Assembly: GCA_005773635.1 (NCBI GenBank)
Contig: SXHN01000059.1
Coordinates: 1-62,341 of the forward strand
From: Actinomycetota bacterium
GTDB lineage: Bacteria > Actinomycetota > Acidimicrobiia > IMCC26256 > PALSA-610
DNA: 62,341 nucleotides
Direction: 5' to 3'
The notes below the pieces were generated by a model. It was not told where the DNA came from, ran no database searches, and saw only the letters and a list, made by a program, of their open reading frames with translations. Positions 1 through 62,341 of the stretch are shown here, piece by piece; position 1 is the stretch's first letter; the number at the start of each line of letters is the position of its first letter. A program made the position numbers and the translations under genes.

Positions 1-1
1 A

Positions 2-706
2 CTCGCGGCCGAGAATCTCAACGACGGCAGTGAGATTGTGGAGCTTGGCAATCTAACCATTGCGCCGAGTGAGTACATCTACGACTTTTCATTCCCCAAA
101 GATGGCGGCAAGCCAAATCCGCACTTGTGGACGAACCCCCCGATGGTGAAGCAGTACGCACGAGTAGTTGCCGAGGTCGTGAAACGCCGCGACCCTCGCA
201 ACGCGGATGCGTATCAAATCAACCTCGTGAGGTTTATGAACAAGGTTGACGAACTCGATGCGGCGATGAAGACAGCCAGCGCGACGATGACCGAGTCGCA
301 GCGGCAATTGCTGACCTATCACGACGCCTATGCGTACTTCGCGCAGCACTTCGGCTGGACCATTCTTGGTGCTATTCAGGTATCAAACTTCGAAGATCCA
401 ACTCCTCAAGAGGTCGCGGGCCTGATTGACCAAGTTCGGGTTGCGAAGGTTGCGGCGATCTTTGGGTCGGAAGTTTTTCCGAGCCCAGTGTTGCAACAGA
501 TTGGCAAAGAATCCGGCGTGGAGTATGTCGATGTGTTGCGTGACGATGACTTGCCGGGTGCCGTTGGCGAACCTGAACACTCCTGGCTCGGATTGATGCG
601 ATTCAACTACATCACGATGGTGGAAAGCCTTGGTGGGAATGCTTCTGCACTCAAAGCAGTGGTGGTAGAGAACGCCGCGCCCGACACTGCGAAGTATTCG
701 CAATGA
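2..706 (+). CDS. Metal ABC transporter substrate-binding protein (ZnuA/TroA-like), 5' truncated
   Basis: Periplasmic-type (extracytoplasmic) metal-binding lipoprotein or exported protein of a Zn2+/Mn2+ ABC importer. The reading frame is open to the window edge, so the signal peptide and N-terminal lobe are missing and the GTG at 38 is internal. Visible family marks are the metal ligand region PHLWTNPP, the second-lobe histidine in YHDAYAYFAQHFGW, and the acidic GSEVFPSP plus YVDVLRDDDLPG segments. The tail HSWLGLMRFNYITMVESLGG is typical of this cluster of binding proteins. Its stop overlaps the ATG of the ATPase gene by 4 bases (ATGA), so the three genes are probably one operon. Zn versus Mn specificity cannot be read from the sequence. 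Confidence 0.88.
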   Translation, partial: LAAENLNDGSEIVELGNLTIAPSEYIYDFSFPKDGGKPNPHLWTNPPMVKQYARVVAEVVKRRDPRNADAYQINLVRFMNKVDELDAAMKTASATMTESQRQLLTYHDAYAYFAQHFGWTILGAIQVSNFEDPTPQEVAGLIDQVRVAKVAAIFGSEVFPSPVLQQIGKESGVEYVDVLRDDDLPGAVGEPEHSWLGLMRFNYITMVESLGGNASALKAVVVENAAPDTAKYSQ

Positions 707-1482
707 GTGTTGCTCTGGTGGCGATGCACCGGGTGAGTTGCGCCTACGGGCGCGACCGAGCACTCGAAGATGTTTCGATGGTCGTTGAACCCGGTGACTT
801 CATTGGGATTGTGGGGCCGTCGGGATGCGGGAAGACGACGTTGCTGCGATCGATCTTGGGAACCATGCAACCGTGTGATGGGCAAGTTGTCCGACGGGAG
901 CGTCTCAAGATCGGCTACGTGCCGCAAGTGGAAACCGTTGACTGGCAATTCCCCGTCACTGTGCGTGAAGTGGTGTCGATGGCGAAACCAACTTCACGAT
1001 GGAGTCCGTGGTCGACTCGTGAAGAACGTTCGACTGTGGACGCGTTGTTGGAGCGACTGGGCGTTGGCGGCTTAGCGCACCGTCACATTCGTGAGCTGTC
1101 GGGCGGGCAACAGCAGCGCGTGTTTATTGCTCGTGCACTTCTCCGCGCGCCTGAATTGCTCGTGCTTGACGAACCGACTTCGGGCGTTGATGTTCGTACT
1201 CGTCATGAGATGTTGCATCTGTTGGCCGAACTCAATGAACCTGGGTTGGCGGTCTTGGTAACTACTCACGACCTCAATGGTCTTGCCGCTCATCTTCCAC
1301 ATTTGATGTGCCTGAATCGCCGAGTTATAGCGGCAGGCGCACCACGCATGGTGCTCAATCCCCGCGTGCTCGAAGCAACGTTTGGCGCACCGATGGCCGT
1401 ACTGGAGCATGCTGGGATGCCGTTGGTGGTCGATGATTACACGCATTTCAATGATCAACTGTTTCGGACCAAGGAGGCTTAA
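703..1482 (+). CDS. Metal ABC transporter ATP-binding protein (ZnuC/MntB-like)
   Basis: Cytoplasmic ATPase that powers the metal importer. The 259-aa protein has Walker A GPSGCGKTT at residues 38-46, Q-loop YVPQ at about 72-75, ABC signature LSGGQQQ at 132-138 and Walker B LLVLDEP at 152-158. An H-loop TTHDL follows. Start ATG overlaps the stop of the binding protein (ATGA), implying translational coupling; its 3' end carries the ribosome binding site of the permease gene. The length and the neighbours on both sides (TroA-like protein and ABC-3 permease) place it firmly in the Zn/Mn/Fe chelate-free metal uptake family. Confidence 0.93.
   Translation: MSVALVAMHRVSCAYGRDRALEDVSMVVEPGDFIGIVGPSGCGKTTLLRSILGTMQPCDGQVVRRERLKIGYVPQVETVDWQFPVTVREVVSMAKPTSRWSPWSTREERSTVDALLERLGVGGLAHRHIRELSGGQQQRVFIARALLRAPELLVLDEPTSGVDVRTRHEMLHLLAELNEPGLAVLVTTHDLNGLAAHLPHLMCLNRRVIAAGAPRMVLNPRVLEATFGAPMAVLEHAGMPLVVDDYTHFNDQLFRTKEA
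1471..1477 (+). promoter_or_regulatory. Ribosome binding site of the metal permease gene
   Basis: AAGGAGG lies 7 nt before the ATG at 1485, inside the last codons of the ATPase gene. It fixes the permease start. Confidence 0.8.
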
Positions 1483-1484
1483 TC

Positions 1485-2315
1485 ATGGAGTCGCTGCTTG
1501 ATCCGTTTCAGTATCTTTTCTTTCAAAAGGGGATGCTGGTTGCCACGATTGCTGGGGCGCTCTGCGGAGTCGTAGGGGTGTACGTGGTGTTGCGCGGAAT
1601 GAGCTACATCGGGCATGGCTTGAGTCATGCGATCTTTGGGGGAGCTGCCGCTAGCTCGATTATTTCGTTTAACTATTTCATCGGTGCCGGGTTGTGGGGA
1701 TTGGTCTCGGCGTTGATGATCGGCAAGGTCACGCGGCGAAAAGTCATTGGCTCGGATGCGGCGATCGGCGTGATCACGACAGCTTCGTTCGCGTTGGGTC
1801 TCGCATTGTTCGCCACCTTTGGGTCGGCTCGCAAGAGCGTTGATGCCGTGCTTTTCGGGAGCATTCTCGGAGTTTCCAGCACCGATATATGGGCGCTTGT
1901 CGGTATGTCGTCCTTCACCGCGGCAGTGTTGGTGTTGAACTATCGCCCTTTGCTATTTGCAACTTTCGACCCTGACGTTGCTGCAGTTTCAGGCGTGAAC
2001 ACCGCAAGGGTTGACGCCTTGTTGATGCTGGTACTTGCAGGGTCGATTTTGGTCACGATGAAAATCATCGGCGTGTTGCTGATTGCGGCATTGCTCGTGA
2101 TTCCGGCATCGATTGCTCGCCTACTCACGAACAGTTTCGCCCGGATGCTCAGCTATTCGGGCGTCATCGGAGCGCTGACGGGTGCGACCGGGATGTACCT
2201 CAGCTACCACCTCAACGTCAGTGCGGGAGCGAGCATTGTGCTCGTCGGTGCTGTGGTATTTGTCGTCGCTTTTGGCGCGACCACAATGAAACGTCAGGTT
2301 GTCGTGGTGGGCTGA
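1485..2315 (+). CDS. Metal ABC transporter permease (ABC-3 family, ZnuB-like)
   Basis: Integral membrane subunit of the metal importer, 276 aa with about eight hydrophobic helices. Typical ABC-3 segments are visible: VLRGMSYIGHGLSHAIFGGAA near residue 40 and the later VTMKIIGVLLIAALLVIPASIARLL block around residues 190-212. The ATG at 1485 is preceded by a strong AAGGAGG ribosome binding site (1471-1477) placed inside the end of the ATPase gene. It is the last gene of the operon and its final 22 bases overlap the 3' end of the convergent L,D-transpeptidase gene, so no separate terminator fits between them. Confidence 0.92.
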   Translation: MESLLDPFQYLFFQKGMLVATIAGALCGVVGVYVVLRGMSYIGHGLSHAIFGGAAASSIISFNYFIGAGLWGLVSALMIGKVTRRKVIGSDAAIGVITTASFALGLALFATFGSARKSVDAVLFGSILGVSSTDIWALVGMSSFTAAVLVLNYRPLLFATFDPDVAAVSGVNTARVDALLMLVLAGSILVTMKIIGVLLIAALLVIPASIARLLTNSFARMLSYSGVIGALTGATGMYLSYHLNVSAGASIVLVGAVVFVVAFGATTMKRQVVVVG

Positions 2316-3367
2316 GGCACTGTGGTTGGTGCCACTGTCGTGGTTGGAGCCTTGGTGGTGGTCGTGGCTGGTGGCTTTGTGGACGCGGTCGTCGCAGGCG
2401 GTGCGGTGGTCGTAGTTGGTGCCGTCGTGGTCGTGGTGGCCCGCGGGTTTGTGCGAGGCGTCGTGCGGCTTCCACGCGGCGCTTGCGTGCCCATGACGTA
2501 TACCGGCTCGCCCTTATGCACCAAGGTTGCGAAATACGTGGCGATGTCCATCGGGATTCGGGCGCAACCGTGCGAGGCCGGGTACACCGGAACTGATTCA
2601 AGCCCGTGCACGGCAATTCCGCCGTTGAAATAGTACGGATTCCAGAGCTTTCCGAGTTTGCTTGTGCGCCAACCCTTGATGTTTCTCGTCATGGTGTAGC
2701 GGCCGGTTGGCGTGACCGCATACTGACATCCCTGGTCGCCGCCACAGAAGTGTTCGCCGTTGCCTGTCGAGGTGGTGGTCATCAGCACAATTTCCCATTT
2801 CGTCCAGACGATGAGGATCTGTCGATCAAGGTCGATCTCAACTCGATCGGCTTCGCCGTTCGGGACTAGCGGAGTCGGGTATTTGAATTCGCTGATCGCG
2901 ACGCGGGTGGCTGCGTCGATGCGTCCGGTTCGGGGCAGGCCGTAAATCTTCTGAACGGTTTCGACCGCATATCGCATGTTCCGATCGAACCGCCCGTCGA
3001 GTGCCCCCGGATCGAAGCGCATGCTCTTGAGCCGGGCTTCGTAGGCGGCAACGACGGGTCCTGATGCGTACTGCCCGAGCCCGTTTCGCGGAATCTCCGG
3101 CATTGTTGCGTTCGCCGGGTTCTGCATCTCGGGGTGGGTGGTCGTTGTAGTTGGAAGGGTTGTTGGTGTCGTTTTGGTCGTTGACGTCACCACCGGACGT
3201 GAGGTAGTCGTGGACGGCCGCGTGCTGGTCGCTTGGGCCGCGGGCAACTTCGGGTCGTCGAATCCGAGGATGTATCCGTACGTGCCGATGCTGGCGGCGG
3301 CGACTGCTGCGGCAGTCCCGGCCACGATCACACTGCTACGGACCCACTTGGAAACTTGCACGGCCAA
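2294..3367 (-). CDS. L,D-transpeptidase (YkuD) with peptidoglycan-binding domain and Thr-rich tail
   Basis: Envelope enzyme expected to make 3-3 (meso-DAP to meso-DAP) peptidoglycan cross-links. The 357-aa protein has a membrane anchor or signal helix at about 11-33, a Thr/Ser/Pro-rich linker at 48-79, a PG_binding_1-like domain at about 105-165, a YkuD domain at about 174-292 and a Thr/Pro-rich tail from 300 to the end. The catalytic block is clear: His254 (AVHGLE) and SHGCAR at 265-270 with Cys268 as nucleophile. Start is TTG at 3367 just after an in-frame stop; a GTG at 3361 is an alternative. The low-complexity tail suggests a cell-wall spanning or glycosylated segment. Overlaps the metal permease gene tail to tail. 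Confidence 0.88.
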   Translation of the reverse strand: MAVQVSKWVRSSVIVAGTAAAVAAASIGTYGYILGFDDPKLPAAQATSTRPSTTTSRPVVTSTTKTTPTTLPTTTTTHPEMQNPANATMPEIPRNGLGQYASGPVVAAYEARLKSMRFDPGALDGRFDRNMRYAVETVQKIYGLPRTGRIDAATRVAISEFKYPTPLVPNGEADRVEIDLDRQILIVWTKWEIVLMTTTSTGNGEHFCGGDQGCQYAVTPTGRYTMTRNIKGWRTSKLGKLWNPYYFNGGIAVHGLESVPVYPASHGCARIPMDIATYFATLVHKGEPVYVMGTQAPRGSRTTPRTNPRATTTTTAPTTTTAPPATTASTKPPATTTTKAPTTTVAPTTVPQPTTTT

Positions 3368-3439
3368 ACCCTGTCTCGTCGCGCGTTAGTGCGGCAAGAC
3401 TAGTGCGCGATGTGGCCTCGACGGGATCAGGCGAGCGCG

Positions 3440-3613
3440 TTACGCAGTCGGCTGAGCTGCGTCTTCGAGCAGCTCGCGTAGTTCGCTGTCGTCGAGCACG
3501 GCTGTGCGCAGATCTAGCAAGTAGTCAACAACCTCGTGGCCTGCGATGAGATCGCGGGATGCGAACCGCGCCAATGCTCCGTCGATCATGGTGACGATGC
3601 CGGTTTGGTTCAT
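3440..3613 (-). CDS. Small acidic hypothetical protein (57 aa)
   Basis: Not recognised. The start ATG at 3613 is chosen because a near-perfect AGGAGG (3619-3624 on this strand) sits 5 nt upstream; a longer frame from 3646 would bury that site in coding sequence. The protein is short and acidic and looks fully helical: GIVTMIDGALARFASRD then VVDYLLDLRTAVLDDSELRELLED. No cysteines, no membrane segment. It lies between sufU and the L,D-transpeptidase on the same strand, about 120 nt after sufU, so it may or may not be co-transcribed with the suf genes. The strong RBS is the main support that it is translated. Confidence 0.6.
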   Translation of the reverse strand: MNQTGIVTMIDGALARFASRDLIAGHEVVDYLLDLRTAVLDDSELRELLEDAAQPTA

Positions 3614-3733
3614 CTTGGCCTCCTGGATATTGCGACTGGATGGCAACTTAACACCATCATCGACAAAAACTTGGTCGGGTTTTGCACAACTTGAAATAGG
3701 CCACGTTTGCCGCGTGATCCGGCCGTTGCGGGC

Positions 3734-4228
3734 CTAGTTCGGTAATTCGGCACCAATCTCGTCGAGACCCTGTTGGAGCGTGTTCCATGCGAGCGTTGCG
3801 CACTTGATCCTGACCGGAAATTTGACGACGCCTTGCAAGGCTTCAAGGTCGCCAAGCCGAACGCCTTCGAGGTCGGCGGCAAGATCGGTGCCGTCGGATT
3901 CGCCTTCGAGCTTGCTCTCGTGGATTGACATCAGTGCTTTGAATGCTCGTATGAGTAGGCGAGCCTCCTCCACGCTCTTTCCTTTGACCGCGTCACTCAT
4001 CATTGAGGTTGATGCTTGGCTGATGGAGCAACCCTGTCCGCTGATTTTGATGTCAACGACGAGTCCGGATACGGAGTCGACATCGAGGTATACCGCGACT
4101 TCGTCGCCGCACAGAGGGTTAAATCCTTCGGTCTTGTGTGCCGGTGGCACTGCAAGTTCTCCGCGGTTGCGAGGTGAACGGTAATGATCGAGGATGATCT
4201 CTCTGTAGAGGTCTTCGAGGCCAGCCAT
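3734..4228 (-). CDS. sufU: SufU, Fe-S cluster assembly sulfur-transfer protein
   Basis: Zinc-dependent sulfurtransferase that accepts persulfide sulfur from SufS in the Gram-positive/actinobacterial SUF pathway. At 164 aa it has the family length. Zn-site residues are all present: Cys40 and Asp42 in NPLCGDEV, Cys67 in GQGCSIS, Cys143 in RIKCATLAW. The N-terminal LEDLYREIILDHYRSPRNRG is a textbook SufU start. It follows sufS on the same strand with about 50 nt between; order sufC-sufS-sufU is the usual actinobacterial one, though sufB, sufD and sufT are not next to it here. Confidence 0.95.
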   Translation of the reverse strand: MAGLEDLYREIILDHYRSPRNRGELAVPPAHKTEGFNPLCGDEVAVYLDVDSVSGLVVDIKISGQGCSISQASTSMMSDAVKGKSVEEARLLIRAFKALMSIHESKLEGESDGTDLAADLEGVRLGDLEALQGVVKFPVRIKCATLAWNTLQQGLDEIGAELPN

Positions 4229-4278
4229 GGGGGAATCCTATCGAGTTATGTCGGCATGCTCGCAGAACGAGCGGTCGA

Positions 4279-5514
4279 TCAGATTGCGAAGAACTTTTCA
4301 GCTTTGATGAGCGCCGCGACCAGACAGTCGACGTCGATTTCATCGTTGTACATGTAGAAGCTGGCGCGGCTAGTGGCGGGTACACCAAGTTGGCGCATCA
4401 GCGGTTTTGCGCAGTGATGCCCGGCGCGCACGCAAACGCCGTCTTCATCAAGTACTTGACTGATGTCGTGGGCATGTATGCCGTCGAACAGAAACGAGAT
4501 CGCGCCGCCTCGGATCGAAACGTCGCGCGGCCCGTAGACGGTAAGCCGATCAGCGAACTCGTCGTGGAGCGCGTCGAGTGCGTATCTGGTGAGGCGCATT
4601 TCGTGGTCACGGATTGCATCCATACCCAATGAATCCAGGTAGTCGACCGCCGCGCCAAACCCAATCGCTTCAACGATCGCTGGAGTTCCGGCTTCGAACT
4701 TCCACGGAATGTCGTTGGTCGTGAAACCCTCAAGGCGGACATCGCGAATCATTTCGCCTCCCCCGAGAAACGGGGGCATCGCTTCGAGGATCTCCGCTTT
4801 CGCCCACAACGCACCTATGCCACTCGGGCCGCACATTTTATGGGCAGAAAACGCAACGAAGTCGGCGCCCCAATCGCGGACATTGGTTGCGACATGAGGG
4901 ATGTACTGACACGCGTCGATCAATACGAAAGCGTCGTGTGCGCGTGCCGCGGCGATCAACGGCGCTAGTGGGTTGATGGTGCCCAGCACGTTTGACATCG
5001 CCGTGACGCTCAAGAGTTTGGCGCCGTCGAGAAGTATGTCGAGACGTGTGAGATCGAGGGTGAAATCAGCGTTCATCGGGATCCAGCGCAATTCGATCCC
5101 GCGTTCCGCGGCGAGCATCTGCCACGGAACCACGTTGGCGTGGTGTTCCATATGAGAAATGACGACGGCGTCACCAGCGTGGAGATTGGCGCGAGCCCAT
5201 GAGTAAGCCACCAGGTTGATGGCTTCCGTCGCGTTGCGCACGAAAATGAGCTCGCGCGCCTCGCTCGCTCCTATGAACTTAGCGACTTTCGCACGAGCCT
5301 TCTCGAATTCTGCTGTGGCGCGTTCTGCGATTTCGTAGACGCCACGGTGCACGTTTGCGTAATGATGGCGATACGCGTGGTCCATTGCATCGAGCACAGC
5401 CAGTGGCTTTTGGGATGATGCCGCCGAGTCCAAAAATACCAGGCGGTTGCCGCGTGACTTCGTGTTGAGAATTGGAAAGTCGGCTTTGATGCGCTCGACG
5501 TCGAGCGGGCTCAT
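4279..5514 (-). CDS. sufS: SufS, cysteine desulfurase (PLP-dependent)
   Basis: Releases sulfur from L-cysteine as an enzyme-bound persulfide for Fe-S cluster assembly. The 411-aa protein is a class V aminotransferase fold: PLP lysine Lys226 in SAHKMCG, the HMEHHAN stretch at 121-127, and the catalytic Cys367 in RAGHHCAKP. These match group II (SufS) desulfurases, whose partner is SufU, the next gene. Its ATG overlaps the sufC stop by 4 bases, so the two are co-translated. Confidence 0.95.
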   Translation of the reverse strand: MSPLDVERIKADFPILNTKSRGNRLVFLDSAASSQKPLAVLDAMDHAYRHHYANVHRGVYEIAERATAEFEKARAKVAKFIGASEARELIFVRNATEAINLVAYSWARANLHAGDAVVISHMEHHANVVPWQMLAAERGIELRWIPMNADFTLDLTRLDILLDGAKLLSVTAMSNVLGTINPLAPLIAAARAHDAFVLIDACQYIPHVATNVRDWGADFVAFSAHKMCGPSGIGALWAKAEILEAMPPFLGGGEMIRDVRLEGFTTNDIPWKFEAGTPAIVEAIGFGAAVDYLDSLGMDAIRDHEMRLTRYALDALHDEFADRLTVYGPRDVSIRGGAISFLFDGIHAHDISQVLDEDGVCVRAGHHCAKPLMRQLGVPATSRASFYMYNDEIDVDCLVAALIKAEKFFAI

Positions 5515-6284
5515 GTTGTTGACGCCGCAGAGTTTCGGAACGCGTCGAAACCGTCGATTTCGACCTGCTGTGCGAGCTCGGGACCGCCGCTGCGAACTAC
5601 TTGGCCGTCCACTAGCACGTGCACAACGTCGGGAGCGAGGTAGTCGAGCATGCGTTGATAGTGGGTGATCACCAAAATCCCGAGATCAGGGCGCTCCTTG
5701 CGTACCTCAGCGATGCCGTCGCCGACTGCCTTCAACGCATCAATGTCGAGGCCGCTGTCAGTTTCGTCGAGTATCGCGAAGTCGGGTTCGAGCAGCGCCA
5801 TTTGCAGGATCTCGTTGCGCTTGCGCTCGCCGCCGGAGAAGCCTTCATTCAAGTATCGCTCCGTGAAGCGGTTGTCCATACCAAGGCGCTTCGTCCATTC
5901 CATGATCTTGAGCCGGACTTCAAGCACCGAGAAGTTGTCGATACCTTTGCGAATTGCCATCGCTTGACGTAAGAAGCTGAAAACGCTTACGCCGGGAATC
6001 TCCTCTGGGTGTTGGAAACCAAGAAACAGGCCCCGAGCCGCCCGATCGCCGGGTGAGAGGTGCGTGATGTCTTCACCCTGGAACCGGACTTTGCCAGCGC
6101 TCACGACATACGCAGGATTACCGAGCAGCACGTTCGCGAGGGTGCTTTTCCCCGACCCGTTTGGACCCATCAACGCGTGCACTTCGCCAGCGGGGACCTT
6201 GAAATTCACACCGTTGAGTATGGGATTGCCGTCGACCTCAGCGTGGAGGTCTTCAATTTCCAGAGCCATTTCGGCAGTGACCAT
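5511..6284 (-). CDS. sufC: SufC, Fe-S assembly ATPase
   Basis: ABC-type soluble ATPase that energises the SufBCD scaffold. In the 257-aa protein Walker A GPNGSGKST is at 40-48, the unusual SufC signature GFSGGERKRNE at about 148-158 and Walker B FAILDETDSGLD at about 169-180. There is no Shine-Dalgarno before the ATG at 6284; instead a TACACT -10-like box lies 7 nt upstream, suggesting a leaderless start, and an inverted repeat covers the region behind it. ATG at 6269 (before ALEIEDLH) is an alternative start. First gene of sufC-sufS-sufU; its obligate partners sufB and sufD must be elsewhere. Confidence 0.95.
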   Translation of the reverse strand: MVTAEMALEIEDLHAEVDGNPILNGVNFKVPAGEVHALMGPNGSGKSTLANVLLGNPAYVVSAGKVRFQGEDITHLSPGDRAARGLFLGFQHPEEIPGVSVFSFLRQAMAIRKGIDNFSVLEVRLKIMEWTKRLGMDNRFTERYLNEGFSGGERKRNEILQMALLEPDFAILDETDSGLDIDALKAVGDGIAEVRKERPDLGILVITHYQRMLDYLAPDVVHVLVDGQVVRSGGPELAQQVEIDGFDAFRNSAASTT

Positions 6285-6291
6285 GGGCTGC

Positions 6292-6323
6292 AGTGTAATT
6301 CCACTACGGCGGTAGTGAAAATT
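6292..6323 (-). promoter_or_regulatory. sufC promoter with inverted-repeat operator
   Basis: On the minus strand a TACACT box (6292-6297) stands 7 nt before the sufC ATG. Directly behind it is the inverted repeat CACTAC-GGCG-GTAGTG (6302-6317), flanked by AATT on both sides (6297-6300 and 6320-6323). The repeat would lie between the -10 and -35 positions, the classic place for a repressor. Suf operons are commonly regulated by SufR/Rrf2-type Fe-S sensors; which protein binds here is inference. Confidence 0.5.
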
Positions 6324-6364
6324 GTGAGGCCGGCCCAGCGCTTCGCTATGCGTCGATCGCCGAG

Positions 6365-7363
6365 CTACGTCGAAGGGGTCGACAAGCTCACCGCAAAATC
6401 TCCGTCGGGATCAGTCCACCAGTGCGTCATGGTGAGCCCGGCGTCCGCGAGTTCGGATTCCACCCGGTCTCTGCGAAATTTGGCGCTGATCTCGGTGCGC
6501 ATTTGTTCGCCTTGGGCGAACCGCACCACCTGGTTGAGGGCGACCACTTTGACTTCGAGATCGCGGCGGGCCTCAAGGCGCATCTCGATCCACTGGCGTT
6601 CAGGAACCCATGCAGCAACATGGGTGAAGTCGCTGTGATCGAAATCAGCATCGAGTTCTCTGTTGAGTACTGACAGAAGATTCTTGTTGAACAACGCCGT
6701 GATACCAGCTTGGTCGTCGTAGGCGGCGATGAGGCGCTCGGGTGCCTTCACCAAGTCGGTGCCCAACAGAAAGTGGTCTCCGAGTTGCAGTTGGTTTGCG
6801 ACGTCTTGAAGAAACGTTGCTCGTTTTGCAGGTTCGAGGTTGCCGATTGTGCCGCCGAGGAACGCTATGAGTCGCTTCCCGCCGACGGGCAGCGTGTGGA
6901 GGTGCTGTTCGAAGTCGCCGACTACGGCGTGGACTTCGGTGCCGGGATAGTTGGTGCTGATCAGAGCGGCGGCAGCGCGCAGCGTTTGTTCGCTGACATC
7001 GAACGGCATGAATCGTCGCAGCGTGCCCTCACTGCGTAGCGCGTCGAGCAGCACCGTCGTTTTGTCAGAAGTGCCCGAGCCGAGCTCGATCAGGGTGTCC
7101 GCTTTGGTGACTTCGGCGATGGTTGCTGCTTGCGTCATAAGGATCGAACGTTCGCAACGGGTCGGGTAGTACTCCGCAACTTTGGTGATTTCGTCGAACA
7201 ACTGCGAGCCGTAGTGGTCGTAGAACCATTTCGGTGGAATGTCTTTTGGCATCGCGTTGAGGCCAGCTTGCGCGTCGTTGCGCAACGCGTGATGCATCGT
7301 CTCAGGCGCGAGATGTACGTCGACGGTGATCAACGTTGCATCAAATTTCCTGCGCGGACTCAT
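6365..7363 (-). CDS. egtD: EgtD, L-histidine N-alpha-methyltransferase (ergothioneine biosynthesis)
   Basis: Trimethylates L-histidine to hercynine with three SAM molecules. The 332-aa protein has the family marks PPKWFYD at 43-49, YYPTRCE at 65-71 and the SAM motif ELGSGTSDKT at 93-102. The reading frame extends a further 74 codons upstream, but that part lies inside egtB; the ATG at 7363 overlaps the egtB stop as ATGA and gives the normal EgtD length and N-terminus. It sits directly after egtB, the enzyme that uses its product. Confidence 0.93.
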   Translation of the reverse strand: MSPRRKFDATLITVDVHLAPETMHHALRNDAQAGLNAMPKDIPPKWFYDHYGSQLFDEITKVAEYYPTRCERSILMTQAATIAEVTKADTLIELGSGTSDKTTVLLDALRSEGTLRRFMPFDVSEQTLRAAAALISTNYPGTEVHAVVGDFEQHLHTLPVGGKRLIAFLGGTIGNLEPAKRATFLQDVANQLQLGDHFLLGTDLVKAPERLIAAYDDQAGITALFNKNLLSVLNRELDADFDHSDFTHVAAWVPERQWIEMRLEARRDLEVKVVALNQVVRFAQGEQMRTEISAKFRRDRVESELADAGLTMTHWWTDPDGDFAVSLSTPST

Positions 7364-8670
7364 GGCTTGACATCGCGAGCGAGGCGAATACCTGAGAACA
7401 TCCAACGCTGATGTGGGTAGAAGAAGTTTCGGTAGCTGGCCCGAATGTGACTTGCGGGTGTGGCGAACGATCCACCTCGTAGCACCATCTGGTTGCTCAT
7501 GAATTTGCCGTTGTACTCGCCGACCGCGCCGGCAGCAACCGCGAATCGCGGATAGGCAAGATATGCCGAACCGGTCCACTCCCACACGTCGCCGAACATT
7601 TGCGAATCGCGATTGAGGCAGGGAGTCGGATGTAACCGGAAATCAAAGGGGGTTTCTTCATTGAGCAAATGACCGGCGGCTTGTGTTTGGGCGTTCTCTG
7701 TTTGCGCGGCCGATTCCCATTCGAATTCCGTTGGGAGCCGAGCGTTACTCCAACGAGCGAACGCATCGGCCTCGTAGTGACTGATATGAACGACGGGGTC
7801 GTGATCGCGGATTACTTCTCGACCGTGCAAGGTGAACGATGTCCAAGTGTTGAGTTCATCGAGTTGCCAGTACAACGGAGCGTTCCAACCTTCGCGTCGC
7901 GCCGTGTGCCACCCATCAGAGAGCCAAAGCTCGGGCCGTTCGTAGCCATCGTCTTCGATGAACGCGATCCATTCGGCGTTGGTAGTCAGGCGATGCGCAA
8001 GCTGGAACGGTTGGACGAGTTCGGTGTGAATCGGTGTTTCGTTGTCGAACGCGAATTCAAAATCGGTAGCTCCGATATCGACGATCCCGCCCTCATGCGT
8101 GGTGAACGACAAACTGTTTGCAGGTGAGTGCGATTCGTCGGTGGAGTTGTTGGCGCACTTCACGTAGTGGTCTGCGAATGAGTTTCGAGACATCGCGTGC
8201 TTGATATCCATGAGTAGCAGCTCTTGATGCTGCTGTTCATGGTGTAGGCCGAGTTCGATTCGCTGGCACACGGCTGCAAAGAGGCGAGCGGATGCAGTGG
8301 TGAGTAGTTCCGCGATGGCGTGATCGACGTGCGCGCGGTAACGAGCAATTTCTTCACACGATGGTCGGCTGAGGAGCCCCCGTTCGGCTCTTGCGTGGCG
8401 CTCGCCTACCGCGTTGTAGTACGAGTTGAAGAGATACGTGAAATGCGGGTCGAACTGTCGATAACCCGCGGCCTCGGGTACAAGAATGAATGTCTCGAAA
8501 AACCAGGTTGTGTGCGCTCGGTGCCACTTTGACGGGCTTGCATCAGCCATGGACTGCATACATTGATCTTCGTCAGTGAGCGGGACTGCGAGTTGCTCAG
8601 TGAGCGCCCGGACGCGACGAAATGTTGCGAGGAGGGTGTCGCGATCGTGACGTACGGCCGTGGTTACCAA
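7360..8670 (-). CDS. egtB: EgtB, hercynylcysteine sulfoxide synthase (non-haem iron)
   Basis: Iron- and O2-dependent C-S bond-forming enzyme of ergothioneine synthesis. The 436 aa comprise an N-terminal DinB-like domain with the three iron ligands His50 (KWHRAHTTWFFE), His144 and His148 (HEQQHQELLL), followed by an FGE-sulfatase-like domain ending GGSFATPASHIRASYRNFF. RGLLSRPSCEEI matches mycobacterial-type EgtB. Start is a TTG at 8670, 18 nt after the upstream hydrolase stop; no good Shine-Dalgarno. egtA, egtC and egtE are not adjacent, so the thiol donor (gamma-Glu-Cys or Cys) is uncertain. Confidence 0.93.
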   Translation of the reverse strand: MVTTAVRHDRDTLLATFRRVRALTEQLAVPLTDEDQCMQSMADASPSKWHRAHTTWFFETFILVPEAAGYRQFDPHFTYLFNSYYNAVGERHARAERGLLSRPSCEEIARYRAHVDHAIAELLTTASARLFAAVCQRIELGLHHEQQHQELLLMDIKHAMSRNSFADHYVKCANNSTDESHSPANSLSFTTHEGGIVDIGATDFEFAFDNETPIHTELVQPFQLAHRLTTNAEWIAFIEDDGYERPELWLSDGWHTARREGWNAPLYWQLDELNTWTSFTLHGREVIRDHDPVVHISHYEADAFARWSNARLPTEFEWESAAQTENAQTQAAGHLLNEETPFDFRLHPTPCLNRDSQMFGDVWEWTGSAYLAYPRFAVAAGAVGEYNGKFMSNQMVLRGGSFATPASHIRASYRNFFYPHQRWMFSGIRLARDVKP

Positions 8671-8688
8671 CGTAGGTCCGAGAAGTGG

Positions 8689-9309
8689 TCACCAGCCACG
8701 GTCGACCCATTGCTGAATATGAGGTCGTTCGGTTCCGATCGTTGTGTCGAGGCCATGGCCTGGCAGCACAAGTGTCGCGGCGGGCAGCGTGAAGAGACGG
8801 CGATCGATTGAATCGATTATTTGGGTGAAGCTGGCTTGCTTGTGCGAGGAGGTGTTGCCTGCCCCCCCTGGAAACAACGTGTCCCCCGTAAAGAGCAGAG
8901 GGTGGTTGACAAGCTCAAACGATATCGACCCCGGTGTGTGGCCGGGGTTGTGAATGGTTCTGAGGCGGAGGTTTCCCACCTGGTGGACATCTTCATCTTC
9001 GATGACGAAATCGTAGTTGGGAAGCATGTCCGCATCGCCGTTTGCGATCCCAACATCGATACCTGCGTCGCGTGCGGCTGTGACCGCCTGAATGTGATCC
9101 CAGTGCCCATGGGTAGTGAGCACTCTTCGCACCCCGAGCCTCAGCGCGAGGGGAATGAGGAAGTCGTGTTCATTGGCGGCATCGATCAACACGGCATTGC
9201 CGGTTGTCTTACAACGGACTACGTACGAGTTGTTTTCAAATGGTCCGACGATGATCTTGTCGATCCGCACATCAGCGGTTTCAAAGTGAGCAGGGCGCGG
9301 CGCAGTCAT
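8689..9309 (-). CDS. MBL-fold metallo-hydrolase (glyoxalase II-like)
   Basis: Binuclear-metal hydrolase of the metallo-beta-lactamase fold, 206 aa. Metal ligands are visible in order: HGHWDH (His67, His69, Asp71, His72), His124 in NPGHTPGS, Asp143 in TGDTLFPGG and His185 in LPGHGLD. The pattern is that of hydroxyacylglutathione hydrolase-like proteins, which in actinobacteria would act on other thiol esters. First gene of the minus-strand egtB-egtD run, 18 nt before egtB, so a role in low-molecular-weight thiol metabolism is plausible but is only inferred from position. A persulfide dioxygenase role is another possibility. Confidence 0.85.
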   Translation of the reverse strand: MTAPRPAHFETADVRIDKIIVGPFENNSYVVRCKTTGNAVLIDAANEHDFLIPLALRLGVRRVLTTHGHWDHIQAVTAARDAGIDVGIANGDADMLPNYDFVIEDEDVHQVGNLRLRTIHNPGHTPGSISFELVNHPLLFTGDTLFPGGAGNTSSHKQASFTQIIDSIDRRLFTLPAATLVLPGHGLDTTIGTERPHIQQWVDRGW

Positions 9310-9402
9310 GCTGCGAGGGTAGGCCCAACCGCACGTCGATTGCTACAAAAGCCAGGTTTTGGAGCTCATCGCCGGTAGCGTATGGGCGCGGAGGTGGCTC
9401 AA

Positions 9403-10395
9403 ATGCCCGAATCATGTGACGTTTCTGTCGTCTTGCCGGTTTACAACGAGCGCGACCATGTCGTGGCCGAAATCGATCGAATTAAAACGGCGCTTGATGC
9501 CTCGGAGTTTTCGTACGAGATCATTTGCGTCGATGACTGTTCGACTGATGGGAGCGGCGAGGTGCTGCGCGGGGTTGAAGGTATTCGCCTCATCACCATG
9601 CCGCGCAATGGCGGGTCGGGCACGGTGAGACGCATCGGAACGCGGGCCGCTCGTGGCGATGTCGTGGTATGGACCGATGCCGACATGACCTACCCCAACG
9701 AGATGATTCCGCAGTTGGTGCGCGAACTCGCCGGTTACGACCAGATCGTCGGCGCTCGGACCACCGAAGAAGGCACTATCAAGATGCTTCGAGTGCCGGC
9801 GAAATGGACGATTCGCAAACTCGCCTGTTATCTGGCGCAGACCGATATCCCCGACCTCAATTCAGGCCTCCGGGCCTTTCGCCGAGATGTCGCCGACCAG
9901 TATTTGCACCTGTTGCCGGCGGGCTTCTCATGCGTCACGACCTTGACAATGACGTTTTTGTCGAATGGCTATTCGGTGAAATACAAAGATATTCCGTACT
10001 CGAAACGGGCCGGGAAATCGAAGTTTCACCCCGTCAAAGACACGCGTCGATATGCCTTGCAGGTTGTCCGCATGATCTTGTCCTATGAGCCCTTGCGGGT
10101 GTTTATGCCGGTGGGTTTGCTGCTCGGGCTGTTCGGTGTCGTAAAAACTGTGTTCGATATCGTGCGTTTCGCCGACAATCATGTTTCGAACAATTCGCTG
10201 CTGATTTTGTTTGCGGCCTTTCAAGTCATCGCGATTGGCCTCCTCGCCGACCTCCAGGTTCGATTGGCGAAACCATCTCGCGAAGTCCCGTCTGCCGCTT
10301 CGATGGCGATGGAGCGAGACGTACATATTCCCGTCCACAATGTGTCGGTGGCTGAGCACCAATCCGCGAGCGAAGTGGTGCTTCCGCGTGGTTGA
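9403..10395 (+). CDS. Glycosyltransferase family 2, polyprenyl-phosphate sugar synthase type
   Basis: Membrane-anchored GT2 resembling dolichol/polyprenyl-phosphate glycosyltransferases that load a sugar on a lipid phosphate. The 330-aa protein opens SVVLPVYNERDHV, has IICVDDCSTDGSGE and the metal-binding WTDADMTYP, and ends with two hydrophobic helices (PVGLLLGLFGVVK, LLILFAAFQVIAIGLLADL). ATG at 9403 is chosen over the in-frame ATG at 9382 because GGAGGTG (9390-9396) lies 6 nt before it. The stop overlaps the GTG start of the methyltransferase gene. Confidence 0.85.
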   Translation: MPESCDVSVVLPVYNERDHVVAEIDRIKTALDASEFSYEIICVDDCSTDGSGEVLRGVEGIRLITMPRNGGSGTVRRIGTRAARGDVVVWTDADMTYPNEMIPQLVRELAGYDQIVGARTTEEGTIKMLRVPAKWTIRKLACYLAQTDIPDLNSGLRAFRRDVADQYLHLLPAGFSCVTTLTMTFLSNGYSVKYKDIPYSKRAGKSKFHPVKDTRRYALQVVRMILSYEPLRVFMPVGLLLGLFGVVKTVFDIVRFADNHVSNNSLLILFAAFQVIAIGLLADLQVRLAKPSREVPSAASMAMERDVHIPVHNVSVAEHQSASEVVLPRG

Positions 10396-11017
10396 CGCAA
10401 GTGCGGGCGCGACTCCAATAGAAGTCCCGATTGGGAATCATTACGATAAATATGCGGCCAAGAATCCCATCGCTCGCAAGTTGATGGCGGGGTTCATGAC
10501 GGCGTTGGATGCGGCGTTGCCAGATGAGAAACCGGCGACCGTGTTCGAACTGGGCATGGGCGAAGGTGAAGTCACTGATCGGGTGCGCGCTCGTTATGGT
10601 GATGTCGTGATCACTGGCCTCGACTTGCCGGACGCGGGTCTAGCCACACATTGGAATTCTCGAAATCTGGATGGCTTGTTTGGTGATGCTGGCGCACTAC
10701 CGGTGCGTAGCGATTCGTGCGATCTCGTGCTTGCCATTGAAGTACTTGAGCATCTGGCGGACCCGCGTGCAGCGTTGCGCGAACTTTCGCGGATTTCTCG
10801 GCGCGACGTTGTCGTGAGCGTGCCCAATGAGCCGACGTGGCGCGTACTCAACTTGGTTCGCGGTTCTTACATCAAAGATCTTGGAAATACGCCTGGGCAT
10901 ATTCAACACTGGAGCGCCAAGTCATTTTCGGCGATGATTGCCGAATACTTCGATGTTGTGTCGGTTGCGAAGCCATTGCCGTGGACCATCGTCCGAGCGC
11001 GCGCACGTCGTTCATAG
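10388..11017 (+). CDS. Class I SAM-dependent methyltransferase
   Basis: About 209 aa, Rossmann methyltransferase (Methyltransf_11-like). Motif I FELGMGEGEVTD and the acidic post-I GLDLPDAG are present, then LVLAIEVLEHLADP, the common motif before catalysis. No signal peptide or membrane segment. The frame continues upstream within the GT2 gene, but GTG at 10388 is the first start that keeps overlap small. The overlap with the polyprenyl-phosphate GT suggests one operon; the target (lipid-linked sugar, glycan, small molecule) cannot be told. Its end overlaps the convergent YbhN-like gene by 6 bases. Confidence 0.8.
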   Translation: MVDASAGATPIEVPIGNHYDKYAAKNPIARKLMAGFMTALDAALPDEKPATVFELGMGEGEVTDRVRARYGDVVITGLDLPDAGLATHWNSRNLDGLFGDAGALPVRSDSCDLVLAIEVLEHLADPRAALRELSRISRRDVVVSVPNEPTWRVLNLVRGSYIKDLGNTPGHIQHWSAKSFSAMIAEYFDVVSVAKPLPWTIVRARARRS

Positions 11018-12001
11018 TTCGTCGACCGTTGGTTCCGCTGACGCGCTTGCTGATTGTGATGTAGGCGGTGTCGAGCGCTCTTGGACGCTGAGACCAACTC
11101 TCGTTCGCAGTATCAGGGGCGCCAGCGCGGCGCCCGCGCCGTCGACAAGCATGAACATGAGTCGAGCGACCAATGAGGTGGTGACGGCGATACCGGGGCC
11201 GAGTGCCACTATGGCGGTGAACGCGCTTTCTCGAACTCCAATACCGCCGGGCGTGGGGATGAAGATGAAACCAACAATCCAACTTACGACGGTACCGGCG
11301 AAGACGCGACCGACCGGCGCATGCGGATCGAGGGCGCGAGCGACCGTCGCAGTGGAGAGACCAATGGCAATCCACGCGGGCACGTAGCCCGCTACAAGGC
11401 GCAAGGTGGTCGCGAATGGAGGTACTTCAAAGGTGAATTCTCGCTTCGTGAGTTTGCGAACGAGATGCAGGAACGACGCTGCGACCTTCGGGTGCAGCAC
11501 TCCGAGGCCGAACGGGACGACGAGCAGAATCAGCCACACCTTTGCATTGCCGTCCGCGAGCCCCGAGAATGGGATCGCGGCTGCCGCGACACACGCGGCG
11601 CCGACTTGAAGGCATAGCAGCGAAAGCGCGACGCTTCCGTAGGCGCTGCTGCGAGCAAGCCCGCCTCGCCGCGCAAGTTCTGCGCGCCCGACGACGGTCC
11701 ACACGCCACCAGGAACGTATTTGCCGATTTCTCCGACGAAGTACCAGCGCACAACCGTGCGGCGATTCACTTCGGGAGCACCCAACGCAATCAGGACAGG
11801 ACGCCAGGCAAGTCCGATTGCGATCATCCCCAGCAATGCCAGCGCCAGCGCGACCACGAGCTGTCCGGCATTCACGTTGCTGACCCGGTCTTGCACTTGC
11901 GTCCATTGTTCGTTGATTTTGATGCCAACGAACATCAGACCGGCGATGCCGATCACCCCACCAAATACTAACGATGGCGGGATCTTGCGACGGCTCGACA
12001 T
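11012..12001 (-). CDS. YbhN/LPG-synthase-TM family integral membrane protein
   Basis: Multi-pass membrane protein, 329 aa, with about eight hydrophobic helices, of the family (UPF0104, lysylphosphatidylglycerol synthase TM region) that includes AglD and YbhN. The family hallmark EIGKYVPGGVW is present, followed by GRAELARRGG, and a late TPGGIGVRESAF box. Such proteins are usually next to polyprenyl-phosphate GT2 genes, as here, and are thought to act in lipid-linked sugar handling. The gene is transcribed away from the sigma-factor operon and is shielded from it by the hairpin at 12075-12110. Confidence 0.82.
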   Translation of the reverse strand: MSSRRKIPPSLVFGGVIGIAGLMFVGIKINEQWTQVQDRVSNVNAGQLVVALALALLGMIAIGLAWRPVLIALGAPEVNRRTVVRWYFVGEIGKYVPGGVWTVVGRAELARRGGLARSSAYGSVALSLLCLQVGAACVAAAAIPFSGLADGNAKVWLILLVVPFGLGVLHPKVAASFLHLVRKLTKREFTFEVPPFATTLRLVAGYVPAWIAIGLSTATVARALDPHAPVGRVFAGTVVSWIVGFIFIPTPGGIGVRESAFTAIVALGPGIAVTTSLVARLMFMLVDGAGAALAPLILRTRVGLSVQERSTPPTSQSASASAEPTVDEL

Positions 12002-12074
12002 GGTGCGTCAACCCTAGGGGTCATGTCACAACGAAACGCTTTCGAGCGTCACGAAATTCGCGACCCGGATATCG

Positions 12075-12110
12075 CGCGGGTGCGCGAAGACCTTGCTTCG
12101 CGCACCCGCG
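12075..12110 (-). terminator. Perfect 15-bp hairpin, terminator of the ECF sigma operon
   Basis: Arms 12075-12089 and 12096-12110 are exactly complementary (15 bp, GC-rich) with a 6-nt loop ACCTTG. It lies 9 nt beyond the stop of the sigma-linked gene on the minus strand and before the ATG of the YbhN-like gene. No long T tract, as is common in high-GC actinobacteria. Confidence 0.8.
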
Positions 12111-12119
12111 GAATGTTGG

Positions 12120-12779
12120 CTACCCGGCGAAGTGGGCGCGCCAGGCGTCGGCCTCGTCCTGGGCGAACGCTTGCGTGTGATTGCAGATTCCGGCAGTGCC
12201 GTCGCTGCCTGACACCAGGAGCCGTTGGCCAACCCCAGTGATGAGTAACTCGGCTTCGGAGTTCACGATCTCGCCGTCGGGACCTGCCATGAGCGACTCG
12301 GCGTTGAGTACCACCAGACTGCCAGCCGACCCTTTGAACCACTCGGTTACTTCGAAGCTCACCCAGCCGTTGTCGATAGATGCCACCGTGGCGTCGAAGG
12401 CGAATTCAGTTCCGTCGAGGCTACTGACGTTCCAAACCATGCACGACGCCATCGTCGAGCCACCAAAAGCACCCGTGCGCGACGCGGGTTCTATGCCTTT
12501 GACTTTGCCTTGCGCCTGAGTGGTGGCCGTTGGTTTGGGCTTCGCAGCTTTGCTCCCGCTGTCGTTGATTGCGTACGCGCCAGCGCCAGCGCCGGCTACG
12601 ACAACGAGCGAGGCGGCTAACCATTTGCGTGAGCGTGACGGTTGCGATGATGTTGTAGAGCCAGTTTCCATAGTGACGATCTCCTCAAAGAGTTGACGGT
12701 TGGGAAACGGCACCGTGGCGGGGTCGATTGGATCTGCGTTGGCGAGAGCCGCAAGCACATCGTCGTGGTCCTCGTTCAT
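12120..12779 (-). CDS. Membrane-anchored protein encoded with ECF sigma factor (possible anti-sigma)
   Basis: 219 aa: about 47 cytoplasmic residues, a single helix WLAASLVVVAGAGAGAYAI, then about 150 extracytoplasmic residues with two cysteines (ASCMVW, GICNHTQ). ATG at 12779 overlaps the sigma stop as ATGA; the longer frame upstream lies inside the sigma gene. Layout (sigma gene first, membrane protein translationally coupled) is that of an anti-sigma factor, but the cytoplasmic part is short and shows no zinc (HxxxCxxC) motif, so it could instead be a surface protein under control of the sigma factor. Confidence 0.72.
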   Translation of the reverse strand: MNEDHDDVLAALANADPIDPATVPFPNRQLFEEIVTMETGSTTSSQPSRSRKWLAASLVVVAGAGAGAYAINDSGSKAAKPKPTATTQAQGKVKGIEPASRTGAFGGSTMASCMVWNVSSLDGTEFAFDATVASIDNGWVSFEVTEWFKGSAGSLVVLNAESLMAGPDGEIVNSEAELLITGVGQRLLVSGSDGTAGICNHTQAFAQDEADAWRAHFAG

Positions 12780-13354
12780 TGCGATCCTTTCGGTTCCGCG
12801 ATTGGTGTCGTTGCCCCTATATGTCCGGCACTTTCGAGATCTTGCATCGCGCTCGCAAGGCGCCGTTTGGCTCGATGCAGCCGAACCGCAACGTTGGCCG
12901 TCGTAGTTTCGATGACGAGTGCGATTTCGGCGTGCGCGAGGCGTTCCCAAGCGGCAAGCCGCAGGATTTCTTGGTCGTCCACGCTAAGGCGGCCGAGTGC
13001 ATTTCGTAGCCGCTGTGCCGCGGCGTCGTGGCGATCTGGCGCGCAGGTCACATCGATCGCCGCGCCGTCGTGAGCGGGTGCCTTCGCCACGGCGGCCGCC
13101 AGGCGTAATTGCCGGACTGCCGAACGACGGTGATTGGCGACACACCGTCGTGCGACGCCGTAGCACCATGGGAGGGCATCGGTTGCGGGCAAAGATTCGA
13201 TGCGCCGCCAAACCGTGAGCCAGCACTGCGCCGAGACATCGTCGGCGTCGGCAGCCGAATCCAGGCGTCGTCGTGCATAGGCCCATACGGCGCTGTAGTG
13301 CTGCTCGTACACCGCCTCGAAACGGTCGCGGTGGGTGGAACGACTGCTGGGCAC
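12776..13354 (-). CDS. ECF-type RNA polymerase sigma factor
   Basis: 192-aa extracytoplasmic-function sigma factor. Region 2: RFEAVYEQHYSAVWAYARRRL then ADDVSAQCWLTVWRRIESLP (the DA-DDV...W core of region 2.4). Region 4: LGRLSVDDQEILRLAAWERLAHAEIALVI, with the helix-turn-helix and the VRLHRAKRRL recognition end. Start is GTG at 13354. A sequence fitting an ECF promoter (GGGAAC, 17 nt, CGTC) stands immediately upstream, suggesting auto-regulation and a nearly leaderless mRNA. Coupled with a membrane protein gene downstream. Confidence 0.9.
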   Translation of the reverse strand: MPSSRSTHRDRFEAVYEQHYSAVWAYARRRLDSAADADDVSAQCWLTVWRRIESLPATDALPWCYGVARRCVANHRRSAVRQLRLAAAVAKAPAHDGAAIDVTCAPDRHDAAAQRLRNALGRLSVDDQEILRLAAWERLAHAEIALVIETTTANVAVRLHRAKRRLASAMQDLESAGHIGATTPIAEPKGSQ

Positions 13355-13363
13355 GGGCCATCC

Positions 13364-13390
13364 GACGATCGCCGAGGAGGTCTAGTTCCC
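13364..13390 (-). promoter_or_regulatory. Putative autoregulated ECF-sigma promoter
   Basis: On the minus strand GGGAAC (13385-13390) is followed after exactly 17 nt by CGTC (13364-13367), 9 nt before the GTG of the sigma gene. GGAAC-N16/17-CGTY is the known consensus for many ECF sigma factors (SigE/SigR/RpoE-like). Confidence 0.5.
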
Positions 13391-13564
13391 GCGTGAGCGA
13401 GCGGGCGCGGACGTGGCCTGGTCGGGGCGAATGGCGATGGGCTGGATTCCTGACCGAATAGTCAAGTACCTTGCTAGGCATCGCAACATTCGTCGCTACC
13501 CTCTAGCTGGCATTTGTTGTCGACGATCCGATATCACGCAGAACGACCATCAAGGAGCACCACT

Positions 13565-14695
13565 GTGAACTTCGCATTCTCCGAAGAACAGGACGAACTT
13601 CGGCGCACAATCCGCCAGTTCCTCGAGGCCAAGTCACCCTCGGCCGAGGTGCGCCGTTTGATGGAAGGTACTGAAGGGTACGACCCGGCGGTATGGACGC
13701 AAATGGCAGAGCAACTCGGCCTGCAGAGCCTCCACATCCCCGAAGAATTCGGCGGGCAAGGTTTTACGTTTGTCGAGCTCGCAATCGTGTTCGAAGAGAT
13801 GGGTCGCGTGCTGTTGTGCTCGCCATACTTCGCGACCGTCGCACTGGCCACGAACGCGATATTGAATGCCGGTTCCGCTGACGATCACAAGGCGCTGCTG
13901 GGCGGTATTGCGAGCGGCGAAACTATCGCGACGATGGCGTTTACTGAACCCAACGGCAAGTGGGATACCGCGGGCATCACCATGGAAGCCACCAAATCGG
14001 GCGATGGCTATGTGCTCAACGGCACCAAGAGTTTCGTGATCGATGGTCACAACGCGGATTTGATCGTCGTCGTTGCTCGGCTCGCGGGCACCAGCGGCAC
14101 CGACGGCATTGGTTTCTTCACCGTTGCTGGTGACGCCAGTGGCCTTACCCGCACGGCGTTGTCGACAATGGACCAAACTCGCAAGCAAGCCAAGCTGGAA
14201 TTCTCGAATGTCGCGGCCGCGCCGTTGGGCACTCCCGGAGATGGCTTCGCAGCATTTTCCAAAACGCTTGATCAAGCAGCCGTGTTGCTGTCCAACGAAA
14301 TGATCGGTGGTGCCCAGTTCGTGCTCGACCAAAGCGTTGAGTACGCAAAAGTTCGGGTGCAGTTCGGTCGCCCCATTGGTTCGTTCCAAGCGATCAAACA
14401 CAAATGTGCGGACATGCTCCTCGAGGTCGAGAGTGGCAAGAGCGCGGCGTATTACTCCGCGTGGGCCGCCGCCGAAGACAACGAAGAATTGCCGGTGGTT
14501 GCCGCGTTGGCAAAGGCCTACATCTCGGACGCGTATTTCCACTGTGCTGCTGAAAATATTCAGATTCACGGCGGCATCGGGTTCACCTGGGAGCACGACG
14601 CGCACCTGTATTTCAAACGAGCGAAGAGCTCCGAGATTTACCTCGGTGATGCCACGTACCATCGGGAACTGCTCGCGCAGCGCATCGGCATCTAG
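13565..14695 (+). CDS. Acyl-CoA dehydrogenase
   Basis: FAD-dependent dehydrogenase that introduces the alpha,beta double bond in acyl-CoA thioesters; 376 aa, standard length. Starts NFAFSEEQDELRRTIRQFL, has MAFTEPNG and the C-terminal ENIQIHGGIGFTWEHDAHLYFKRA typical of the FadE branch. The middle VQFGRPIGSFQAIKHKCADM is also diagnostic. GTG at 13565 is chosen: AAGGAG at 13552-13557 lies 7 nt before it. Exact chain-length specificity, or a steroid/terpenoid degradation role as in FadE-like heteromers, cannot be inferred. Confidence 0.9.
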   Translation: MNFAFSEEQDELRRTIRQFLEAKSPSAEVRRLMEGTEGYDPAVWTQMAEQLGLQSLHIPEEFGGQGFTFVELAIVFEEMGRVLLCSPYFATVALATNAILNAGSADDHKALLGGIASGETIATMAFTEPNGKWDTAGITMEATKSGDGYVLNGTKSFVIDGHNADLIVVVARLAGTSGTDGIGFFTVAGDASGLTRTALSTMDQTRKQAKLEFSNVAAAPLGTPGDGFAAFSKTLDQAAVLLSNEMIGGAQFVLDQSVEYAKVRVQFGRPIGSFQAIKHKCADMLLEVESGKSAAYYSAWAAAEDNEELPVVAALAKAYISDAYFHCAAENIQIHGGIGFTWEHDAHLYFKRAKSSEIYLGDATYHRELLAQRIGI

Positions 14696-14732
14696 GTCGC
14701 GCGCTCGTTGCCAGGTCAGCCAAACAGGGTTC

Positions 14733-14748
14733 CGAAGGGAATCCTTCG
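14733..14748 (+). terminator. Short hairpin after acyl-CoA dehydrogenase gene
   Basis: CGAAGG and CCTTCG form a 6-bp stem with a GAAT loop, about 40 nt beyond the stop. Weak, without a T tract; it may be chance. Confidence 0.3.
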
Positions 14749-14767
14749 CGTACACCGTTAGGTCCAC

Positions 14768-15520
14768 ATGACTGCGTTGACAGTTGTGGAATGGAACGTG
14801 CATTGGGGAGTGTCACGAGTTCCGGGTGTCGCTCGCGACCAACGTTTTGATCCGCTCGCGACTCTTGGCGACGAGCTGTTGCGGACCGCGGATGTGGTCG
14901 TGTTTCCCGAAGCTTGGCGGGGTCACGACGGTTCATCTTTCCTCGATCGATGTGGAGAATACGGGCTTCAGTATCTCGCCGAAACGCGATATCGCCCATT
15001 GAGCATCAGCACCGGTAATCGTTTCTTGACTGACCCTGGCGAGGGTTACTGGGAACTTGCGATCGCGTCGCGCCACCCTGTGATTACCGACATCGAGCTT
15101 CCTTTGGCTACCTCGTTGCGCGACGTTGTCCCGCAGCGCTGTGCTCGTTCGCTTCGCCTTGCCGTTGGCATGCATGAGGTGGATGTGACTGCATTTCACG
15201 TTTCGTCGAAGGTGTGGCTCGCGGCGCCGCTGGTGCAGTTGCGTAGCCTCGCCGCGCAACTTCGTGCCTTCGATCTTGATGGAACCAATCGACCCGCAGT
15301 GCTTGCTGGCGACGGCAATATCTGGCGGAGCTGGATTCCGGCGTTATTGCCGGGTTGGAGGATGACTGCTCGTGGCCGCACCTTTCCGGCTTGGCGGCCA
15401 CATTCTCAAATCGACCACATTTGTGTGCGAGGGGAGGTCGACGTGATGGACGCCGAGGTGTTGCCATATACGCCAACCAGCGATCACCGCGCATTGCGCG
15501 CGCGTTTGCAGTTACGCTGA
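14768..15520 (+). CDS. Endonuclease/exonuclease/phosphatase (EEP) family protein
   Basis: 250-aa protein with the EEP fold pattern: VVEWNVHWG at the N-terminus (metal-binding Asn), FPEAWRG (metal-binding Glu), FHVSSK, LAGDGNIW (GDxN) and the terminal SDHRALRARL (catalytic His). The last pair, GDGN and SDHR, is the family signature. No signal peptide, so it probably acts in the cytoplasm on a phosphodiester; the substrate is unknown. Followed after 7 nt by a small membrane protein gene. Confidence 0.8.
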   Translation: MTALTVVEWNVHWGVSRVPGVARDQRFDPLATLGDELLRTADVVVFPEAWRGHDGSSFLDRCGEYGLQYLAETRYRPLSISTGNRFLTDPGEGYWELAIASRHPVITDIELPLATSLRDVVPQRCARSLRLAVGMHEVDVTAFHVSSKVWLAAPLVQLRSLAAQLRAFDLDGTNRPAVLAGDGNIWRSWIPALLPGWRMTARGRTFPAWRPHSQIDHICVRGEVDVMDAEVLPYTPTSDHRALRARLQLR

Positions 15521-15527
15521 CGCTTCG

Positions 15528-15959
15528 ATGCTTGTAGTTGCCGCGTTTCTCGCTTTTGGATTGGTCTGCGCGATCGCCGCGTATTTCGTGTTGCGCGAGG
15601 CCAACCGCCAGGCCGTTGCACCGCGGCCGCCGACGTACAGCATGGATGAGGCCTACGCCTGGGTGGTACGCCACCTCGATGAACTCGTGGCGTCGACGCT
15701 CACGCCCGACGATGTCCGCAGTATCTTGCGGTACCAAGTGGAGTTTTTCGGACGGCAAGGGGTGACCCAAAACGGTTCTGCCCCCAACCTTGCGTCCGAT
15801 GTAGTGATCGGCACTTCGGAAACTGTCGCTTACATTCTGGAACGGGGCGCGACCGACGGTAACGAGTACCTTCCTGAACAGATCTATCCAGTCGTCGAAA
15901 CTCAACTCGCCTACATGCGGGCGATCGGCGCAGTCGGGCCGAGATTAACGCGACCGTGA
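15528..15959 (+). CDS. Small membrane protein of unknown function (143 aa)
   Basis: Not recognised by name. One N-terminal helix (VVAAFLAFGLVCAIAAYFVL) would anchor it, followed by a basic/Pro stretch and a soluble domain MDEAYAWVVRHLDELVASTLTPDDVRSILRYQVEFF. It is compactly placed between the EEP gene and livH; the stop overlaps the GTG of livH by 4 bases (GTGA), so it is probably co-translated with the transporter. A conserved actinobacterial protein by appearance only. Confidence 0.72.
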   Translation: MLVVAAFLAFGLVCAIAAYFVLREANRQAVAPRPPTYSMDEAYAWVVRHLDELVASTLTPDDVRSILRYQVEFFGRQGVTQNGSAPNLASDVVIGTSETVAYILERGATDGNEYLPEQIYPVVETQLAYMRAIGAVGPRLTRP

Positions 15960-17350
15960 GAGCGCTACAGCGTTACGCTCTCTGCGCGTCTTGGCTTTGG
16001 CGATTGTTCGCGATCGTCGTGATGGCAGCGTGTTGGTCAGCGCTGATCGGTGGTTCCACGACTGCTTCTGCGTATTCCAGTGGTGCGCTCGGGTCGGATC
16101 CCACAACCGTTGCGCCGCTGACCACCGTTGCGACAACGCCAGAACCGAAGCGCCCGAGTATAAACGGGACGTTGGTTGCCGGCGACCGTCCGGTTGTAGG
16201 GGTCAAGGTAACCGTTATGCAAGGCGGTGTGCTGATTGGCGCGGCTATGAGCGATAGTGCTGGCAAGTTTGCGATTGTTGTACCGAAACCAGGTGCTTTC
16301 GTGGTGGCCATCGACGTTGCAACCATTCCGCAAGGGTTCGCCCTGGCCGATCCGACGCGGTCTTCATTGCCCGACTATCGAGTGTTCGGTTCTTTCGCTC
16401 AAGTGGTTTCGTTCCCGTTCGCGGGAGAATCGAGTAGTGCCCCAAACCTCGAGCAACAAGGCGACGCGATCAGATTCTTACAGCTTGTCGTCGGCGGAAT
16501 TCGGTTTGGCTTAATCGTTGGCGTTTGTGCGGTCGGGTTGTCACTGATTTTCGGAACAACAGGGTTGGTGAACTTTGCCCACGGAGAACTGGTCACCTTC
16601 GGTGCCCTCGTGGCGTTCTTTTTCAACACGAATCGTGGCGGACCACGAGTTTCGTTGGTCTTCGCTGGAATATTCGCAGTCGTTGTTGGCGGCGCGTTTG
16701 GTGGTGCACTGCAACGTGGACTATGGCAACCTATTGAGAAACGCACTTCGAATGCTGCTCGAATGCTCGTGTCGATCGGTCTCGCGCTGTTCTTGCGGTA
16801 CCTATTTCAAGTCGTATTTACTGGTAATTCACGCACTTATCGACAGTATTCTGCGCAGGGTCCCTTCAAGATCGGACCAATCGAGCTTCCCGTGCGCGAC
16901 TACATCGTGATGGTGCTGTGTACAGTGGCGCTACTTTCGGTAGCGTTCGTGCTGCAGCGCACTCGGCTGGGGACTGCAATACGCGCGGTCGCCGACGAAA
17001 AGGAACTTGCAGCCGCGTCGGGTATCAACGTGCAACGAATCGTTACGTATGTTTGGGTTGCAGGGGCCGCGCTCAGCGCGCTGGGCGGTGTTGTGCTGGG
17101 GGTGACGGAGAGCGTGCAATGGAACATGGGGTTTCGTTTGTTGCTGACGCTGTTCGCAGCGGTCGTTCTCGGCGGTTTGGGTAGTGCCTACGGCGCGATG
17201 GCAGGTGGCATCGCGGTAGGGCTTGCGACAGAGGTCTCCACGTTCTGGTTGCCTGCTGATTACAAAATCGCGGTTGGTCTCGGCGTGCTTGTAGCCGTGC
17301 TGCTCGCGAGGCCGCAGGGGCTGCTGGGCATCCGCGAGAGGGTTGGCTGA
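15956..17350 (+). CDS. LivH-type ABC permease fused to N-terminal exported beta-sandwich domain
   Basis: Membrane subunit of a branched-chain amino-acid-type importer, 464 aa, far longer than the usual ~290. The permease proper runs from about residue 172 (RFLQLVVGGIRFGLIVGVCAVGL) with the hallmark GTTGLVNFAHGE at 200-211 and VLGGLGSAYGAMAGG. In front are a signal-type helix (16-40), a Thr/Pro linker (50-66) and a carboxypeptidase-regulatory-like domain at about 68-130 (INGTLVAGDRPVVGVKVTV ... SDSAGKFAIVVPKPG). The extra domain would lie outside the membrane. Start is GTG 15956. Operon with livM, livG and livF. Confidence 0.9.
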   Translation: MRALQRYALCASWLWRLFAIVVMAACWSALIGGSTTASAYSSGALGSDPTTVAPLTTVATTPEPKRPSINGTLVAGDRPVVGVKVTVMQGGVLIGAAMSDSAGKFAIVVPKPGAFVVAIDVATIPQGFALADPTRSSLPDYRVFGSFAQVVSFPFAGESSSAPNLEQQGDAIRFLQLVVGGIRFGLIVGVCAVGLSLIFGTTGLVNFAHGELVTFGALVAFFFNTNRGGPRVSLVFAGIFAVVVGGAFGGALQRGLWQPIEKRTSNAARMLVSIGLALFLRYLFQVVFTGNSRTYRQYSAQGPFKIGPIELPVRDYIVMVLCTVALLSVAFVLQRTRLGTAIRAVADEKELAAASGINVQRIVTYVWVAGAALSALGGVVLGVTESVQWNMGFRLLLTLFAAVVLGGLGSAYGAMAGGIAVGLATEVSTFWLPADYKIAVGLGVLVAVLLARPQGLLGIRERVG

Positions 17351-17351
17351 A

Positions 17352-18341
17352 ATGGATTGGACCCGCATACTTTCTGATGGCCTTCGTAGCGGGCTCGGAA
17401 TTAACGCTGCTGTATACGCGCTGGCGGCGGTCGGACTTAATCTTCAGTATGGCTATACGGGCTTGATGAACTACGGCCAAGCCGGATTCCTATTAGTGGG
17501 TGCTTACGGCACCGCAGTCACCGTCGATCAATGGGGCCTCCCGCTGCCGCTTGCTTTCTTATTTGGCATTGCGGCGGCAGTGGGATTTGGGTTACTCCTG
17601 GGGTTGCCGACGTTGCGGCTTCGGGCTGACTATCTCGCAATTGTGACGATCTCGGCGGCGGAAATTTTGAAGCTCTTGGTGAACACCCGTCAAGCCCAGG
17701 GATTGACCGGCGGGCCTCAAGGAATCAATGGATTCGCGAACGATTTTTTCGAATGGAATCCCATAGCGCAGGGTCGATACGGCTTCGGCGCGGTGAAGTT
17801 CTCTCATCGTGACCTTTGGGTGATTCTGGTGACGTGGGCACTTGTTGTTGTTGTGACGTTTGTGATGCGACGTTTGGTGCATAGTCCGTGGGGCCGCGTG
17901 TTGAGGGCGATTCGTGAAGATGAAGATGCGGTGAGATCGCTCGGCAAAAACGTCGTGGCCTACAAGATGCAGAGCCTTGTGCTCGGCGGTGCGATCGGTG
18001 GTCTCGCGGGCATCATGTTGGTGATGGACAAGCAATTTGTCGAGCCAAAGCTCTTTGAATCGGCGTTGACATTCTTCGTGTACGCGCTGCTGATCTTGGG
18101 AGGTCTTGCACGGCTCATGGGCCCGATCGCGGGCGGGATGTTGTTTTGGTTCTTCGTGTCAGGGTCGCAAGGATTTCTCATTGAAGCCGTTGACAACAAG
18201 TTCCTTGGTATCCACCATGTGTTACAAACCGATGACATTGGCCCAGTTCGATTCATGATCGTTGGGTTGCTCATCATGGTGCTCGTTGTTTTTCGTCCTC
18301 AAGGTGCATTCGGATCTCGCGATGACGTGAGGCTCCGGTGA
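17352..18341 (+). CDS. LivM-type ABC permease
   Basis: Second membrane subunit of the branched-chain amino-acid-type (HAAT) importer, 329 aa, about nine hydrophobic helices. GLNLQYGYTGLMNYGQAGFLLVGAY and GLPTLRLRADYLAIVTISAAEIL are typical of the family, as is the EAA-like loop REDEDAVRSLGKNV. Start ATG at 17352, directly behind the livH stop; an in-frame TTG at 17343 is less likely. Its stop overlaps the livG GTG (GTGA). Confidence 0.92.
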   Translation: MDWTRILSDGLRSGLGINAAVYALAAVGLNLQYGYTGLMNYGQAGFLLVGAYGTAVTVDQWGLPLPLAFLFGIAAAVGFGLLLGLPTLRLRADYLAIVTISAAEILKLLVNTRQAQGLTGGPQGINGFANDFFEWNPIAQGRYGFGAVKFSHRDLWVILVTWALVVVVTFVMRRLVHSPWGRVLRAIREDEDAVRSLGKNVVAYKMQSLVLGGAIGGLAGIMLVMDKQFVEPKLFESALTFFVYALLILGGLARLMGPIAGGMLFWFFVSGSQGFLIEAVDNKFLGIHHVLQTDDIGPVRFMIVGLLIMVLVVFRPQGAFGSRDDVRLR

Positions 18342-19201
18342 GTGGCGCCAATGAAAGCACGTTGAGTTCGGAGGTCGCTGCTGCGCGGGCCGCACTGCGG
18401 ATGGTTACTGGTGAACCGGGCGTCGCGAAGCCCGACTCGATCTTGATTGCCGACGGGATGCAACGAAACTTCGGCGGATTGGCCGCCGTCGATGTAGCGC
18501 ACCTCGAAATTCCTCGACACGCCATCACTGCATTGATTGGACCGAACGGCGCCGGCAAAACGACGTTATTTAACCTGCTTTCGGGCTTCGATACACCAAC
18601 TGCCGGACACTGGTCGTTTGACGGTCATCAGATCGAAGGGCTACGTGCCTACCGCATCGCACAGTTGGGGATGGTACGAACATTCCAACTCACAAAAGCG
18701 CTCAACGGTTTGACAGTCCTCGAGAACATGTTGCTTGCCGCCCGCGATCAAACTGGTGAATCACTGGTCGGCGCCTTCCGTCCCAGGAAATGGCGCAGAC
18801 AAGACGCGGAACATCGCACTCGGGCGATGGATCTCCTGCATCGCTTCAAATTGGACAGCAAGGCGGATGATTTCGCGGCGACACTTTCCGGTGGCCAAAA
18901 GAAGCTCTTGGAAATGGCACGTTCGTTGATGGTGGAGCCATCGCTGGTCATGCTTGACGAACCGATGGCTGGTGTAAATCCGGCGTTGGTCGAGAGCCTG
19001 TTGGAGCACGTGCAAGGCCTTCGCGATGAAGGTAGGACGGTTCTATTCGTCGAACATGACATGGATGTCGTGATGACGATCAGCGATTGGGTTGTCTGCA
19101 TGGCTGAGGGTTCGGTGATCGCCGAGGGAACTCCCGAATCAGTGGCAGCGAATGCCGAAGTGATTGACGCGTATCTGGGCCGCGTAGCGGGTGAATCATG
19201 A
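18338..19201 (+). CDS. LivG-type ABC transporter ATPase
   Basis: ATP-binding subunit of the HAAT importer, 287 aa. Walker A GPNGAGKTT at 68-76, ABC signature TLSGGQKK, Walker B SLVMLDEPMAGVNP and H-loop FVEHDMD. It has an extra ~35-residue N-terminal segment before the ATPase domain, longer than usual LivG; the start could be at an internal position, but GTG at 18338 gives the coupled GTGA overlap with livM. The C-terminus VIDAYLGR is the LivG family end. Overlaps livF start (ATGA). Confidence 0.92.
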   Translation: MSGANESTLSSEVAAARAALRMVTGEPGVAKPDSILIADGMQRNFGGLAAVDVAHLEIPRHAITALIGPNGAGKTTLFNLLSGFDTPTAGHWSFDGHQIEGLRAYRIAQLGMVRTFQLTKALNGLTVLENMLLAARDQTGESLVGAFRPRKWRRQDAEHRTRAMDLLHRFKLDSKADDFAATLSGGQKKLLEMARSLMVEPSLVMLDEPMAGVNPALVESLLEHVQGLRDEGRTVLFVEHDMDVVMTISDWVVCMAEGSVIAEGTPESVAANAEVIDAYLGRVAGES

Positions 19202-19977
19202 CCTCGGCGTCGACTGTCGCTGTAACGACGGACGCCGTGTTGGTCGCGCATGAGCTTGTCGGCGGCTACATCCCCGGTATCGATATCTTGCAAGGCAGCT
19301 CGTTGTACGTCGACGCCGGCGAACTCGTCGCGATCATTGGGCCGAATGGCGCCGGGAAATCGACGCTTGTCAAAGCTGTGTTTGGGTTAGTGACGATACG
19401 CAGCGGGACTGTAAAGCTCTTCGGACGCGATGTCACCAACGCCGGCGCGCATGAGTTGGTTTCGGCGGGAGTCGGCTACGTACCTCAAGTCCACAACGTT
19501 TTCGCGACCCTCAGTGTGGAAGACAATTTGCGCATGGGTTCGTTTCTGCGACCGAAGACGTTCGTCGCACGGCGCGACGCCATGGTTGCGCTCTTGCCTC
19601 GCCTCGGTGAACGCATCAATTCACGAGCAGGATCGTTGTCAGGCGGTGAGCGGCAAATGTTGGCGATGGGACGCGCTCTCATGATGGAACCGTCAGTGTT
19701 GTTGCTCGACGAACCATCCGCTGGGTTGTCGCCAATGATGCAAGACGACGTGTTTGAGCGCATCGCCGCGATCAGTGCTTCGGGGGTTTCGGTGTTGATT
19801 GTTGAGCAGAACGCTAGGCGTTGTTTGCGGATTGCCGACCGCGGTTACGTGCTCGACCAAGGGCGCAATGCCTACTCAGGGAGTGGGCAGGAGTTGCTGA
19901 ACGATCCCAAGGTGGTCGAGCTGTATCTCGGCAGTCTGAATGCCAGGGCGAATGATCAGGGGCCACCGCGCGGCTAG
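19198..19977 (+). CDS. LivF-type ABC transporter ATPase
   Basis: Second ATPase of the HAAT importer, 259 aa. Walker A GPNGAGKST at 48-56, YVPQVHNVFATLSVEDNL (the LivF-type Q-loop region), signature LSGGERQ at 147-153, Walker B SVLLLDEPSAGLSP and the C-terminal VVELYLG. Last gene of the run 15956-19977; a strong hairpin follows within 25 nt of the stop. Confidence 0.93.
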   Translation: MTSASTVAVTTDAVLVAHELVGGYIPGIDILQGSSLYVDAGELVAIIGPNGAGKSTLVKAVFGLVTIRSGTVKLFGRDVTNAGAHELVSAGVGYVPQVHNVFATLSVEDNLRMGSFLRPKTFVARRDAMVALLPRLGERINSRAGSLSGGERQMLAMGRALMMEPSVLLLDEPSAGLSPMMQDDVFERIAAISASGVSVLIVEQNARRCLRIADRGYVLDQGRNAYSGSGQELLNDPKVVELYLGSLNARANDQGPPRG

Positions 19978-19998
19978 AGCGAATGCGACTGGCGCGAA

Positions 19999-20024
19999 AG
20001 GGCCCCGACCGAAGTCGGGGCCCT
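19999..20024. terminator. Bidirectional terminator between livF and the binding protein gene
   Basis: Perfect 11-bp stem (19999-20009 with 20014-20024) and CGAA tetraloop, between two convergent genes. It can serve the liv operon on the plus strand and the binding protein gene on the minus strand. Confidence 0.82.
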
Positions 20025-20060
20025 GTGCAGTAGTTGTTAGTTGTGTGAATTGCTTCGAGA

Positions 20061-21380
20061 TCAGCCTTCGATCTTGATCTGTTCCACACCCTTGATGTTG
20101 CCAGGCGCACCCTTGTCGTCATATTCCCAGACGTCGTACACGCCATTGGACGGTTCACCGACATCGGTAAGATCGACGGGGCCTGACGCGCCGTCGTAAT
20201 CGATGTCTTCGCCCGCCTCAAGTGCATTGAGGCATTTGGCGTAGGTGTTGCACTTCGTGCCGCCTTGTGAAACCTCAAGCATCTTGTCCTTGATCTTTGC
20301 GGGATCATCAGAGCCTGCTGCCTGGGCGGCAAGAGCAGTAAGAATCGTGCAGTCGTAGTAGTACGACGAGAAAATCGGGTCGATCTTCTTTGCGGTAAAC
20401 GCTTCGGTGAACGGGCTGGTAACGCCTGCAGGTGCTGCTGCTGGTGCAGTGCCTTTGATCCCCTTTACGACTGCCGGGTTGGCCTCGTCAACGCCTTTGA
20501 AGAACGAAGACCCCTGCATTCCGTCAGCGGTGTAGATCTGGATCTTGTCGGGTCCGACGCCCTGAGCGATCATTTCTTTGACCACTTTGCCGCCATCGTC
20601 ATTGAATCCAATCAGGATGACCGCGTCGGGGTTTGCGGCTTTGACCTTGCTCACATCGGCTTTGAAATCTGTTGCAGCAGGGTCATACGCAGCATTGATG
20701 GCAACTTTCGCGCCGCCGTTCACGATCGCGTCTTCAAGTGCATCACCGAAGCCTGTGCCGTATGAGTCGTTGCGGGTCACGATCGCTGGGTTCTTCTTGC
20801 CGTCAGCTAGCACGACCTGGGCAAGTGCCGGACCCTGCAGTTTGTCGGCTGGGGCGGTGCGGAAGTAGTAGCCACCATCGTCTGCAGTCGAGAGCTCGGC
20901 CGAGGTGTTACTCCCAGAACATTGCACCACTCCAGCAGTCTTGACCTTGTCGAGAATGCCGAGCGCGGTTCCCGAACTTGCAGGGCCGATGATCGTGTCA
21001 ACTTTGTCGCTGTTGAGGAGCGTGTCGAGCGAGGTCCCGGCAACGTCGGCGCTGGTGCCATCGTCGGCGCGCTTGACAATGACATCTTTGCCGTTGACTC
21101 CGCCCGCAGCATTGATCTCATCGATTGCCATTTGTACTGGCGTATCGAGTGATTTCAAGATTGCTGACAGATCGCCTGATTGAGGGAGCAGCGCACCTAT
21201 GGTCAGAACGCCATCGATGTTGCCTCGATCGTTTCCGCCGCCTGCCGTCGTTGTGGTCTCGGCCGCGCTCGCGGTGGTTTCGCCACCGCCTTTGACTTCC
21301 TCTTTCTTGTCGCTGCCGCAGGCTGCAGCCAGGATCACGAAGACACCTGCTGCTGCCGTAAGGCGCAGTGATTTTCGCAT
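20061..21380 (-). CDS. Branched-chain amino-acid-type ABC substrate-binding lipoprotein (LivK-like)
   Basis: Extracellular receptor for the adjacent importer, 439 aa. Lipoprotein signal peptide with lipobox LAAAC (Cys21), Thr/Gly-rich spacer, then a Peripla_BP_6-type two-lobe domain: LTIGALLPQSGDLSAILKSLDTPVQMAI, GPASSGTALGILD, VTRNDSYGTGFGDAL. Ribosome binding site GGGAGA stands just before the ATG at 21380. Convergent with livF; having the receptor at the end and in opposite orientation suggests its level is set separately. The ligand may be an amino acid, a peptide, an amide or an urea-like compound. Confidence 0.9.
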   Translation of the reverse strand: MRKSLRLTAAAGVFVILAAACGSDKKEEVKGGGETTASAAETTTTAGGGNDRGNIDGVLTIGALLPQSGDLSAILKSLDTPVQMAIDEINAAGGVNGKDVIVKRADDGTSADVAGTSLDTLLNSDKVDTIIGPASSGTALGILDKVKTAGVVQCSGSNTSAELSTADDGGYYFRTAPADKLQGPALAQVVLADGKKNPAIVTRNDSYGTGFGDALEDAIVNGGAKVAINAAYDPAATDFKADVSKVKAANPDAVILIGFNDDGGKVVKEMIAQGVGPDKIQIYTADGMQGSSFFKGVDEANPAVVKGIKGTAPAAAPAGVTSPFTEAFTAKKIDPIFSSYYYDCTILTALAAQAAGSDDPAKIKDKMLEVSQGGTKCNTYAKCLNALEAGEDIDYDGASGPVDLTDVGEPSNGVYDVWEYDDKGAPGNIKGVEQIKIEG

Positions 21381-21470
21381 GTATTTCTCCCTAGAGTGGG
21401 TGGATGGTTACTGGCAGACGATAACGCGGGGCGGCTCCCCCGGGGTGGAACTTTGCACGGATTATCGCGA

Positions 21471-21476
21471 TACGAT
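21471..21476 (+). promoter_or_regulatory. -10 box of a probable leaderless gene
   Basis: TACGAT lies 7 nt before the ATG at 21484, with no Shine-Dalgarno between, as expected when transcription starts at the start codon. Confidence 0.35.
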
Positions 21477-21483
21477 CGTTTGC

Positions 21484-21687
21484 ATGAGTAAGCCAACTGC
21501 GCTCGAACATTTCCGCTTCGTCGGTGACAAACGCACCCAAATCGTCTACGACATGGACGAAATGGCAGCCAACCAAGCGGTTGCTGAAGCGGTCGCTGGC
21601 ATCTGTTCAGCCGAGACCTACGCCTGTTTTGGGCCCGACACGATCGACGAGGCTCGAAACCGGGGCTATAAGCCGTTTCGGAACTAA
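21484..21687 (+). CDS. Small conserved-looking protein (67 aa)
   Basis: Not recognised. The sequence is compact and mixed: a KRTQIVYDMDEM strand-like start, MAANQAVAEAVAGICSAETYACFGPDTIDEARNRGYKP. Two cysteines (ICS, YACF). The longer frame upstream is antisense to the binding protein gene and is rejected. No Shine-Dalgarno; a -10-like TACGAT at 7 nt suggests a leaderless mRNA. It is divergent from the LivK-like gene and its last 4 bases overlap the convergent DUF1802-like gene. Confidence 0.6.
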   Translation: MSKPTALEHFRFVGDKRTQIVYDMDEMAANQAVAEAVAGICSAETYACFGPDTIDEARNRGYKPFRN

Positions 21688-22268
21688 CTCGCGTCGGCGA
21701 GGCCGAGTGCGGCGCGGACACCCTGACGTCGGGCGGCGAACGCCTCGTCGCTGAGTGCAGGTTCACTCGTTAGCAGACGCGGATCCTGGGGAAGGTTTTC
21801 GAGATCGACCCAAGATGTACATCCGCCGTAGTTGCTTGCCCACGGGACCGTGAGCGGTGTTTCCAGCCGATGCGCCCGCAGGATCAGGACCCAAAGCGGA
21901 TCACGAGATTTCCAGGAAAACCGAGTGGTCGCGTAGTTGTCACTCCAAATCACTTTGGACGTGAGCGCGGCGATGACTGAGGCTTCGGTGATGCTGTGTG
22001 CTTCGATAATTTCGACCCAGCCATGGAGCGTGATGTCGCTTTCAGCGGGTGACCCGTCGGCGAGGTCTATCCAATGAGCGTAAGGGGTTTTAAGCAATTC
22101 GGCACGTTGATGCTCAACAGTGGGGTAGAGCCATGCGTCGCGCGTGCGCACTGCGAAGTGACGGCCGTCTTCGCGGAGTCCGCCCTTTCTCAAGTCGATG
22201 ATCTGTTCGCCTTCCATTAATGCGTGACAGATGACCGCCCATTCTTTCAGCGCTGGAGTTGAGGTCAT
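21684..22268 (-). CDS. DUF1802 family protein
   Basis: 194 aa. The start KEWAVICHALMEGEQIIDLRKGGLRE, the following FWLYPT-like AWLYPTVEHQRAELLK and the central ITLHGWVEIIEAHSI are the pattern of DUF1802, a cytoplasmic family without assigned function. ATG at 22268 is preferred over an extension to 22289. Gene is divergent from the alpha/beta hydrolase with only 24 nt between starts, so both promoters overlap. Nothing in the context suggests a role. Confidence 0.72.
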   Translation of the reverse strand: MTSTPALKEWAVICHALMEGEQIIDLRKGGLREDGRHFAVRTRDAWLYPTVEHQRAELLKTPYAHWIDLADGSPAESDITLHGWVEIIEAHSITEASVIAALTSKVIWSDNYATTRFSWKSRDPLWVLILRAHRLETPLTVPWASNYGGCTSWVDLENLPQDPRLLTSEPALSDEAFAARRQGVRAALGLADAS

Positions 22269-22292
22269 GGCGTGCGAGGATACCGGCAACGT

Positions 22293-23036
22293 ATGGAAGA
22301 GATCATTTCAGAAGGCCTGCGACTGAGTGCTCACTACGCTCGGCCCGCGAGTAACGCAAAACTACCGACGCTGCTGTTATTGCCGGGATTTCCCCGTGGC
22401 ACTGGGGGGGCCGCCATGTCGGGCAATACCTACCCGTTGTTCGCAGACCGCATTGCTCGTGATTCAGGTTGGGCTGCAATGACGTTTCAGTATCGGGGTA
22501 CTGGTTCGGCTGCTGGCGACTTTTCCATCGAGGGTTGGATGACAGATGTTGCGAATGCGGTCGCGGCGCTGCGAAGTCGCACCGACACACACGGCGTCTG
22601 GCTTGCCGGATTCCGACTTGGTGGAACTCTCGCGATTGCTGCCGCAGCAAGTGATCCTCTGATCCGGGGAATTGCAACGTTTGGCGCGCCTGCCAATCTC
22701 AGTACGTGGGTGCCGGATAGCCAGCGTTTTGCCGAGTATTGCCGTCGGGTGGGCGTGATTCAGACGGATGGATTCCCTGCGAACGCCGAAACCTGGGGTC
22801 GATCGATCGTCGACTTTGATGTTGTAGGTGCAGCAGGCTCTATTGCGCCACGGCCATGGATGTTGGTTCATGGTTCGCACGACGAAGTAGTGAATCTCGA
22901 CCACGCGCGCGATTTGCATCGAGCGTCACTTGCTAATGCTGAACTCCGAGTGATCGAACACGGCGCACATCGCTTGCGGCACGATCCGCGAGCAATTGCG
23001 ATGTTGCTGGGTTGGCTTGACCGTCAACTTGTTTGA
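22293..23036 (+). CDS. Alpha/beta-hydrolase fold protein with Ser-less nucleophile elbow
   Basis: 247 aa, alpha/beta-hydrolase of the short-chain, dienelactone-hydrolase-like type. Visible: LLLPGFPRGTGG (oxyanion strand), AAMTFQYRGTGSAAGDFS, WLAGFRLGGTLAIA where GxSxG is expected, VHGSHDEVVN (acid) and EHGAHRLR (His). The elbow reads G-F-R-L-G, so the catalytic serine is replaced by arginine, as in exosortase-associated hydrolase-like proteins. It may be a non-hydrolytic or differently catalysing member. Start ATG 22293. Tail overlaps the convergent rmd gene by 13 bases. Confidence 0.8.
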   Translation: MEEIISEGLRLSAHYARPASNAKLPTLLLLPGFPRGTGGAAMSGNTYPLFADRIARDSGWAAMTFQYRGTGSAAGDFSIEGWMTDVANAVAALRSRTDTHGVWLAGFRLGGTLAIAAAASDPLIRGIATFGAPANLSTWVPDSQRFAEYCRRVGVIQTDGFPANAETWGRSIVDFDVVGAAGSIAPRPWMLVHGSHDEVVNLDHARDLHRASLANAELRVIEHGAHRLRHDPRAIAMLLGWLDRQLV

Positions 23037-23923
23037 GTTAGCTCGTGGTCGTACACCGCTCGCAATGTTTCGGAGAGACTGAATTCCGGCTTCCAGCCGG
23101 TTCGGCGCTCGATATTTGTGGGGTCTCCTACGAGTCGTTCAACTTCAACTGGTCGGATGAACTCAGGGTCCGGTCGTAATTCCATCGGCCGGTCGGCGAA
23201 CGACATCATGGTGTTGGCGAGGTCACCGATGCGGTGCCCTTCGCCAGTAGCAATGTTGTACACCTCGCCCGGTTCTCCATGTTCCATCAGCAATCGATAC
23301 GCGCGCACGACATCGCGCACATCGAGCAGCTCTCGAATGGGTGTGAGATTTCCTACGGGTATGAAGTCGCGGCCTGCGCGCTGCGCCGCAACGATGCGAT
23401 GCGCCAATGCAGGTGCAATAAACGAAGGAGGCTGCCCTGCCCCGGTGTGGTTGAACGGTCGGGCCCGCACAGCTTCGAACCGGTGTCCGTACCAGGCTTG
23501 TTGAGCGAGGAGGCCTGCGGCCGCTTTGCTGGCGCCGTACGGCGTGGTCGGGCGCAATGGCGTCGTTTCCTTCAGCGGCACATCTTGAGCGTTGATCTTT
23601 CCGTACTCTTCGGAGCTGCCGACGATGAGGGCCCGTCGCACGCCCAACGCACGGCACGCGTCAAGCACGTTGAGCGTTCCTTCGACATTGACGCGCAGGA
23701 CTTCGGTGGCGGCATTCCACGAATCGCCTACGTGGGTGAACGCGGCGAGGTGATACACGACCTCAGGGCGCGATTGCTCGAAGTGCCGTAACACGTCGTC
23801 GGCATCGCGAATATCGAGACCCTGGATTCGGTCGAGAATGATTGGAACGTCGCCGCTCGCCTCGAGATGTGCCGCAAGGTATCCCCCCACAAACCCTGCG
23901 CCACCGGTGATGACTGCCCGCAT
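23024..23923 (-). CDS. rmd: GDP-4-dehydro-6-deoxy-D-mannose reductase (Rmd-like)
   Basis: NAD(P)-dependent sugar-nucleotide reductase expected to form GDP-D-rhamnose. The 299-aa SDR has TGGAGFVGGYLAAHL (GxxGxxG), the SSEEYG of this family in place of SSxxxYG, the catalytic YGASK (Tyr, Lys), ARPFNHTGAGQ and PIRELLDVRDVVRAYRLL, a close match to RMD. The first enzyme, GDP-mannose 4,6-dehydratase, is not in the window. ATG 23923; a longer frame overlaps the preceding GT and is rejected. Last gene of a minus-strand run from 32237 to 23024, which gives the sugar donor for the GTs above. A related epimerase such as GDP-fucose synthase is less likely. Confidence 0.82.
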   Translation of the reverse strand: MRAVITGGAGFVGGYLAAHLEASGDVPIILDRIQGLDIRDADDVLRHFEQSRPEVVYHLAAFTHVGDSWNAATEVLRVNVEGTLNVLDACRALGVRRALIVGSSEEYGKINAQDVPLKETTPLRPTTPYGASKAAAGLLAQQAWYGHRFEAVRARPFNHTGAGQPPSFIAPALAHRIVAAQRAGRDFIPVGNLTPIRELLDVRDVVRAYRLLMEHGEPGEVYNIATGEGHRIGDLANTMMSFADRPMELRPDPEFIRPVEVERLVGDPTNIERRTGWKPEFSLSETLRAVYDHELTQTS

Positions 23924-23936
23924 CGTGCCTCGTTGC

Positions 23937-25100
23937 CTATCGCGTAGTTGTCGGTGCTGTGGACGCTGATTCGATTGCTGAACCGTAGGCGCCAATGTGG
24001 GTGTCGATGCAAGCCGACCACGTGAATTTTGCTGCGACTTGTGGGCCTCTCGAGCGTAGGAATGACTGTTGTTCAGGTTCGAGTGCTCGTCGTAGCGCCG
24101 CCGTGAGCGCGTCGGCGTCGCCAGGGGCAGATGTAACTGCCGCATCGGCCAGGAACTCATCCATGGCGGTTCCGCGTGTCGTCACAAGCGGCGCACCACA
24201 GGCCATGGCTTCGAGCGCAGGGAGACCGAACCCTTCTGCCAACGACGGATACGCGACGATGACGGCCCTGCGATAGAGGGCTGCAACGGTGGAGTCGTCG
24301 ACGTAACCCGTGCGGATGACCGAGGCCGCTACTCCGTTGGCAAGAATTGCTTCGTTGAGCTCCGTTGTGCCCCAGCCATCACCTCCTGCAATGACGAGTC
24401 GTAGTTCGGGATGGTCGATACGTATTGACGAAAAGGCTTTGGTCAGGGTGGGAAGTGCCTTGCGGGGCTGAATCGTGCCAACGAAGGCGATGAAGTCTCC
24501 GGTAATGCCATGGGCGGCGAGAAGTTCGTTGTCGAACTTGGCCTGGACGACTGACCCGTCGGCCCGGAAACGATCGTGGTCAACGCCATGGTGGGCAACT
24601 GTGACGGGCGCGTGGTCAAGCACAAGCTCATGGAGCCGAGCTGCGGTGGTCTGTGAGACGCATACAAGGCGTGTCGCCCGCCGCGCGTTTGCCAGAATCG
24701 CGCGCCGAAAGAAATGCACTTTGACCCGCTGATGGGTTTCAGGATGATCGAAAAATGTGAGATCGTGAATGGTCACGACGGTCGCGCATTGCAGCCTCTG
24801 CGGCAGCGTGTAATGCGGGCCGTGCCAGAGATCACAGCCGATCTTGCGAGCGAAGCGACTACCTCGGTAGCGTTCCCAGGCAATGCGCAGCCCGCGAGAA
24901 TCGGGGACTTGGTTGTGAATTGTCGCCCGAGGGCAGATCATGTTCCAGCGCAAGTCGGATCGTCGAGCCAAGAGATGCAATTCGACTGCGTCGTGTTCGG
25001 CGAGACCACGAGCTAATTCAACGGTGTAGACGCCGGCGCCGACCGGCTGTGTTGGGACCGCCGAGACATCGAGCAATACACGAATCACGCGGCTGACCAT
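23937..25100 (-). CDS. Glycosyltransferase family 4 (GT-B), GDP-mannose/rhamnose-type
   Basis: 387 aa GT-B enzyme. N-lobe VRLLLDVSAVPTQPVGAGVY-like start (RVLLDVSAVP...GAGVYTVELARGLAE), middle AFVGTIQPRKALPTL (sugar-diphosphate loop) and C-lobe YPSLAEGFGLPALEAMACGAP, the EX7E donor-binding motif of GT4. ATG 25100 lies 16 bases within the end of the preceding GT gene, so the two are coupled. Just 13 nt separate its stop from rmd. The enzyme probably transfers a D-rhamnose or mannose unit; linkage unknown. Confidence 0.85.
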   Translation of the reverse strand: MVSRVIRVLLDVSAVPTQPVGAGVYTVELARGLAEHDAVELHLLARRSDLRWNMICPRATIHNQVPDSRGLRIAWERYRGSRFARKIGCDLWHGPHYTLPQRLQCATVVTIHDLTFFDHPETHQRVKVHFFRRAILANARRATRLVCVSQTTAARLHELVLDHAPVTVAHHGVDHDRFRADGSVVQAKFDNELLAAHGITGDFIAFVGTIQPRKALPTLTKAFSSIRIDHPELRLVIAGGDGWGTTELNEAILANGVAASVIRTGYVDDSTVAALYRRAVIVAYPSLAEGFGLPALEAMACGAPLVTTRGTAMDEFLADAAVTSAPGDADALTAALRRALEPEQQSFLRSRGPQVAAKFTWSACIDTHIGAYGSAIESASTAPTTTR

Positions 25101-26167
25101 AATTTCAAAACTCGGCGATACAGAGTTGCATGGCGTTCGACGCTTGAGCGCCAAGTGAATGCCTTGGATCGTTCCATGCCTGCCTGTGACACTTGAACCC
25201 GTTGCCCCTCATCGAAGATCAAGGACTCCAATGCCGAAGCGAGTGCATCGGCGTCGTCCGCAGCGACACGGAGGCCGCCGTCGCCAACGACCTCCTCGGT
25301 TGCGCTGCCGCGCGCGACAACGGTGGGGCATCCACGGCTCATTGCTTCGACGGCCGGCAAACCGAAGCCTTCATATATTGATGGAATCGCGCACGCCAAG
25401 GCCTTTCGGTAGAGCGCATCGATCACCGTCCATGGCAATTGCCCCATGCGGCGGACACCAGGCGCTTCGATCGGCCCGATTTCACCCCACCCATTCGGAC
25501 CAACGATGAGTAGCTCGAGGTCAGGGATGAGCGACCTCAGCTGTTGGTGCGCGGCAACCAGAATGGGGAGTCGCTTACGCGGTTCGACCGTCCCGACAGT
25601 CAAGAGAAACGGCCGATACTGATTCACGGCGGAGAGCCGTTCGTCTACATCTGCTGCACTCATTGGTTCTGGCGGATCGGTTCCGAGGTACGCTGTATCT
25701 ACTTGTTCCGCTCGAAACCCCAATGAATACAGCTCATATTGAGTAAACTGCGACGGGGCAATCACCAGTGTTGCGTGTTTGCGCGCCAATTCGAGGCCGC
25801 GTTCGTGAAACGCTCGTCCACGCCGCGTCGTGGTGGCGGGGAATCGGTGGAACGCAATATCGTGCGCAGTGACGATGAGCGGGCGGTCGCGAACCGGCGG
25901 CACGGCGAGGCTCGGCGCGTGCACTATGTCACCAGCGACAGACACGGTCGGGCGACGAAACCAATTCCATGCTTCATAGCGAATCGAACCGTTCGGCCAG
26001 CCCAGATCTGCGTACGTGCACGCGATGCCTTTGGGCTTCGGTCCGGCCGCAAAGGCTGCAACTTCGATGTCGTGGCGGGGCAATTCTCTCACAAGGGCGC
26101 GCGCGTACCTTGCGATTCCTCCCGGAACAGGTTGGAGCAGTTGTCCGATATGCAGAGCGACCTTCAT
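25085..26167 (-). CDS. Glycosyltransferase family 4 (GT-B)
   Basis: 360 aa. N-lobe VALHIGQLLQPVPGGIARYARALVRELP, the usual GGIxRY acceptor loop; central LTVGTVEPRKRLPILV; C-lobe IPSIYEGFGLPAVEAMSRGCPTV with the GT4 EX7E. ATG at 26167 overlaps the upstream GT stop (ATGA). Similar to its neighbours on both sides, so this trio 23937-27297 may be duplicated members with different linkage specificity. Confidence 0.85.
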   Translation of the reverse strand: MKVALHIGQLLQPVPGGIARYARALVRELPRHDIEVAAFAAGPKPKGIACTYADLGWPNGSIRYEAWNWFRRPTVSVAGDIVHAPSLAVPPVRDRPLIVTAHDIAFHRFPATTTRRGRAFHERGLELARKHATLVIAPSQFTQYELYSLGFRAEQVDTAYLGTDPPEPMSAADVDERLSAVNQYRPFLLTVGTVEPRKRLPILVAAHQQLRSLIPDLELLIVGPNGWGEIGPIEAPGVRRMGQLPWTVIDALYRKALACAIPSIYEGFGLPAVEAMSRGCPTVVARGSATEEVVGDGGLRVAADDADALASALESLIFDEGQRVQVSQAGMERSKAFTWRSSVERHATLYRRVLKLWSAA

Positions 26168-27297
26168 CGCGCTAGGAGTTGGTAAATCGATCGGATTTCG
26201 GTAGCGCATGCACTCCAGGAGAACTTTGAACTCTGTTGATAGCCGCGATCGATGAGCTTGGAGCGTTGCTGATCGTTGCTATGCAGGTCGATGAGCCCCG
26301 TTGCCATCGCTGCTTCGTCGGTTGGTTCCACCAAGACTGCGGCACCCCCTGCGATTTCGGGGATCGATCCTGCGTTCGCGGTGAGCACAGGAACTCCCAC
26401 GCTCATCGCTTCGAGAATCGGGAACCCGAATCCTTCGTACACGCTGGGATACGCGAGTGCTCGTGCGTTTCGAATCAGCCAACCCTTCGCCGGCTCTCCG
26501 ATCGCGCCGGTAATGACGATTCTTGCAGCAGTTGCTGGTGCCACGCGCGCGATCGCGGCGTCGATCTCTGGGCGGGCGGGTCCGTCGTTGCCCACGATGA
26601 CGAGATGAAGATCATGGTGATCGGCTGCGATGCTCCCAAACGCGGCAACGAGGTGCGCGAAATTCTTTCGTGGCTCCAACGTGCCCACGGCGACGATGTA
26701 CGGCACACCGTTAGCGATCGGCACAAAGCGCGCGATTTCCGCGGGAACACCCAACGCGGGAGCGAGCGATGGCACTCCCCAGTGCACGACATGGATGCGC
26801 CGCGCCGCTCGCAAACCAGGTCCGAAGATGTCTTCGACTTCGTCGGCCACGAACTGCGACGGGACATGGATGTGAACTCCACGATCGAAGGCTCGTCGCA
26901 GACTCGGCTCAAGTGCCTGGACAGCCGCGCTACACAGCGTCCGATGTCGGACAATCGAACAGTCGTGCACCGTTGCCAAGGTCGGGATCTTTGAGGGAGG
27001 AACGAGAAAATTTGTGGCGTGAACGACGGAAGAGTTGCCAAATGCGCGGTCGATTCGGGGGCGATCCGCTTTGGCCCACAGGGAGACAAAGGCGCCCGCG
27101 CCCGCGAGAATCGTTGTGCCTTCCGGGAGCTGATCGCGCTCGCGTCGGGCCCGCGTGCTGATTGCATACGGGTGTACTCGCGTGGGCTCGTCGAGCAGTG
27201 CCAAGCCCGTGAGGAGTTCGGTAATGGATCGCGCAATCCCAGTGCGTTGTGCCGCCAGCGCAGTGACGTCGATCGCAACTTGCAGCGGATTCAACAC
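26164..27297 (-). CDS. Glycosyltransferase family 4 (GT-B)
   Basis: 377 aa. Opens VAIDVTALAAQRTGIARSITELL (DVTAL..RTGI.R motif of the family used for lipopolysaccharide-type mannosyl/rhamnosyl transfer), central AVGTLEPRKNFAHLV, C-lobe YPSVYEGFGFPILEAMSVGVPVL. Start GTG at 27297; a TTG follows immediately. 42 nt separate it from the preceding GT2 gene, the largest gap in this run. Confidence 0.85.
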   Translation of the reverse strand: MLNPLQVAIDVTALAAQRTGIARSITELLTGLALLDEPTRVHPYAISTRARRERDQLPEGTTILAGAGAFVSLWAKADRPRIDRAFGNSSVVHATNFLVPPSKIPTLATVHDCSIVRHRTLCSAAVQALEPSLRRAFDRGVHIHVPSQFVADEVEDIFGPGLRAARRIHVVHWGVPSLAPALGVPAEIARFVPIANGVPYIVAVGTLEPRKNFAHLVAAFGSIAADHHDLHLVIVGNDGPARPEIDAAIARVAPATAARIVITGAIGEPAKGWLIRNARALAYPSVYEGFGFPILEAMSVGVPVLTANAGSIPEIAGGAAVLVEPTDEAAMATGLIDLHSNDQQRSKLIDRGYQQSSKFSWSACATEIRSIYQLLAR

Positions 27298-27339
27298 GTT
27301 TGCGAAGTTACTAGCCGTGCGTGCCGTGCGCGATCACCG

Positions 27340-28473
27340 TCACAGCGACGCCAAGTCAGACGGCAATTCAGACGACCATTCAGACTGGGGCTGGGTCTCG
27401 GTCAGGAGCGCAGACTGGTCGTGAAGCCAATCTTGTGATGCTCTAATCATGCTGAAATGAAATAAATGATCGGTGATCACTGATTCGGCTCGGTCCGCGC
27501 GGATTGAAACGTCGGCGCGTCGCGACACCAACGAGATGCCTTGCGGTGTGACGTTGCACAGCGTGTGATGTCCGGAGGAAAACGGAACCGACGTGCTGAT
27601 CTTGTTGTACAGCGCATTCAGAGCCGAAGCGGTAGGCAACACATGCAGTGTGCGGGTAGCGCAATCAACATCGCGGGCGGCCGCAAACCGGTGGGGTTCC
27701 TGGTCGAGATCGTAAATGTTCGAGTGATGAGCGAGATTTGTGGCGTGCTTTTGGGCAAAGCGACGTTGTTGGGCATCGCGGAGCCGAACTGCGTCGTCTG
27801 GATTGCTCGACGCACCTTGGGCGTGAACAACTTTCGATCCCGGGACGTATTGGATCCTGAGTCCACGCGCTCGGAGCTTGGACGCAAAGTCCACGTCTTC
27901 GTAGTACGCGAGCCCGTATCCGCAATCAAGGCCACCAAACTCGCGATAGGTGGATGTGCGAAGCACCCAACACGCGGCTGAGCCGTAGACAACGGATCGG
28001 GGCGTCTGGATATGTTCATCGTTGCTTTCGACGCCGTAGTACATCGGTTCAGCCCGCCCATCGGCGTCGGTGTGGCAACCCGCCTCTTGCACCGAGCCGT
28101 TTTCGTTGAGCAGCATCGGGACCGCGATACCGAGATTCGGATCATGGTCGAACGCTGCGATGAGCGGTTCGATCCAGAGCGGTGGAACGACGGTGTCGCT
28201 ATTGAGCAAGCATACGAACGGTGCGGTTGCGTGATTTACTGCGAGATTGTTGCCGCCCGAGAAGCCACTGTTGGTTGGGCTCTCGATGTATTGCGCGACA
28301 GTCAGATTTTCGCGTAGCCATTCGCGAGTGCCGTCGGTTGAGCCATTGTCGACCACCACCAGCTGGTACGGCATGGACGTATGTGAGCGGACCGCTTCAA
28401 TTGCGGCTTGGACGCGTGCAAGCGCGCCGAACGTGACGATACAGATGCTGACGACGGGCGATTCGGAGTTCAT
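27340..28473 (-). CDS. Glycosyltransferase family 2, rhamnosyltransferase-like
   Basis: 377 aa GT-A enzyme without membrane segments. VSICIVTFGALARVQAAI, LVVVDNGSTDGTREWL, CLLNSDTVVPP (DxD-like SDT) and the late YYEDVDFASKLRARG are typical of the WbbL/rhamnosyltransferase branch. The C-terminal ~100 residues beyond the catalytic domain are not recognised. Its ATG overlaps the stop of the upstream gene (ATGA), indicating coupled translation. Confidence 0.85.
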   Translation of the reverse strand: MNSESPVVSICIVTFGALARVQAAIEAVRSHTSMPYQLVVVDNGSTDGTREWLRENLTVAQYIESPTNSGFSGGNNLAVNHATAPFVCLLNSDTVVPPLWIEPLIAAFDHDPNLGIAVPMLLNENGSVQEAGCHTDADGRAEPMYYGVESNDEHIQTPRSVVYGSAACWVLRTSTYREFGGLDCGYGLAYYEDVDFASKLRARGLRIQYVPGSKVVHAQGASSNPDDAVRLRDAQQRRFAQKHATNLAHHSNIYDLDQEPHRFAAARDVDCATRTLHVLPTASALNALYNKISTSVPFSSGHHTLCNVTPQGISLVSRRADVSIRADRAESVITDHLFHFSMIRASQDWLHDQSALLTETQPQSEWSSELPSDLASL

Positions 28474-29498
28474 TGGCGTTTCAGCAAGCGCGACGAGATC
28501 TTGTCGATCAGCGTTCGGCTTTCTCGAGCTCGTTCTACTTCGCGCGCCGCGTTGTTCCGCAGCGCGCGAACGTAATTTGCGAAGATGGCTCGTTCGTGGG
28601 CAAGCCGACGTTGGTGTACCACTAGCGCCGCGCGCAGCGCTCGGACTTCTTCTGAGACCAACACATTTTGGGACTCGCGCCCGATGAGTTGGACTGTTTC
28701 ATCGAACTCGCGATCGATGTCAGCAATCTCCGCGGCGATCGAGTGTGACTGAATCGGACGGTTGTGCGCAGGTACGCCGTAAGAGGCTGCGATTGCTAGT
28801 ACGGTGGGATCGAATGTTATGACGAGCGCAGCGTTGGCAATCGCACTCACGACGTCTTCAACACTGGATTGAGACGCTGGGATTGTGTGATGCGGAACTG
28901 TTTGCGCAACAGGCGAGGGAGCATCGCTCTGCGAATGTATTGAGACGAGCGCGCAGTTGGGTCGTTCTCGTTGAGCAGCTACGCCGTCTTCGAGACTTGC
29001 ACTTGAAGCGTCGAGCACTATTGCCGGTTCGGTTGCGGGCCACCAGTGCATCGCTCGCAGAAATTCAAGTCGCTGTGAACAAAACTCCTTGTCCCAAATC
29101 CGTGAAGTGAGCAGCGCTGGGTGTGCAGCACGCGGATCCCGAGCAACTGGGATCGTGTTCGCAGGATTGTCGAAGAGCTCTCCCATGGTATTGATATCCG
29201 ATTCGGATCTGGTAGCGAGGTAACGGCTTGCATCAATTTCGCCAACGCGCACAATGAGCGCGATGGATTGGGCCAGCGCTTCGCGAAGTTGATCAGTGAC
29301 GGGGCTGAGCGGCTCGATTGCGAAGCCGGCAGTTACCGGGAGGGTGCTTGGGCCGAATGGAGCGAATATGCGAATCGTGGCGTTCGGTACTCGGCGAACG
29401 AGTTCGCGTGCCGCGATTCGCATTCGTATGTGGGCTTCGAGGTCGCCCGTGTCGAACTGGCCCCACAGTCCAATGCTGATGTCGTTGGAGTGAGCCAT
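28470..29498 (-). CDS. Polysaccharide-cluster protein, possibly pyruvyl-transferase-like
   Basis: 342 aa, not securely recognised. The start IGLWGQFDTGDLEAHIRMRIAARELVRRVPNATIRIFAPFG recalls the G-(D/N)xGD-AxxxR entry of PS_pyruv_trans proteins, and AALVITFDPTVLAIAASYGVP recalls its 'observed place' loop, but the match is weak. The last 70 residues (REFDETVQL to the end) are charged and helical, likely a coiled coil. ATG 29498, 10 nt after the double-GT stop; no clear RBS. A glycan-modifying or chain-length role is inferred only from its place between GT genes. Confidence 0.55.
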   Translation of the reverse strand: MAHSNDISIGLWGQFDTGDLEAHIRMRIAARELVRRVPNATIRIFAPFGPSTLPVTAGFAIEPLSPVTDQLREALAQSIALIVRVGEIDASRYLATRSESDINTMGELFDNPANTIPVARDPRAAHPALLTSRIWDKEFCSQRLEFLRAMHWWPATEPAIVLDASSASLEDGVAAQRERPNCALVSIHSQSDAPSPVAQTVPHHTIPASQSSVEDVVSAIANAALVITFDPTVLAIAASYGVPAHNRPIQSHSIAAEIADIDREFDETVQLIGRESQNVLVSEEVRALRAALVVHQRRLAHERAIFANYVRALRNNAAREVERARESRTLIDKISSRLLKRQ

Positions 29499-29508
29499 AT
29501 CGGTGACG

Positions 29509-31974
29509 CTATCGGCCAGCGGAGAGGGACGGATCGACAACAGGGTGGTGGGTTCGGTGGAGTTCCACGATCTCAAGCACTCGCTGTGCGGCTGCATCGA
29601 ATGTCCATGACTCGCTGTGGCGGTGCGCTGACAACGAGAGTTGTTTGCGCACACCCTCGTTGTTGATCAGGTCGATGATTTGGCCGGCGATATCCGAGGC
29701 GGTACTTGAACTATTGATCACTCGAACAACGCCTTGTGGGAGTTCGTTCGCCGTCGATATCGAAGTGATTGTGGGTATTCCGTACGCGATTGTGTCGCAG
29801 AGCGCTGCGGATGCTTCGCCTCGGGTCGAAGCGCGAAGCTGGACTGCAATGTCGGTGCGTTCGAGCCAACTGGCGTAGCTCGTGTCGTCGGTGAATCCAG
29901 TAAAGATGACCTGCGGTGTGATACCGAGTTTGGCGACGTGTGCTGCCAGGGTTGCATGGAGTGAGTCGGCAAGTTCTCCCACGAACACCAAACGCGCGGG
30001 CCGGTCGGTCGTCTGCGTGACTTCGCTGAACGCGCTGATGAGATCATGTGGCTGTTTCAGAGGGTCTATCCAACCCAACGTCGAGATTGTGATGGTTTCG
30101 CCAATGCTGGTCGTCGTGTTGGTGGTGGCTCGGAGTGCAGCGTTGCGCGTGTGGGCGGATTTCGGGACCGGGTAGGGAAGCGGAACGACATAGATGTCGA
30201 GATCACTCGGTGCCTCGCGGCGGGCGATCGCCGCCGCGGCTTCAGTGTTAACGATGAGGGCACGTGCGTTACGTAACAGTTCGCGCAACATCGCCAGCCC
30301 TTGGCGGTCGTAGGTTTCGGTGAGCCACCAGTCGTGATCCGACAGAATCGGCCCTGAACCGTAGAGGTCGTGAACTTTCGCCCGCATATGTGCGCGTGCT
30401 CGTTCCAAAGTGGCAGGTGTTGCCTCACCCGAAGGCAGAAAAAGTCCTTGGCTTGTGAGGTACAGCCCCGCGAGGTGCGCATCGTGGAGCCAAACGATGC
30501 CAGGGGTTCGCAGGGCGCTGGCGAGTGTTGCTCGGTGGTAGTGCCCGTTGCCGATCGTGTGAATCAAGGCGTCGTACGCGCCCACATGCAAGGTTCGGCC
30601 TAACGATTGCACCGGATACGAGCCGTACGCTCGAGGCAGATGCGCAGGAAAGGGGTCGTCGCCCTCGGTGAAGAAGTCAATCTGGCATCTCGACGCGAGC
30701 GCCTCGCCAATTCGAGCATTGAATGTCCCGATACCTGATTTCGAAGGTGGAAACGGTCCGACGAGTGCGATGTTGAGCTGGTCGCTTGCCTGCCGGGGGC
30801 TGCGATGCGTTCTACGAGGAGTTTGTTGAGCGCAGTCGTGCCACGCGTGTTCGGTACGTTGCGCGACCTTCGACCAAACATGGGTGTCGGCGGCGCGTTG
30901 CGATGCGGTGAGGAGATCGCGGCGAAACGTTGTATCGGTGAGTGTCCGCAGCAGCAATGCCGCGAGTGCGGAATCGTCGTTCGGTGCGAAGGTGCCCGGA
31001 ACGAAATTGAGAACTTCCGGCAGGGAAGATGAATTCGTGGTGAGAACTGGGGCGCCGCAGCGGGCTGCCTCAAGAGCGGGCAACCCGAAGCCTTCGTAGT
31101 GTGATGACAGTATGAAAGCATCGGTGTGGGTGTACAGCGACCGTAGTTCCTCGTCGTTGATATGGCCTGTGAACACAACGTCGCGTTCGTCGATCCCAAG
31201 GCTGATGATGTCGTGAGTCCAGGCTGCGCGACCTTCGGGTGGAAGGCTGCACGCGACGACAAGCTTGTGTTGAATTGCGCCGGTTCTTCGTAGTCTCGCG
31301 AAGGCCCGGAATGCGGTGTGCGGATCTTTGCGTGGGTCTCCCCATCCGGAGACCGCCAACAGATACGGCCCAGCAACAGTGGTGGGCCGACGGTCGGGAG
31401 TCGCTACGAAAAATTCCGATCCACCGGTTCCGTGCGAGACAACTCTTGTTGGATCAAGCGCGAATTGTTGGAGCGCGTCGCGGCGAGTGTGTTCAGAGAT
31501 TGTAAGAACGATGTTGGAACGCCGAATGAGTTGCGCTCGGAGGCGAAAGAGTTGTTGTTGTTGAAGAGTTCTTTGATGTACTTCGGGAAACAGATACGGG
31601 ATGGTGTCGAAGACCATGGTGGACAAAACGTCGGCTTGCAGCAGCGCATGCCGTACCGATACGCCCGCCTCGGGGATCGTGGGTTCGAAGGGAGACGGGA
31701 TGTGATACACGACTCGCTCAAATTTGCGACGAGCGTCGCGCATGATTTGAGGAGTGTTCCATCGAACAAGCTGCTCGCTCAGCCAATGCTGCGGCAGCGC
31801 GTTGGGAATGTCATACTGCGGATTGAGCGCGAGCGCCGAGAGTGGCGATTGGGATGCGATCAATGCATTGACGTGATCGACGAGATATCGACCGATGCCT
31901 CGGTCACGGTGTAACGGATTCTGAAGCGCCTGGATGTCGTAGATGACACCGACCGGTTGCCGCGAAGAACTCAA
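29509..31974 (-). CDS. Tandem double glycosyltransferase (GT4-GT4)
   Basis: 821 aa with two complete GT-B/GT4 enzymes in one chain. First half (about 1-390): YDIQALQNPLHRDRGIGRYL, GWGDPRKDPHTAFRAF, SSHYEGFGLPALEAARCGAPVL. Second half (about 400-810): IALVGPFPPSKSGIGTFNARIGEAL, TLGWIDPLKQPHDLISAF, LRASTRGEASAALCDTIAYGIP (a degenerate EX7E). Double GT4 proteins are known among polymerising mannosyl/rhamnosyltransferases that build repeating linkages (WbdA-type). Start TTG at 31974 overlaps the stop of the preceding gene (TTGA). Confidence 0.87.
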   Translation of the reverse strand: MSSSRQPVGVIYDIQALQNPLHRDRGIGRYLVDHVNALIASQSPLSALALNPQYDIPNALPQHWLSEQLVRWNTPQIMRDARRKFERVVYHIPSPFEPTIPEAGVSVRHALLQADVLSTMVFDTIPYLFPEVHQRTLQQQQLFRLRAQLIRRSNIVLTISEHTRRDALQQFALDPTRVVSHGTGGSEFFVATPDRRPTTVAGPYLLAVSGWGDPRKDPHTAFRAFARLRRTGAIQHKLVVACSLPPEGRAAWTHDIISLGIDERDVVFTGHINDEELRSLYTHTDAFILSSHYEGFGLPALEAARCGAPVLTTNSSSLPEVLNFVPGTFAPNDDSALAALLLRTLTDTTFRRDLLTASQRAADTHVWSKVAQRTEHAWHDCAQQTPRRTHRSPRQASDQLNIALVGPFPPSKSGIGTFNARIGEALASRCQIDFFTEGDDPFPAHLPRAYGSYPVQSLGRTLHVGAYDALIHTIGNGHYHRATLASALRTPGIVWLHDAHLAGLYLTSQGLFLPSGEATPATLERARAHMRAKVHDLYGSGPILSDHDWWLTETYDRQGLAMLRELLRNARALIVNTEAAAAIARREAPSDLDIYVVPLPYPVPKSAHTRNAALRATTNTTTSIGETITISTLGWIDPLKQPHDLISAFSEVTQTTDRPARLVFVGELADSLHATLAAHVAKLGITPQVIFTGFTDDTSYASWLERTDIAVQLRASTRGEASAALCDTIAYGIPTITSISTANELPQGVVRVINSSSTASDIAGQIIDLINNEGVRKQLSLSAHRHSESWTFDAAAQRVLEIVELHRTHHPVVDPSLSAGR

Positions 31975-32237
31975 GGCTGATCGGATTGATCGGATTGATC
32001 GCGATGGGTGGCTTCTTGCGTCAGATCTTCGATTTGGCGCTGGAGTTCGTAGGTCAGCTCAACGAGGGTCGCCACGTCAGCACGGAGGGCGTCTTGGATC
32101 GCTACGGCTTCTGTCCGCATCGCCTGTTCGACCGCGCGGCTCACTGCGAATTCGAGTCGTCGTTCGAAGGGCGCCATCATGCGTTTCGCCAACTGTCGTG
32201 TCGGGCCGCTGCCCAAAGGAGGAGAAGAGTCTGTCAT
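31971..32237 (-). CDS. Small coiled-coil protein (88 aa)
   Basis: Not recognised. Residues 20-80 are helical and heptad-like (MMAPFERRLEFAVSRAVEQAM, then VATLVELTYELQRQIEDLTQ), and the C-terminus holds a short repeat QSDQSDQ encoded by a near-perfect 9-nt repeat at about 31978-32000. ATG 32237 is chosen; a TACGAT box lies 8 nt upstream on this strand. First gene of the minus-strand glycan run and coupled (TTGA) to the double GT. A scaffold or chain-length role would fit but is inference. Confidence 0.65.
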   Translation of the reverse strand: MTDSSPPLGSGPTRQLAKRMMAPFERRLEFAVSRAVEQAMRTEAVAIQDALRADVATLVELTYELQRQIEDLTQEATHRDQSDQSDQP

Positions 32238-32278
32238 GAACCGGCATCGTATGGTGTCGACCCGTGTGTGGAGTGCGG

Positions 32279-32294
32279 CTCGCAAGCTTGCGAG
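32279..32294. promoter_or_regulatory. 16-bp perfect palindrome in the divergent promoter region
   Basis: CTCGCAAG followed directly by CTTGCGAG, with no loop, so a protein site is more likely than a hairpin. It lies between the starts of the coiled-coil gene (minus, 32237) and the methyltransferase gene (plus, 32333), 42 and 38 nt away. Confidence 0.55.
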
Positions 32295-32319
32295 GCGCTG
32301 CCGACCCACTGGTTCGCAC

Positions 32320-32325
32320 TAGGTT
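32320..32325 (+). promoter_or_regulatory. -10 box of the methyltransferase gene (leaderless)
   Basis: TAGGTT ends 7 nt before the ATG at 32333 and no Shine-Dalgarno is present, as in a leaderless transcript. Confidence 0.35.
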
Positions 32326-32332
32326 CGGCTCA

Positions 32333-33430
32333 ATGTCAGAGGACCGATCCGACCCTGCGGCACACGTTGTGGCCAATGATGGGGCGGCCGCCGCGTTCGA
32401 CGCCGACGTCGTTGCGATCCAGTATCGCGAATCGCTGCTGGGCGAAATCGAGCGCGACGTTCGCGACCGTCGCCGTGGTGGATTTATTACCGAGGAATTC
32501 GAAGCCGACCTCGATGGTGCGTGGGCTGAAGTGTCACCGTATGGGGCATCTGGCGGCGGATTTGAAAGCGTTGCGGATCAGGCGGCTCGGCACGCGATTG
32601 TCGACTATGACGCACCAATCTTGGGGAGTAAACCGCTTCGTTTGGTGAAACGCGCCGTCAAACTGCTCACGGCCTGGTACTTGATCTTCGTCGGACGGCA
32701 GTTGGTGGCGTTCGCGGGTACAGCGTTGCGCGCGATGCGAATTCTGGCTCGCCGCGTTGATGTGCTCGAACGCAATACGCCAACCACTGATCCACGAGTG
32801 CAGGTGGCGCTGCTACCAGTAGAACACGACCTCGACGTGAGTGTTTGGGTGGGCGAGGTGGTCGCGGCGATAGAGACCGCGGTTGTCTCGGGGCGGGTCG
32901 TGCATCTCGACTGTGCGAGCGGAGTATTGGTTGCTGCACTCGCTGCCCGATCGATCGACGTGTACGGCATCGACCCCCGGCCCGATGCTGGTGGAGCCGC
33001 CGATGTGCACAACGTCGAGGTTCGACGAGATTCTGCGCTGGCGCATCTGCGCAAACAACCGACAGGCGTTCTGCGCGCGGTCGTGTTGTCCGGCTGCGTC
33101 GATCGGTTGCCGCTCGGTGACCAACTTGAGCTGATCGAGGCATCGGTCGCGGCAACGCATCCACAGGGTGTAGTGGTCTTACTCGGTAGCAATCCGCAGG
33201 CTTCGTCGGTACAGAACTCTCCTTTGGTACGCGATCTTGCAGTCGGTCGTCCGCTGCACGCTGAAACGTGGGTGCACCTACTACAGAGGTCGGGCATGTT
33301 TGATGTTGGGGTGAGCTTCGCCGCGACGAGTATTCCTGACGAGATCGCATTGAATTCCGACCCGGCAATGCTCATGCTGGCAGAGAAGGTCTATGCACCC
33401 ACCGCGTTTTGCATCGTGGCCCGCAAGTAG
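32333..33430 (+). CDS. Membrane-associated class I methyltransferase of the glycan island
   Basis: 365 aa. The N-terminal ~110 residues are acidic and helical; a hydrophobic stretch LLTAWYLIFVGRQLVAFAGTAL (about 112-133) may touch the membrane; a Rossmann methyltransferase follows with motif I VVHLDCASGVLVAALAA and VYGIDPRPDAGG. The C-terminal half (EASVAATHPQGVVVLLGSNP) keeps the class I fold. ATG at 32333. It is divergent from the minus-strand GT run and leads the plus-strand GT pair. A chain-capping methyltransferase, as WbdD does in some O-antigen systems, is an attractive role but WbdD's kinase domain is not seen. Confidence 0.72.
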   Translation: MSEDRSDPAAHVVANDGAAAAFDADVVAIQYRESLLGEIERDVRDRRRGGFITEEFEADLDGAWAEVSPYGASGGGFESVADQAARHAIVDYDAPILGSKPLRLVKRAVKLLTAWYLIFVGRQLVAFAGTALRAMRILARRVDVLERNTPTTDPRVQVALLPVEHDLDVSVWVGEVVAAIETAVVSGRVVHLDCASGVLVAALAARSIDVYGIDPRPDAGGAADVHNVEVRRDSALAHLRKQPTGVLRAVVLSGCVDRLPLGDQLELIEASVAATHPQGVVVLLGSNPQASSVQNSPLVRDLAVGRPLHAETWVHLLQRSGMFDVGVSFAATSIPDEIALNSDPAMLMLAEKVYAPTAFCIVARK

Positions 33431-33440
33431 TAGCGACGCG

Positions 33441-34511
33441 GTGCACACGAGTCGACCAATCCACCAGTTTCTTCCTTCCCTCGCGCCGCGTGACGCCATC
33501 GGTTCCCACACTCTTGCGATTCAAGGCGCGCTGCGAAACGCTGGAATCACTTCGGAGATTTTCGCGGGAGAAATCCATCGCGATTTACGAACGGCTGCTC
33601 GTTCGTACAAGGAATGGAAATCCGGATCCGACGCGATCTTGATGTATCACGCAGCGATCGGCTGCTCACTCGGCGATTGGATCGCTCAGCGTGAGGAAAC
33701 GCTCGTTCTCGACTATCACAACATTACGCCTGGAAAATATTTCGAGACGTGGGCGCCTGAGACCGGGCTTTTGCTCGCGCAAGGTCGCTCTCAGCTTGCT
33801 CGGTTGGCCCCCGCCGCCGCACTAGGAATCGCAGATTCTCAATTCAACGCGACCGAACTCGTAGATCTCGGCTGTTCCCGTACCGCTATTGTGCCCATAT
33901 TCATTGATCCTTCGCAATGGGGATCGGTCGACGGCGCTGCTCGTGATCATTTGCGCTCAACCAAGCGCGGCACTGATTGGCTCTTTGTCGGGCGCGTCGC
34001 TGCTAACAAGGCACATCATGATCTGTTGTGTTGTTTCGCGATGTACTGCCAGGTTTTCGACCCGCATGCTCGTCTATGGCTTGTCGGCGGTGTGAGCTCA
34101 GGGGAATATTGGCACGCCCTTCACCGTCTGGCCGACCGTCTGGGCATCAGCGAGAGCGTGATGTTTGCAGGGTCGGTTACTCAAGGTGAGCTCGGAGCGT
34201 ATTTCGATGTTGCCGATGTGTTCGTGTGCGTTTCGGACCATGAAGGCTTTTGTGTTCCGCTCGTCGAGGCGATGTGGTGGGATTTGCCTGTCGTTGCATT
34301 CGGCTCCACCGCGATTCCCGACACTGTGCGCGATGCAGGAGTTGTGTTGCGGGACAAGCAACCTGCTGTGGTTGCAGCAGCCGTTGATCGCGTTCTGACC
34401 GACGCGGCGCTCCGTGACGAACTGATAGCCGCGGGGCGGCGCAGAGTGCAAGACTTTGCGCCAGCGCGAACCGCCAAGAAATTGCTCAGCGTGTTGGCCA
34501 CGGTCGAGTAA
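33441..34511 (+). CDS. Glycosyltransferase family 4 (paralogue A)
   Basis: 356 aa GT-B enzyme starting at GTG 33441, 10 nt after the methyltransferase; an upstream frame overlaps that gene. IHQFLPSLAPRDAIGSHTLAI opens it; LDYHNITPGKYFETW and LGIADSQFNATELVDLGCSRTAIVPI follow; C-lobe SDHEGFCVPLVEAM holds the EX7E. It shares the same blocks with the next gene (IHQFLP..., LDYHNLTPPRFFDGW, LGIADSSFNASDLQLFGCARTAVAPV), so the two are tandem paralogues. Confidence 0.82.
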   Translation: MHTSRPIHQFLPSLAPRDAIGSHTLAIQGALRNAGITSEIFAGEIHRDLRTAARSYKEWKSGSDAILMYHAAIGCSLGDWIAQREETLVLDYHNITPGKYFETWAPETGLLLAQGRSQLARLAPAAALGIADSQFNATELVDLGCSRTAIVPIFIDPSQWGSVDGAARDHLRSTKRGTDWLFVGRVAANKAHHDLLCCFAMYCQVFDPHARLWLVGGVSSGEYWHALHRLADRLGISESVMFAGSVTQGELGAYFDVADVFVCVSDHEGFCVPLVEAMWWDLPVVAFGSTAIPDTVRDAGVVLRDKQPAVVAAAVDRVLTDAALRDELIAAGRRRVQDFAPARTAKKLLSVLATVE

Positions 34512-34516
34512 TTCAC

Positions 34517-35605
34517 ATGACCTTTGAAATTCACCAATTTCTGCCAACGTGGGAGCAGGGTGCGATCGGGACTCACGCATTCGCATTGCATGAAATGTGT
34601 AATGAAGCTGGAATCCGTTGCAGTACATGGGCGAGTGAAGTGCGAGCGGGGCTTGGAGATGTTGCCGGGTTGGCGAGTGACTATTTGGCCGACCTTGCTC
34701 CTCGACCCAACTCCGTGTTGCTGTATCACGTTGCCGTCGGCGCCGAACTTGGGGACCAACTCATGCTTCGGCCCGAGCCCCTTGTGCTTGATTATCACAA
34801 TCTGACACCGCCAAGATTTTTTGATGGTTGGCATCCCGCACTCGCTGAAAACCTTGAAGTGGGGCTGGCTCAGGTCAAAAAGCTGGCGAGTCGGTGCGTA
34901 CTGGGGATCGCGGATTCATCCTTCAACGCATCTGATCTGCAACTGTTCGGTTGTGCACGTACGGCGGTCGCGCCGGTATTCATGGACTTGCACAAACCCG
35001 TTGCGCGTGAACTGGAATTGCAACTCCAGTTGGAACGCAACAGTGGCAGAGGTACAACCTGGTTGTTTGTTGGGCGTATCGCACCGAACAAAGCGCAACA
35101 CGAGATTGTCCGTGCGTTTGCCTGGTATCGCCAAGCCTACGAACCAGACGCACAGTTGTGGCTAGTAGGCGCGGGGCCGGCGGACGCGTATAAGGCTGCA
35201 TTGGTGCGGCTCATTGAGCGCCTTGAGCTCACTCATGCGGTCCGCATTGTTGGCTCGGTGCGCGAGCCCGATCTTGGCGCGTACTACGCGGCTGCAGATG
35301 TGTACGTGAGTCTGTCTCAGCACGAGGGGTTTGGCGTGCCGTTGGTGGAAGCGATGGCTGCCCATCTGCCGGTTGTGGCTTTTGGTGCGGCTGCTGTGAC
35401 CGAGACTGTTGGCGGGGCCGCAGTAGTCATCGATTCTTGCGATCCCGCGTTGGTAGCGGGCTGCGTGGCCCGAGTGATGCGCGATGAAGACTTGCGCACA
35501 CAGCTGATTGTTGAGGGCGTACGCCGAGCGTCGTGCTTCTCACGGCAAGCTACGACTGATCGTTGGCTTGACGTGTTGCATCAGCTCGCGACGATTGTGC
35601 ACTGA
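34517..35605 (+). CDS. Glycosyltransferase family 4 (paralogue B)
   Basis: 362 aa, the tandem paralogue of the gene before it (5 nt between). IHQFLPTWEQGAIGTHAFALHEM, LDYHNLTPPRFFDGW, FVGRIAPNKAQHEIVRAFAWY and SQHEGFGVPLVEAMAAHLPVV (EX7E donor loop). ATG at 34517. Convergent with the third GT4 gene 35669-37075. Likely acts with paralogue A on the same acceptor. Confidence 0.83.
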   Translation: MTFEIHQFLPTWEQGAIGTHAFALHEMCNEAGIRCSTWASEVRAGLGDVAGLASDYLADLAPRPNSVLLYHVAVGAELGDQLMLRPEPLVLDYHNLTPPRFFDGWHPALAENLEVGLAQVKKLASRCVLGIADSSFNASDLQLFGCARTAVAPVFMDLHKPVARELELQLQLERNSGRGTTWLFVGRIAPNKAQHEIVRAFAWYRQAYEPDAQLWLVGAGPADAYKAALVRLIERLELTHAVRIVGSVREPDLGAYYAAADVYVSLSQHEGFGVPLVEAMAAHLPVVAFGAAAVTETVGGAAVVIDSCDPALVAGCVARVMRDEDLRTQLIVEGVRRASCFSRQATTDRWLDVLHQLATIVH

Positions 35606-35668
35606 ATGCGCTCGCCACGATGCGACCCTCGACTCACAAGCAACGAAACGGGGTTCTGCGCATTGCAA

Positions 35669-37075
35669 TCAGAGCGAGCGTGCCTCGTCGGTATTGCGTA
35701 TCGAGATGCAGAACTCTTGTCCTGAAGTATCCCAGGTGCGCGGTTGATACGCGACTTGGATCTCGGACTCTCTTGTCGTTCTCGTAGCCGGATCGAGATA
35801 CTTTGCGAGGGCGTCAAGCCACTCGTTGCTACAAAATGGGCTCGCGTAGTCGGCGAGGGCCCCGCCAACCTCAGGTAGTGAAGATTGTGTCGTCGTGATA
35901 CAGATTTTGCCGTGCGCGAGTGATTCCGCGACTGGGAGTCCCCAGCCTTCATAGAGGGACGGGTAGACGGTCATCATGCAGTTGCGATACAGCCATTCGA
36001 GTTGATTGTCGTGTATCGATTCGAGGATTTGAATGTGTGCGTTGACGGCGGGGTCGTTGCGGATTGCGTGCTCCGTCGACTCCGCGAGCCAGCCGATGCG
36101 GCCCACGCAGTACAACGTCGGGAGTTGGATGCCTCGCCGCGCCGCCTCGCAGTATGCCTGGTACAGCACTATTTGATTCTTTCGAACCTCGAGGGTTCCG
36201 ACACACAAAACGAATGGCGCGTCGGGATCGATTTCTTGGGGCGGTGTTGCGACGTCATGAGCGGACGCAGCGGCGCTTGCAGTGCCCAGTCGTACTACCT
36301 CGACGGATACGTCGCTTCGCAAGGAGAGACTGTTTGCGATCACGAATTGTTCTACATCGTTGCGCGTGTTTTGCGAAATGCACACGATGCGTTTGCAGAG
36401 CGGGAGCACTTGTACGAGGAACGGTGTCACGATCGATGCCGCTCCGCGTGCGGCCCACTGTGGATACATGCTGGGGATGAGGTCGTAGACGACTTGGGTG
36501 ATTTCGAGCGACTTCTCGTTGGCGACATGGTGAAGATGGTGCGCGTATCCCGGCGTCAGCCAATTCGCGCCGATGATGACGAGTCGATCACCGGGTGCGA
36601 AGGGTGTGACCGCACGCATGGGGCCGGGGTCGGAGCCCAACCGATTGCCCAACCGATTGCCTAGACGATTACCCAGTCGGTTTCTGAGACGGTTGTTGAG
36701 ACGGTGCTGCAGCCGGCTGAAACGCGACCGGGGTGGGCTTGGCCGCGCCGTTAGTAGGTCGGAGGTTCTTAGAGTGCTTTCACAGTGGGGGTCGAATGGG
36801 TCACGCAATGCCGATTCGGAGGCTGGCACGAATGCTCCGACCTTCGGGTCGAACCGGCAACATTTGGTCGGCCCGGGGAGTTGGAGCACGCGCTGGCCCC
36901 ATTCGTGGACGACTCGCTGGATGCCAGTTGGCGCGCCTTGCCAATCGGAAATATCGGTGACATCGACCCAGGTCGTCGAGATTTGCGCAGGTGCCATAGC
37001 CATCGATTCGAACTTATCGTTGTGGGCTCGGGTGGGCGCCACACTCCGTGCGACGCAAGGTGGTTGAGCTTCCAC
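35669..37075 (-). CDS. Glycosyltransferase family 4 with internal NRLG repeat
   Basis: 468 aa. GT-B with TTWVDVTDISDWQGAPTGIQRV (DVTD..., GIQRV acceptor loop), LVIIGANWLTPGYAHHL, LCVGTLEVRKNQIVLYQAY and YPSLYEGWGLPVAESLAHGK (EX7E). Residues about 121-147 hold a run of NRLG/NRLR tetrapeptides coded by a 12-nt tandem repeat, giving an arginine-rich insert that interrupts the N-lobe. Start GTG 37075 is uncertain; ATG 37003 (MAMAPAQ) would remove 24 residues. Divergent from the amidase gene. Confidence 0.8.
   Translation of the reverse strand: MEAQPPCVARSVAPTRAHNDKFESMAMAPAQISTTWVDVTDISDWQGAPTGIQRVVHEWGQRVLQLPGPTKCCRFDPKVGAFVPASESALRDPFDPHCESTLRTSDLLTARPSPPRSRFSRLQHRLNNRLRNRLGNRLGNRLGNRLGSDPGPMRAVTPFAPGDRLVIIGANWLTPGYAHHLHHVANEKSLEITQVVYDLIPSMYPQWAARGAASIVTPFLVQVLPLCKRIVCISQNTRNDVEQFVIANSLSLRSDVSVEVVRLGTASAAASAHDVATPPQEIDPDAPFVLCVGTLEVRKNQIVLYQAYCEAARRGIQLPTLYCVGRIGWLAESTEHAIRNDPAVNAHIQILESIHDNQLEWLYRNCMMTVYPSLYEGWGLPVAESLAHGKICITTTQSSLPEVGGALADYASPFCSNEWLDALAKYLDPATRTTRESEIQVAYQPRTWDTSGQEFCISIRNTDEARSL
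36635..36715 (-). repeat. 12-nt tandem repeat within a glycosyltransferase gene
   Basis: About six degenerate copies of a 12-nt unit of the kind cccaaccgattg on the plus strand, coding for four-residue repeats N-R-L-G on the minus strand. The copies nearest 36640-36660 are identical; the outer ones have drifted. Typical of a slippage-prone minisatellite in a coding region. Confidence 0.75.
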
Positions 37076-37096
37076 TGTATGTGAGTATCGCGTTCG

Positions 37097-37144
37097 CTAG
37101 TTTGTGTTGTCTATGTTGTCAAAACTAGTGACTGTGGCTAGACG
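37097..37144 (+). promoter_or_regulatory. Candidate promoter/operator between the GT and amidase genes
   Basis: The 102-nt divergent gap holds an inverted repeat CTAGTTT/AAACTAG (37097-37103, 37122-37128), a -35-like TTGTCA (37116-37121) and a weak -10 TAGACG (37139-37144) at 17 nt. ACTAGTG occurs again just before the start codon (37173-37179). Suggestive only. Confidence 0.3.
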
Positions 37145-37177
37145 GGACAAAAACGATGATTGTTGAGGTGATCACTA

Positions 37178-38755
37178 GTGGTGCATGAAGCGCAATGTCC
37201 ATGCTGCGGCGCTGATGGTCACCGTCTCGAAACTCCGGCACCGGATCGTGTCGAAGGCTGGGAACCGACGATCGCGAGTTTGGGGATTGGTCGGCGCCAC
37301 TTGATCCGCGCGGGCGCAGGCCTGGTTGTTGGCGGAGGCGCGATCGCATCGCTGCACCGCATGGGGTTGAGCGCCGCGTCGGCTGCTCCAAAGTACAACC
37401 TCACCTGGCCGGCTCCCGCGATCATCGCTCGATCAACGTGGGGCGCGAAAGAATCATTGCGAAGGGGACCGGCGACCTACGACGCAAAAGTCGAGAAATT
37501 GATTGTGCATCACACGGCTACGCCGAACGGATCGCAACATGCGCGTTCGACGCTGGTACAGAACTTGTATACCTACAACCTGTCACGGTCGTATATCGAT
37601 CTTGCATACAACTTTGTCATCGATGAAAACGGCCGCATCTATGAGGGGCGCTGGGCAGCCGACTATCGCGCCGGAGTCGTTCACACCGGGGAAAATTCGA
37701 AAGGTCACCAGGTACGGGGCGCGCACGCGTTATATCACAATGACCGCACCATCGGGATTGCCCTGCTCGGCACATACAGTTCTGTGACTCCATCTCCTGC
37801 AATGGTGAACGCGCTCGTCGAAGTGTTGGCATGGAAGTGCGCTCGGTGGGGGATTGATCCGACGGGACGGTCGAGCTACGCGGACTCACGAGGAGCTCGT
37901 ACGGTTCTCAACAACATTTCCGGACATCGTGACGTCCGCCAGACGTTGTGTCCCGGTGATGCGACTCGTGCCATTATGCCATCGATCCGCGATCGGGTCG
38001 AGAAGCGTTTGAAAGCCCCTCAGCAGGCGTATTGGGTGATTGCCAACGACGGAAGGATGTTCGCGAATGGAAGCGCGCCCAAAATCCCCGCAGTAAATCT
38101 GACGGGTGGGGTGGTTGACGCGGTCAGTCCGCAGGGCCGCGCCGGTATGTGGCTGTTGGCCGCGAATGGGCGCGTTGCTGCTGTGGCGACGGCTCGGCAT
38201 TACGGCGATGCAGCAAAACTGAATCTCAAACGACCAACGGTGGCTATGGCCTCAACCGAAACTGGCAGCGGCTACTTCCTCGTCGCTTCCGATGGTGGCG
38301 TGTTTACGTTTGGTGATGCGCAGTTTCGTGGCTCGATGGGCGGCAAGAAAATTAATGCCGCGATGACCGCGATTGCTGTGACTCCGACCGGAAACGGTTA
38401 TTGGATGTTGGCGCGCGATGGTGGCGTGTTTACCTTCGGCGACGCCCAATTCTCGGGCTCCGCATGGCCTTGCCCGTCATCAAATCCTGCGGTCGGACTG
38501 CTAGCTACGCGAAGTGGCAAGGGATACTGGATCGTGCAAGGCAATGGTCGCCTCACTGCGTTCGGTGATGCAACTCCGACGAAATTTGTGCTGGCACCGA
38601 AGGCACCCATCGTGTCGCTTCGTCGAGGGGCGGGTGGGTTGACAGGCCTTGCACGTGATGGTTCGTTTGTGCGCACACCTTCTGCCCCAGCACTCCCGTC
38701 GATCACCAAGCGACTAAACGGGTTGTCGGCAGTTGCAGTGCTCGGAACCGTCTAA
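37178..38755 (+). CDS. Exported PGRP/amidase_2-type peptidoglycan amidase with C-terminal six-fold repeat domain
   Basis: 525 aa. N-terminus has a CPCC motif (Cys7, Cys9, Cys10), a twin-arginine-like GRRHLIRAG (38-46) and a hydrophobic helix. The amidase domain (about 80-275) starts ARSTWGAKESLRRGP; zinc ligands are HHTA (111-112), SGHRD and LCPG, and it should cleave the N-acetylmuramoyl-L-alanine bond. The last ~240 residues are about six repeats of a ~40-45 residue unit (GSGYFLVASDGGVFTFGDAQF being the clearest). GTG 37178 or 37181; GAGGTGA upstream. Sits beside the glycan genes and may process the wall they decorate. Confidence 0.88.
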   Translation: MVHEAQCPCCGADGHRLETPAPDRVEGWEPTIASLGIGRRHLIRAGAGLVVGGGAIASLHRMGLSAASAAPKYNLTWPAPAIIARSTWGAKESLRRGPATYDAKVEKLIVHHTATPNGSQHARSTLVQNLYTYNLSRSYIDLAYNFVIDENGRIYEGRWAADYRAGVVHTGENSKGHQVRGAHALYHNDRTIGIALLGTYSSVTPSPAMVNALVEVLAWKCARWGIDPTGRSSYADSRGARTVLNNISGHRDVRQTLCPGDATRAIMPSIRDRVEKRLKAPQQAYWVIANDGRMFANGSAPKIPAVNLTGGVVDAVSPQGRAGMWLLAANGRVAAVATARHYGDAAKLNLKRPTVAMASTETGSGYFLVASDGGVFTFGDAQFRGSMGGKKINAAMTAIAVTPTGNGYWMLARDGGVFTFGDAQFSGSAWPCPSSNPAVGLLATRSGKGYWIVQGNGRLTAFGDATPTKFVLAPKAPIVSLRRGAGGLTGLARDGSFVRTPSAPALPSITKRLNGLSAVAVLGTV

Positions 38756-38764
38756 CGCTCGGGG

Positions 38765-40210
38765 CTACAGCTCAAGAGGCTCGTGGCTGATGACGGCAAC
38801 GAGGTCTTGCATTGTGGCGCTATGAGATTTCATCTCGCGAAACAGCAATAGCGTGATGGTTATTGCAGCGAGCATGCTGCTGGCGAGGAATGCAAGTTGC
38901 GCACGGGTAAACACATCGTCGCCGAATGGCATGACCGCTACAAACCCGAGACCGCCAACGAGCCAACCCAAGGTAAGTTTCGAGTACGCCTTCAACGCGA
39001 TCAACCCTTGGGCAAGGGTGAATGCAACGATGTAGGCCGCTGCACCCGCGGCAAGCAGCGCGAGTTCGGAGTTTGACAGCGTCCACTTTGACTGGAAAAC
39101 GAGCTTGCCTACAGTGCTTCCGAGGGCCAACGATCCGACGATGCCGAGTCCGCCAATGCCGATCACAAGGACCAAGAGCTTCAAGAGCCCAGCCCGAAAC
39201 TCATCATGACGACCGGCCGCGGCGCTCGCCGCCAATTTCGGTAGCAATGCTGCTTGCACGGCTTGAAACATCAGCAGCGGTACGCGCGCTAAGAACATCG
39301 CGGTCACGAACCCGGCTAACAATCGTTGTTCTTCTGCGCCGGATCCAACGAGCGTCTGCGCTGCGAACACGGGTGCATACGACAACACCTGTGCAAGCAC
39401 TGAACTCGACAAGAGCCAAGCCAGTGCCGTCGACAATTCTGAGTACGACGCGGCAGGGCCGGCTTCGGCGAGTTTCGGAAGCTGGTCGCGCTTTGCCATT
39501 CTTCGGTTCCACAGCAGGGCGGCTGCGACTGCGGCGATAGGTGGTAACACGAGCGCGAAACCGAACATGCCCGTCGAAGCCACTTGACGCGTCACTGTCT
39601 CGCCTTTTTCAACGATCGTGACGGTGTGCGACGTTCCGACAACGATGATCGCCACTGCCGCGATCCGCGCGATCCCTTCGACGCCGTGCATCATGCCGTA
39701 GCTCGAAAAACGCCCGTTGCCCGATAGCGTGCCACGCACTAAAAATGCAGTCGCGTACGTACCGAGAGCGACGATGAACGACGCGATCAATAGCCAATGG
39801 TCGGTCTTGGAAACTCCGACTTTGAAGAGTTGGTCGACGGTTTTGGGCACGAAGATGAACACGGCAAGGGAAATCACCGCGGTGGCGACCGCCAACCCGG
39901 CGCCGAGTCTGACGGCTTTCCACAGAATGGGGCCTCCGCCTTCACCATTTGCTCGTCTGTGCGCGACTGCCCGAGCGACCTCTTGTTCGAGAGGTTGAAA
40001 AAAGCCTGGTGTCGCGACAAATGTGAGTACCCACAGCGCGTTGACGGCGTTGTATCCGGCGTCCGGGAGTCGCTTTTCAGCCATGATTTGGTATCCCCAC
40101 GCCGCGATAGAACCCACCATGAGGCCAATCGCAACGGACCCGGTACCAGCCGGAACGTTCGAGGCCGCAGAATCGGCCATACGCCGGGCACGGGATTGCA
40201 TTGCGGGCAT
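38765..40210 (-). CDS. Oligosaccharide flippase / polysaccharide transporter (MATE-like, PST family)
   Basis: 481 aa, about 12-14 hydrophobic helices, a MurJ/Wzx-type MOP superfamily pattern: SVAIGLMVGSIAAWGYQIMA, NALWVLTFVATPGFFQPLEQEVARAVA (second-helix E motif) and PVFAAQTLVG. It would flip lipid-linked glycan across the membrane. ATG 40210 is picked; internal ATGs at 40201 and 40180 are alternatives. Ends 9 nt from the amidase stop (convergent). Its position closes the glycan island and is functionally consistent with it. Confidence 0.83.
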   Translation of the reverse strand: MPAMQSRARRMADSAASNVPAGTGSVAIGLMVGSIAAWGYQIMAEKRLPDAGYNAVNALWVLTFVATPGFFQPLEQEVARAVAHRRANGEGGGPILWKAVRLGAGLAVATAVISLAVFIFVPKTVDQLFKVGVSKTDHWLLIASFIVALGTYATAFLVRGTLSGNGRFSSYGMMHGVEGIARIAAVAIIVVGTSHTVTIVEKGETVTRQVASTGMFGFALVLPPIAAVAAALLWNRRMAKRDQLPKLAEAGPAASYSELSTALAWLLSSSVLAQVLSYAPVFAAQTLVGSGAEEQRLLAGFVTAMFLARVPLLMFQAVQAALLPKLAASAAAGRHDEFRAGLLKLLVLVIGIGGLGIVGSLALGSTVGKLVFQSKWTLSNSELALLAAGAAAYIVAFTLAQGLIALKAYSKLTLGWLVGGLGFVAVMPFGDDVFTRAQLAFLASSMLAAITITLLLFREMKSHSATMQDLVAVISHEPLEL

Positions 40211-40227
40211 GGTAAACCGAAGTTGCG

Positions 40228-40320
40228 ATGAAGACCCGCACGCTCCTATTGCTCTGCGCAGTTTGCGCGGCTGTGATTCTGGGCGCCGGTTTGGCATTTG
40301 TGTTTGTGATCGGTTTTTGA
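40228..40320 (+). CDS. Candidate 30-aa single-helix membrane peptide
   Basis: A short frame (ATG 40228 to TGA 40320) reads MKTRTLLLLCAVCAAVILGA then about ten more hydrophobic residues ending VFVIGF. A basic head and one long hydrophobic helix are what a small membrane protein looks like. No convincing Shine-Dalgarno. It is divergent from the flippase and 68 nt before lpd. It may be real or a chance frame. Confidence 0.35.
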   Translation: MKTRTLLLLCAVCAAVILGAGLAFVFVIGF

Positions 40321-40388
40321 TTGGCGTTTTCCCCGCTTGAGCTGCTTGCCAGGGACCCGGGTAGGGAACCGTCTGAAAGGTGAGTTCG

Positions 40389-41795
40389 ATGGCTGAAGAC
40401 TTTGATCTCGTCGTGGTTGGAGGCGGCCCAGGGGGCTACGCAGCCGCGCTGTACGGATCTGCGGCTGGGCTGAAGGTGGCGCTCGTCGAAGAGCAGCGGA
40501 TTGGCGGGACCTGTCTCAACCGAGGCTGTATCCCAGCCAAAGAGTTGCTTGAGACCGCCACTGTCGCTCGAACCGTCCGTGAGGCCGCGGAATTCGGTAT
40601 CGAGATTGCTGGGGGGTCGTCGCCGACTGTCAATTTGGCGACGAGCCAAACGCGTAAGGAGGCGGTGATTGATCGCCTCGTCGGTGGTCTTGAATCGCTG
40701 CTCAAAGGCCGCAAGATCACTGTCGTGGCAGGCACAGGAAGGCTCGCCGACGGTGCGGGACGTTTGGTGCGGGTGTCGGATGGCACTGAACTTCGTGGGA
40801 AGTTCGTCGTGCTCGCAATGGGTTCCGTGCCTCGCTCGCTCGCAGTGCCCGGTTTCGACTACGACGGGCAACGGGTGTTGTCGTCGGATCATGTACTCAA
40901 TATTGCAGCGGTGCCTCAGCGTGTGGTTGTGGTTGGCGGCGGCGCAATCGGGTGCGAGTTCGCTTCGTTTTTGCGTGATGTTGGGTCGGAGGTAACCATC
41001 CTCGAAGCGCTCCCACAGTTACTGACGGGAGTCGACACCCAAGTGGCGCAGGTCGTGAGTCGCGCGTTCCAAAAGCGCGGCATTGAATCCGAGGTCGGCA
41101 TCACGCTGCAGGGCGCCGATGTGAGCGCCGACGGAGTGACCGTGCGGTACGAAGGAAAAAACGGTGCGGCGGCAATCAACGCGGATTACGTAATTGTGAG
41201 CGTAGGTCGTCGGCCGCGCAGCGAGGGCGCTGGGTTGCTCGAAGCCGGGATCGCAATCGATGAACGAGGCTTCGTGCCCGTCGATTCGATGATGCGCACG
41301 TCGATTGCAGGCGTCTATGCGGTCGGGGATTTGGTAAATACCCCACAATTAGCCCACGTCGCGTTTGCCGAGGCGATTGTGGCGGTCAAGGACATGCTGG
41401 GAGAGCTGCCCGCGCCTATCGATTACGCCAAAGTTCCTTGGGGTATCTACTGTCATCCGGAAGTTGCATTTTGTGGGCTCACCGAAGCCAAAGCGAAAGA
41501 ACTTGGCTACAACGTTGAGACGTCAGTACACCGATTTCTTGGCAACGGCCGCGCCATCATTATTGGCGACACCGACGGGCTCGTGAAGATCGTCGCGGAC
41601 GCAGACAGTGGCGTGATTCTTGGGGTGCACATTTGTGGGCCATGGGCGACAGAACTGATCGCGGAGGGGTATCTCTCGGTGAACTGGGAGGCGACCGCCG
41701 AAGATCTTGGAGCCTTGATTCATGCCCATCCAACGCTGTCTGAGTTGTTTGGCGAGTCGGCGCTGGCGCTGACTGGCCGGTCATTGCACGGTTGA
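40389..41795 (+). CDS. lpdA: Dihydrolipoamide dehydrogenase (E3)
   Basis: FAD/NAD flavoprotein that re-oxidises the dihydrolipoyl group on the E2 subunit; 468 aa. FAD-binding VVVGGGPGGYAAAL (8-21), redox pair GGTCLNRGCIPAK (Cys42, Cys47), NAD-binding VVVVGGGAIGCEFA, YAVGDLVNTPQLAH and catalytic HAHPTLSE at 445-452 near the C-terminus. ATG 40389 has AAGGTGAG just upstream; the in-frame GTG at 40380 lies inside that site. First of three genes for lipoate chemistry (E3, E2, LipB-LipA). Confidence 0.94.
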   Translation: MAEDFDLVVVGGGPGGYAAALYGSAAGLKVALVEEQRIGGTCLNRGCIPAKELLETATVARTVREAAEFGIEIAGGSSPTVNLATSQTRKEAVIDRLVGGLESLLKGRKITVVAGTGRLADGAGRLVRVSDGTELRGKFVVLAMGSVPRSLAVPGFDYDGQRVLSSDHVLNIAAVPQRVVVVGGGAIGCEFASFLRDVGSEVTILEALPQLLTGVDTQVAQVVSRAFQKRGIESEVGITLQGADVSADGVTVRYEGKNGAAAINADYVIVSVGRRPRSEGAGLLEAGIAIDERGFVPVDSMMRTSIAGVYAVGDLVNTPQLAHVAFAEAIVAVKDMLGELPAPIDYAKVPWGIYCHPEVAFCGLTEAKAKELGYNVETSVHRFLGNGRAIIIGDTDGLVKIVADADSGVILGVHICGPWATELIAEGYLSVNWEATAEDLGALIHAHPTLSELFGESALALTGRSLHG

Positions 41796-41814
41796 ATCGA
41801 CGAAGGGACTTGTT

Positions 41815-43170
41815 ATGGACGTCATCATGCCGCAACTCGGTGAGACGGTTACCGAGGGAACGATTACTCGATGGTTCAAACAAGTCGGAGAACCGATCGC
41901 GGTAGATGAGCCGTTGTTCGAAGTATCAACCGACAAAGTCGACTCTGAAGTGCCGTCGCCCGCCGGCGGCGTGTTGACCGAAATTCTTGTCGCGGAAGGA
42001 GAAACCGTTGACGTCGGTACGCGACTTGCGGTGATCGGCGATGCCGGCGCCGCGCCGGTTGCTGCCCCACAGTCGCCAGCGATCCCGGAACCTGTGCCCG
42101 CAGAGGCTGAAGTCGCGACCCCAGCGCCTGCTGCGCCGCCGCAGCCCGCACCGGCCCCGAACCCTGCACCGGCGCCTGTTCCCGCAGTTTCCGTTCCCGG
42201 TTCAGCGCTGCCGCTTGGTGTTGTTGCATCGCCCCTGGTGCGCGGACTGATTTCGCAGTACGGTTTGGACGGCGATGCGATGATCGGCACAGGAGTCGGT
42301 GGTCGCATCACCAGGAATGATGTGCTCGCTGCGGCGCGGTTGCGCGGGGCCGGTGCACCGGCATCCGTGCCGGGTGCGCCCGCTTCCGCGGCAGCTGCGC
42401 CGCAGCTCTCTACCTCTAGCTCCACTGGATCGTCTCGGGTGACCGCGTCAGGTGTAGGCGATCTCGTCGTTCCCTTCGACAACATTCGTCGACGTACTGC
42501 TGAACACATGGTTCGCAGCAAGGCAACCAGCGCTCATGTGTATACGTCGGTCGAAGTCGATTTTGAACCGATCGAACGCGTGCGTCGCGGTCTCGGGTCC
42601 GCATTCAAAGTCGATGAGGGTTTTTCACTGACCTACCTGCCATTCATTTGCCGTGCCCTGAGCGAAGTGATTCATGACTATCCCCACGTCAACGCGAGTG
42701 TCGACGGCGACGCGCTTATCGTCCATCGTGACGTGCACTTGGGAATTGCTGTCGACCTAGATTTCAAAGGTTTGGTGGCTCCGAACATCCGCTCGGCTGA
42801 TGGCAAGCGCCTGCGCCTCATCGCTCGTGAGATACGTGACCTTGCGTCGCGGGCGAAGACGAAACAATTAGGCCCCGACGAGGTGCTCGGCGGTACTTTC
42901 ACGATTACGAACATGGGAACGTTTGGCACTGCAATGACGTTGCCCATCATCAATCAACCACAGGTGGCGATTCTTGCCGCCGACGGCGTGCGCAAGAAGC
43001 CCGTCGTGGTGGAAGGACCCGATGGCGAAGATTCGATTGCGATCCATCACGTCGGACTGATTTCGTTGGCGTGGGATCATCGGGCCTTTGATGGCGCGTA
43101 CGCCGCGGCGTTCCTGCGTGACCTGAGAATCGTCCTCGAAACTCACGACTGGATCTCCGAGCTCGCCTAG
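41815..43170 (+). CDS. Dihydrolipoamide acyltransferase (E2) of a 2-oxoacid dehydrogenase
   Basis: 451 aa with three domains: lipoyl domain (1-76; lipoyl Lys41 in STDKVDSEV), Ala/Pro-rich swinging linker (80-130), a peripheral subunit-binding domain (138-174, VRGLISQYGLDGDAMIGTGVGG) and the catalytic acyltransferase with DHRAFDG (421-427). It accepts an acyl group from an E1. Which complex (pyruvate, 2-oxoglutarate or branched-chain) is not set; E1 genes are not adjacent. AAGGGA 9 nt before the ATG. Followed by lipB-lipA, which would lipoylate Lys41. Confidence 0.93.
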   Translation: MDVIMPQLGETVTEGTITRWFKQVGEPIAVDEPLFEVSTDKVDSEVPSPAGGVLTEILVAEGETVDVGTRLAVIGDAGAAPVAAPQSPAIPEPVPAEAEVATPAPAAPPQPAPAPNPAPAPVPAVSVPGSALPLGVVASPLVRGLISQYGLDGDAMIGTGVGGRITRNDVLAAARLRGAGAPASVPGAPASAAAAPQLSTSSSTGSSRVTASGVGDLVVPFDNIRRRTAEHMVRSKATSAHVYTSVEVDFEPIERVRRGLGSAFKVDEGFSLTYLPFICRALSEVIHDYPHVNASVDGDALIVHRDVHLGIAVDLDFKGLVAPNIRSADGKRLRLIAREIRDLASRAKTKQLGPDEVLGGTFTITNMGTFGTAMTLPIINQPQVAILAADGVRKKPVVVEGPDGEDSIAIHHVGLISLAWDHRAFDGAYAAAFLRDLRIVLETHDWISELA

Positions 43171-43282
43171 GCAGCCTTTCTCGCGCCGCAACGCCCGTTT
43201 AGGTGGTGTTTCGAACGTGGAAAGGGAAAATGGAGTCGGGAGAGTCGAAGCGGGGCAGGGTGGTTGCGCGACACTTGGGCGT

Positions 43283-44917
43283 ATGGATCGACTGCGGGTG
43301 CGATGGCTGGGCAAGGTGCCGTACACCGATGCCGACCAGCTCCAGCGGTCGTTACATCAGCATGCTGTCGACGACTATCTGTTGCTCCTCGAACATCCGC
43401 ACGTGTACACGCTCGGATCTGCGGCGAAATCTGAACATGTGCTCATCGACCCGGTTCGTGTCGGTGCAGAATTAGTGCATGTAGATCGTGGCGGCGACGT
43501 GACCTACCACGGACCCGGCCAGCTTGTGGGCTATCCGATTGTGTCACTGGGCGAGTGGCAAGCCGGGCAGCGCGACGTCGTCGCGTACGTTCGCAAGATT
43601 GAAAGCGTACTTGTGAGTGCCTTGCGCGAGTTCGGTATTGAGGCCGGGCGTAGTGATGGATACACAGGCGTTTGGGTCGGTGACGAAAAAATTGCGGCTA
43701 TCGGTGTGCGCGTCGCTCGCGGCCGGACGCGTCATGGGTTCGCGCTCAATGTCGATCCCGATCTTGAGATGTTTGAGCACATTGTTCCCTGTGGAATTCA
43801 CGACCGTGGCGTCACCTCTGTCGCGGCGGTGCTTGGGGATGCAGCACCATCAATGGAGACGGTCGTCGATGCCATTGTGCGCGCCTTCGAACGTGAATTC
43901 GAAGCGCGCGACGTCGACCGTGCCGACGTGGTGTGGCGAAATAGTTTGGACGATCTCAGTCAATTCTCACGATCTCATCTGGAAGGTGCGAGCGCACCCG
44001 TGCGGCTGATCGGGCGGCTTGCGCAGGCCGGAGTTGATGGGATTGCAAGCGATGTCAGCGCGACACGCCCAGATTGGATGCGCGTGAAAGCGAACATGGG
44101 CCCCGAGTTCGTGGCCCTCAAGAAACGCGTCCGCGATGCTGGGCTCAATACGGTGTGCGAAGAAGCCGGATGCCCGAACATCTACGAGTGTTGGTCGCAA
44201 GGCACAGCAACTTTCATGATTCTTGGCGAGCGGTGCACGCGGGCGTGCGGATTTTGTCTCGTCGATACTCGCAAACCGGAACCAGTCGACGCTGACGAAC
44301 CGAGGCGGGTTGCGGAGTCGGTGTTGCAGATGGGTCTGGAACATGTCGTGATTACGTGCGTCGCCCGAGATGATTTGGACGACGGCGGGAGTGCGATATT
44401 CGCAGCGACCGTCCGAGCGATTCGAGCGGTCAGTCCGATGACACGGATTGAATTGTTGATTTCTGATTGTCAGGGAAAGCCGAGTTCGCTCGACACGATT
44501 TTCGATTCGATTCCTGATGTGTTGAATCACAATCTCGAAACGGTCGCACGGCTGCAACGGGCGGCTCGCCCGAGTGCGAATTACGCCCGGTCGCTTGCGG
44601 TACTCGGTCGAGCTAAGGCGCGCGGGTTGACCACGAAGTCCGGCATAATTGTGGGGATGGGCGAGACCGATGACGAGGTGCGTCAAGCGGTGACGGACGT
44701 ACGCAACGTAGGCGTCGATATTCTGACTATCGGTCAGTATCTTCGCCCGACGAAACATCACCTCCCAGTTGTGCGCTGGTGGGCTCCAGACGAGTTTGTG
44801 CGAATCGGAGAATTTGCTGAGTCGTTGGGATTCGCCCACGTCGAATCGGGGCCGCTGGTTCGATCGAGTTATCACGCTCGCGACGGTGCTGAGCGTGCCG
44901 CCGCCAACGTTCGATAG
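43283..44917 (+). CDS. LipB-LipA fusion: octanoyltransferase plus lipoyl synthase
   Basis: One continuous 544-aa frame. N-half (1-225) is LipB: RGGDVTYHGPGQLVGYPI (69-86), Lys136 (GDEKIAAIGVRV) and Cys170 (IVPCGIHDRGVTS), the Lys/Cys catalytic pair. C-half (about 260-544) is LipA: auxiliary cluster cysteines Cys292, Cys297, Cys303, radical-SAM CxxxCxxC Cys318, Cys322, Cys325 and terminal RSSY (527-530). So octanoyl transfer and sulfur insertion would act in one chain on E2. Start ATG 43283 begins LipB; a longer frame from 43217 adds 22 residues and is less likely. Both halves are normally separate genes. Confidence 0.92.
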   Translation: MDRLRVRWLGKVPYTDADQLQRSLHQHAVDDYLLLLEHPHVYTLGSAAKSEHVLIDPVRVGAELVHVDRGGDVTYHGPGQLVGYPIVSLGEWQAGQRDVVAYVRKIESVLVSALREFGIEAGRSDGYTGVWVGDEKIAAIGVRVARGRTRHGFALNVDPDLEMFEHIVPCGIHDRGVTSVAAVLGDAAPSMETVVDAIVRAFEREFEARDVDRADVVWRNSLDDLSQFSRSHLEGASAPVRLIGRLAQAGVDGIASDVSATRPDWMRVKANMGPEFVALKKRVRDAGLNTVCEEAGCPNIYECWSQGTATFMILGERCTRACGFCLVDTRKPEPVDADEPRRVAESVLQMGLEHVVITCVARDDLDDGGSAIFAATVRAIRAVSPMTRIELLISDCQGKPSSLDTIFDSIPDVLNHNLETVARLQRAARPSANYARSLAVLGRAKARGLTTKSGIIVGMGETDDEVRQAVTDVRNVGVDILTIGQYLRPTKHHLPVVRWWAPDEFVRIGEFAESLGFAHVESGPLVRSSYHARDGAERAAANVR

Positions 44918-46703
44918 CGTTTCGTTGAACAAGGCTTTGCGCACCGCGATACACGATTGGATTGAGCGTCGAGCAATGACGGTTGCCTACGTCGTTGTGG
45001 TGGCTCCGGTGCTCGGACAGATGTTTCGCAAGTTTCGGTCGCCTTGGCGCCCCACTGGCGACGATGCGATTTTTGCGATTAACGCGCACGATGTGTTTTC
45101 GTGGCGTCCGCCCTTGTTGGGAACCTATTCCGTGGTAGCCCGCGTAGGAAATGAAACACCTCCGCTCGTGTATCACCTTGGACCAATGGTTTCGTGGGTC
45201 CTTGCGATTCCCGAACGATTCTTTGGGCAGCGACTAGGTGTTGCGTACGGCGCCGCGATTGTCAACACTGCGATGCTGTTCGCTGCGGTATGGGTGGTGC
45301 GGCGCGTGTTCGATGAGCGAGCGGCACTCGTCGCAGCGATTGCCATCGCCTTGATGGCGTGGTCTGTGGGGCATTCCACGTTGGCTGAACCGTGGAATCC
45401 GTACATAGGCTTATGGGCGCTTCCTCTCATCTGCGCGCTGGCGTGCGGTGTCGCGGTCGGAGTTCGTTGGGCGCTCGCATGGCTGGTCGTCGTCGCGAGT
45501 TTTGCTGTTCAAGCTCACTATTTGTATCTCGCCATTGCTGCTCTCGTGGCGCTGGCTTGCATAGTTGTCGCGTTGACTCGGACCCGGGTGGCTCCAACTG
45601 AACGGCTCAGTGTTGGGTCGCTGCGCTGGACATTGATTGCATTGGTGGTCTGTTGGACGCCCACGCTGCTGCAACAGATGTTCGGCGATCCCGGAAATCT
45701 TTTGAGCTGGTTTCGGGCGACGACGCGTGCGACTGAGTCGAAGAGTGGCTTCCTCGACTTTTCGTTTCGCTACGTCGTGAACTCTTTCGCGGCACCCGGG
45801 CTGGCAGTTCGAGGGCCATTGAATCCTCTCGAACAACTAGATCTCACCTACTCGCCTTCCACCTTCGGGTGGGTGAGCGCAGGGGCGGCCGCGGCGTTCG
45901 TTGTGTTTATGGCCGTGTACTTCCGGTCGTCGCGACCCAGTTTGGCTGCGTTCGCAACGGTGACGGTTGTAGTAGCGATCGCGACGACGTTCACGCTGAG
46001 CCAACTGCCTGCGTCGGTTCTTGCGTTCCCGTACTACCGAATCGTGATGTTGTGGTTTGCGTCGACGCTGCTGTGGGCCTGCGTTGTGAGCGGCGCGTTT
46101 TGCCTAGCGAATTCTGTGCGGAAGGTTCCTTCGTCGGTTTTGGTGTCGGAGGTTGTGTCGAAGCCACGCTCGCTGAGATCGGGGTTTGCGGGCGCACTGA
46201 CGCCAACGTTGATTGCCGTCGCGTTGGCAGTTGCGGTGTTGGCTGTGGTGTCGACGAGCCCCGAAGGCCCGGTTGATCGGATCGGTGCAGAAGCAACCGG
46301 CGTCATGAGTGACCAAGGGCGGCGACTCCTCGACCCCGGCAGGCGATACGAAGTGGTTGGCAGCGGAGCCCGAGGTGTATTTGCTGCCTACGGAGTCTTT
46401 CGCGACTTACATAACGCGGGTTTCGACGTGTACGTACCGAACGACGAGGTGCAGTTGCGGCGAAATTACGCGGTTGGTTCGCGAGATGTCGACACGCTGA
46501 TTGTTCACAGCGGCGCCGAAGCTCTGCCCGCAAACGCCATACTGATCGCCAGCTTTGATGGTCGAAGCCCAGCTGATCTTCGCCGCTATGAACTCCTAAG
46601 CCGGGGTGCACTGAATGGTGATTCGTCGGCGGCTACGGCATTCGAGCAAGAACGCTTTGGGATCGAGCAATTGCAATTCCGGATGTACGTGCTTAAGAAG
46701 TAG
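44895..46703 (+). CDS. Multi-pass membrane protein, GT-C (PMT/ArnT-like) candidate
   Basis: About 602 aa with 11-13 hydrophobic helices. The first extracellular loop reads SPWRPTGDDAIFAINAHDVF, an acidic pair as in GT-C glycosyltransferases, and HLGPMVSWVLAIPERF follows. The C-terminal 130 residues form a soluble domain (EVVGSGARGVFAAYGVFRDL). Start not certain: GTG 44886, GTG 44895, TTG 44925 or ATG 44976 all fit just behind lipB-lipA. A lipid-sugar-dependent glycosyltransferase is inferred; the donor and target are unknown. Confidence 0.72.
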   Translation: MPPPTFDSVSLNKALRTAIHDWIERRAMTVAYVVVVAPVLGQMFRKFRSPWRPTGDDAIFAINAHDVFSWRPPLLGTYSVVARVGNETPPLVYHLGPMVSWVLAIPERFFGQRLGVAYGAAIVNTAMLFAAVWVVRRVFDERAALVAAIAIALMAWSVGHSTLAEPWNPYIGLWALPLICALACGVAVGVRWALAWLVVVASFAVQAHYLYLAIAALVALACIVVALTRTRVAPTERLSVGSLRWTLIALVVCWTPTLLQQMFGDPGNLLSWFRATTRATESKSGFLDFSFRYVVNSFAAPGLAVRGPLNPLEQLDLTYSPSTFGWVSAGAAAAFVVFMAVYFRSSRPSLAAFATVTVVVAIATTFTLSQLPASVLAFPYYRIVMLWFASTLLWACVVSGAFCLANSVRKVPSSVLVSEVVSKPRSLRSGFAGALTPTLIAVALAVAVLAVVSTSPEGPVDRIGAEATGVMSDQGRRLLDPGRRYEVVGSGARGVFAAYGVFRDLHNAGFDVYVPNDEVQLRRNYAVGSRDVDTLIVHSGAEALPANAILIASFDGRSPADLRRYELLSRGALNGDSSAATAFEQERFGIEQLQFRMYVLKK

Positions 46704-46755
46704 CAACGATGCATCTGGCAGACTCCATCGACTGATGTTCCTAGTGAAGGCAAAA

Positions 46756-47799
46756 ATGTCGCGATGTAACAAATGCTCTGGCGTGTTGTTGATGCTGTCG
46801 TTGACAGCCTGCGCATCCTCAACTTCAACCCAATCTGCAGGTCCAACCACGACGGCACCAGCCGGAACCGCAACGAATACAGCTAGGGAAGTGACGACAA
46901 CCACGGCTGAGAAAAAAGCGCCCGTCTCCGAAATTGGATCTCATGGCGTTGGGCGGCGCGAGAAGACCTACGTCGACGAGTCTCGCCCGACTGCCGCCAA
47001 CGGCTCCTATCAAGGCGCCAAGAATCGCACCTTGCATACGTTCACGTGGTATCCGTCGAGCGCTGCCAAACCAGGCGGCGATGTTGTGGACAATGGCGCT
47101 CCTGATAGTTCGAGTGGTCCGTTTCCGTTGATCATCTTGAGCCACGGTGTGACGGGTATCGCCGGGGTGTACGGGGGCACGGGGATTGCACTTGCCTCCG
47201 CGGGGTATGTGGTCGTCGCTCCCGACTATCCGTTGTCGAATGGCGCGGCTCCAGGTGGACCGGTCGTGTCGGATGTGACAAATCAACCGGCGGATGCCGC
47301 GTTTGTGTTACAGAGTGTGATCGACGACAACACCACTGATTTTGCTGGCGTTATCGCGACCGACCGTATCGGCGCGATGGGGCATTCGCTCGGCGGCTTC
47401 ACCACGATGGGGCTGACGTTCTCGAAGTGTTGCGCAGATCCGTCGATCGACACCGCGGTCGTGCTTGCAGCAGGACCGTTTGGGACTGACCTGCTCGATC
47501 AGGAATCGCCGACACCTGTGCTGTTTGTTCACGGTGACGCCGACGGCACAGTGCCGTACGAACGTGGAAGAGCCGCGTATGACCTCATGAAGGCACCGAA
47601 GGCGTTCGTCACTATTCCAGGTGGCGCGCACATCCCGCCCTTTCTTGGGCTGGCTTCTGAGTTGGCTGACCAATATCACAAGGTGCTGGTGCCGTGGTTC
47701 GACCGCTGGCTCAAGGTATCGATCAATTCGCTCGACGCGATGAGGACTGCGGTGAAGAATTCCTTGGGGAGCCTGGAGTTAGAAGAAGAACTGCGATGA
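46756..47799 (+). CDS. Lipoprotein alpha/beta hydrolase (PAF-acetylhydrolase/chlorophyllase-like)
   Basis: 347 aa, secreted. Signal peptide with lipobox LTAC (C18), Thr-rich spacer, then an alpha/beta-hydrolase: PLIILSHGVTGIAG, AMGHSLGGFT (nucleophile elbow Ser), LFVHGDADGTVPYE (acid) and IPGGAHIPPF (His). ATG 46756 with GAAGG six nt upstream and the lipobox at the right distance; an earlier ATG at 46735 is possible. Acts at the cell surface as an esterase or lipase. Overlaps the next gene by 4 bases. Confidence 0.82.
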   Translation: MSRCNKCSGVLLMLSLTACASSTSTQSAGPTTTAPAGTATNTAREVTTTTAEKKAPVSEIGSHGVGRREKTYVDESRPTAANGSYQGAKNRTLHTFTWYPSSAAKPGGDVVDNGAPDSSSGPFPLIILSHGVTGIAGVYGGTGIALASAGYVVVAPDYPLSNGAAPGGPVVSDVTNQPADAAFVLQSVIDDNTTDFAGVIATDRIGAMGHSLGGFTTMGLTFSKCCADPSIDTAVVLAAGPFGTDLLDQESPTPVLFVHGDADGTVPYERGRAAYDLMKAPKAFVTIPGGAHIPPFLGLASELADQYHKVLVPWFDRWLKVSINSLDAMRTAVKNSLGSLELEEELR

Positions 47800-48881
47800 A
47801 CCACGCGCAGCGCATCGCGCGTATCCGCTTGCGAATGGAAGCTGAGCGTGTCGACGCGTTGGCGTTGTCCGTCGGATCTGATTTGCCGTACCTCATTGGC
47901 TACGACGCAATGCCCCTTGAACGGCTGACGATGTTGGTCCTGCCACAGCACGGCGATGCCAAACTGGTGATCCCGCAGCTCGAGGTCGCCCGCGTGAAAT
48001 CGGGATTCGATCAGTTCGAGATTGTCGCTTGGCAAGAGACTGACGACCCTATTGCGTTGGTCGCTTCGATGCTGCCGGAGCACGGTCGAATCGCGATCGG
48101 CGACCACACTTGGGCACGTTTCGTGCTGGCGTTGCAGCGGTTGCGCCCCGACATCACGTTTGTTCCTGCCAGCGTGGTGACCGCGGCAGTGCGAATGGTG
48201 AAGATGCCAGATGAGATCGAAGTGCTGCAGCGTGCTGCCAGCGCGGTTGATGCTGTGGTGGGCGAAATGCGCTCGCAGCCCTTTGCCGGTCGTAGCGAGC
48301 TTGATATCCACCGTGAGTTGATCGAGCGCATGTTGCAGCATGGCCATCAACGTGCCAATTTCGCAATCGTTGCCGCCGGCGAAAATGCGGCGAGTCCGCA
48401 TCACGAACCGGGCACCAGAATCGTTGCCGATGGTGATCTCGTCTTGTGCGATCTCGGTGGCACGTTTGATGGATACTGTTCGGATATCACCCGAATGTTC
48501 CACGTCGGCGCGCCGCCTCAGGAAATCGCCGACGTATACAGCGTGCTGTTCGAGGCTCATGCCATGGGTTGTGCCGCGGGCGTGGTTGGAGCACCTTGCG
48601 AAACAGTCGATGCGGCCGCGCGCTCCGTCATCGAACGATATGGATTTGGTGAGTACTTCGTGCATAGAACCGGTCATGGCATCGGAACCGAGGCCCATGA
48701 AGAGCCCTACATGGTTTCGGGCAACCGCATCACCATCGAAGCGGGACACGCATTTAGCGTGGAGCCCGGTATTTACATTCCTGGACGCTTTGGCATGCGT
48801 TTAGAAGACATTGTGGTTGCGACCACCGACGGGCCACTTTTGCTGAATTGCGCCGCCCGTGACATCGCGGTCGTTGGGTAA
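47796..48881 (+). CDS. M24 family metallopeptidase (Xaa-Pro aminopeptidase type)
   Basis: 361 aa, pita-bread fold. N-terminal creatinase-like domain, then catalytic residues in order: Asp in VLCDLGGTFDGYCSDITR (two Asp), His in HRTGHGIG, Glu in FSVEPGIYIPG and Glu in MRLEDIVV: five metal ligands. It removes N-terminal residues next to proline; intracellular. ATG 47796 overlaps the preceding stop (ATGA). Confidence 0.9.
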   Translation: MNHAQRIARIRLRMEAERVDALALSVGSDLPYLIGYDAMPLERLTMLVLPQHGDAKLVIPQLEVARVKSGFDQFEIVAWQETDDPIALVASMLPEHGRIAIGDHTWARFVLALQRLRPDITFVPASVVTAAVRMVKMPDEIEVLQRAASAVDAVVGEMRSQPFAGRSELDIHRELIERMLQHGHQRANFAIVAAGENAASPHHEPGTRIVADGDLVLCDLGGTFDGYCSDITRMFHVGAPPQEIADVYSVLFEAHAMGCAAGVVGAPCETVDAAARSVIERYGFGEYFVHRTGHGIGTEAHEEPYMVSGNRITIEAGHAFSVEPGIYIPGRFGMRLEDIVVATTDGPLLLNCAARDIAVVG

Positions 48882-48887
48882 GCCAGC

Positions 48888-49658
48888 ATGAAACTCGATC
48901 TTGCGACGTTTTTGTTGCAATGGGCTGCTGGCGGTTTGGCATTTTTGTTTTTCACGACTCGTCGGCGTGAACTCGGCATTGGCTACGGCTGGCTCTTGCG
49001 ATCAACTTTCGGCCTAATCGCCGCGGGTGCCGCGTTCGCGTTTGCCTCGCATGAGTCTCCAAGCGTTGGTGACCGAATCGCGACCGTAGCGAGCGTGCTC
49101 GTCGTCGCCGCTGCACTTGTTGCATTGTGGCGATCGATAGCAACACGAAGCGGCGGCGTCACTGCGTTCGACCCGCGCTGGGATGCGGTCGCGCCAGCGC
49201 TTGGCATCCTGGGCCTCTTCGGCGCCGCCGAGATTGCCGGTGGCGGATATGGGCTGGCGCTCGCCCGGCTCGTGATCGGAGCGCTGTTTCTCGGTGCCGT
49301 GAGCGATGCCATGTTGCTGGGGCACTGGTATTTGGTGCAGCCCGGTTTACGTCGGAACCCGTTGCAGGATCTCGTGCGGGTGACTGGGTGGATCTGGCCA
49401 CTCGAAGTGGCGGTGCTGTTGATCCCCACGGGGATGGTGTCGGTGATCAACGGCACGATCGACGACAGTTACAACGGGCTGTTGGGTTGGGTTTGGATCG
49501 CGTGCGCAGTTTTCACCATCGGGTTGGTATGGGTCACGACGATTGCACTGAAGGAGCGCTATTACTCGGCCGTGATGTCGGCCACGGGCCTGCTGTATTT
49601 GGCGATTCTCACCGCGTTCGGCACGGATCTAATCGCACGCGCGGTATTGGCTCCTTGA
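48888..49658 (+). CDS. Seven-helix membrane protein of unknown function
   Basis: 256 aa, seven hydrophobic helices, no known motif. GAVSDAMLLGHWYLVQPGLRRNPL holds a conserved-looking His-Trp-Tyr; LKERYYSAVMSATGLLYLAILTAFG ends it. Not recognised by name; a heme/quinone protein or carrier would be guesses. ATG 48888 is 7 nt after the peptidase stop. Its last 50 bases overlap the 3' end of the convergent gene 49609-51198. Confidence 0.7.
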   Translation: MKLDLATFLLQWAAGGLAFLFFTTRRRELGIGYGWLLRSTFGLIAAGAAFAFASHESPSVGDRIATVASVLVVAAALVALWRSIATRSGGVTAFDPRWDAVAPALGILGLFGAAEIAGGGYGLALARLVIGALFLGAVSDAMLLGHWYLVQPGLRRNPLQDLVRVTGWIWPLEVAVLLIPTGMVSVINGTIDDSYNGLLGWVWIACAVFTIGLVWVTTIALKERYYSAVMSATGLLYLAILTAFGTDLIARAVLAP

Positions 49659-51198
49659 TCCGATACACCCAATAGTGTTCGTCGATCACGATTCCGCGAG
49701 TGAATGCGACTGCGAGCGGTAAGCCCGGCACCGGTTCATTCGTGACGAGGTATCGCGGTGATGCCGCCTCTCGTTGAGTTCGGATCTTCTTGAGTTCGAG
49801 GGCATCGGCCAGGCTCAGTGGTGGTCGTGTACGACGAGCATCCCAGATCGTAAATGAACCTTCGCGCGCTCCTTGTGGGTAGATGATCGCGCGTTCGAGG
49901 TACCCGGCGAGCGCCGAACCAACGAAGTCCGGACACGCCGCGATTATTGCGCCGCTACCGCCGTTACGTTGGAGCCATTCGGCAGTGGCCTGCGCGTCAG
50001 TAAAAGGACTGCGAAGATCGCTTGAGTACGCGCGTATGCCGACTCCAAGCTGCGCAATGAGTATGACTGAAAACAGGAGCGACCAACGGTGAAGAACTCG
50101 GACACTGCAGACGCCGTCACAAGATTCCGATGGGTTGTCCGGAGAAGCCATGCTGGGCTGGGCGCTTTCGCGTGTTGAGAACAACAGCCAATTTGCAGCG
50201 ACAAATGCGATCCATATTGTTCCGAAGTAGCGAGCCGCGTCGCTGTTGCCGAGCTTCAAGTACATGATCGCGACCGTGCCGCTGGTGGCGCAGAGCCAGA
50301 GTGCGAGTGCCCCCTGATGGGCGCGCCACAGAAGTGACACCGCGATCACGATGCCGATTGCGGCAATTGCGGCGAGACCTGTGTTGCCGTCGGCGATACT
50401 TGTGTTCCACCACGACTGCGTGAACTGCTGGAGTGGTAGGAAAGCTTTGAAAATTGCTGCGATCGCACCGGAGCCAAGGTGCGTGTCGAAGCGCAAATTC
50501 CACTCGCTGTATGCGCTCGTGCCGTCCGGGGGGCGCGCTTGTGCGTAGGCCACAACACAACCCACAACCGTGAGCGCTATTGCTGTGCGTACCTGGCTGG
50601 ATTTCGGCGTTTCACCGTTTGCTCGGACGTGCACCAAAATGCCGACCAACAACGCGATCGCTAAGGCAGCACCAAATGCGCTGGTGAGCGCGAGCATCCC
50701 AAGTGCAACGCCGAATGGAAGCCACCTGCGAACGGGTGTGATGCATGCCAATGCGATCATCGCTAGCAGCATGCCAAGCCCATAGCTGCGAGCGAGTATC
50801 CCGTATTCGTACAAGCCGAAGTATCCGAAGAGCAACAACGACCGCTGCATCCGAGAAAACGGGGATCTCCAGAGCACAATTGCTGCGGTCGCGACCGCGA
50901 TCGTCCACTGGAGGATTTGCAACATCCAAATGGACGACTGCAACTTTGCGAAGGGCCACAGGAAGGCGTACCAAAGAAAAGGATGGCCTTCGTGGCGAAG
51001 ATTCCGCACTAGCGCGGTGGGTGATGCGCTGACCCGCGCGATTGTCCAGGCTTGGAGTTCGTCGCGCCAAGGTTCGTGTGTCCACAAGCCGACGGCGACA
51101 ACTGCCGCGAAGATGCTCAGTGTGAGCCAGTTGCGCCGATGCTCACGTTGCGATGGCGCGTCCACAGGCTGCGACGCTACTTGACGGTCGCGTGGCAA
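49609..51198 (-). CDS. GT-C type membrane glycosyltransferase candidate
   Basis: About 529 aa with some ten helices. The first loop WTHEPWRDELQAWTIARVSA and later NLRHEGHPFLWY fit the acidic DE motif and EGHP of PMT/GT39-like proteins. The C-terminal soluble domain has one cysteine (IIAACPDF). Start TTG 51198 is uncertain. It runs on the same strand as metH, 20 nt beyond its stop. Its substrate is unknown; a second such gene lies at 44895. Confidence 0.75.
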   Translation of the reverse strand: MPRDRQVASQPVDAPSQREHRRNWLTLSIFAAVVAVGLWTHEPWRDELQAWTIARVSASPTALVRNLRHEGHPFLWYAFLWPFAKLQSSIWMLQILQWTIAVATAAIVLWRSPFSRMQRSLLLFGYFGLYEYGILARSYGLGMLLAMIALACITPVRRWLPFGVALGMLALTSAFGAALAIALLVGILVHVRANGETPKSSQVRTAIALTVVGCVVAYAQARPPDGTSAYSEWNLRFDTHLGSGAIAAIFKAFLPLQQFTQSWWNTSIADGNTGLAAIAAIGIVIAVSLLWRAHQGALALWLCATSGTVAIMYLKLGNSDAARYFGTIWIAFVAANWLLFSTRESAQPSMASPDNPSESCDGVCSVRVLHRWSLLFSVILIAQLGVGIRAYSSDLRSPFTDAQATAEWLQRNGGSGAIIAACPDFVGSALAGYLERAIIYPQGAREGSFTIWDARRTRPPLSLADALELKKIRTQREAASPRYLVTNEPVPGLPLAVAFTRGIVIDEHYWVYRIKEPIPRVRLDPCRTR

Positions 51199-51218
51199 AA
51201 TGCCGCGTCATTGCACAG

Positions 51219-54200
51219 CTACACGACGAAGTATTTTGCCTCTGGATGAGGAACGATGATTGCGCTCGTAGAAACCTCGGGTACAAGGTGGAATTCCTCG
51301 GTGAGGGTCACGCCGATCTTTTCAACCTCAAGCAGTTCGGCGACCTTGATCTGATCGTCGAGGTCGGGACACGCTGGATAACCCCAAGAGTACCGACTTC
51401 CTCGGTACTTCTGGCGGAAGAGACCGGCGAGTGACGGGCCGTCTTCGTTGACGAAACCCCATTCTTCGCGGATGCGATGATGCCAAAATTCTGCGAGGGC
51501 TTCAGTCATCTCAACACCGAGTCCGTGCACCAAGAGATAGTCCTGATATTTGTCGGCCGCAAACAGTTCGCGTTCGTGTTCTGAGACGGTGCTGCCCATG
51601 GTCACCACGTGGAAGCCCACGTAATCCTCTTCGCTCGAAGCGACCGACCGAAAGAAGTCGGCGATACATAAGAACGGGTCTTTTTGTTGACGGGCAAAAT
51701 TGAAGCGCATCCGCTCTTGGACGCGCGCCTCATCGGTCCAGATGATGAGGTCGTCACCTTCGCTGTTGGCAGGAAAGTAACCCCAAGCAACCGACGGATT
51801 CAACAGTTGCTGTGACTTGGCGATTTGCAGCTGCTCGCGCAAGGTCGGACGGATGCGGATCTTGAATTCCTCGTCGCTTTCGCCCTTGGCCGGCCGAAAC
51901 TGCCACTGGTTGCGAAACAGTGCGGTTTCATTGATGAATCCCGCGATATCGTCGAGCGAGATACCCTTGGCTACGCGGGGGCCGAGAAACGGCGGCACGA
52001 AAACGGGAACGTTGTCGGCAACGTCGCTACGCTCGGGCACGTCGACCACTTCAGTTGGACGTTCCGATTTTCGCGGCAATCGAGACTCAGCAATTTCGCG
52101 ACCGTACTTGTCATCGACTTCGTCTCCCTTCTTGATCGCCATCAGTCGATCCATCGTATGGAGGCCTTCGAACGCGTCTTTGCCGTAAAACACGCGCCCG
52201 GCGTAGGTTTGACGCAGATCAACCTCGACGTACTTGCGAGTGAGAGCTGCCCCGCCAAGCAGGACCGGAATCTTCGATAGGTCGCGAGCGTTGAGTTCTT
52301 CGAGGTTTTCGCGCATGATGATGGTGCTCTTTACGAGGAGCCCGCTCATCCCGATTGCATCGGCATCCAGCGACTCAGCTGCTTCGATCATCTCATTGAC
52401 GGCAATCTTGATGCCCAGGTTGTGCACCGTGTAGCCGTTGTTGGTGAGGATGATGTCGACCAGGTTTTTGCCTATGTCATGCACATCGCCTTTGACAGTA
52501 GCGAGTACGACTGTGCCTTTGCCGCCCGCATCGGCTTTTTCCATGTGGGGTTCGAGATACGCGACGGCCTTTTTCATCGTCTCGGCGCTCTGCAGCACGA
52601 ACGGAAGCTGCATTTCTCCTCGCCCGAAGAGCTCGCCGACCACCTTCATGCCCGCGAGTAGCACGTCGTTGACGATGGCGAGTGCGGGCATCTCTGCAAG
52701 TTGGGCATCGAGGTCTTCTTCGATGCCGTTGCGGTTTCCGTCGATTATCCGGCGCTGGAGCCGTTCGTCGATGGGCAGCGATGACAGGTCGTCTTTCTCG
52801 ACCGACTGCGATTCTGCCCCATCGAACAACGCCATAAACGCTTGTAGCGGGTCGTAGTTTTCTTGGCGGCGGTCGTAGATCAAGTCGAGTGCGGTGTCGC
52901 GCTGTTCTTCAGGGATTCGATGCAGCGGCATGATTCTGGCCGCGTGCACAATTGCCGAGTCGAGTCCGGCTTCGCGACACTCGTGCAAGAACACAGAGTT
53001 CAGCACGTGGCGCGCTGGCGGGTTGAGACCGAAACTCACGTTGGAGAGGCCGAGGGTGGTGGACACGCCTGGCAGCTCAGCTTTGATACGACGGATCGCT
53101 TCGATCGTGGCCATTGCGTCACCGCGGAGATCGTCGTCGCCGGTTGACAACGGAAACGTCAAGGGATCGAAGATGAGATCGGTCGCTGCGAGGCCGTAGC
53201 GATCTACGGCGAGGTCGTGTAGACGATGGGCGACTCGTAGTTTCCAATCGGTATCGCGGGCTTGGCCTTCCTCATCGATGGTGAGACAAATAACCGCCGC
53301 GCCGTATTCACGGGCGAGTTTGAACACCCGATCCATCCGCTTGCCCTCGCCGTCGCCTTCTTCGAGGTTTGCAGAATTGAGGATGGCCTTGCCGCCGTGG
53401 TGTTGCAACCCGGCTTCGAGCACCTGCGGTTCAGTGGAGTCGAAGACCAACGGCAAGCTGGCTTGCGTCGCGAACCTCCCTGCGATTTCATTCATATCGA
53501 TCGCGCCGTCGCGACCCACGTAGTCGACGCACACATCGAGCACGTGCGCGCCTTCCCCAACCTGGTCGCGTGCGATTCGCAAGCACCTGTCCCAGTCGCC
53601 TTCCAACATTGCATCGCGAAAGGCCCGGGAACCATTGGCGTTGGTGCGTTCGCCGATGGCGAGGTACGCAAGCTCTTGATGAAACGGAACGTGGGAGTAA
53701 ATCGAGCTACAGCCCGGCTCGAATTCGGGTGTGCGAGCTACTGGCGCTCGGCCTGCAATCGTGCCGAGGCGATCAACGACCGCGCGCATGTGCGCGGGCG
53801 TAGTGCCACAGCAACCACCGACGATGTTGAGCCCGAATTCGTCTACGAAGCGTTCATGAGCGTCGGCAAGACCCTCTGGTGTGAGGTCGTAGTGAGTATG
53901 GCCATCAACGATGGATGGAAGCCCTGCGTTGGGCAAGCACGACAGCATGAGCCGGCTGTGTTGCGCGAGGTAGCGGAGATGTTCGATCATCTCGTTGGGG
54001 CCCGTCGCACAGTTGAGCCCGATGATGTCGGGTTGCATGGCCTCTAGCGCAGTGACCGCGGCACCAATTTCTGAACCGACGAGCATGCGTCCAGTGGTCT
54101 CGATCGTCACTTGCACCATGATCGGCACAGTGATTCCTGCGGTCGCCATCGCTCGCCGTGCGCCGTTGATCGCGGCTTTCGCTTGGAGAAGATCTTGCAC

Positions 54201-54680
54201 CGTTTCAATCAGCAGCACGTCGACGCCACCCGCGAGTAGACCAACGACTTGGAGTTCATAGTCGTCGCGCAAGACCGCATATTCGATATGGCCGAGCGAG
54301 GGAAGGCGGGTTCCCGGACCCATCGAGCCGATGACGAAGCGGGGCCGACCGTCGACTTCGAATTCGTCGGCAACCTCGCGGGCGATTTGTGCCGCGCGTT
54401 GATTGATCTCGAACGTCTTTTCTGGGATCTGGTATTCGTTCAGAACCAGTGGGAAAGCGCCAAACGTCGCCGTCTCGACGGCGTCGACGCCCGATGCGAA
54501 ATAGTCGCGATGCATGGCGGCTACGAGGTCCGGGCGCGTCAAGACGAGCATCTCGTTGCAACCCTCAAGCTCAAGGCCGCCGAAATCGTCGGCAGTGAGA
54601 TTTTGGTCTTGCATCCAAGTGCCGAACGCGCCGTCAAACACCAACACGCGGTCGCGGAGAGCTTCAAGAAATCGTGACAT
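51219..54680 (-). CDS. metH: MetH, cobalamin-dependent methionine synthase
   Basis: 1153 aa, all four modules. Homocysteine domain (1-330): zinc cysteines in GLNCATGPNE and GGCCGTTPAHM. Methyl-tetrahydrofolate domain (about 345-620): IGERTNANGSRAF. Cobalamin-binding cap and Rossmann (about 640-880): DVHDIGKNLV, the His that replaces the lower ligand. Activation domain (about 900-1153): SWGYPACPDLDD and an AdoMet-binding region. Makes methionine from homocysteine. No Shine-Dalgarno; TAGCCT lies 7 nt before the ATG, so a leaderless mRNA is likely. No B12 riboswitch fits in the 65-nt divergent gap. Confidence 0.95.
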   Translation of the reverse strand: MSRFLEALRDRVLVFDGAFGTWMQDQNLTADDFGGLELEGCNEMLVLTRPDLVAAMHRDYFASGVDAVETATFGAFPLVLNEYQIPEKTFEINQRAAQIAREVADEFEVDGRPRFVIGSMGPGTRLPSLGHIEYAVLRDDYELQVVGLLAGGVDVLLIETVQDLLQAKAAINGARRAMATAGITVPIMVQVTIETTGRMLVGSEIGAAVTALEAMQPDIIGLNCATGPNEMIEHLRYLAQHSRLMLSCLPNAGLPSIVDGHTHYDLTPEGLADAHERFVDEFGLNIVGGCCGTTPAHMRAVVDRLGTIAGRAPVARTPEFEPGCSSIYSHVPFHQELAYLAIGERTNANGSRAFRDAMLEGDWDRCLRIARDQVGEGAHVLDVCVDYVGRDGAIDMNEIAGRFATQASLPLVFDSTEPQVLEAGLQHHGGKAILNSANLEEGDGEGKRMDRVFKLAREYGAAVICLTIDEEGQARDTDWKLRVAHRLHDLAVDRYGLAATDLIFDPLTFPLSTGDDDLRGDAMATIEAIRRIKAELPGVSTTLGLSNVSFGLNPPARHVLNSVFLHECREAGLDSAIVHAARIMPLHRIPEEQRDTALDLIYDRRQENYDPLQAFMALFDGAESQSVEKDDLSSLPIDERLQRRIIDGNRNGIEEDLDAQLAEMPALAIVNDVLLAGMKVVGELFGRGEMQLPFVLQSAETMKKAVAYLEPHMEKADAGGKGTVVLATVKGDVHDIGKNLVDIILTNNGYTVHNLGIKIAVNEMIEAAESLDADAIGMSGLLVKSTIIMRENLEELNARDLSKIPVLLGGAALTRKYVEVDLRQTYAGRVFYGKDAFEGLHTMDRLMAIKKGDEVDDKYGREIAESRLPRKSERPTEVVDVPERSDVADNVPVFVPPFLGPRVAKGISLDDIAGFINETALFRNQWQFRPAKGESDEEFKIRIRPTLREQLQIAKSQQLLNPSVAWGYFPANSEGDDLIIWTDEARVQERMRFNFARQQKDPFLCIADFFRSVASSEEDYVGFHVVTMGSTVSEHERELFAADKYQDYLLVHGLGVEMTEALAEFWHHRIREEWGFVNEDGPSLAGLFRQKYRGSRYSWGYPACPDLDDQIKVAELLEVEKIGVTLTEEFHLVPEVSTSAIIVPHPEAKYFVV

Positions 54681-54687
54681 TGTGCCC

Positions 54688-54693
54688 AGGCTA
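54688..54693 (-). promoter_or_regulatory. -10 box of metH (leaderless)
   Basis: TAGCCT on the minus strand, 7 nt before the ATG at 54680; no ribosome binding site follows. Confidence 0.35.
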
Positions 54694-54733
54694 CTGGGGG
54701 CCTTCCAATATTTCCCTTTCGTCAGGGCGGCCG

Positions 54734-54739
54734 TACACT
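54734..54739 (+). promoter_or_regulatory. -10 box of the cob(I)alamin adenosyltransferase gene (leaderless)
   Basis: TACACT, six nt before the GTG at 54746, without a Shine-Dalgarno. The box is identical to the one before sufC. Confidence 0.4.
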
Positions 54740-54745
54740 CCGAGG

Positions 54746-55303
54746 GTGAAGGTATATACGAAAACTGGCGACGACGGTACGACGGGGCTGTTCTTTGGGG
54801 GCCGGGTAGGGAAAAGCGACATCGGGCCCAGCGCGTACGGCACCGTGGACGAGGCCGTCAGTGTGCTCGGTGTTGCACGATCGATGTGCGAGCGGGGAAG
54901 CGAACTGTTCAATCTGTTGATCCGGCTGCAGCGTGAGCTATTCGTCGTCGGGGCTGAATTGGCAACCGACCCTGCGAACCGAACCAAGCTCTCCGACGGT
55001 ACAACTCGGGTCACGGCGGAGATGGTGTTGAGCCTCGAGCCGATCATTGACGACATCACCACTCGCTTCACGCCTCCAACTGAGTTTGTACTCCCTGGCG
55101 AAGATGCCGTCGGGGCAATGCTTGATCTCGGGCGAACAGTTGTGCGGCGGGCCGAACGTGATGCAGTCGCCGCGGCACGCGAAGGCTGGCTTGGTTCGGA
55201 TTCTTCGGTAGTGCAATACCTCAACCGCCTCGCGGACCTGCTGTGGGTACTAGCGCGGTGGCAAGAGGGAGTATCGCTGCCCCTGAGGGTGCACGACCAA
55301 TAG
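54746..55303 (+). CDS. ATP:cob(I)alamin adenosyltransferase, PduO type
   Basis: 185 aa. Forms adenosylcobalamin from cob(I)alamin and ATP. N-terminal KVYTKTGDDGTTGLFFGG is the ATP-binding loop of PduO/MMAB; TRFTPPTEFVLPG and TVVRRAERD follow and are catalytic-region marks. GTG 54746 chosen: the longer frame has no family sequence. Divergent from metH with a 65-nt gap; its product is the cofactor of methylmalonyl-CoA mutase, which starts at 62011. Confidence 0.93.
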   Translation: MKVYTKTGDDGTTGLFFGGRVGKSDIGPSAYGTVDEAVSVLGVARSMCERGSELFNLLIRLQRELFVVGAELATDPANRTKLSDGTTRVTAEMVLSLEPIIDDITTRFTPPTEFVLPGEDAVGAMLDLGRTVVRRAERDAVAAAREGWLGSDSSVVQYLNRLADLLWVLARWQEGVSLPLRVHDQ

Positions 55304-55316
55304 GCTTCCGCAAAGG

Positions 55317-55337
55317 GTTCGACAACCTGTGTCGAAC
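55317..55337 (+). terminator. 8-bp hairpin after the adenosyltransferase gene
   Basis: GTTCGACA and TGTCGAAC pair fully, loop ACCTG. 14 nt after the stop and 50 nt before pepA; no T run. Weak terminator or a leader structure of pepA. Confidence 0.45.
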
Positions 55338-55387
55338 GCCGCGGGTCGAATTTCTGGAATGTTGATCCATTGCTTTGAGGAGTTTCT

Positions 55388-56872
55388 GTGGCTGTGAAGT
55401 TTGTGCTGTCGAATGGTGCCGTCGACAAGCAGCGTTGCGATCTCTTGGCGGTCACCGCCGCGAGCGGTGCGAAGTTGAGCGCAGCCGCGACAGCGATCGA
55501 CAGATTGCTTGATGGAACGCTGAGCCGTTCGGCGGCTGCGAATGCCTTTAGCGGCAAACTCGGTGAAACCCTCGTGGTTGGCGCGTCGGGCATTGGTGCA
55601 AAATCTGTGGTGCTGGTGGGAACCGGAATGGCGTCGGAACTGACCGTTGATGGCCTGCGCCGGGTGGGTGCGGCCATTGCGCAACGTTCACGGAAAGCGA
55701 AATCGGTCGCGGTTGCTGCAACAGACGCGCTTCCTGCGGCAGTCGACATCGCCGACGCAATGGCAGCGATTGGCGAGGGCATCGTGCTGGGGAACTATCA
55801 GTTCATCAAATACAAAAGCGAACAGAAGCGCTCGATATTGGCGAGTGTTGCAATCGTCGGTGTCAGTGGCGCGCGTGTTGCTACGGCGGTGGATGGCGCG
55901 GTCATTGCTGCGAACGCAACCTGTTGGGCCCGCGACATGATCAACGAACCGGCGGCGGCAAAGAGCCCAGCCGACATGGTGACCGCGGCAACGAAGTTGC
56001 TTCGTGGCAAGAGCGTCAAGGTGGATGCGTGGCAAGGCGCGGAGCTCGCGAAGCGCAAGTTGAACGGCACGATTATTGTGGGTCAAGGATCGCGCCGCAC
56101 GCCGCGATTCTTGCGCCTTGAGTACGCGCCGCGCGATGCTCGTCACACGGTTGCACTCATCGGCAAAGGCGTGGTGTTCGACTCCGGTGGGTATTCGTTG
56201 AAGCCGTCGAGCGGCATGGAACAAATGAAGACCGATATGAGCGGCGCCGCGGCGGTGATCGCGACGATGTCGGTGTTGGCGGAATTGGGTGTGCACAGTC
56301 GAGTCGTCGGGTACGTGCCGCTGGTGGAAAACATGATTGGTGGCAACGCCTATCGCCTCGGCGATGTGATTACCTACCGCAACGGCAAGACCGTCGAGGT
56401 GATGAATACTGATGCCGAGGGGCGCTTGATTTTGGCCGATGCCTTGTGTTTGGCCAGCGACGAAGCTCCGGACGCAATGATTAACTTGGCCACGCTGACC
56501 GGCGCTTGCATGGTGGCGTTGGGGCCAAAGGTCGCCGGCATGATGGGCAATAACGATGCCTGGATTGACCAAATCAAGGCCGCATCCGAACGTAGTGGCG
56601 AACCGTTGTGGAAGTTGCCGCTTCCGCCCGAGTACCGCAAGATGCTCGACAGCGAAATCGCTGATATGAAAAATGTTGGTGGGTCATACGGCGGTGCACT
56701 GACTGCTGGGCTCTTTTTGAAGGAGTTCGTCGGCAAGGTGCCGTGGGCCCACCTCGATATCGCCGGACCGTCGCGAGCCGAATCTGATGACGCCTACCTG
56801 TCTCGAGGTGGAACTGGCTTCGGTGTGCGCACCCTCGTCGAATTGGTGCAGACCTTCCGTAAACCTCGCTGA
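55388..56872 (+). CDS. pepA: Leucyl aminopeptidase (M17, PepA)
   Basis: 494 aa. The C-terminal M17 domain has the di-metal signature VFDSGGYSLKPSSGMEQMKTDM (Asp, Lys and Asp ligands) and NTDAEGRLILADAL (Asp, Glu, Arg). The N-terminal domain (1-165) has low similarity. Cytosolic hexamer in relatives; removes N-terminal residues. GTG 55388 is set by GAGGAG nearby (55377-55382). Confidence 0.93.
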   Translation: MAVKFVLSNGAVDKQRCDLLAVTAASGAKLSAAATAIDRLLDGTLSRSAAANAFSGKLGETLVVGASGIGAKSVVLVGTGMASELTVDGLRRVGAAIAQRSRKAKSVAVAATDALPAAVDIADAMAAIGEGIVLGNYQFIKYKSEQKRSILASVAIVGVSGARVATAVDGAVIAANATCWARDMINEPAAAKSPADMVTAATKLLRGKSVKVDAWQGAELAKRKLNGTIIVGQGSRRTPRFLRLEYAPRDARHTVALIGKGVVFDSGGYSLKPSSGMEQMKTDMSGAAAVIATMSVLAELGVHSRVVGYVPLVENMIGGNAYRLGDVITYRNGKTVEVMNTDAEGRLILADALCLASDEAPDAMINLATLTGACMVALGPKVAGMMGNNDAWIDQIKAASERSGEPLWKLPLPPEYRKMLDSEIADMKNVGGSYGGALTAGLFLKEFVGKVPWAHLDIAGPSRAESDDAYLSRGGTGFGVRTLVELVQTFRKPR

Positions 56873-56928
56873 TAGTCGAGTTTGAGCAGCTGTCCGTGAG
56901 TACCAACGCAACCCCGAATTGAGTAGCT

Positions 56929-58611
56929 ATGAAACGTGCCCTCCGAGTTGTAGTCGCGGTATTGACGCTGGCCACCGCGGTTACTGCGTGTAGCAGTGAC
57001 AAGGCTGAAGTGAAAGCGCCTGCTTCCTGGTGGAAAGGTGTCGCCGAGACCGACATGCGCGGCAAAGCAGAGGGCGATTCGTATCCCAAAGTTGTGGTGG
57101 AAGCGAATGACAACACATTCGCCCCGCAGATCCTGCGAATTGATCCTGGAGTAACGGTTGAATTCAAAAACCGCGGCGACAGCATTCACAATGTGCTCAA
57201 GGCCTTGCGGATTCAGTCGTTCGGACCGCAATTCGGTATCGACAGTCTCGACGTCGGCGCTTCCTATGAATTTACTTTCGAAAAAGAGGGTGTTTACCGC
57301 ATTTTTTGTTCTCTTCACGGCAACGAAGACAATGGCATGGTCGGCATGATCGTGGTCGGCGCGGCCAAAATTGATGACGAACTCGGCGGCAAGGTCGTCG
57401 AACTGAAACAAGGCACGTTGAGGGTCCCTCAGGAATACAAAACCATTCAGGCCGCGGTAGATGCCGCCGCTCCTGGCTCAATGGTCTTGGTCGACAAGGG
57501 CGTCTACAACGAGGCGGTGTTCGTGAATCCAGGGCATGAAAACATCGTGATTCGCGGCACCTCGCGTAACGATGTGATTCTCGACGGCAAGTTTGATAAG
57601 AGCAAAAAGAATGGGTTCTTGGTGCAAGCCGATGGTGTGGCGATCGAGAACATCACCGCGCAGAACTACGTGGTCAACAATTTTTTCTGGACCGGAGTGA
57701 AGGGCTACCGAGGTTCGTACCTGACGAGTGTTCGCAGCGGCGATTACGGCGTATACGCCTTCGACTCTGTCGATGGACAGTTTGATCATGTGTACGCGTC
57801 GGGTTCGCGCGACGCAGGCTTGTATATCGGCCAATGCACGAAGTGCAACGCCGTGGTCACCGACTTTGTGTCTGAGTGGAACGGCCTCGGTTTTTCCGGC
57901 ACCAATGCGGGCGGTGATCTGTATCTTGTGAACAGCACCTGGCGGTTCAACCGAGTGGGGATTGTGCCCAATAGTGGCACCAACGAGACGATGTACCCGC
58001 AGCGCGCTGCGACCATCGTGGGCAACCGCGTCTACAGCAATAACAACAAGGGAACGTCCGCAATTGATATCGCGACAACGGCGTTCGGAAATGGCATTTT
58101 GCTAGCGGGTGGAAATGACAACGTGGTCGAGCGCAACTTGGTATTCGACCACGACGTATACGGGATCGCGGCTATCCCTCTGCCTGAGAAGTTTCTTGAT
58201 CCCGACAGCGAGACGGCCGTTGATTTCGACGCAACGAATAACTCAGTGCAGAACAATGATGTGAGCGACTCGCGGGTTGCGGACCTTGCAGCAATCGTGC
58301 AGATCACAAAACCCAACGATGGTGGTAAGAACTGTTTCAAAGGCAACATCGTAGAAAAGACCAATCCGGCGAACATTCAAGAATTGCTTGCATGTGGCTC
58401 CGCGCCCGGGGTATATGTGGCCGATCTCGCGAAGTTCATCGAACAGTTCACCGACGACGGCCCGCCCGAGGTCGACTGGAAGCTTGCCAAGCTTCCAGCG
58501 GTCGAACGGCTTGAAGAAATGCCGAACGCCCTGACCGCGCCCGTAAAGCCTGCCAACGTTGGCGTGCCGATGAAGATCGACCTCGCCGCGATCACGCTCC
58601 CGAAAAAGTAG
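56929..58611 (+). CDS. Lipoprotein: cupredoxin domain fused to right-handed beta-helix
   Basis: 560 aa. Signal peptide with lipobox VTAC (Cys21). Residues about 50-147 are a cupredoxin: VVEANDNTFAPQILRIDPGVTVEF, copper ligands His87 (IHNV), Cys127, His130 and Met137 or Met140 in IFCSLHGNEDNGMVGM. From about 155 a pectate-lyase/NosD-like beta helix: YKTIQAAVDAAAPGSMVLVDKGVYNE and repeated asparagine ladders (NVVERNLVFDHDVYGIA). Two cysteine pairs (CTKC). Exported and anchored at the cell surface, so electron transfer or carbohydrate binding is possible. No neighbour suggests the partner. Confidence 0.85.
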   Translation: MKRALRVVVAVLTLATAVTACSSDKAEVKAPASWWKGVAETDMRGKAEGDSYPKVVVEANDNTFAPQILRIDPGVTVEFKNRGDSIHNVLKALRIQSFGPQFGIDSLDVGASYEFTFEKEGVYRIFCSLHGNEDNGMVGMIVVGAAKIDDELGGKVVELKQGTLRVPQEYKTIQAAVDAAAPGSMVLVDKGVYNEAVFVNPGHENIVIRGTSRNDVILDGKFDKSKKNGFLVQADGVAIENITAQNYVVNNFFWTGVKGYRGSYLTSVRSGDYGVYAFDSVDGQFDHVYASGSRDAGLYIGQCTKCNAVVTDFVSEWNGLGFSGTNAGGDLYLVNSTWRFNRVGIVPNSGTNETMYPQRAATIVGNRVYSNNNKGTSAIDIATTAFGNGILLAGGNDNVVERNLVFDHDVYGIAAIPLPEKFLDPDSETAVDFDATNNSVQNNDVSDSRVADLAAIVQITKPNDGGKNCFKGNIVEKTNPANIQELLACGSAPGVYVADLAKFIEQFTDDGPPEVDWKLAKLPAVERLEEMPNALTAPVKPANVGVPMKIDLAAITLPKK

Positions 58612-58629
58612 CGAGGTTCACCGCGTCGC

Positions 58630-59886
58630 TTACGGCAGCACCACGACCGTTGTGCCGAGAGGTGCCCAGTCCCACAGCGTTTTGACGTCGGTTTGATTCA
58701 TCCGCACGCAGCCCGCTGAGAGTGCAGTGCCGAGCTGCGCGTCGCTTTGAATTGGTGTGCCGTCGGGACGCAACGGGATGCCGTGGAATCCGATCCACTT
58801 CCCGCTGCGGGCCTGAACGAAACGTTGCATATACGGCAGGGCAAGTGAGCCCGACGATGACATCGGCGAGCGTGACTGAATCGCATAGGTCCCCACCGAC
58901 GGTGCGCCTAAGCGCCCGGACACTTTCCAAAAATGTGAGACGGTGTTGTTGGACTCAACCGTCCACACTCGTTGTTGACTAATCGAATAAACGATTCGAC
59001 GGCCAGTCCCGGAATTCGCAGGTGCGGGCGGCCCAGGCGGCGTGGTCGCGACCCAATAGCCGCCGCCTCCAGTGGTGCTTGCTAGGCCGAGCGCGTCAAC
59101 CGCAGTGGCGTTGGCTCCGCCAGCGTTCTTGGCGCCTTTGACCGCAAAGACCCGTCCGTCACGGCCAACGATCCAGTATCCCGCGTGCGGCGAACGAACT
59201 ATCGAAACGGCCTGTGCGCCAGAAGTGGGATTCCCGAGCGCTGGTGCATTGCCGAATGGCATTACGGCGCCGTCGCTGACGAGTAGTTGGTATCCAGCGC
59301 CATTGGCAGTCGGCGCGATATCAACGACTGTTCCGTTCTTCCAGATAGCCGCTCCGCTACCAAAGAATTGGGCGCTACCGAATGCGAAGACGCCGCCGTC
59401 GCTCGCAACGAGCCAATATCCCTTGCCGTTCGGTGCTGAGGCCGCAGCAACAATTGGCGCGTGCAGCCTGAGGTTGCCGAGCGAACCGTGAAAGTGCGCG
59501 TCGCCGAAGCTAAACACGCCGCCATCGCTCGCAACGAGCCAGTAGCCCCGTCCGGTGGGTGTGGGCGCAATCGCCACGATGGGTCGCACAAGGCGCAGGG
59601 CTCCAGTCGAGCCGCGAAACTTGGCGTGGCCGAAGCTGAACACGCCGCCATCACTTGCGACGAGCCAGTATCCGCTGCCGCTGGGATCGGCCGCGATGTC
59701 GACGACTGGTTGGTGCAGCGATCCACTGAGTTTTGGCAGCGTTGGAGCTGATCCCTTAGCGACGACGATGGGTGCGGCATAGCCGCCCGCGGCATCGGCC
59801 CTGGAAGCGTTCGCGGTTGAAAGGGCCGTCGTGCCAAGCAAGGTGATCGCCAACACGACGTTGAAGCGGGCGCGAGAACGTTGCAT
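58630..59886 (-). CDS. L,D-transpeptidase-like (YkuD) protein with N-terminal six-fold repeat domain
   Basis: 418 aa. Signal peptide (residues 1-33), about six repeats of ~40 residues (60-280: GYWLVASDGGVFSFGHAKF, then GDAHFHGS, GSAQFFGS and degenerate copies), and a YkuD catalytic domain (about 295-418) with HGIP and SAGCVRM (catalytic Cys). The repeat is the same as in the amidase at 37178, but sits N-terminal here. ATG 59886 follows a hairpin by one nt; no Shine-Dalgarno. The gene is separate from the first L,D-transpeptidase at 2294. Confidence 0.87.
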   Translation of the reverse strand: MQRSRARFNVVLAITLLGTTALSTANASRADAAGGYAAPIVVAKGSAPTLPKLSGSLHQPVVDIAADPSGSGYWLVASDGGVFSFGHAKFRGSTGALRLVRPIVAIAPTPTGRGYWLVASDGGVFSFGDAHFHGSLGNLRLHAPIVAAASAPNGKGYWLVASDGGVFAFGSAQFFGSGAAIWKNGTVVDIAPTANGAGYQLLVSDGAVMPFGNAPALGNPTSGAQAVSIVRSPHAGYWIVGRDGRVFAVKGAKNAGGANATAVDALGLASTTGGGGYWVATTPPGPPAPANSGTGRRIVYSISQQRVWTVESNNTVSHFWKVSGRLGAPSVGTYAIQSRSPMSSSGSLALPYMQRFVQARSGKWIGFHGIPLRPDGTPIQSDAQLGTALSAGCVRMNQTDVKTLWDWAPLGTTVVVLP

Positions 59887-59887
59887 G

Positions 59888-59916
59888 TGTCCCGATCGGA
59901 CAAGCCGACCGGGACA
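59888..59916 (-). terminator. Hairpin between the rhodanese-ThiF gene and the L,D-transpeptidase
   Basis: 12-bp stem with one mismatch (59888-59899 with 59905-59916), loop ACAAG. On the minus strand it comes 13 nt after the rhodanese-ThiF stop and ends one nt before the next ATG. It could be a terminator or a translation-blocking leader. Confidence 0.5.
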
Positions 59917-59929
59917 TTATGAATATGAA

Positions 59930-61111
59930 TCAGTGACCGGTTGTGCCGCCATCTTTGAGCGTGGCGTGGGGCATGCAGAATTGGTCATATTCCGCGATCA
60001 CGATTTCTGAGCCGTCACTGCAGGACGGGCACGCAGGATCGCGCCGCACTTTGAAGGTGCGGAAGCTCTGGTCGAGCGCGTCATAGGCCAACAGCCGGCC
60101 TCGAAGCGGGTCGCCAAGGTTCAAGATGAGCTTGATTGCTTCGAGGGCCTGAATCGAACCGATGATGCCGGGCAGCACGCCGACCACACCAGCTTCTGCG
60201 CACGAAGGCGCAAGTTCGGGGGGCGGCGGTTCGGGGAGCAAGCACCGGTAGCACGGGCCGTTGTACGGGTCGAACACCGTGACCTGACCCTCGAAACGAA
60301 AAATCGAGCCGTGCACAACTGGGATCCGTTTCAACAACGACGCGTCGTTGAGGAGATATCGAGTGGGAAAGTTGTCGGTGCCGTCGATGACAATGTCGTA
60401 ATCGCTGAGGATGTCGAGCACGTTGTCGGCACCGAATCGAACATCGTGGGTGATCACGTTGACGTCGGGGTTGAGTTGGGTGAGCGTCTTTTTGGCGCTG
60501 TCGACTTTGCGGTCGCCAATGCGATCGGTGTTGTGCAGAATCTGGCGTTGCAGATTCGACGCGTCGACGACATCCATGTCGACGATGCCGAGCGTTCCGA
60601 CGCCCGCGGCTGCGAGGTACAACGCCGCGGGTGACCCCAGACCGCCTGCACCCAACATCAAGACGCGAGCTTCGAGCAACTTCTGTTGGCCAGCTTCGCC
60701 GACCTCGGGTAACAGAATGTGGCGTTGGTAGCGATTGCGTTGTTCAGGGGTGAGAACGGCGGGCGTGATCCACGCGCGGCCTTCATTTTTCCAACGGCCG
60801 AAGCCCCCAGCCATTGAAATGACGTTCGAATAGCCAAGGTCTTGCAGAGTTTTGGTTGCGAAGGCGCTTCGCACGCCACCGGCGCAATACACGACTATTT
60901 CGGCGTCACGGTCGGGGAGTTTGTTCTCGACTTGGGCTTCGAGATGACCTCGGGGGATGAACACTGCCCCTGGGATCATGCCCTGTTCGTATTCGTCGAG
61001 TTCGCGGACGTCGAGCAGCGTTGCGGAGTTGAGTTTCTGCTCGGCGTCTGCGGGTTCGATCTCTCGAATCTGAGTTTTGGTTTGTGCGAGGAGCTCACGG
61101 AAACTTGCCAT
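59930..61111 (-). CDS. Rhodanese-ThiF/MoeB adenylyltransferase (sulfur carrier activation)
   Basis: 393 aa, two domains. Rhodanese (about 15-115) with Cys76 in VVYCAGGVRS; ThiF/MoeB-type domain from about 128 with GAGGLGSPAAL (154-164), VDMDVVDASNLQRQ, GTDNFPTRYLLND, and zinc cysteines CYRC (287, 290) and CPSC (361, 364). It would adenylate a MoaD/ThiS-like sulfur carrier and give it sulfur. The order rhodanese first, ThiF second is the reverse of the well known MoeZ/MOCS3. ATG 61111; TAGGAT lies 6 nt upstream without an RBS, so probably leaderless. Confidence 0.9.
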   Translation of the reverse strand: MASFRELLAQTKTQIREIEPADAEQKLNSATLLDVRELDEYEQGMIPGAVFIPRGHLEAQVENKLPDRDAEIVVYCAGGVRSAFATKTLQDLGYSNVISMAGGFGRWKNEGRAWITPAVLTPEQRNRYQRHILLPEVGEAGQQKLLEARVLMLGAGGLGSPAALYLAAAGVGTLGIVDMDVVDASNLQRQILHNTDRIGDRKVDSAKKTLTQLNPDVNVITHDVRFGADNVLDILSDYDIVIDGTDNFPTRYLLNDASLLKRIPVVHGSIFRFEGQVTVFDPYNGPCYRCLLPEPPPPELAPSCAEAGVVGVLPGIIGSIQALEAIKLILNLGDPLRGRLLAYDALDQSFRTFKVRRDPACPSCSDGSEIVIAEYDQFCMPHATLKDGGTTGH

Positions 61112-61117
61112 AGCTAA

Positions 61118-61123
61118 ATCCTA
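61118..61123 (-). promoter_or_regulatory. -10 box of the rhodanese-ThiF gene (leaderless)
   Basis: TAGGAT on the minus strand, 6 nt from the ATG at 61111, where the first transcribed base would be that of the start codon. Confidence 0.4.
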
Positions 61124-61157
61124 CCTCAGAGGTCGGGAATTGCCAATCGTGAGTTTC

Positions 61158-61196
61158 GGGCCGGACAGATCGGAGAGGGGTTGATCTGTCCGGCCC
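61158..61196 (-). terminator. Perfect 14-bp hairpin, terminator of gene 61281-61895
   Basis: Arms 61158-61171 and 61183-61196 pair completely, with an 11-nt purine-rich loop. It stands 85 nt beyond the hypothetical gene and before the rhodanese-ThiF start on the minus strand. Confidence 0.75.
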
Positions 61197-61280
61197 TGAT
61201 CGTCGCGCCGGGAGGGGCGGTGCGGAGCCGATTACGGCGCAACGAGTTCTTGGGCGTCGAGCGCCTTGAGGTGAGCTGGA

Positions 61281-61895
61281 CTATGCCGCTGGGGTCGGTT
61301 CCTGGGTGGAACGTGCGGCTTCGATGTTGCGCTGGGTTGCCCAGGCGACTGCACTGCGAGTCACGACGGGTGGGTAGCCGATGCGCAGCAGTGCTCGCTC
61401 AGTGCAGTCGGGGCTTTCACCTTCGGCGATATATGTGAGCGCGGTGCGGCGGGCGTGTGCGATCGCGGTGTCGTTGAGGGGGCGCAGCAGCTGCTCTTCG
61501 GAGATTTCATGGTGCAGCGACCGAACTGCAGGCGGCAAGCGCCGGATGTGTTTGCGGTGGATAGGCGCGAGGTTGCGTCGCACCATAAGCGCACCGGCGG
61601 GGTGCTTTGTAGAGAGGCTGAACTGTTCGAGTCGCCGAAGCGCTTTGCGAAGTTGGCCGCTCGCAGTGTCTGCGGTCTTGTCGCCCACTCCGAGCGCCGC
61701 GGCAATTGCGGCACTGGCGACAACGAACCCTTCGGGATTGCGATCGAACCCGTCGGCGAAGCGCCGCATGAGCAACAAACAGGTGGGGCCGAGGGTCGGC
61801 AACCAAAACGTCTCGGCGTACCAACTTCGGGGGTCGTGGCCGAGGGTGTCGATCACGCGGTCAGGCCAGGGGCACACATGCAGCGTCTCGCTCAT
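61281..61895 (-). CDS. Conserved-looking hypothetical protein (204 aa)
   Basis: Not recognised by name. The N-terminal part VIDTLGHDPRSWYAETFWLPTLGPTCLLLMRRFADGF is followed by a winged-helix-like stretch SAAIAAALGVGDKTADTASGQLRKALRRLEQF, then RRLPPAVRSLHHEISEEQLL. This may be a DNA-binding or regulatory protein. ATG 61895 preferred to TTG 61931. Upstream is AT-rich, with CATGTCAAG twice and an inverted repeat. Divergent from methylmalonyl-CoA mutase. Confidence 0.68.
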   Translation of the reverse strand: MSETLHVCPWPDRVIDTLGHDPRSWYAETFWLPTLGPTCLLLMRRFADGFDRNPEGFVVASAAIAAALGVGDKTADTASGQLRKALRRLEQFSLSTKHPAGALMVRRNLAPIHRKHIRRLPPAVRSLHHEISEEQLLRPLNDTAIAHARRTALTYIAEGESPDCTERALLRIGYPPVVTRSAVAWATQRNIEAARSTQEPTPAA

Positions 61896-61953
61896 GTCAA
61901 GCACTGTGACATAGCTAAAAATACATGTCAAGTTGTTTTATATTGTTTAAAAC
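61893..61953. promoter_or_regulatory. AT-rich divergent promoter region with repeats
   Basis: Between the hypothetical gene (minus) and methylmalonyl-CoA mutase (plus). CATGTCAAG occurs twice (61893-61901 and 61924-61932), and GTTTTA-N7-TAAAAC is an inverted repeat (61935-61953). The base composition is much more AT-rich than around it. No firm -10/-35 pair was found. Confidence 0.35.
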
Positions 61954-62010
61954 GAGATGAGAGTTGGCGCTTTGGAATGTGCGGCGAGAGTGCTCGTAGC
62001 CTTACTGCCT

Positions 62011-62341
62011 ATGACTGACGAACCCCTCGAAGCCTGGCGCACCCTCGCGGCGAAAGAACTTGGCGGCAAAGATCCAGAATCACTGACTTGGACAACGCCT
62101 GAAGGCATAGCGGTGAAGGCGCTCTACACCGCCGCGGACCTCGAAGGCCTCGATATCGATCGGCAGTTGCCAGGCGTCACTCCTTTTACAAGGGGACCGC
62201 GCGCCACGATGTACAGCAACCGACCGTGGACGATTCGCCAGTACGCGGGCTTCTCTACGGCCGAAGACTCGAATGCGTTCTACCGAGCGAATCTTGCAGC
62301 CGGCCAAATGGGCTTGTCCGTCGCCTTCGACCTTGCCACCC
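62011..62341 (+). CDS. Methylmalonyl-CoA mutase large subunit, N-terminal part (cut by window end)
   Basis: About 110 residues of a B12-dependent mutase that interconverts methylmalonyl-CoA and succinyl-CoA. Signature N-terminus: [56 protein letters not shown] and [13 protein letters not shown], all in the barrel entrance that binds CoA. No stop before the window end. ATG 62011; no clear RBS. It needs adenosylcobalamin, the product of the enzyme at 54746. Whether the small subunit (mutA) is upstream elsewhere or absent is not known. Confidence 0.93.

Follow-up and report, generated by a model that had tools for sequence, protein, structure and literature searches.

The window, as we call the whole stretch of 62,341 nucleotides analysed here, contains a gene, lipBA, in which a LipB octanoyltransferase and a LipA lipoyl synthase are joined in one reading frame of 544 codons. 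On the evidence of its sequence and that of its relatives, lipBA is a new arrangement of known parts, a real, ancient and class-wide LipB-LipA fusion of the Acidimicrobiia that is predicted to be bifunctional. Very probably it acts as an octanoyltransferase/lipoyl synthase that arose by one early fusion, with the tether serving stoichiometry and proximity. No LipB-LipA fusion is described in the open-access literature that we searched, and prior notice may exist in UniProt, in InterPro or in subscription papers; open-access literature on Acidimicrobiia with lipoyl synthase, and on channelling, likewise yielded nothing relevant. A broad study of the evolution of lipoate assembly (PMC10332631) mentions LplA/LplB fusions, and the words 'Acidimicrobiia' and 'bifunctional' are absent from its text.

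Two enzymes in one reading frame

The original prediction held that LipB and LipA lie in one uninterrupted frame with both catalytic sets intact, and this is borne out: translation of the gene on the forward strand gives 544 residues with no stops, both halves exceed curated cut-offs, and a stop or frameshift between them was looked for and none was encountered, the frame being open throughout (Table 1). A GTG at 43217 provides an alternative start that would add 22 residues to the N terminus; however, in the closest relative (L005, 78% identical) only seven residues separate the upstream stop from the start of LipB, and the ATG at 43283 is therefore the likely start of lipBA. The Pfam domain LplA-B_cat is found at residues 19-203 (151 bits, cut-off 27) and Radical_SAM at residues 312-471 (66 bits, cut-off 29.5), and LIAS_N falls slightly below threshold (25.3 against 27). 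No accessory LplB or C-terminal ligase domain is present, as Pfam gives only these three domains. The N-terminal half matches the NCBIfam LipB model TIGR00214 with 169 bits (cut-off 83.55), and the solved LipB structures 2qhs and 1w66 are both its best solved relatives by sequence, over residues 4-212, and matches to its predicted fold, with Z scores of 31-32. The C-terminal half matches the LipA model TIGR00510 with 351.5 bits (cut-off 310.25); Mycobacterium tuberculosis LipA is its best solved relative by sequence over residues 260-537, and superimposes on it with a Z score of 42.2 and 1.8 A over 296 residues.

Table 1. Features of the lipBA locus (positions in the window)
Feature	Position	Strand	Basis
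lpd, dihydrolipoyl dehydrogenase (E3)	40380..41795	+	TIGR01350, 491.7 bits (cut-off 408.8)
E2 acyltransferase: N-terminal lipoyl domain (41821-42036), E3-binding and catalytic domains	41815..43170	+	
lipBA, 544-aa LipB-LipA fusion (stop included)	43283..44917	+	Single ORF, Pfam and NCBIfam domains
LipB (octanoyl-ACP:protein octanoyltransferase) half, residues 1-212	43283..43918	+	TIGR00214; match to 2qhs and 1w66
LipB catalytic Lys136 codon	43688..43690	+	Invariant in 100 fused proteins
LipB catalytic Cys170 codon	43790..43792	+	Invariant in 100 fused proteins
Linker, residues 213-258, of variable length in the family	43919..44056	+	
Linker helix, residues 240-248 (RLIGRLAQA), where free actinobacterial LipA has its N-terminal GRKLLRLEVRNA	44000..44026	+	By eye
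LipA (lipoyl synthase, radical SAM) half, residues 259-544 (start approximate)	44057..44914	+	TIGR00510; M. tuberculosis LipA
Auxiliary [4Fe-4S] cluster motif CX4CX5C, Cys292/297/303	44156..44191	+	
Radical-SAM cluster motif CX3CX2C, Cys318/322/325	44234..44257	+	
RSSY motif, residues 527-530	44861..44872	+	

Both LplA-B_cat and Radical_SAM are present in all 46 aligned members of the fusion family. Comparison of 100 unique fused proteins shows that Lys136, Cys170 and the six LipA cysteines, all at the positions predicted for them, do not vary at all, and Arg69 of the RGG loop and the glycines after it are also invariant; Ser529 of the RSSY motif, which corresponds to the serine ligand of the auxiliary cluster (for the role of this serine see PMC12246082), is retained in 99 of the 100. 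The region between the halves (residues 206-262) ranges from 26 to 173 residues among these proteins, with a median of 56.5, and varies in sequence too. Many linkers retain a PVRLLGRLAEAGV-like stretch at the place where free actinobacterial LipA starts with GRKLLRLEVRNA (compared by eye), consistent with a lipB stop that was simply lost while both proteins kept their ends.

Distribution and origin

Matches to the protein were found in 259 of the 268 good-quality genomes within a sample of 395 Acidimicrobiia genomes, and nearly all of the matches listed extend over roughly residues 4-540 in a single stop-free frame; because the same full-length frame recurs across the class, a chance open frame can be excluded. 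The records bearing it are labelled Acidimicrobiia, Acidimicrobiales, Candidatus Microthrix, Acidiferrimicrobium and Candidatus Actinomarina, and the single frame is also seen in an isolate, Acidiferrimicrobium (L064), and in genomes of the OCS155/Actinomarina clade (L074-L079). Wherever an examined Acidimicrobiia locus has a contig spanning both halves the two are fused, with the exception of a frameshifted copy, a lone LipB and an extra unfused pair. In the rest of the Actinomycetota the halves are separate, or give joined matches that contain stops; outside the Acidimicrobiia the separate lipB and lipA are often adjacent, the start of LipA homology lying a median of 123 nt beyond the lipB stop. 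The proposed clustering in the Acidimicrobiia thus holds, the fusion being class-wide there, with separate genes in other actinobacterial classes. Plasmid records gave only matches of less than 60% identity, the best of which join two pieces. The search covered the Actinomycetota and plasmid records, and independent fusions may thus exist in other phyla. We note that surveys of gene content that expect separate lipA and lipB genes will mis-score the whole class.

The exceptions are few. Genomes with two matches looked like candidates for split genes and were rejected as such, since the pieces share one open frame and are broken by linker differences; G212 was rejected likewise, as its first frame continues into the start of LipA (RRPEWMRVRARYDEGF) and is frameshifted just inside LipA. 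Genome G088 (1.8 Mb, 85% complete; locus L156, C15:6000-12000), from a member of the same taxonomic order, has a lone LipB and no LipA over the cut-off, possibly through loss of the LipA half or through missing sequence. Genome G052 carries the fusion together with separate, adjacent lipB and lipA genes on a 5-kb contig (L158, C83:1-5026), and this unfused pair may represent contamination or a second set. A metagenome-assembled contig labelled Bifidobacterium breve (L037) bears a fused gene of the Acidimicrobiia type, and its organism name is probably wrong.

Trees of the two halves, each built by a quick method, point to a common origin. In the LipA tree the fused proteins occupy one side of a branch with moderate support (SH-aLRT 88), and in the LipB tree they group together with the lone LipB of G088 as the sole intruder, the deep forks being weakly supported; as this LipB and the fused proteins belong to one class, the LipA half was apparently lost there at a later time. 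A single ancient fusion explains both trees most simply and is the reading we favour, with moderate support. It would have occurred once in an early ancestor of the Acidimicrobiia, where the stop separating adjacent lipB and lipA genes was probably lost in frame.

Gene neighbourhood and lipoyl acceptors

As predicted, lipBA directly follows genes for E3 and E2 on the same strand (Table 1), and the order E3-E2-lipBA is widely kept among the fused loci. Most loci with enough sequence have an E2 match directly upstream, in many cases overlapping lipBA or no more than 20 nt away from it, and E3 precedes E2; a homologue of the M24 peptidase of the window often lies 3′ of the fused gene. In five marine and Microthrix loci (L055, L059, L061, L062 and L067) E3 adjoins lipBA upstream with no E2 match between them. 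A scan for promoters and terminators gave nothing above chance worth using. Elsewhere in the window, positions 37178-38755 (+) encode an N-acetylmuramoyl-L-alanine amidase (Amidase_2) whose N terminus may be twin-arginine-like and whose C-terminal half is repeat-like, and two large, apparently membrane-spanning proteins with no Pfam match are encoded at 44769-46703 (+) and 49609-51198 (-).

The source genome (3.56 Mb in 125 contigs, 95% complete) was also expected to lack free lipA and lipB genes, and within it the fused gene is the sole LipB and LipA found: LplA-B_cat matches nothing else, no other LipA exceeds the cut-off, and the one further match to the LipA family scores 33 bits (cut-off 203) and probably represents a different radical-SAM protein. 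Ten single-contig Acidimicrobiia genomes likewise have no LipA over the family cut-off apart from the fused gene; most of them have an additional, weaker LplA-B_cat match, which may be a ligase of another kind. The complete genome G014 has four LplA-B_cat genes beyond the fusion (C1 1024011, 1089676, 1092084 and 1310008), two of them strong (117-118 bits). Since the source genome also encodes GcvH, on contig C28, and several further biotin/lipoyl-type domains on other contigs, the product of lipBA probably serves more than one acceptor rather than E2 alone.

Proposed function and relation to known systems

In the assembly of lipoate, an essential cofactor, LipB and then LipA act on one protein-bound octanoyl group. 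In the fused protein, the LipB half would take octanoyl from octanoyl-ACP onto Cys170 and, with Lys136, transfer it to the lipoyl-domain lysine, and the radical-SAM LipA half of the same chain would then insert two sulfurs, at C6 and C8, using the auxiliary cluster. From the known families we infer both activities and the order of the steps; the gene would be transcribed and translated as one chain, and the tether is expected to fix a 1:1 stoichiometry and to keep consecutive enzymes close, with a presumed benefit from proximity.

It is possible, if not the reading we favour, that the fusion is neutral, arising by chance loss of a stop in an ancestor and inherited ever since without any kinetic advantage over two separate proteins. 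The halves were probably already adjacent and in the right order, and the linker drifts in both length and sequence. However, splitting the gene again by a new stop and start should be easy, yet only one lone LipB was seen among the examined loci.

A second proposal goes further than the proximity tether and extends it without replacing it, namely that the halves are docked in a fixed arrangement and hand the octanoyl-lipoyl domain directly between their active sites, never releasing it. AlphaFold models of the window protein (using 46 fused sequences; pLDDT 88.9, pTM 0.91) and of an Actinomarina member 48% identical to it (34 sequences; pLDDT 89.7, pTM 0.89) both give a high pTM for a protein whose two domains are joined by a variable linker, which suggests a defined mutual orientation of LipB and LipA, a lead taken from the scores rather than from PAE or coordinates. 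For each of the two models, the alignment with LplA-type ligases covers LipB and continues into the LipA half as far as residue 446 or so; judged by where the aligned ranges end, this hints that the docking is the same in the two. The fusion is also kept across the class, even in genomes of about 1 Mb. Against this, the linker ranges so widely in length and is modelled with low confidence at residues 221-240 (pLDDT about 50 in the window model), and several acceptors probably have to be served. Positions conserved in fused but not in separate proteins were considered as a sign of an interface and dropped; they lie mostly in the core or in active-site motifs and would need coordinates to be interpreted. 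Channelling of octanoyl-E2, suggested with the original prediction, is thus unproven, with the pTM values leaving docking possible, and we regard it as doubtful; that lipBA is a rigidly docked two-site enzyme, at which one lipoyl domain, once bound, remains through octanoylation and the sulfuration that follows, and whose geometry shows how free LipB and LipA cooperate, seems unlikely.

Two further alternatives carry little weight. Free LipA could also be made from the same frame by internal initiation or proteolysis, and 15 of 111 loci do have an in-frame start in the linker with a 5-nt Shine-Dalgarno-like match, but such starts occur at scattered positions and are absent from the other 96 loci and from the linker of the window, making this very improbable. 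Assembly error joining two genes might be imagined because most of the relatives are metagenome-assembled, but the chance is negligible: about 100 distinct proteins share the fusion, which is found in single-contig genomes and also in an isolate. Returning to the tethered bifunctional enzyme, a natural fusion found across soil and marine Acidimicrobiia offers a single stable protein in which to measure octanoyl hand-over and to solve a structure.

Comparison with known systems shows where lipBA departs from them. The nearest named fusion, and the only one that NCBIfam models, is LplA_LipA_fuse (NF053790, bifunctional lipoate--protein ligase/lipoyl synthase), which similarly has an attachment enzyme fused ahead of LipA; its attachment half, however, is named as an LplA-type ligase whereas that of lipBA is LipB, and the model scores only 354.7 bits against the window protein, below its cut-off of 800 and over the LipA part only. 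The lipB-lipA pairs of Actinomycetia such as Dietzia, Rhodococcus and Streptomyces have the same gene order and homologous halves, but in two frames with a stop and a start between them where lipBA has one. Residues 1-212 are those of an ordinary LipB (TIGR00214; 1w66, 2qhs), sharing its fold, Lys/Cys dyad and RGG loop, and differ from free LipB in forming the N-terminal half of a larger protein. The remainder has the fold of LipA (TIGR00510; 5exk, M. tuberculosis; Z 42), its two cluster motifs and its RSSY end, and differs from free LipA in that its N terminus is joined to LipB.
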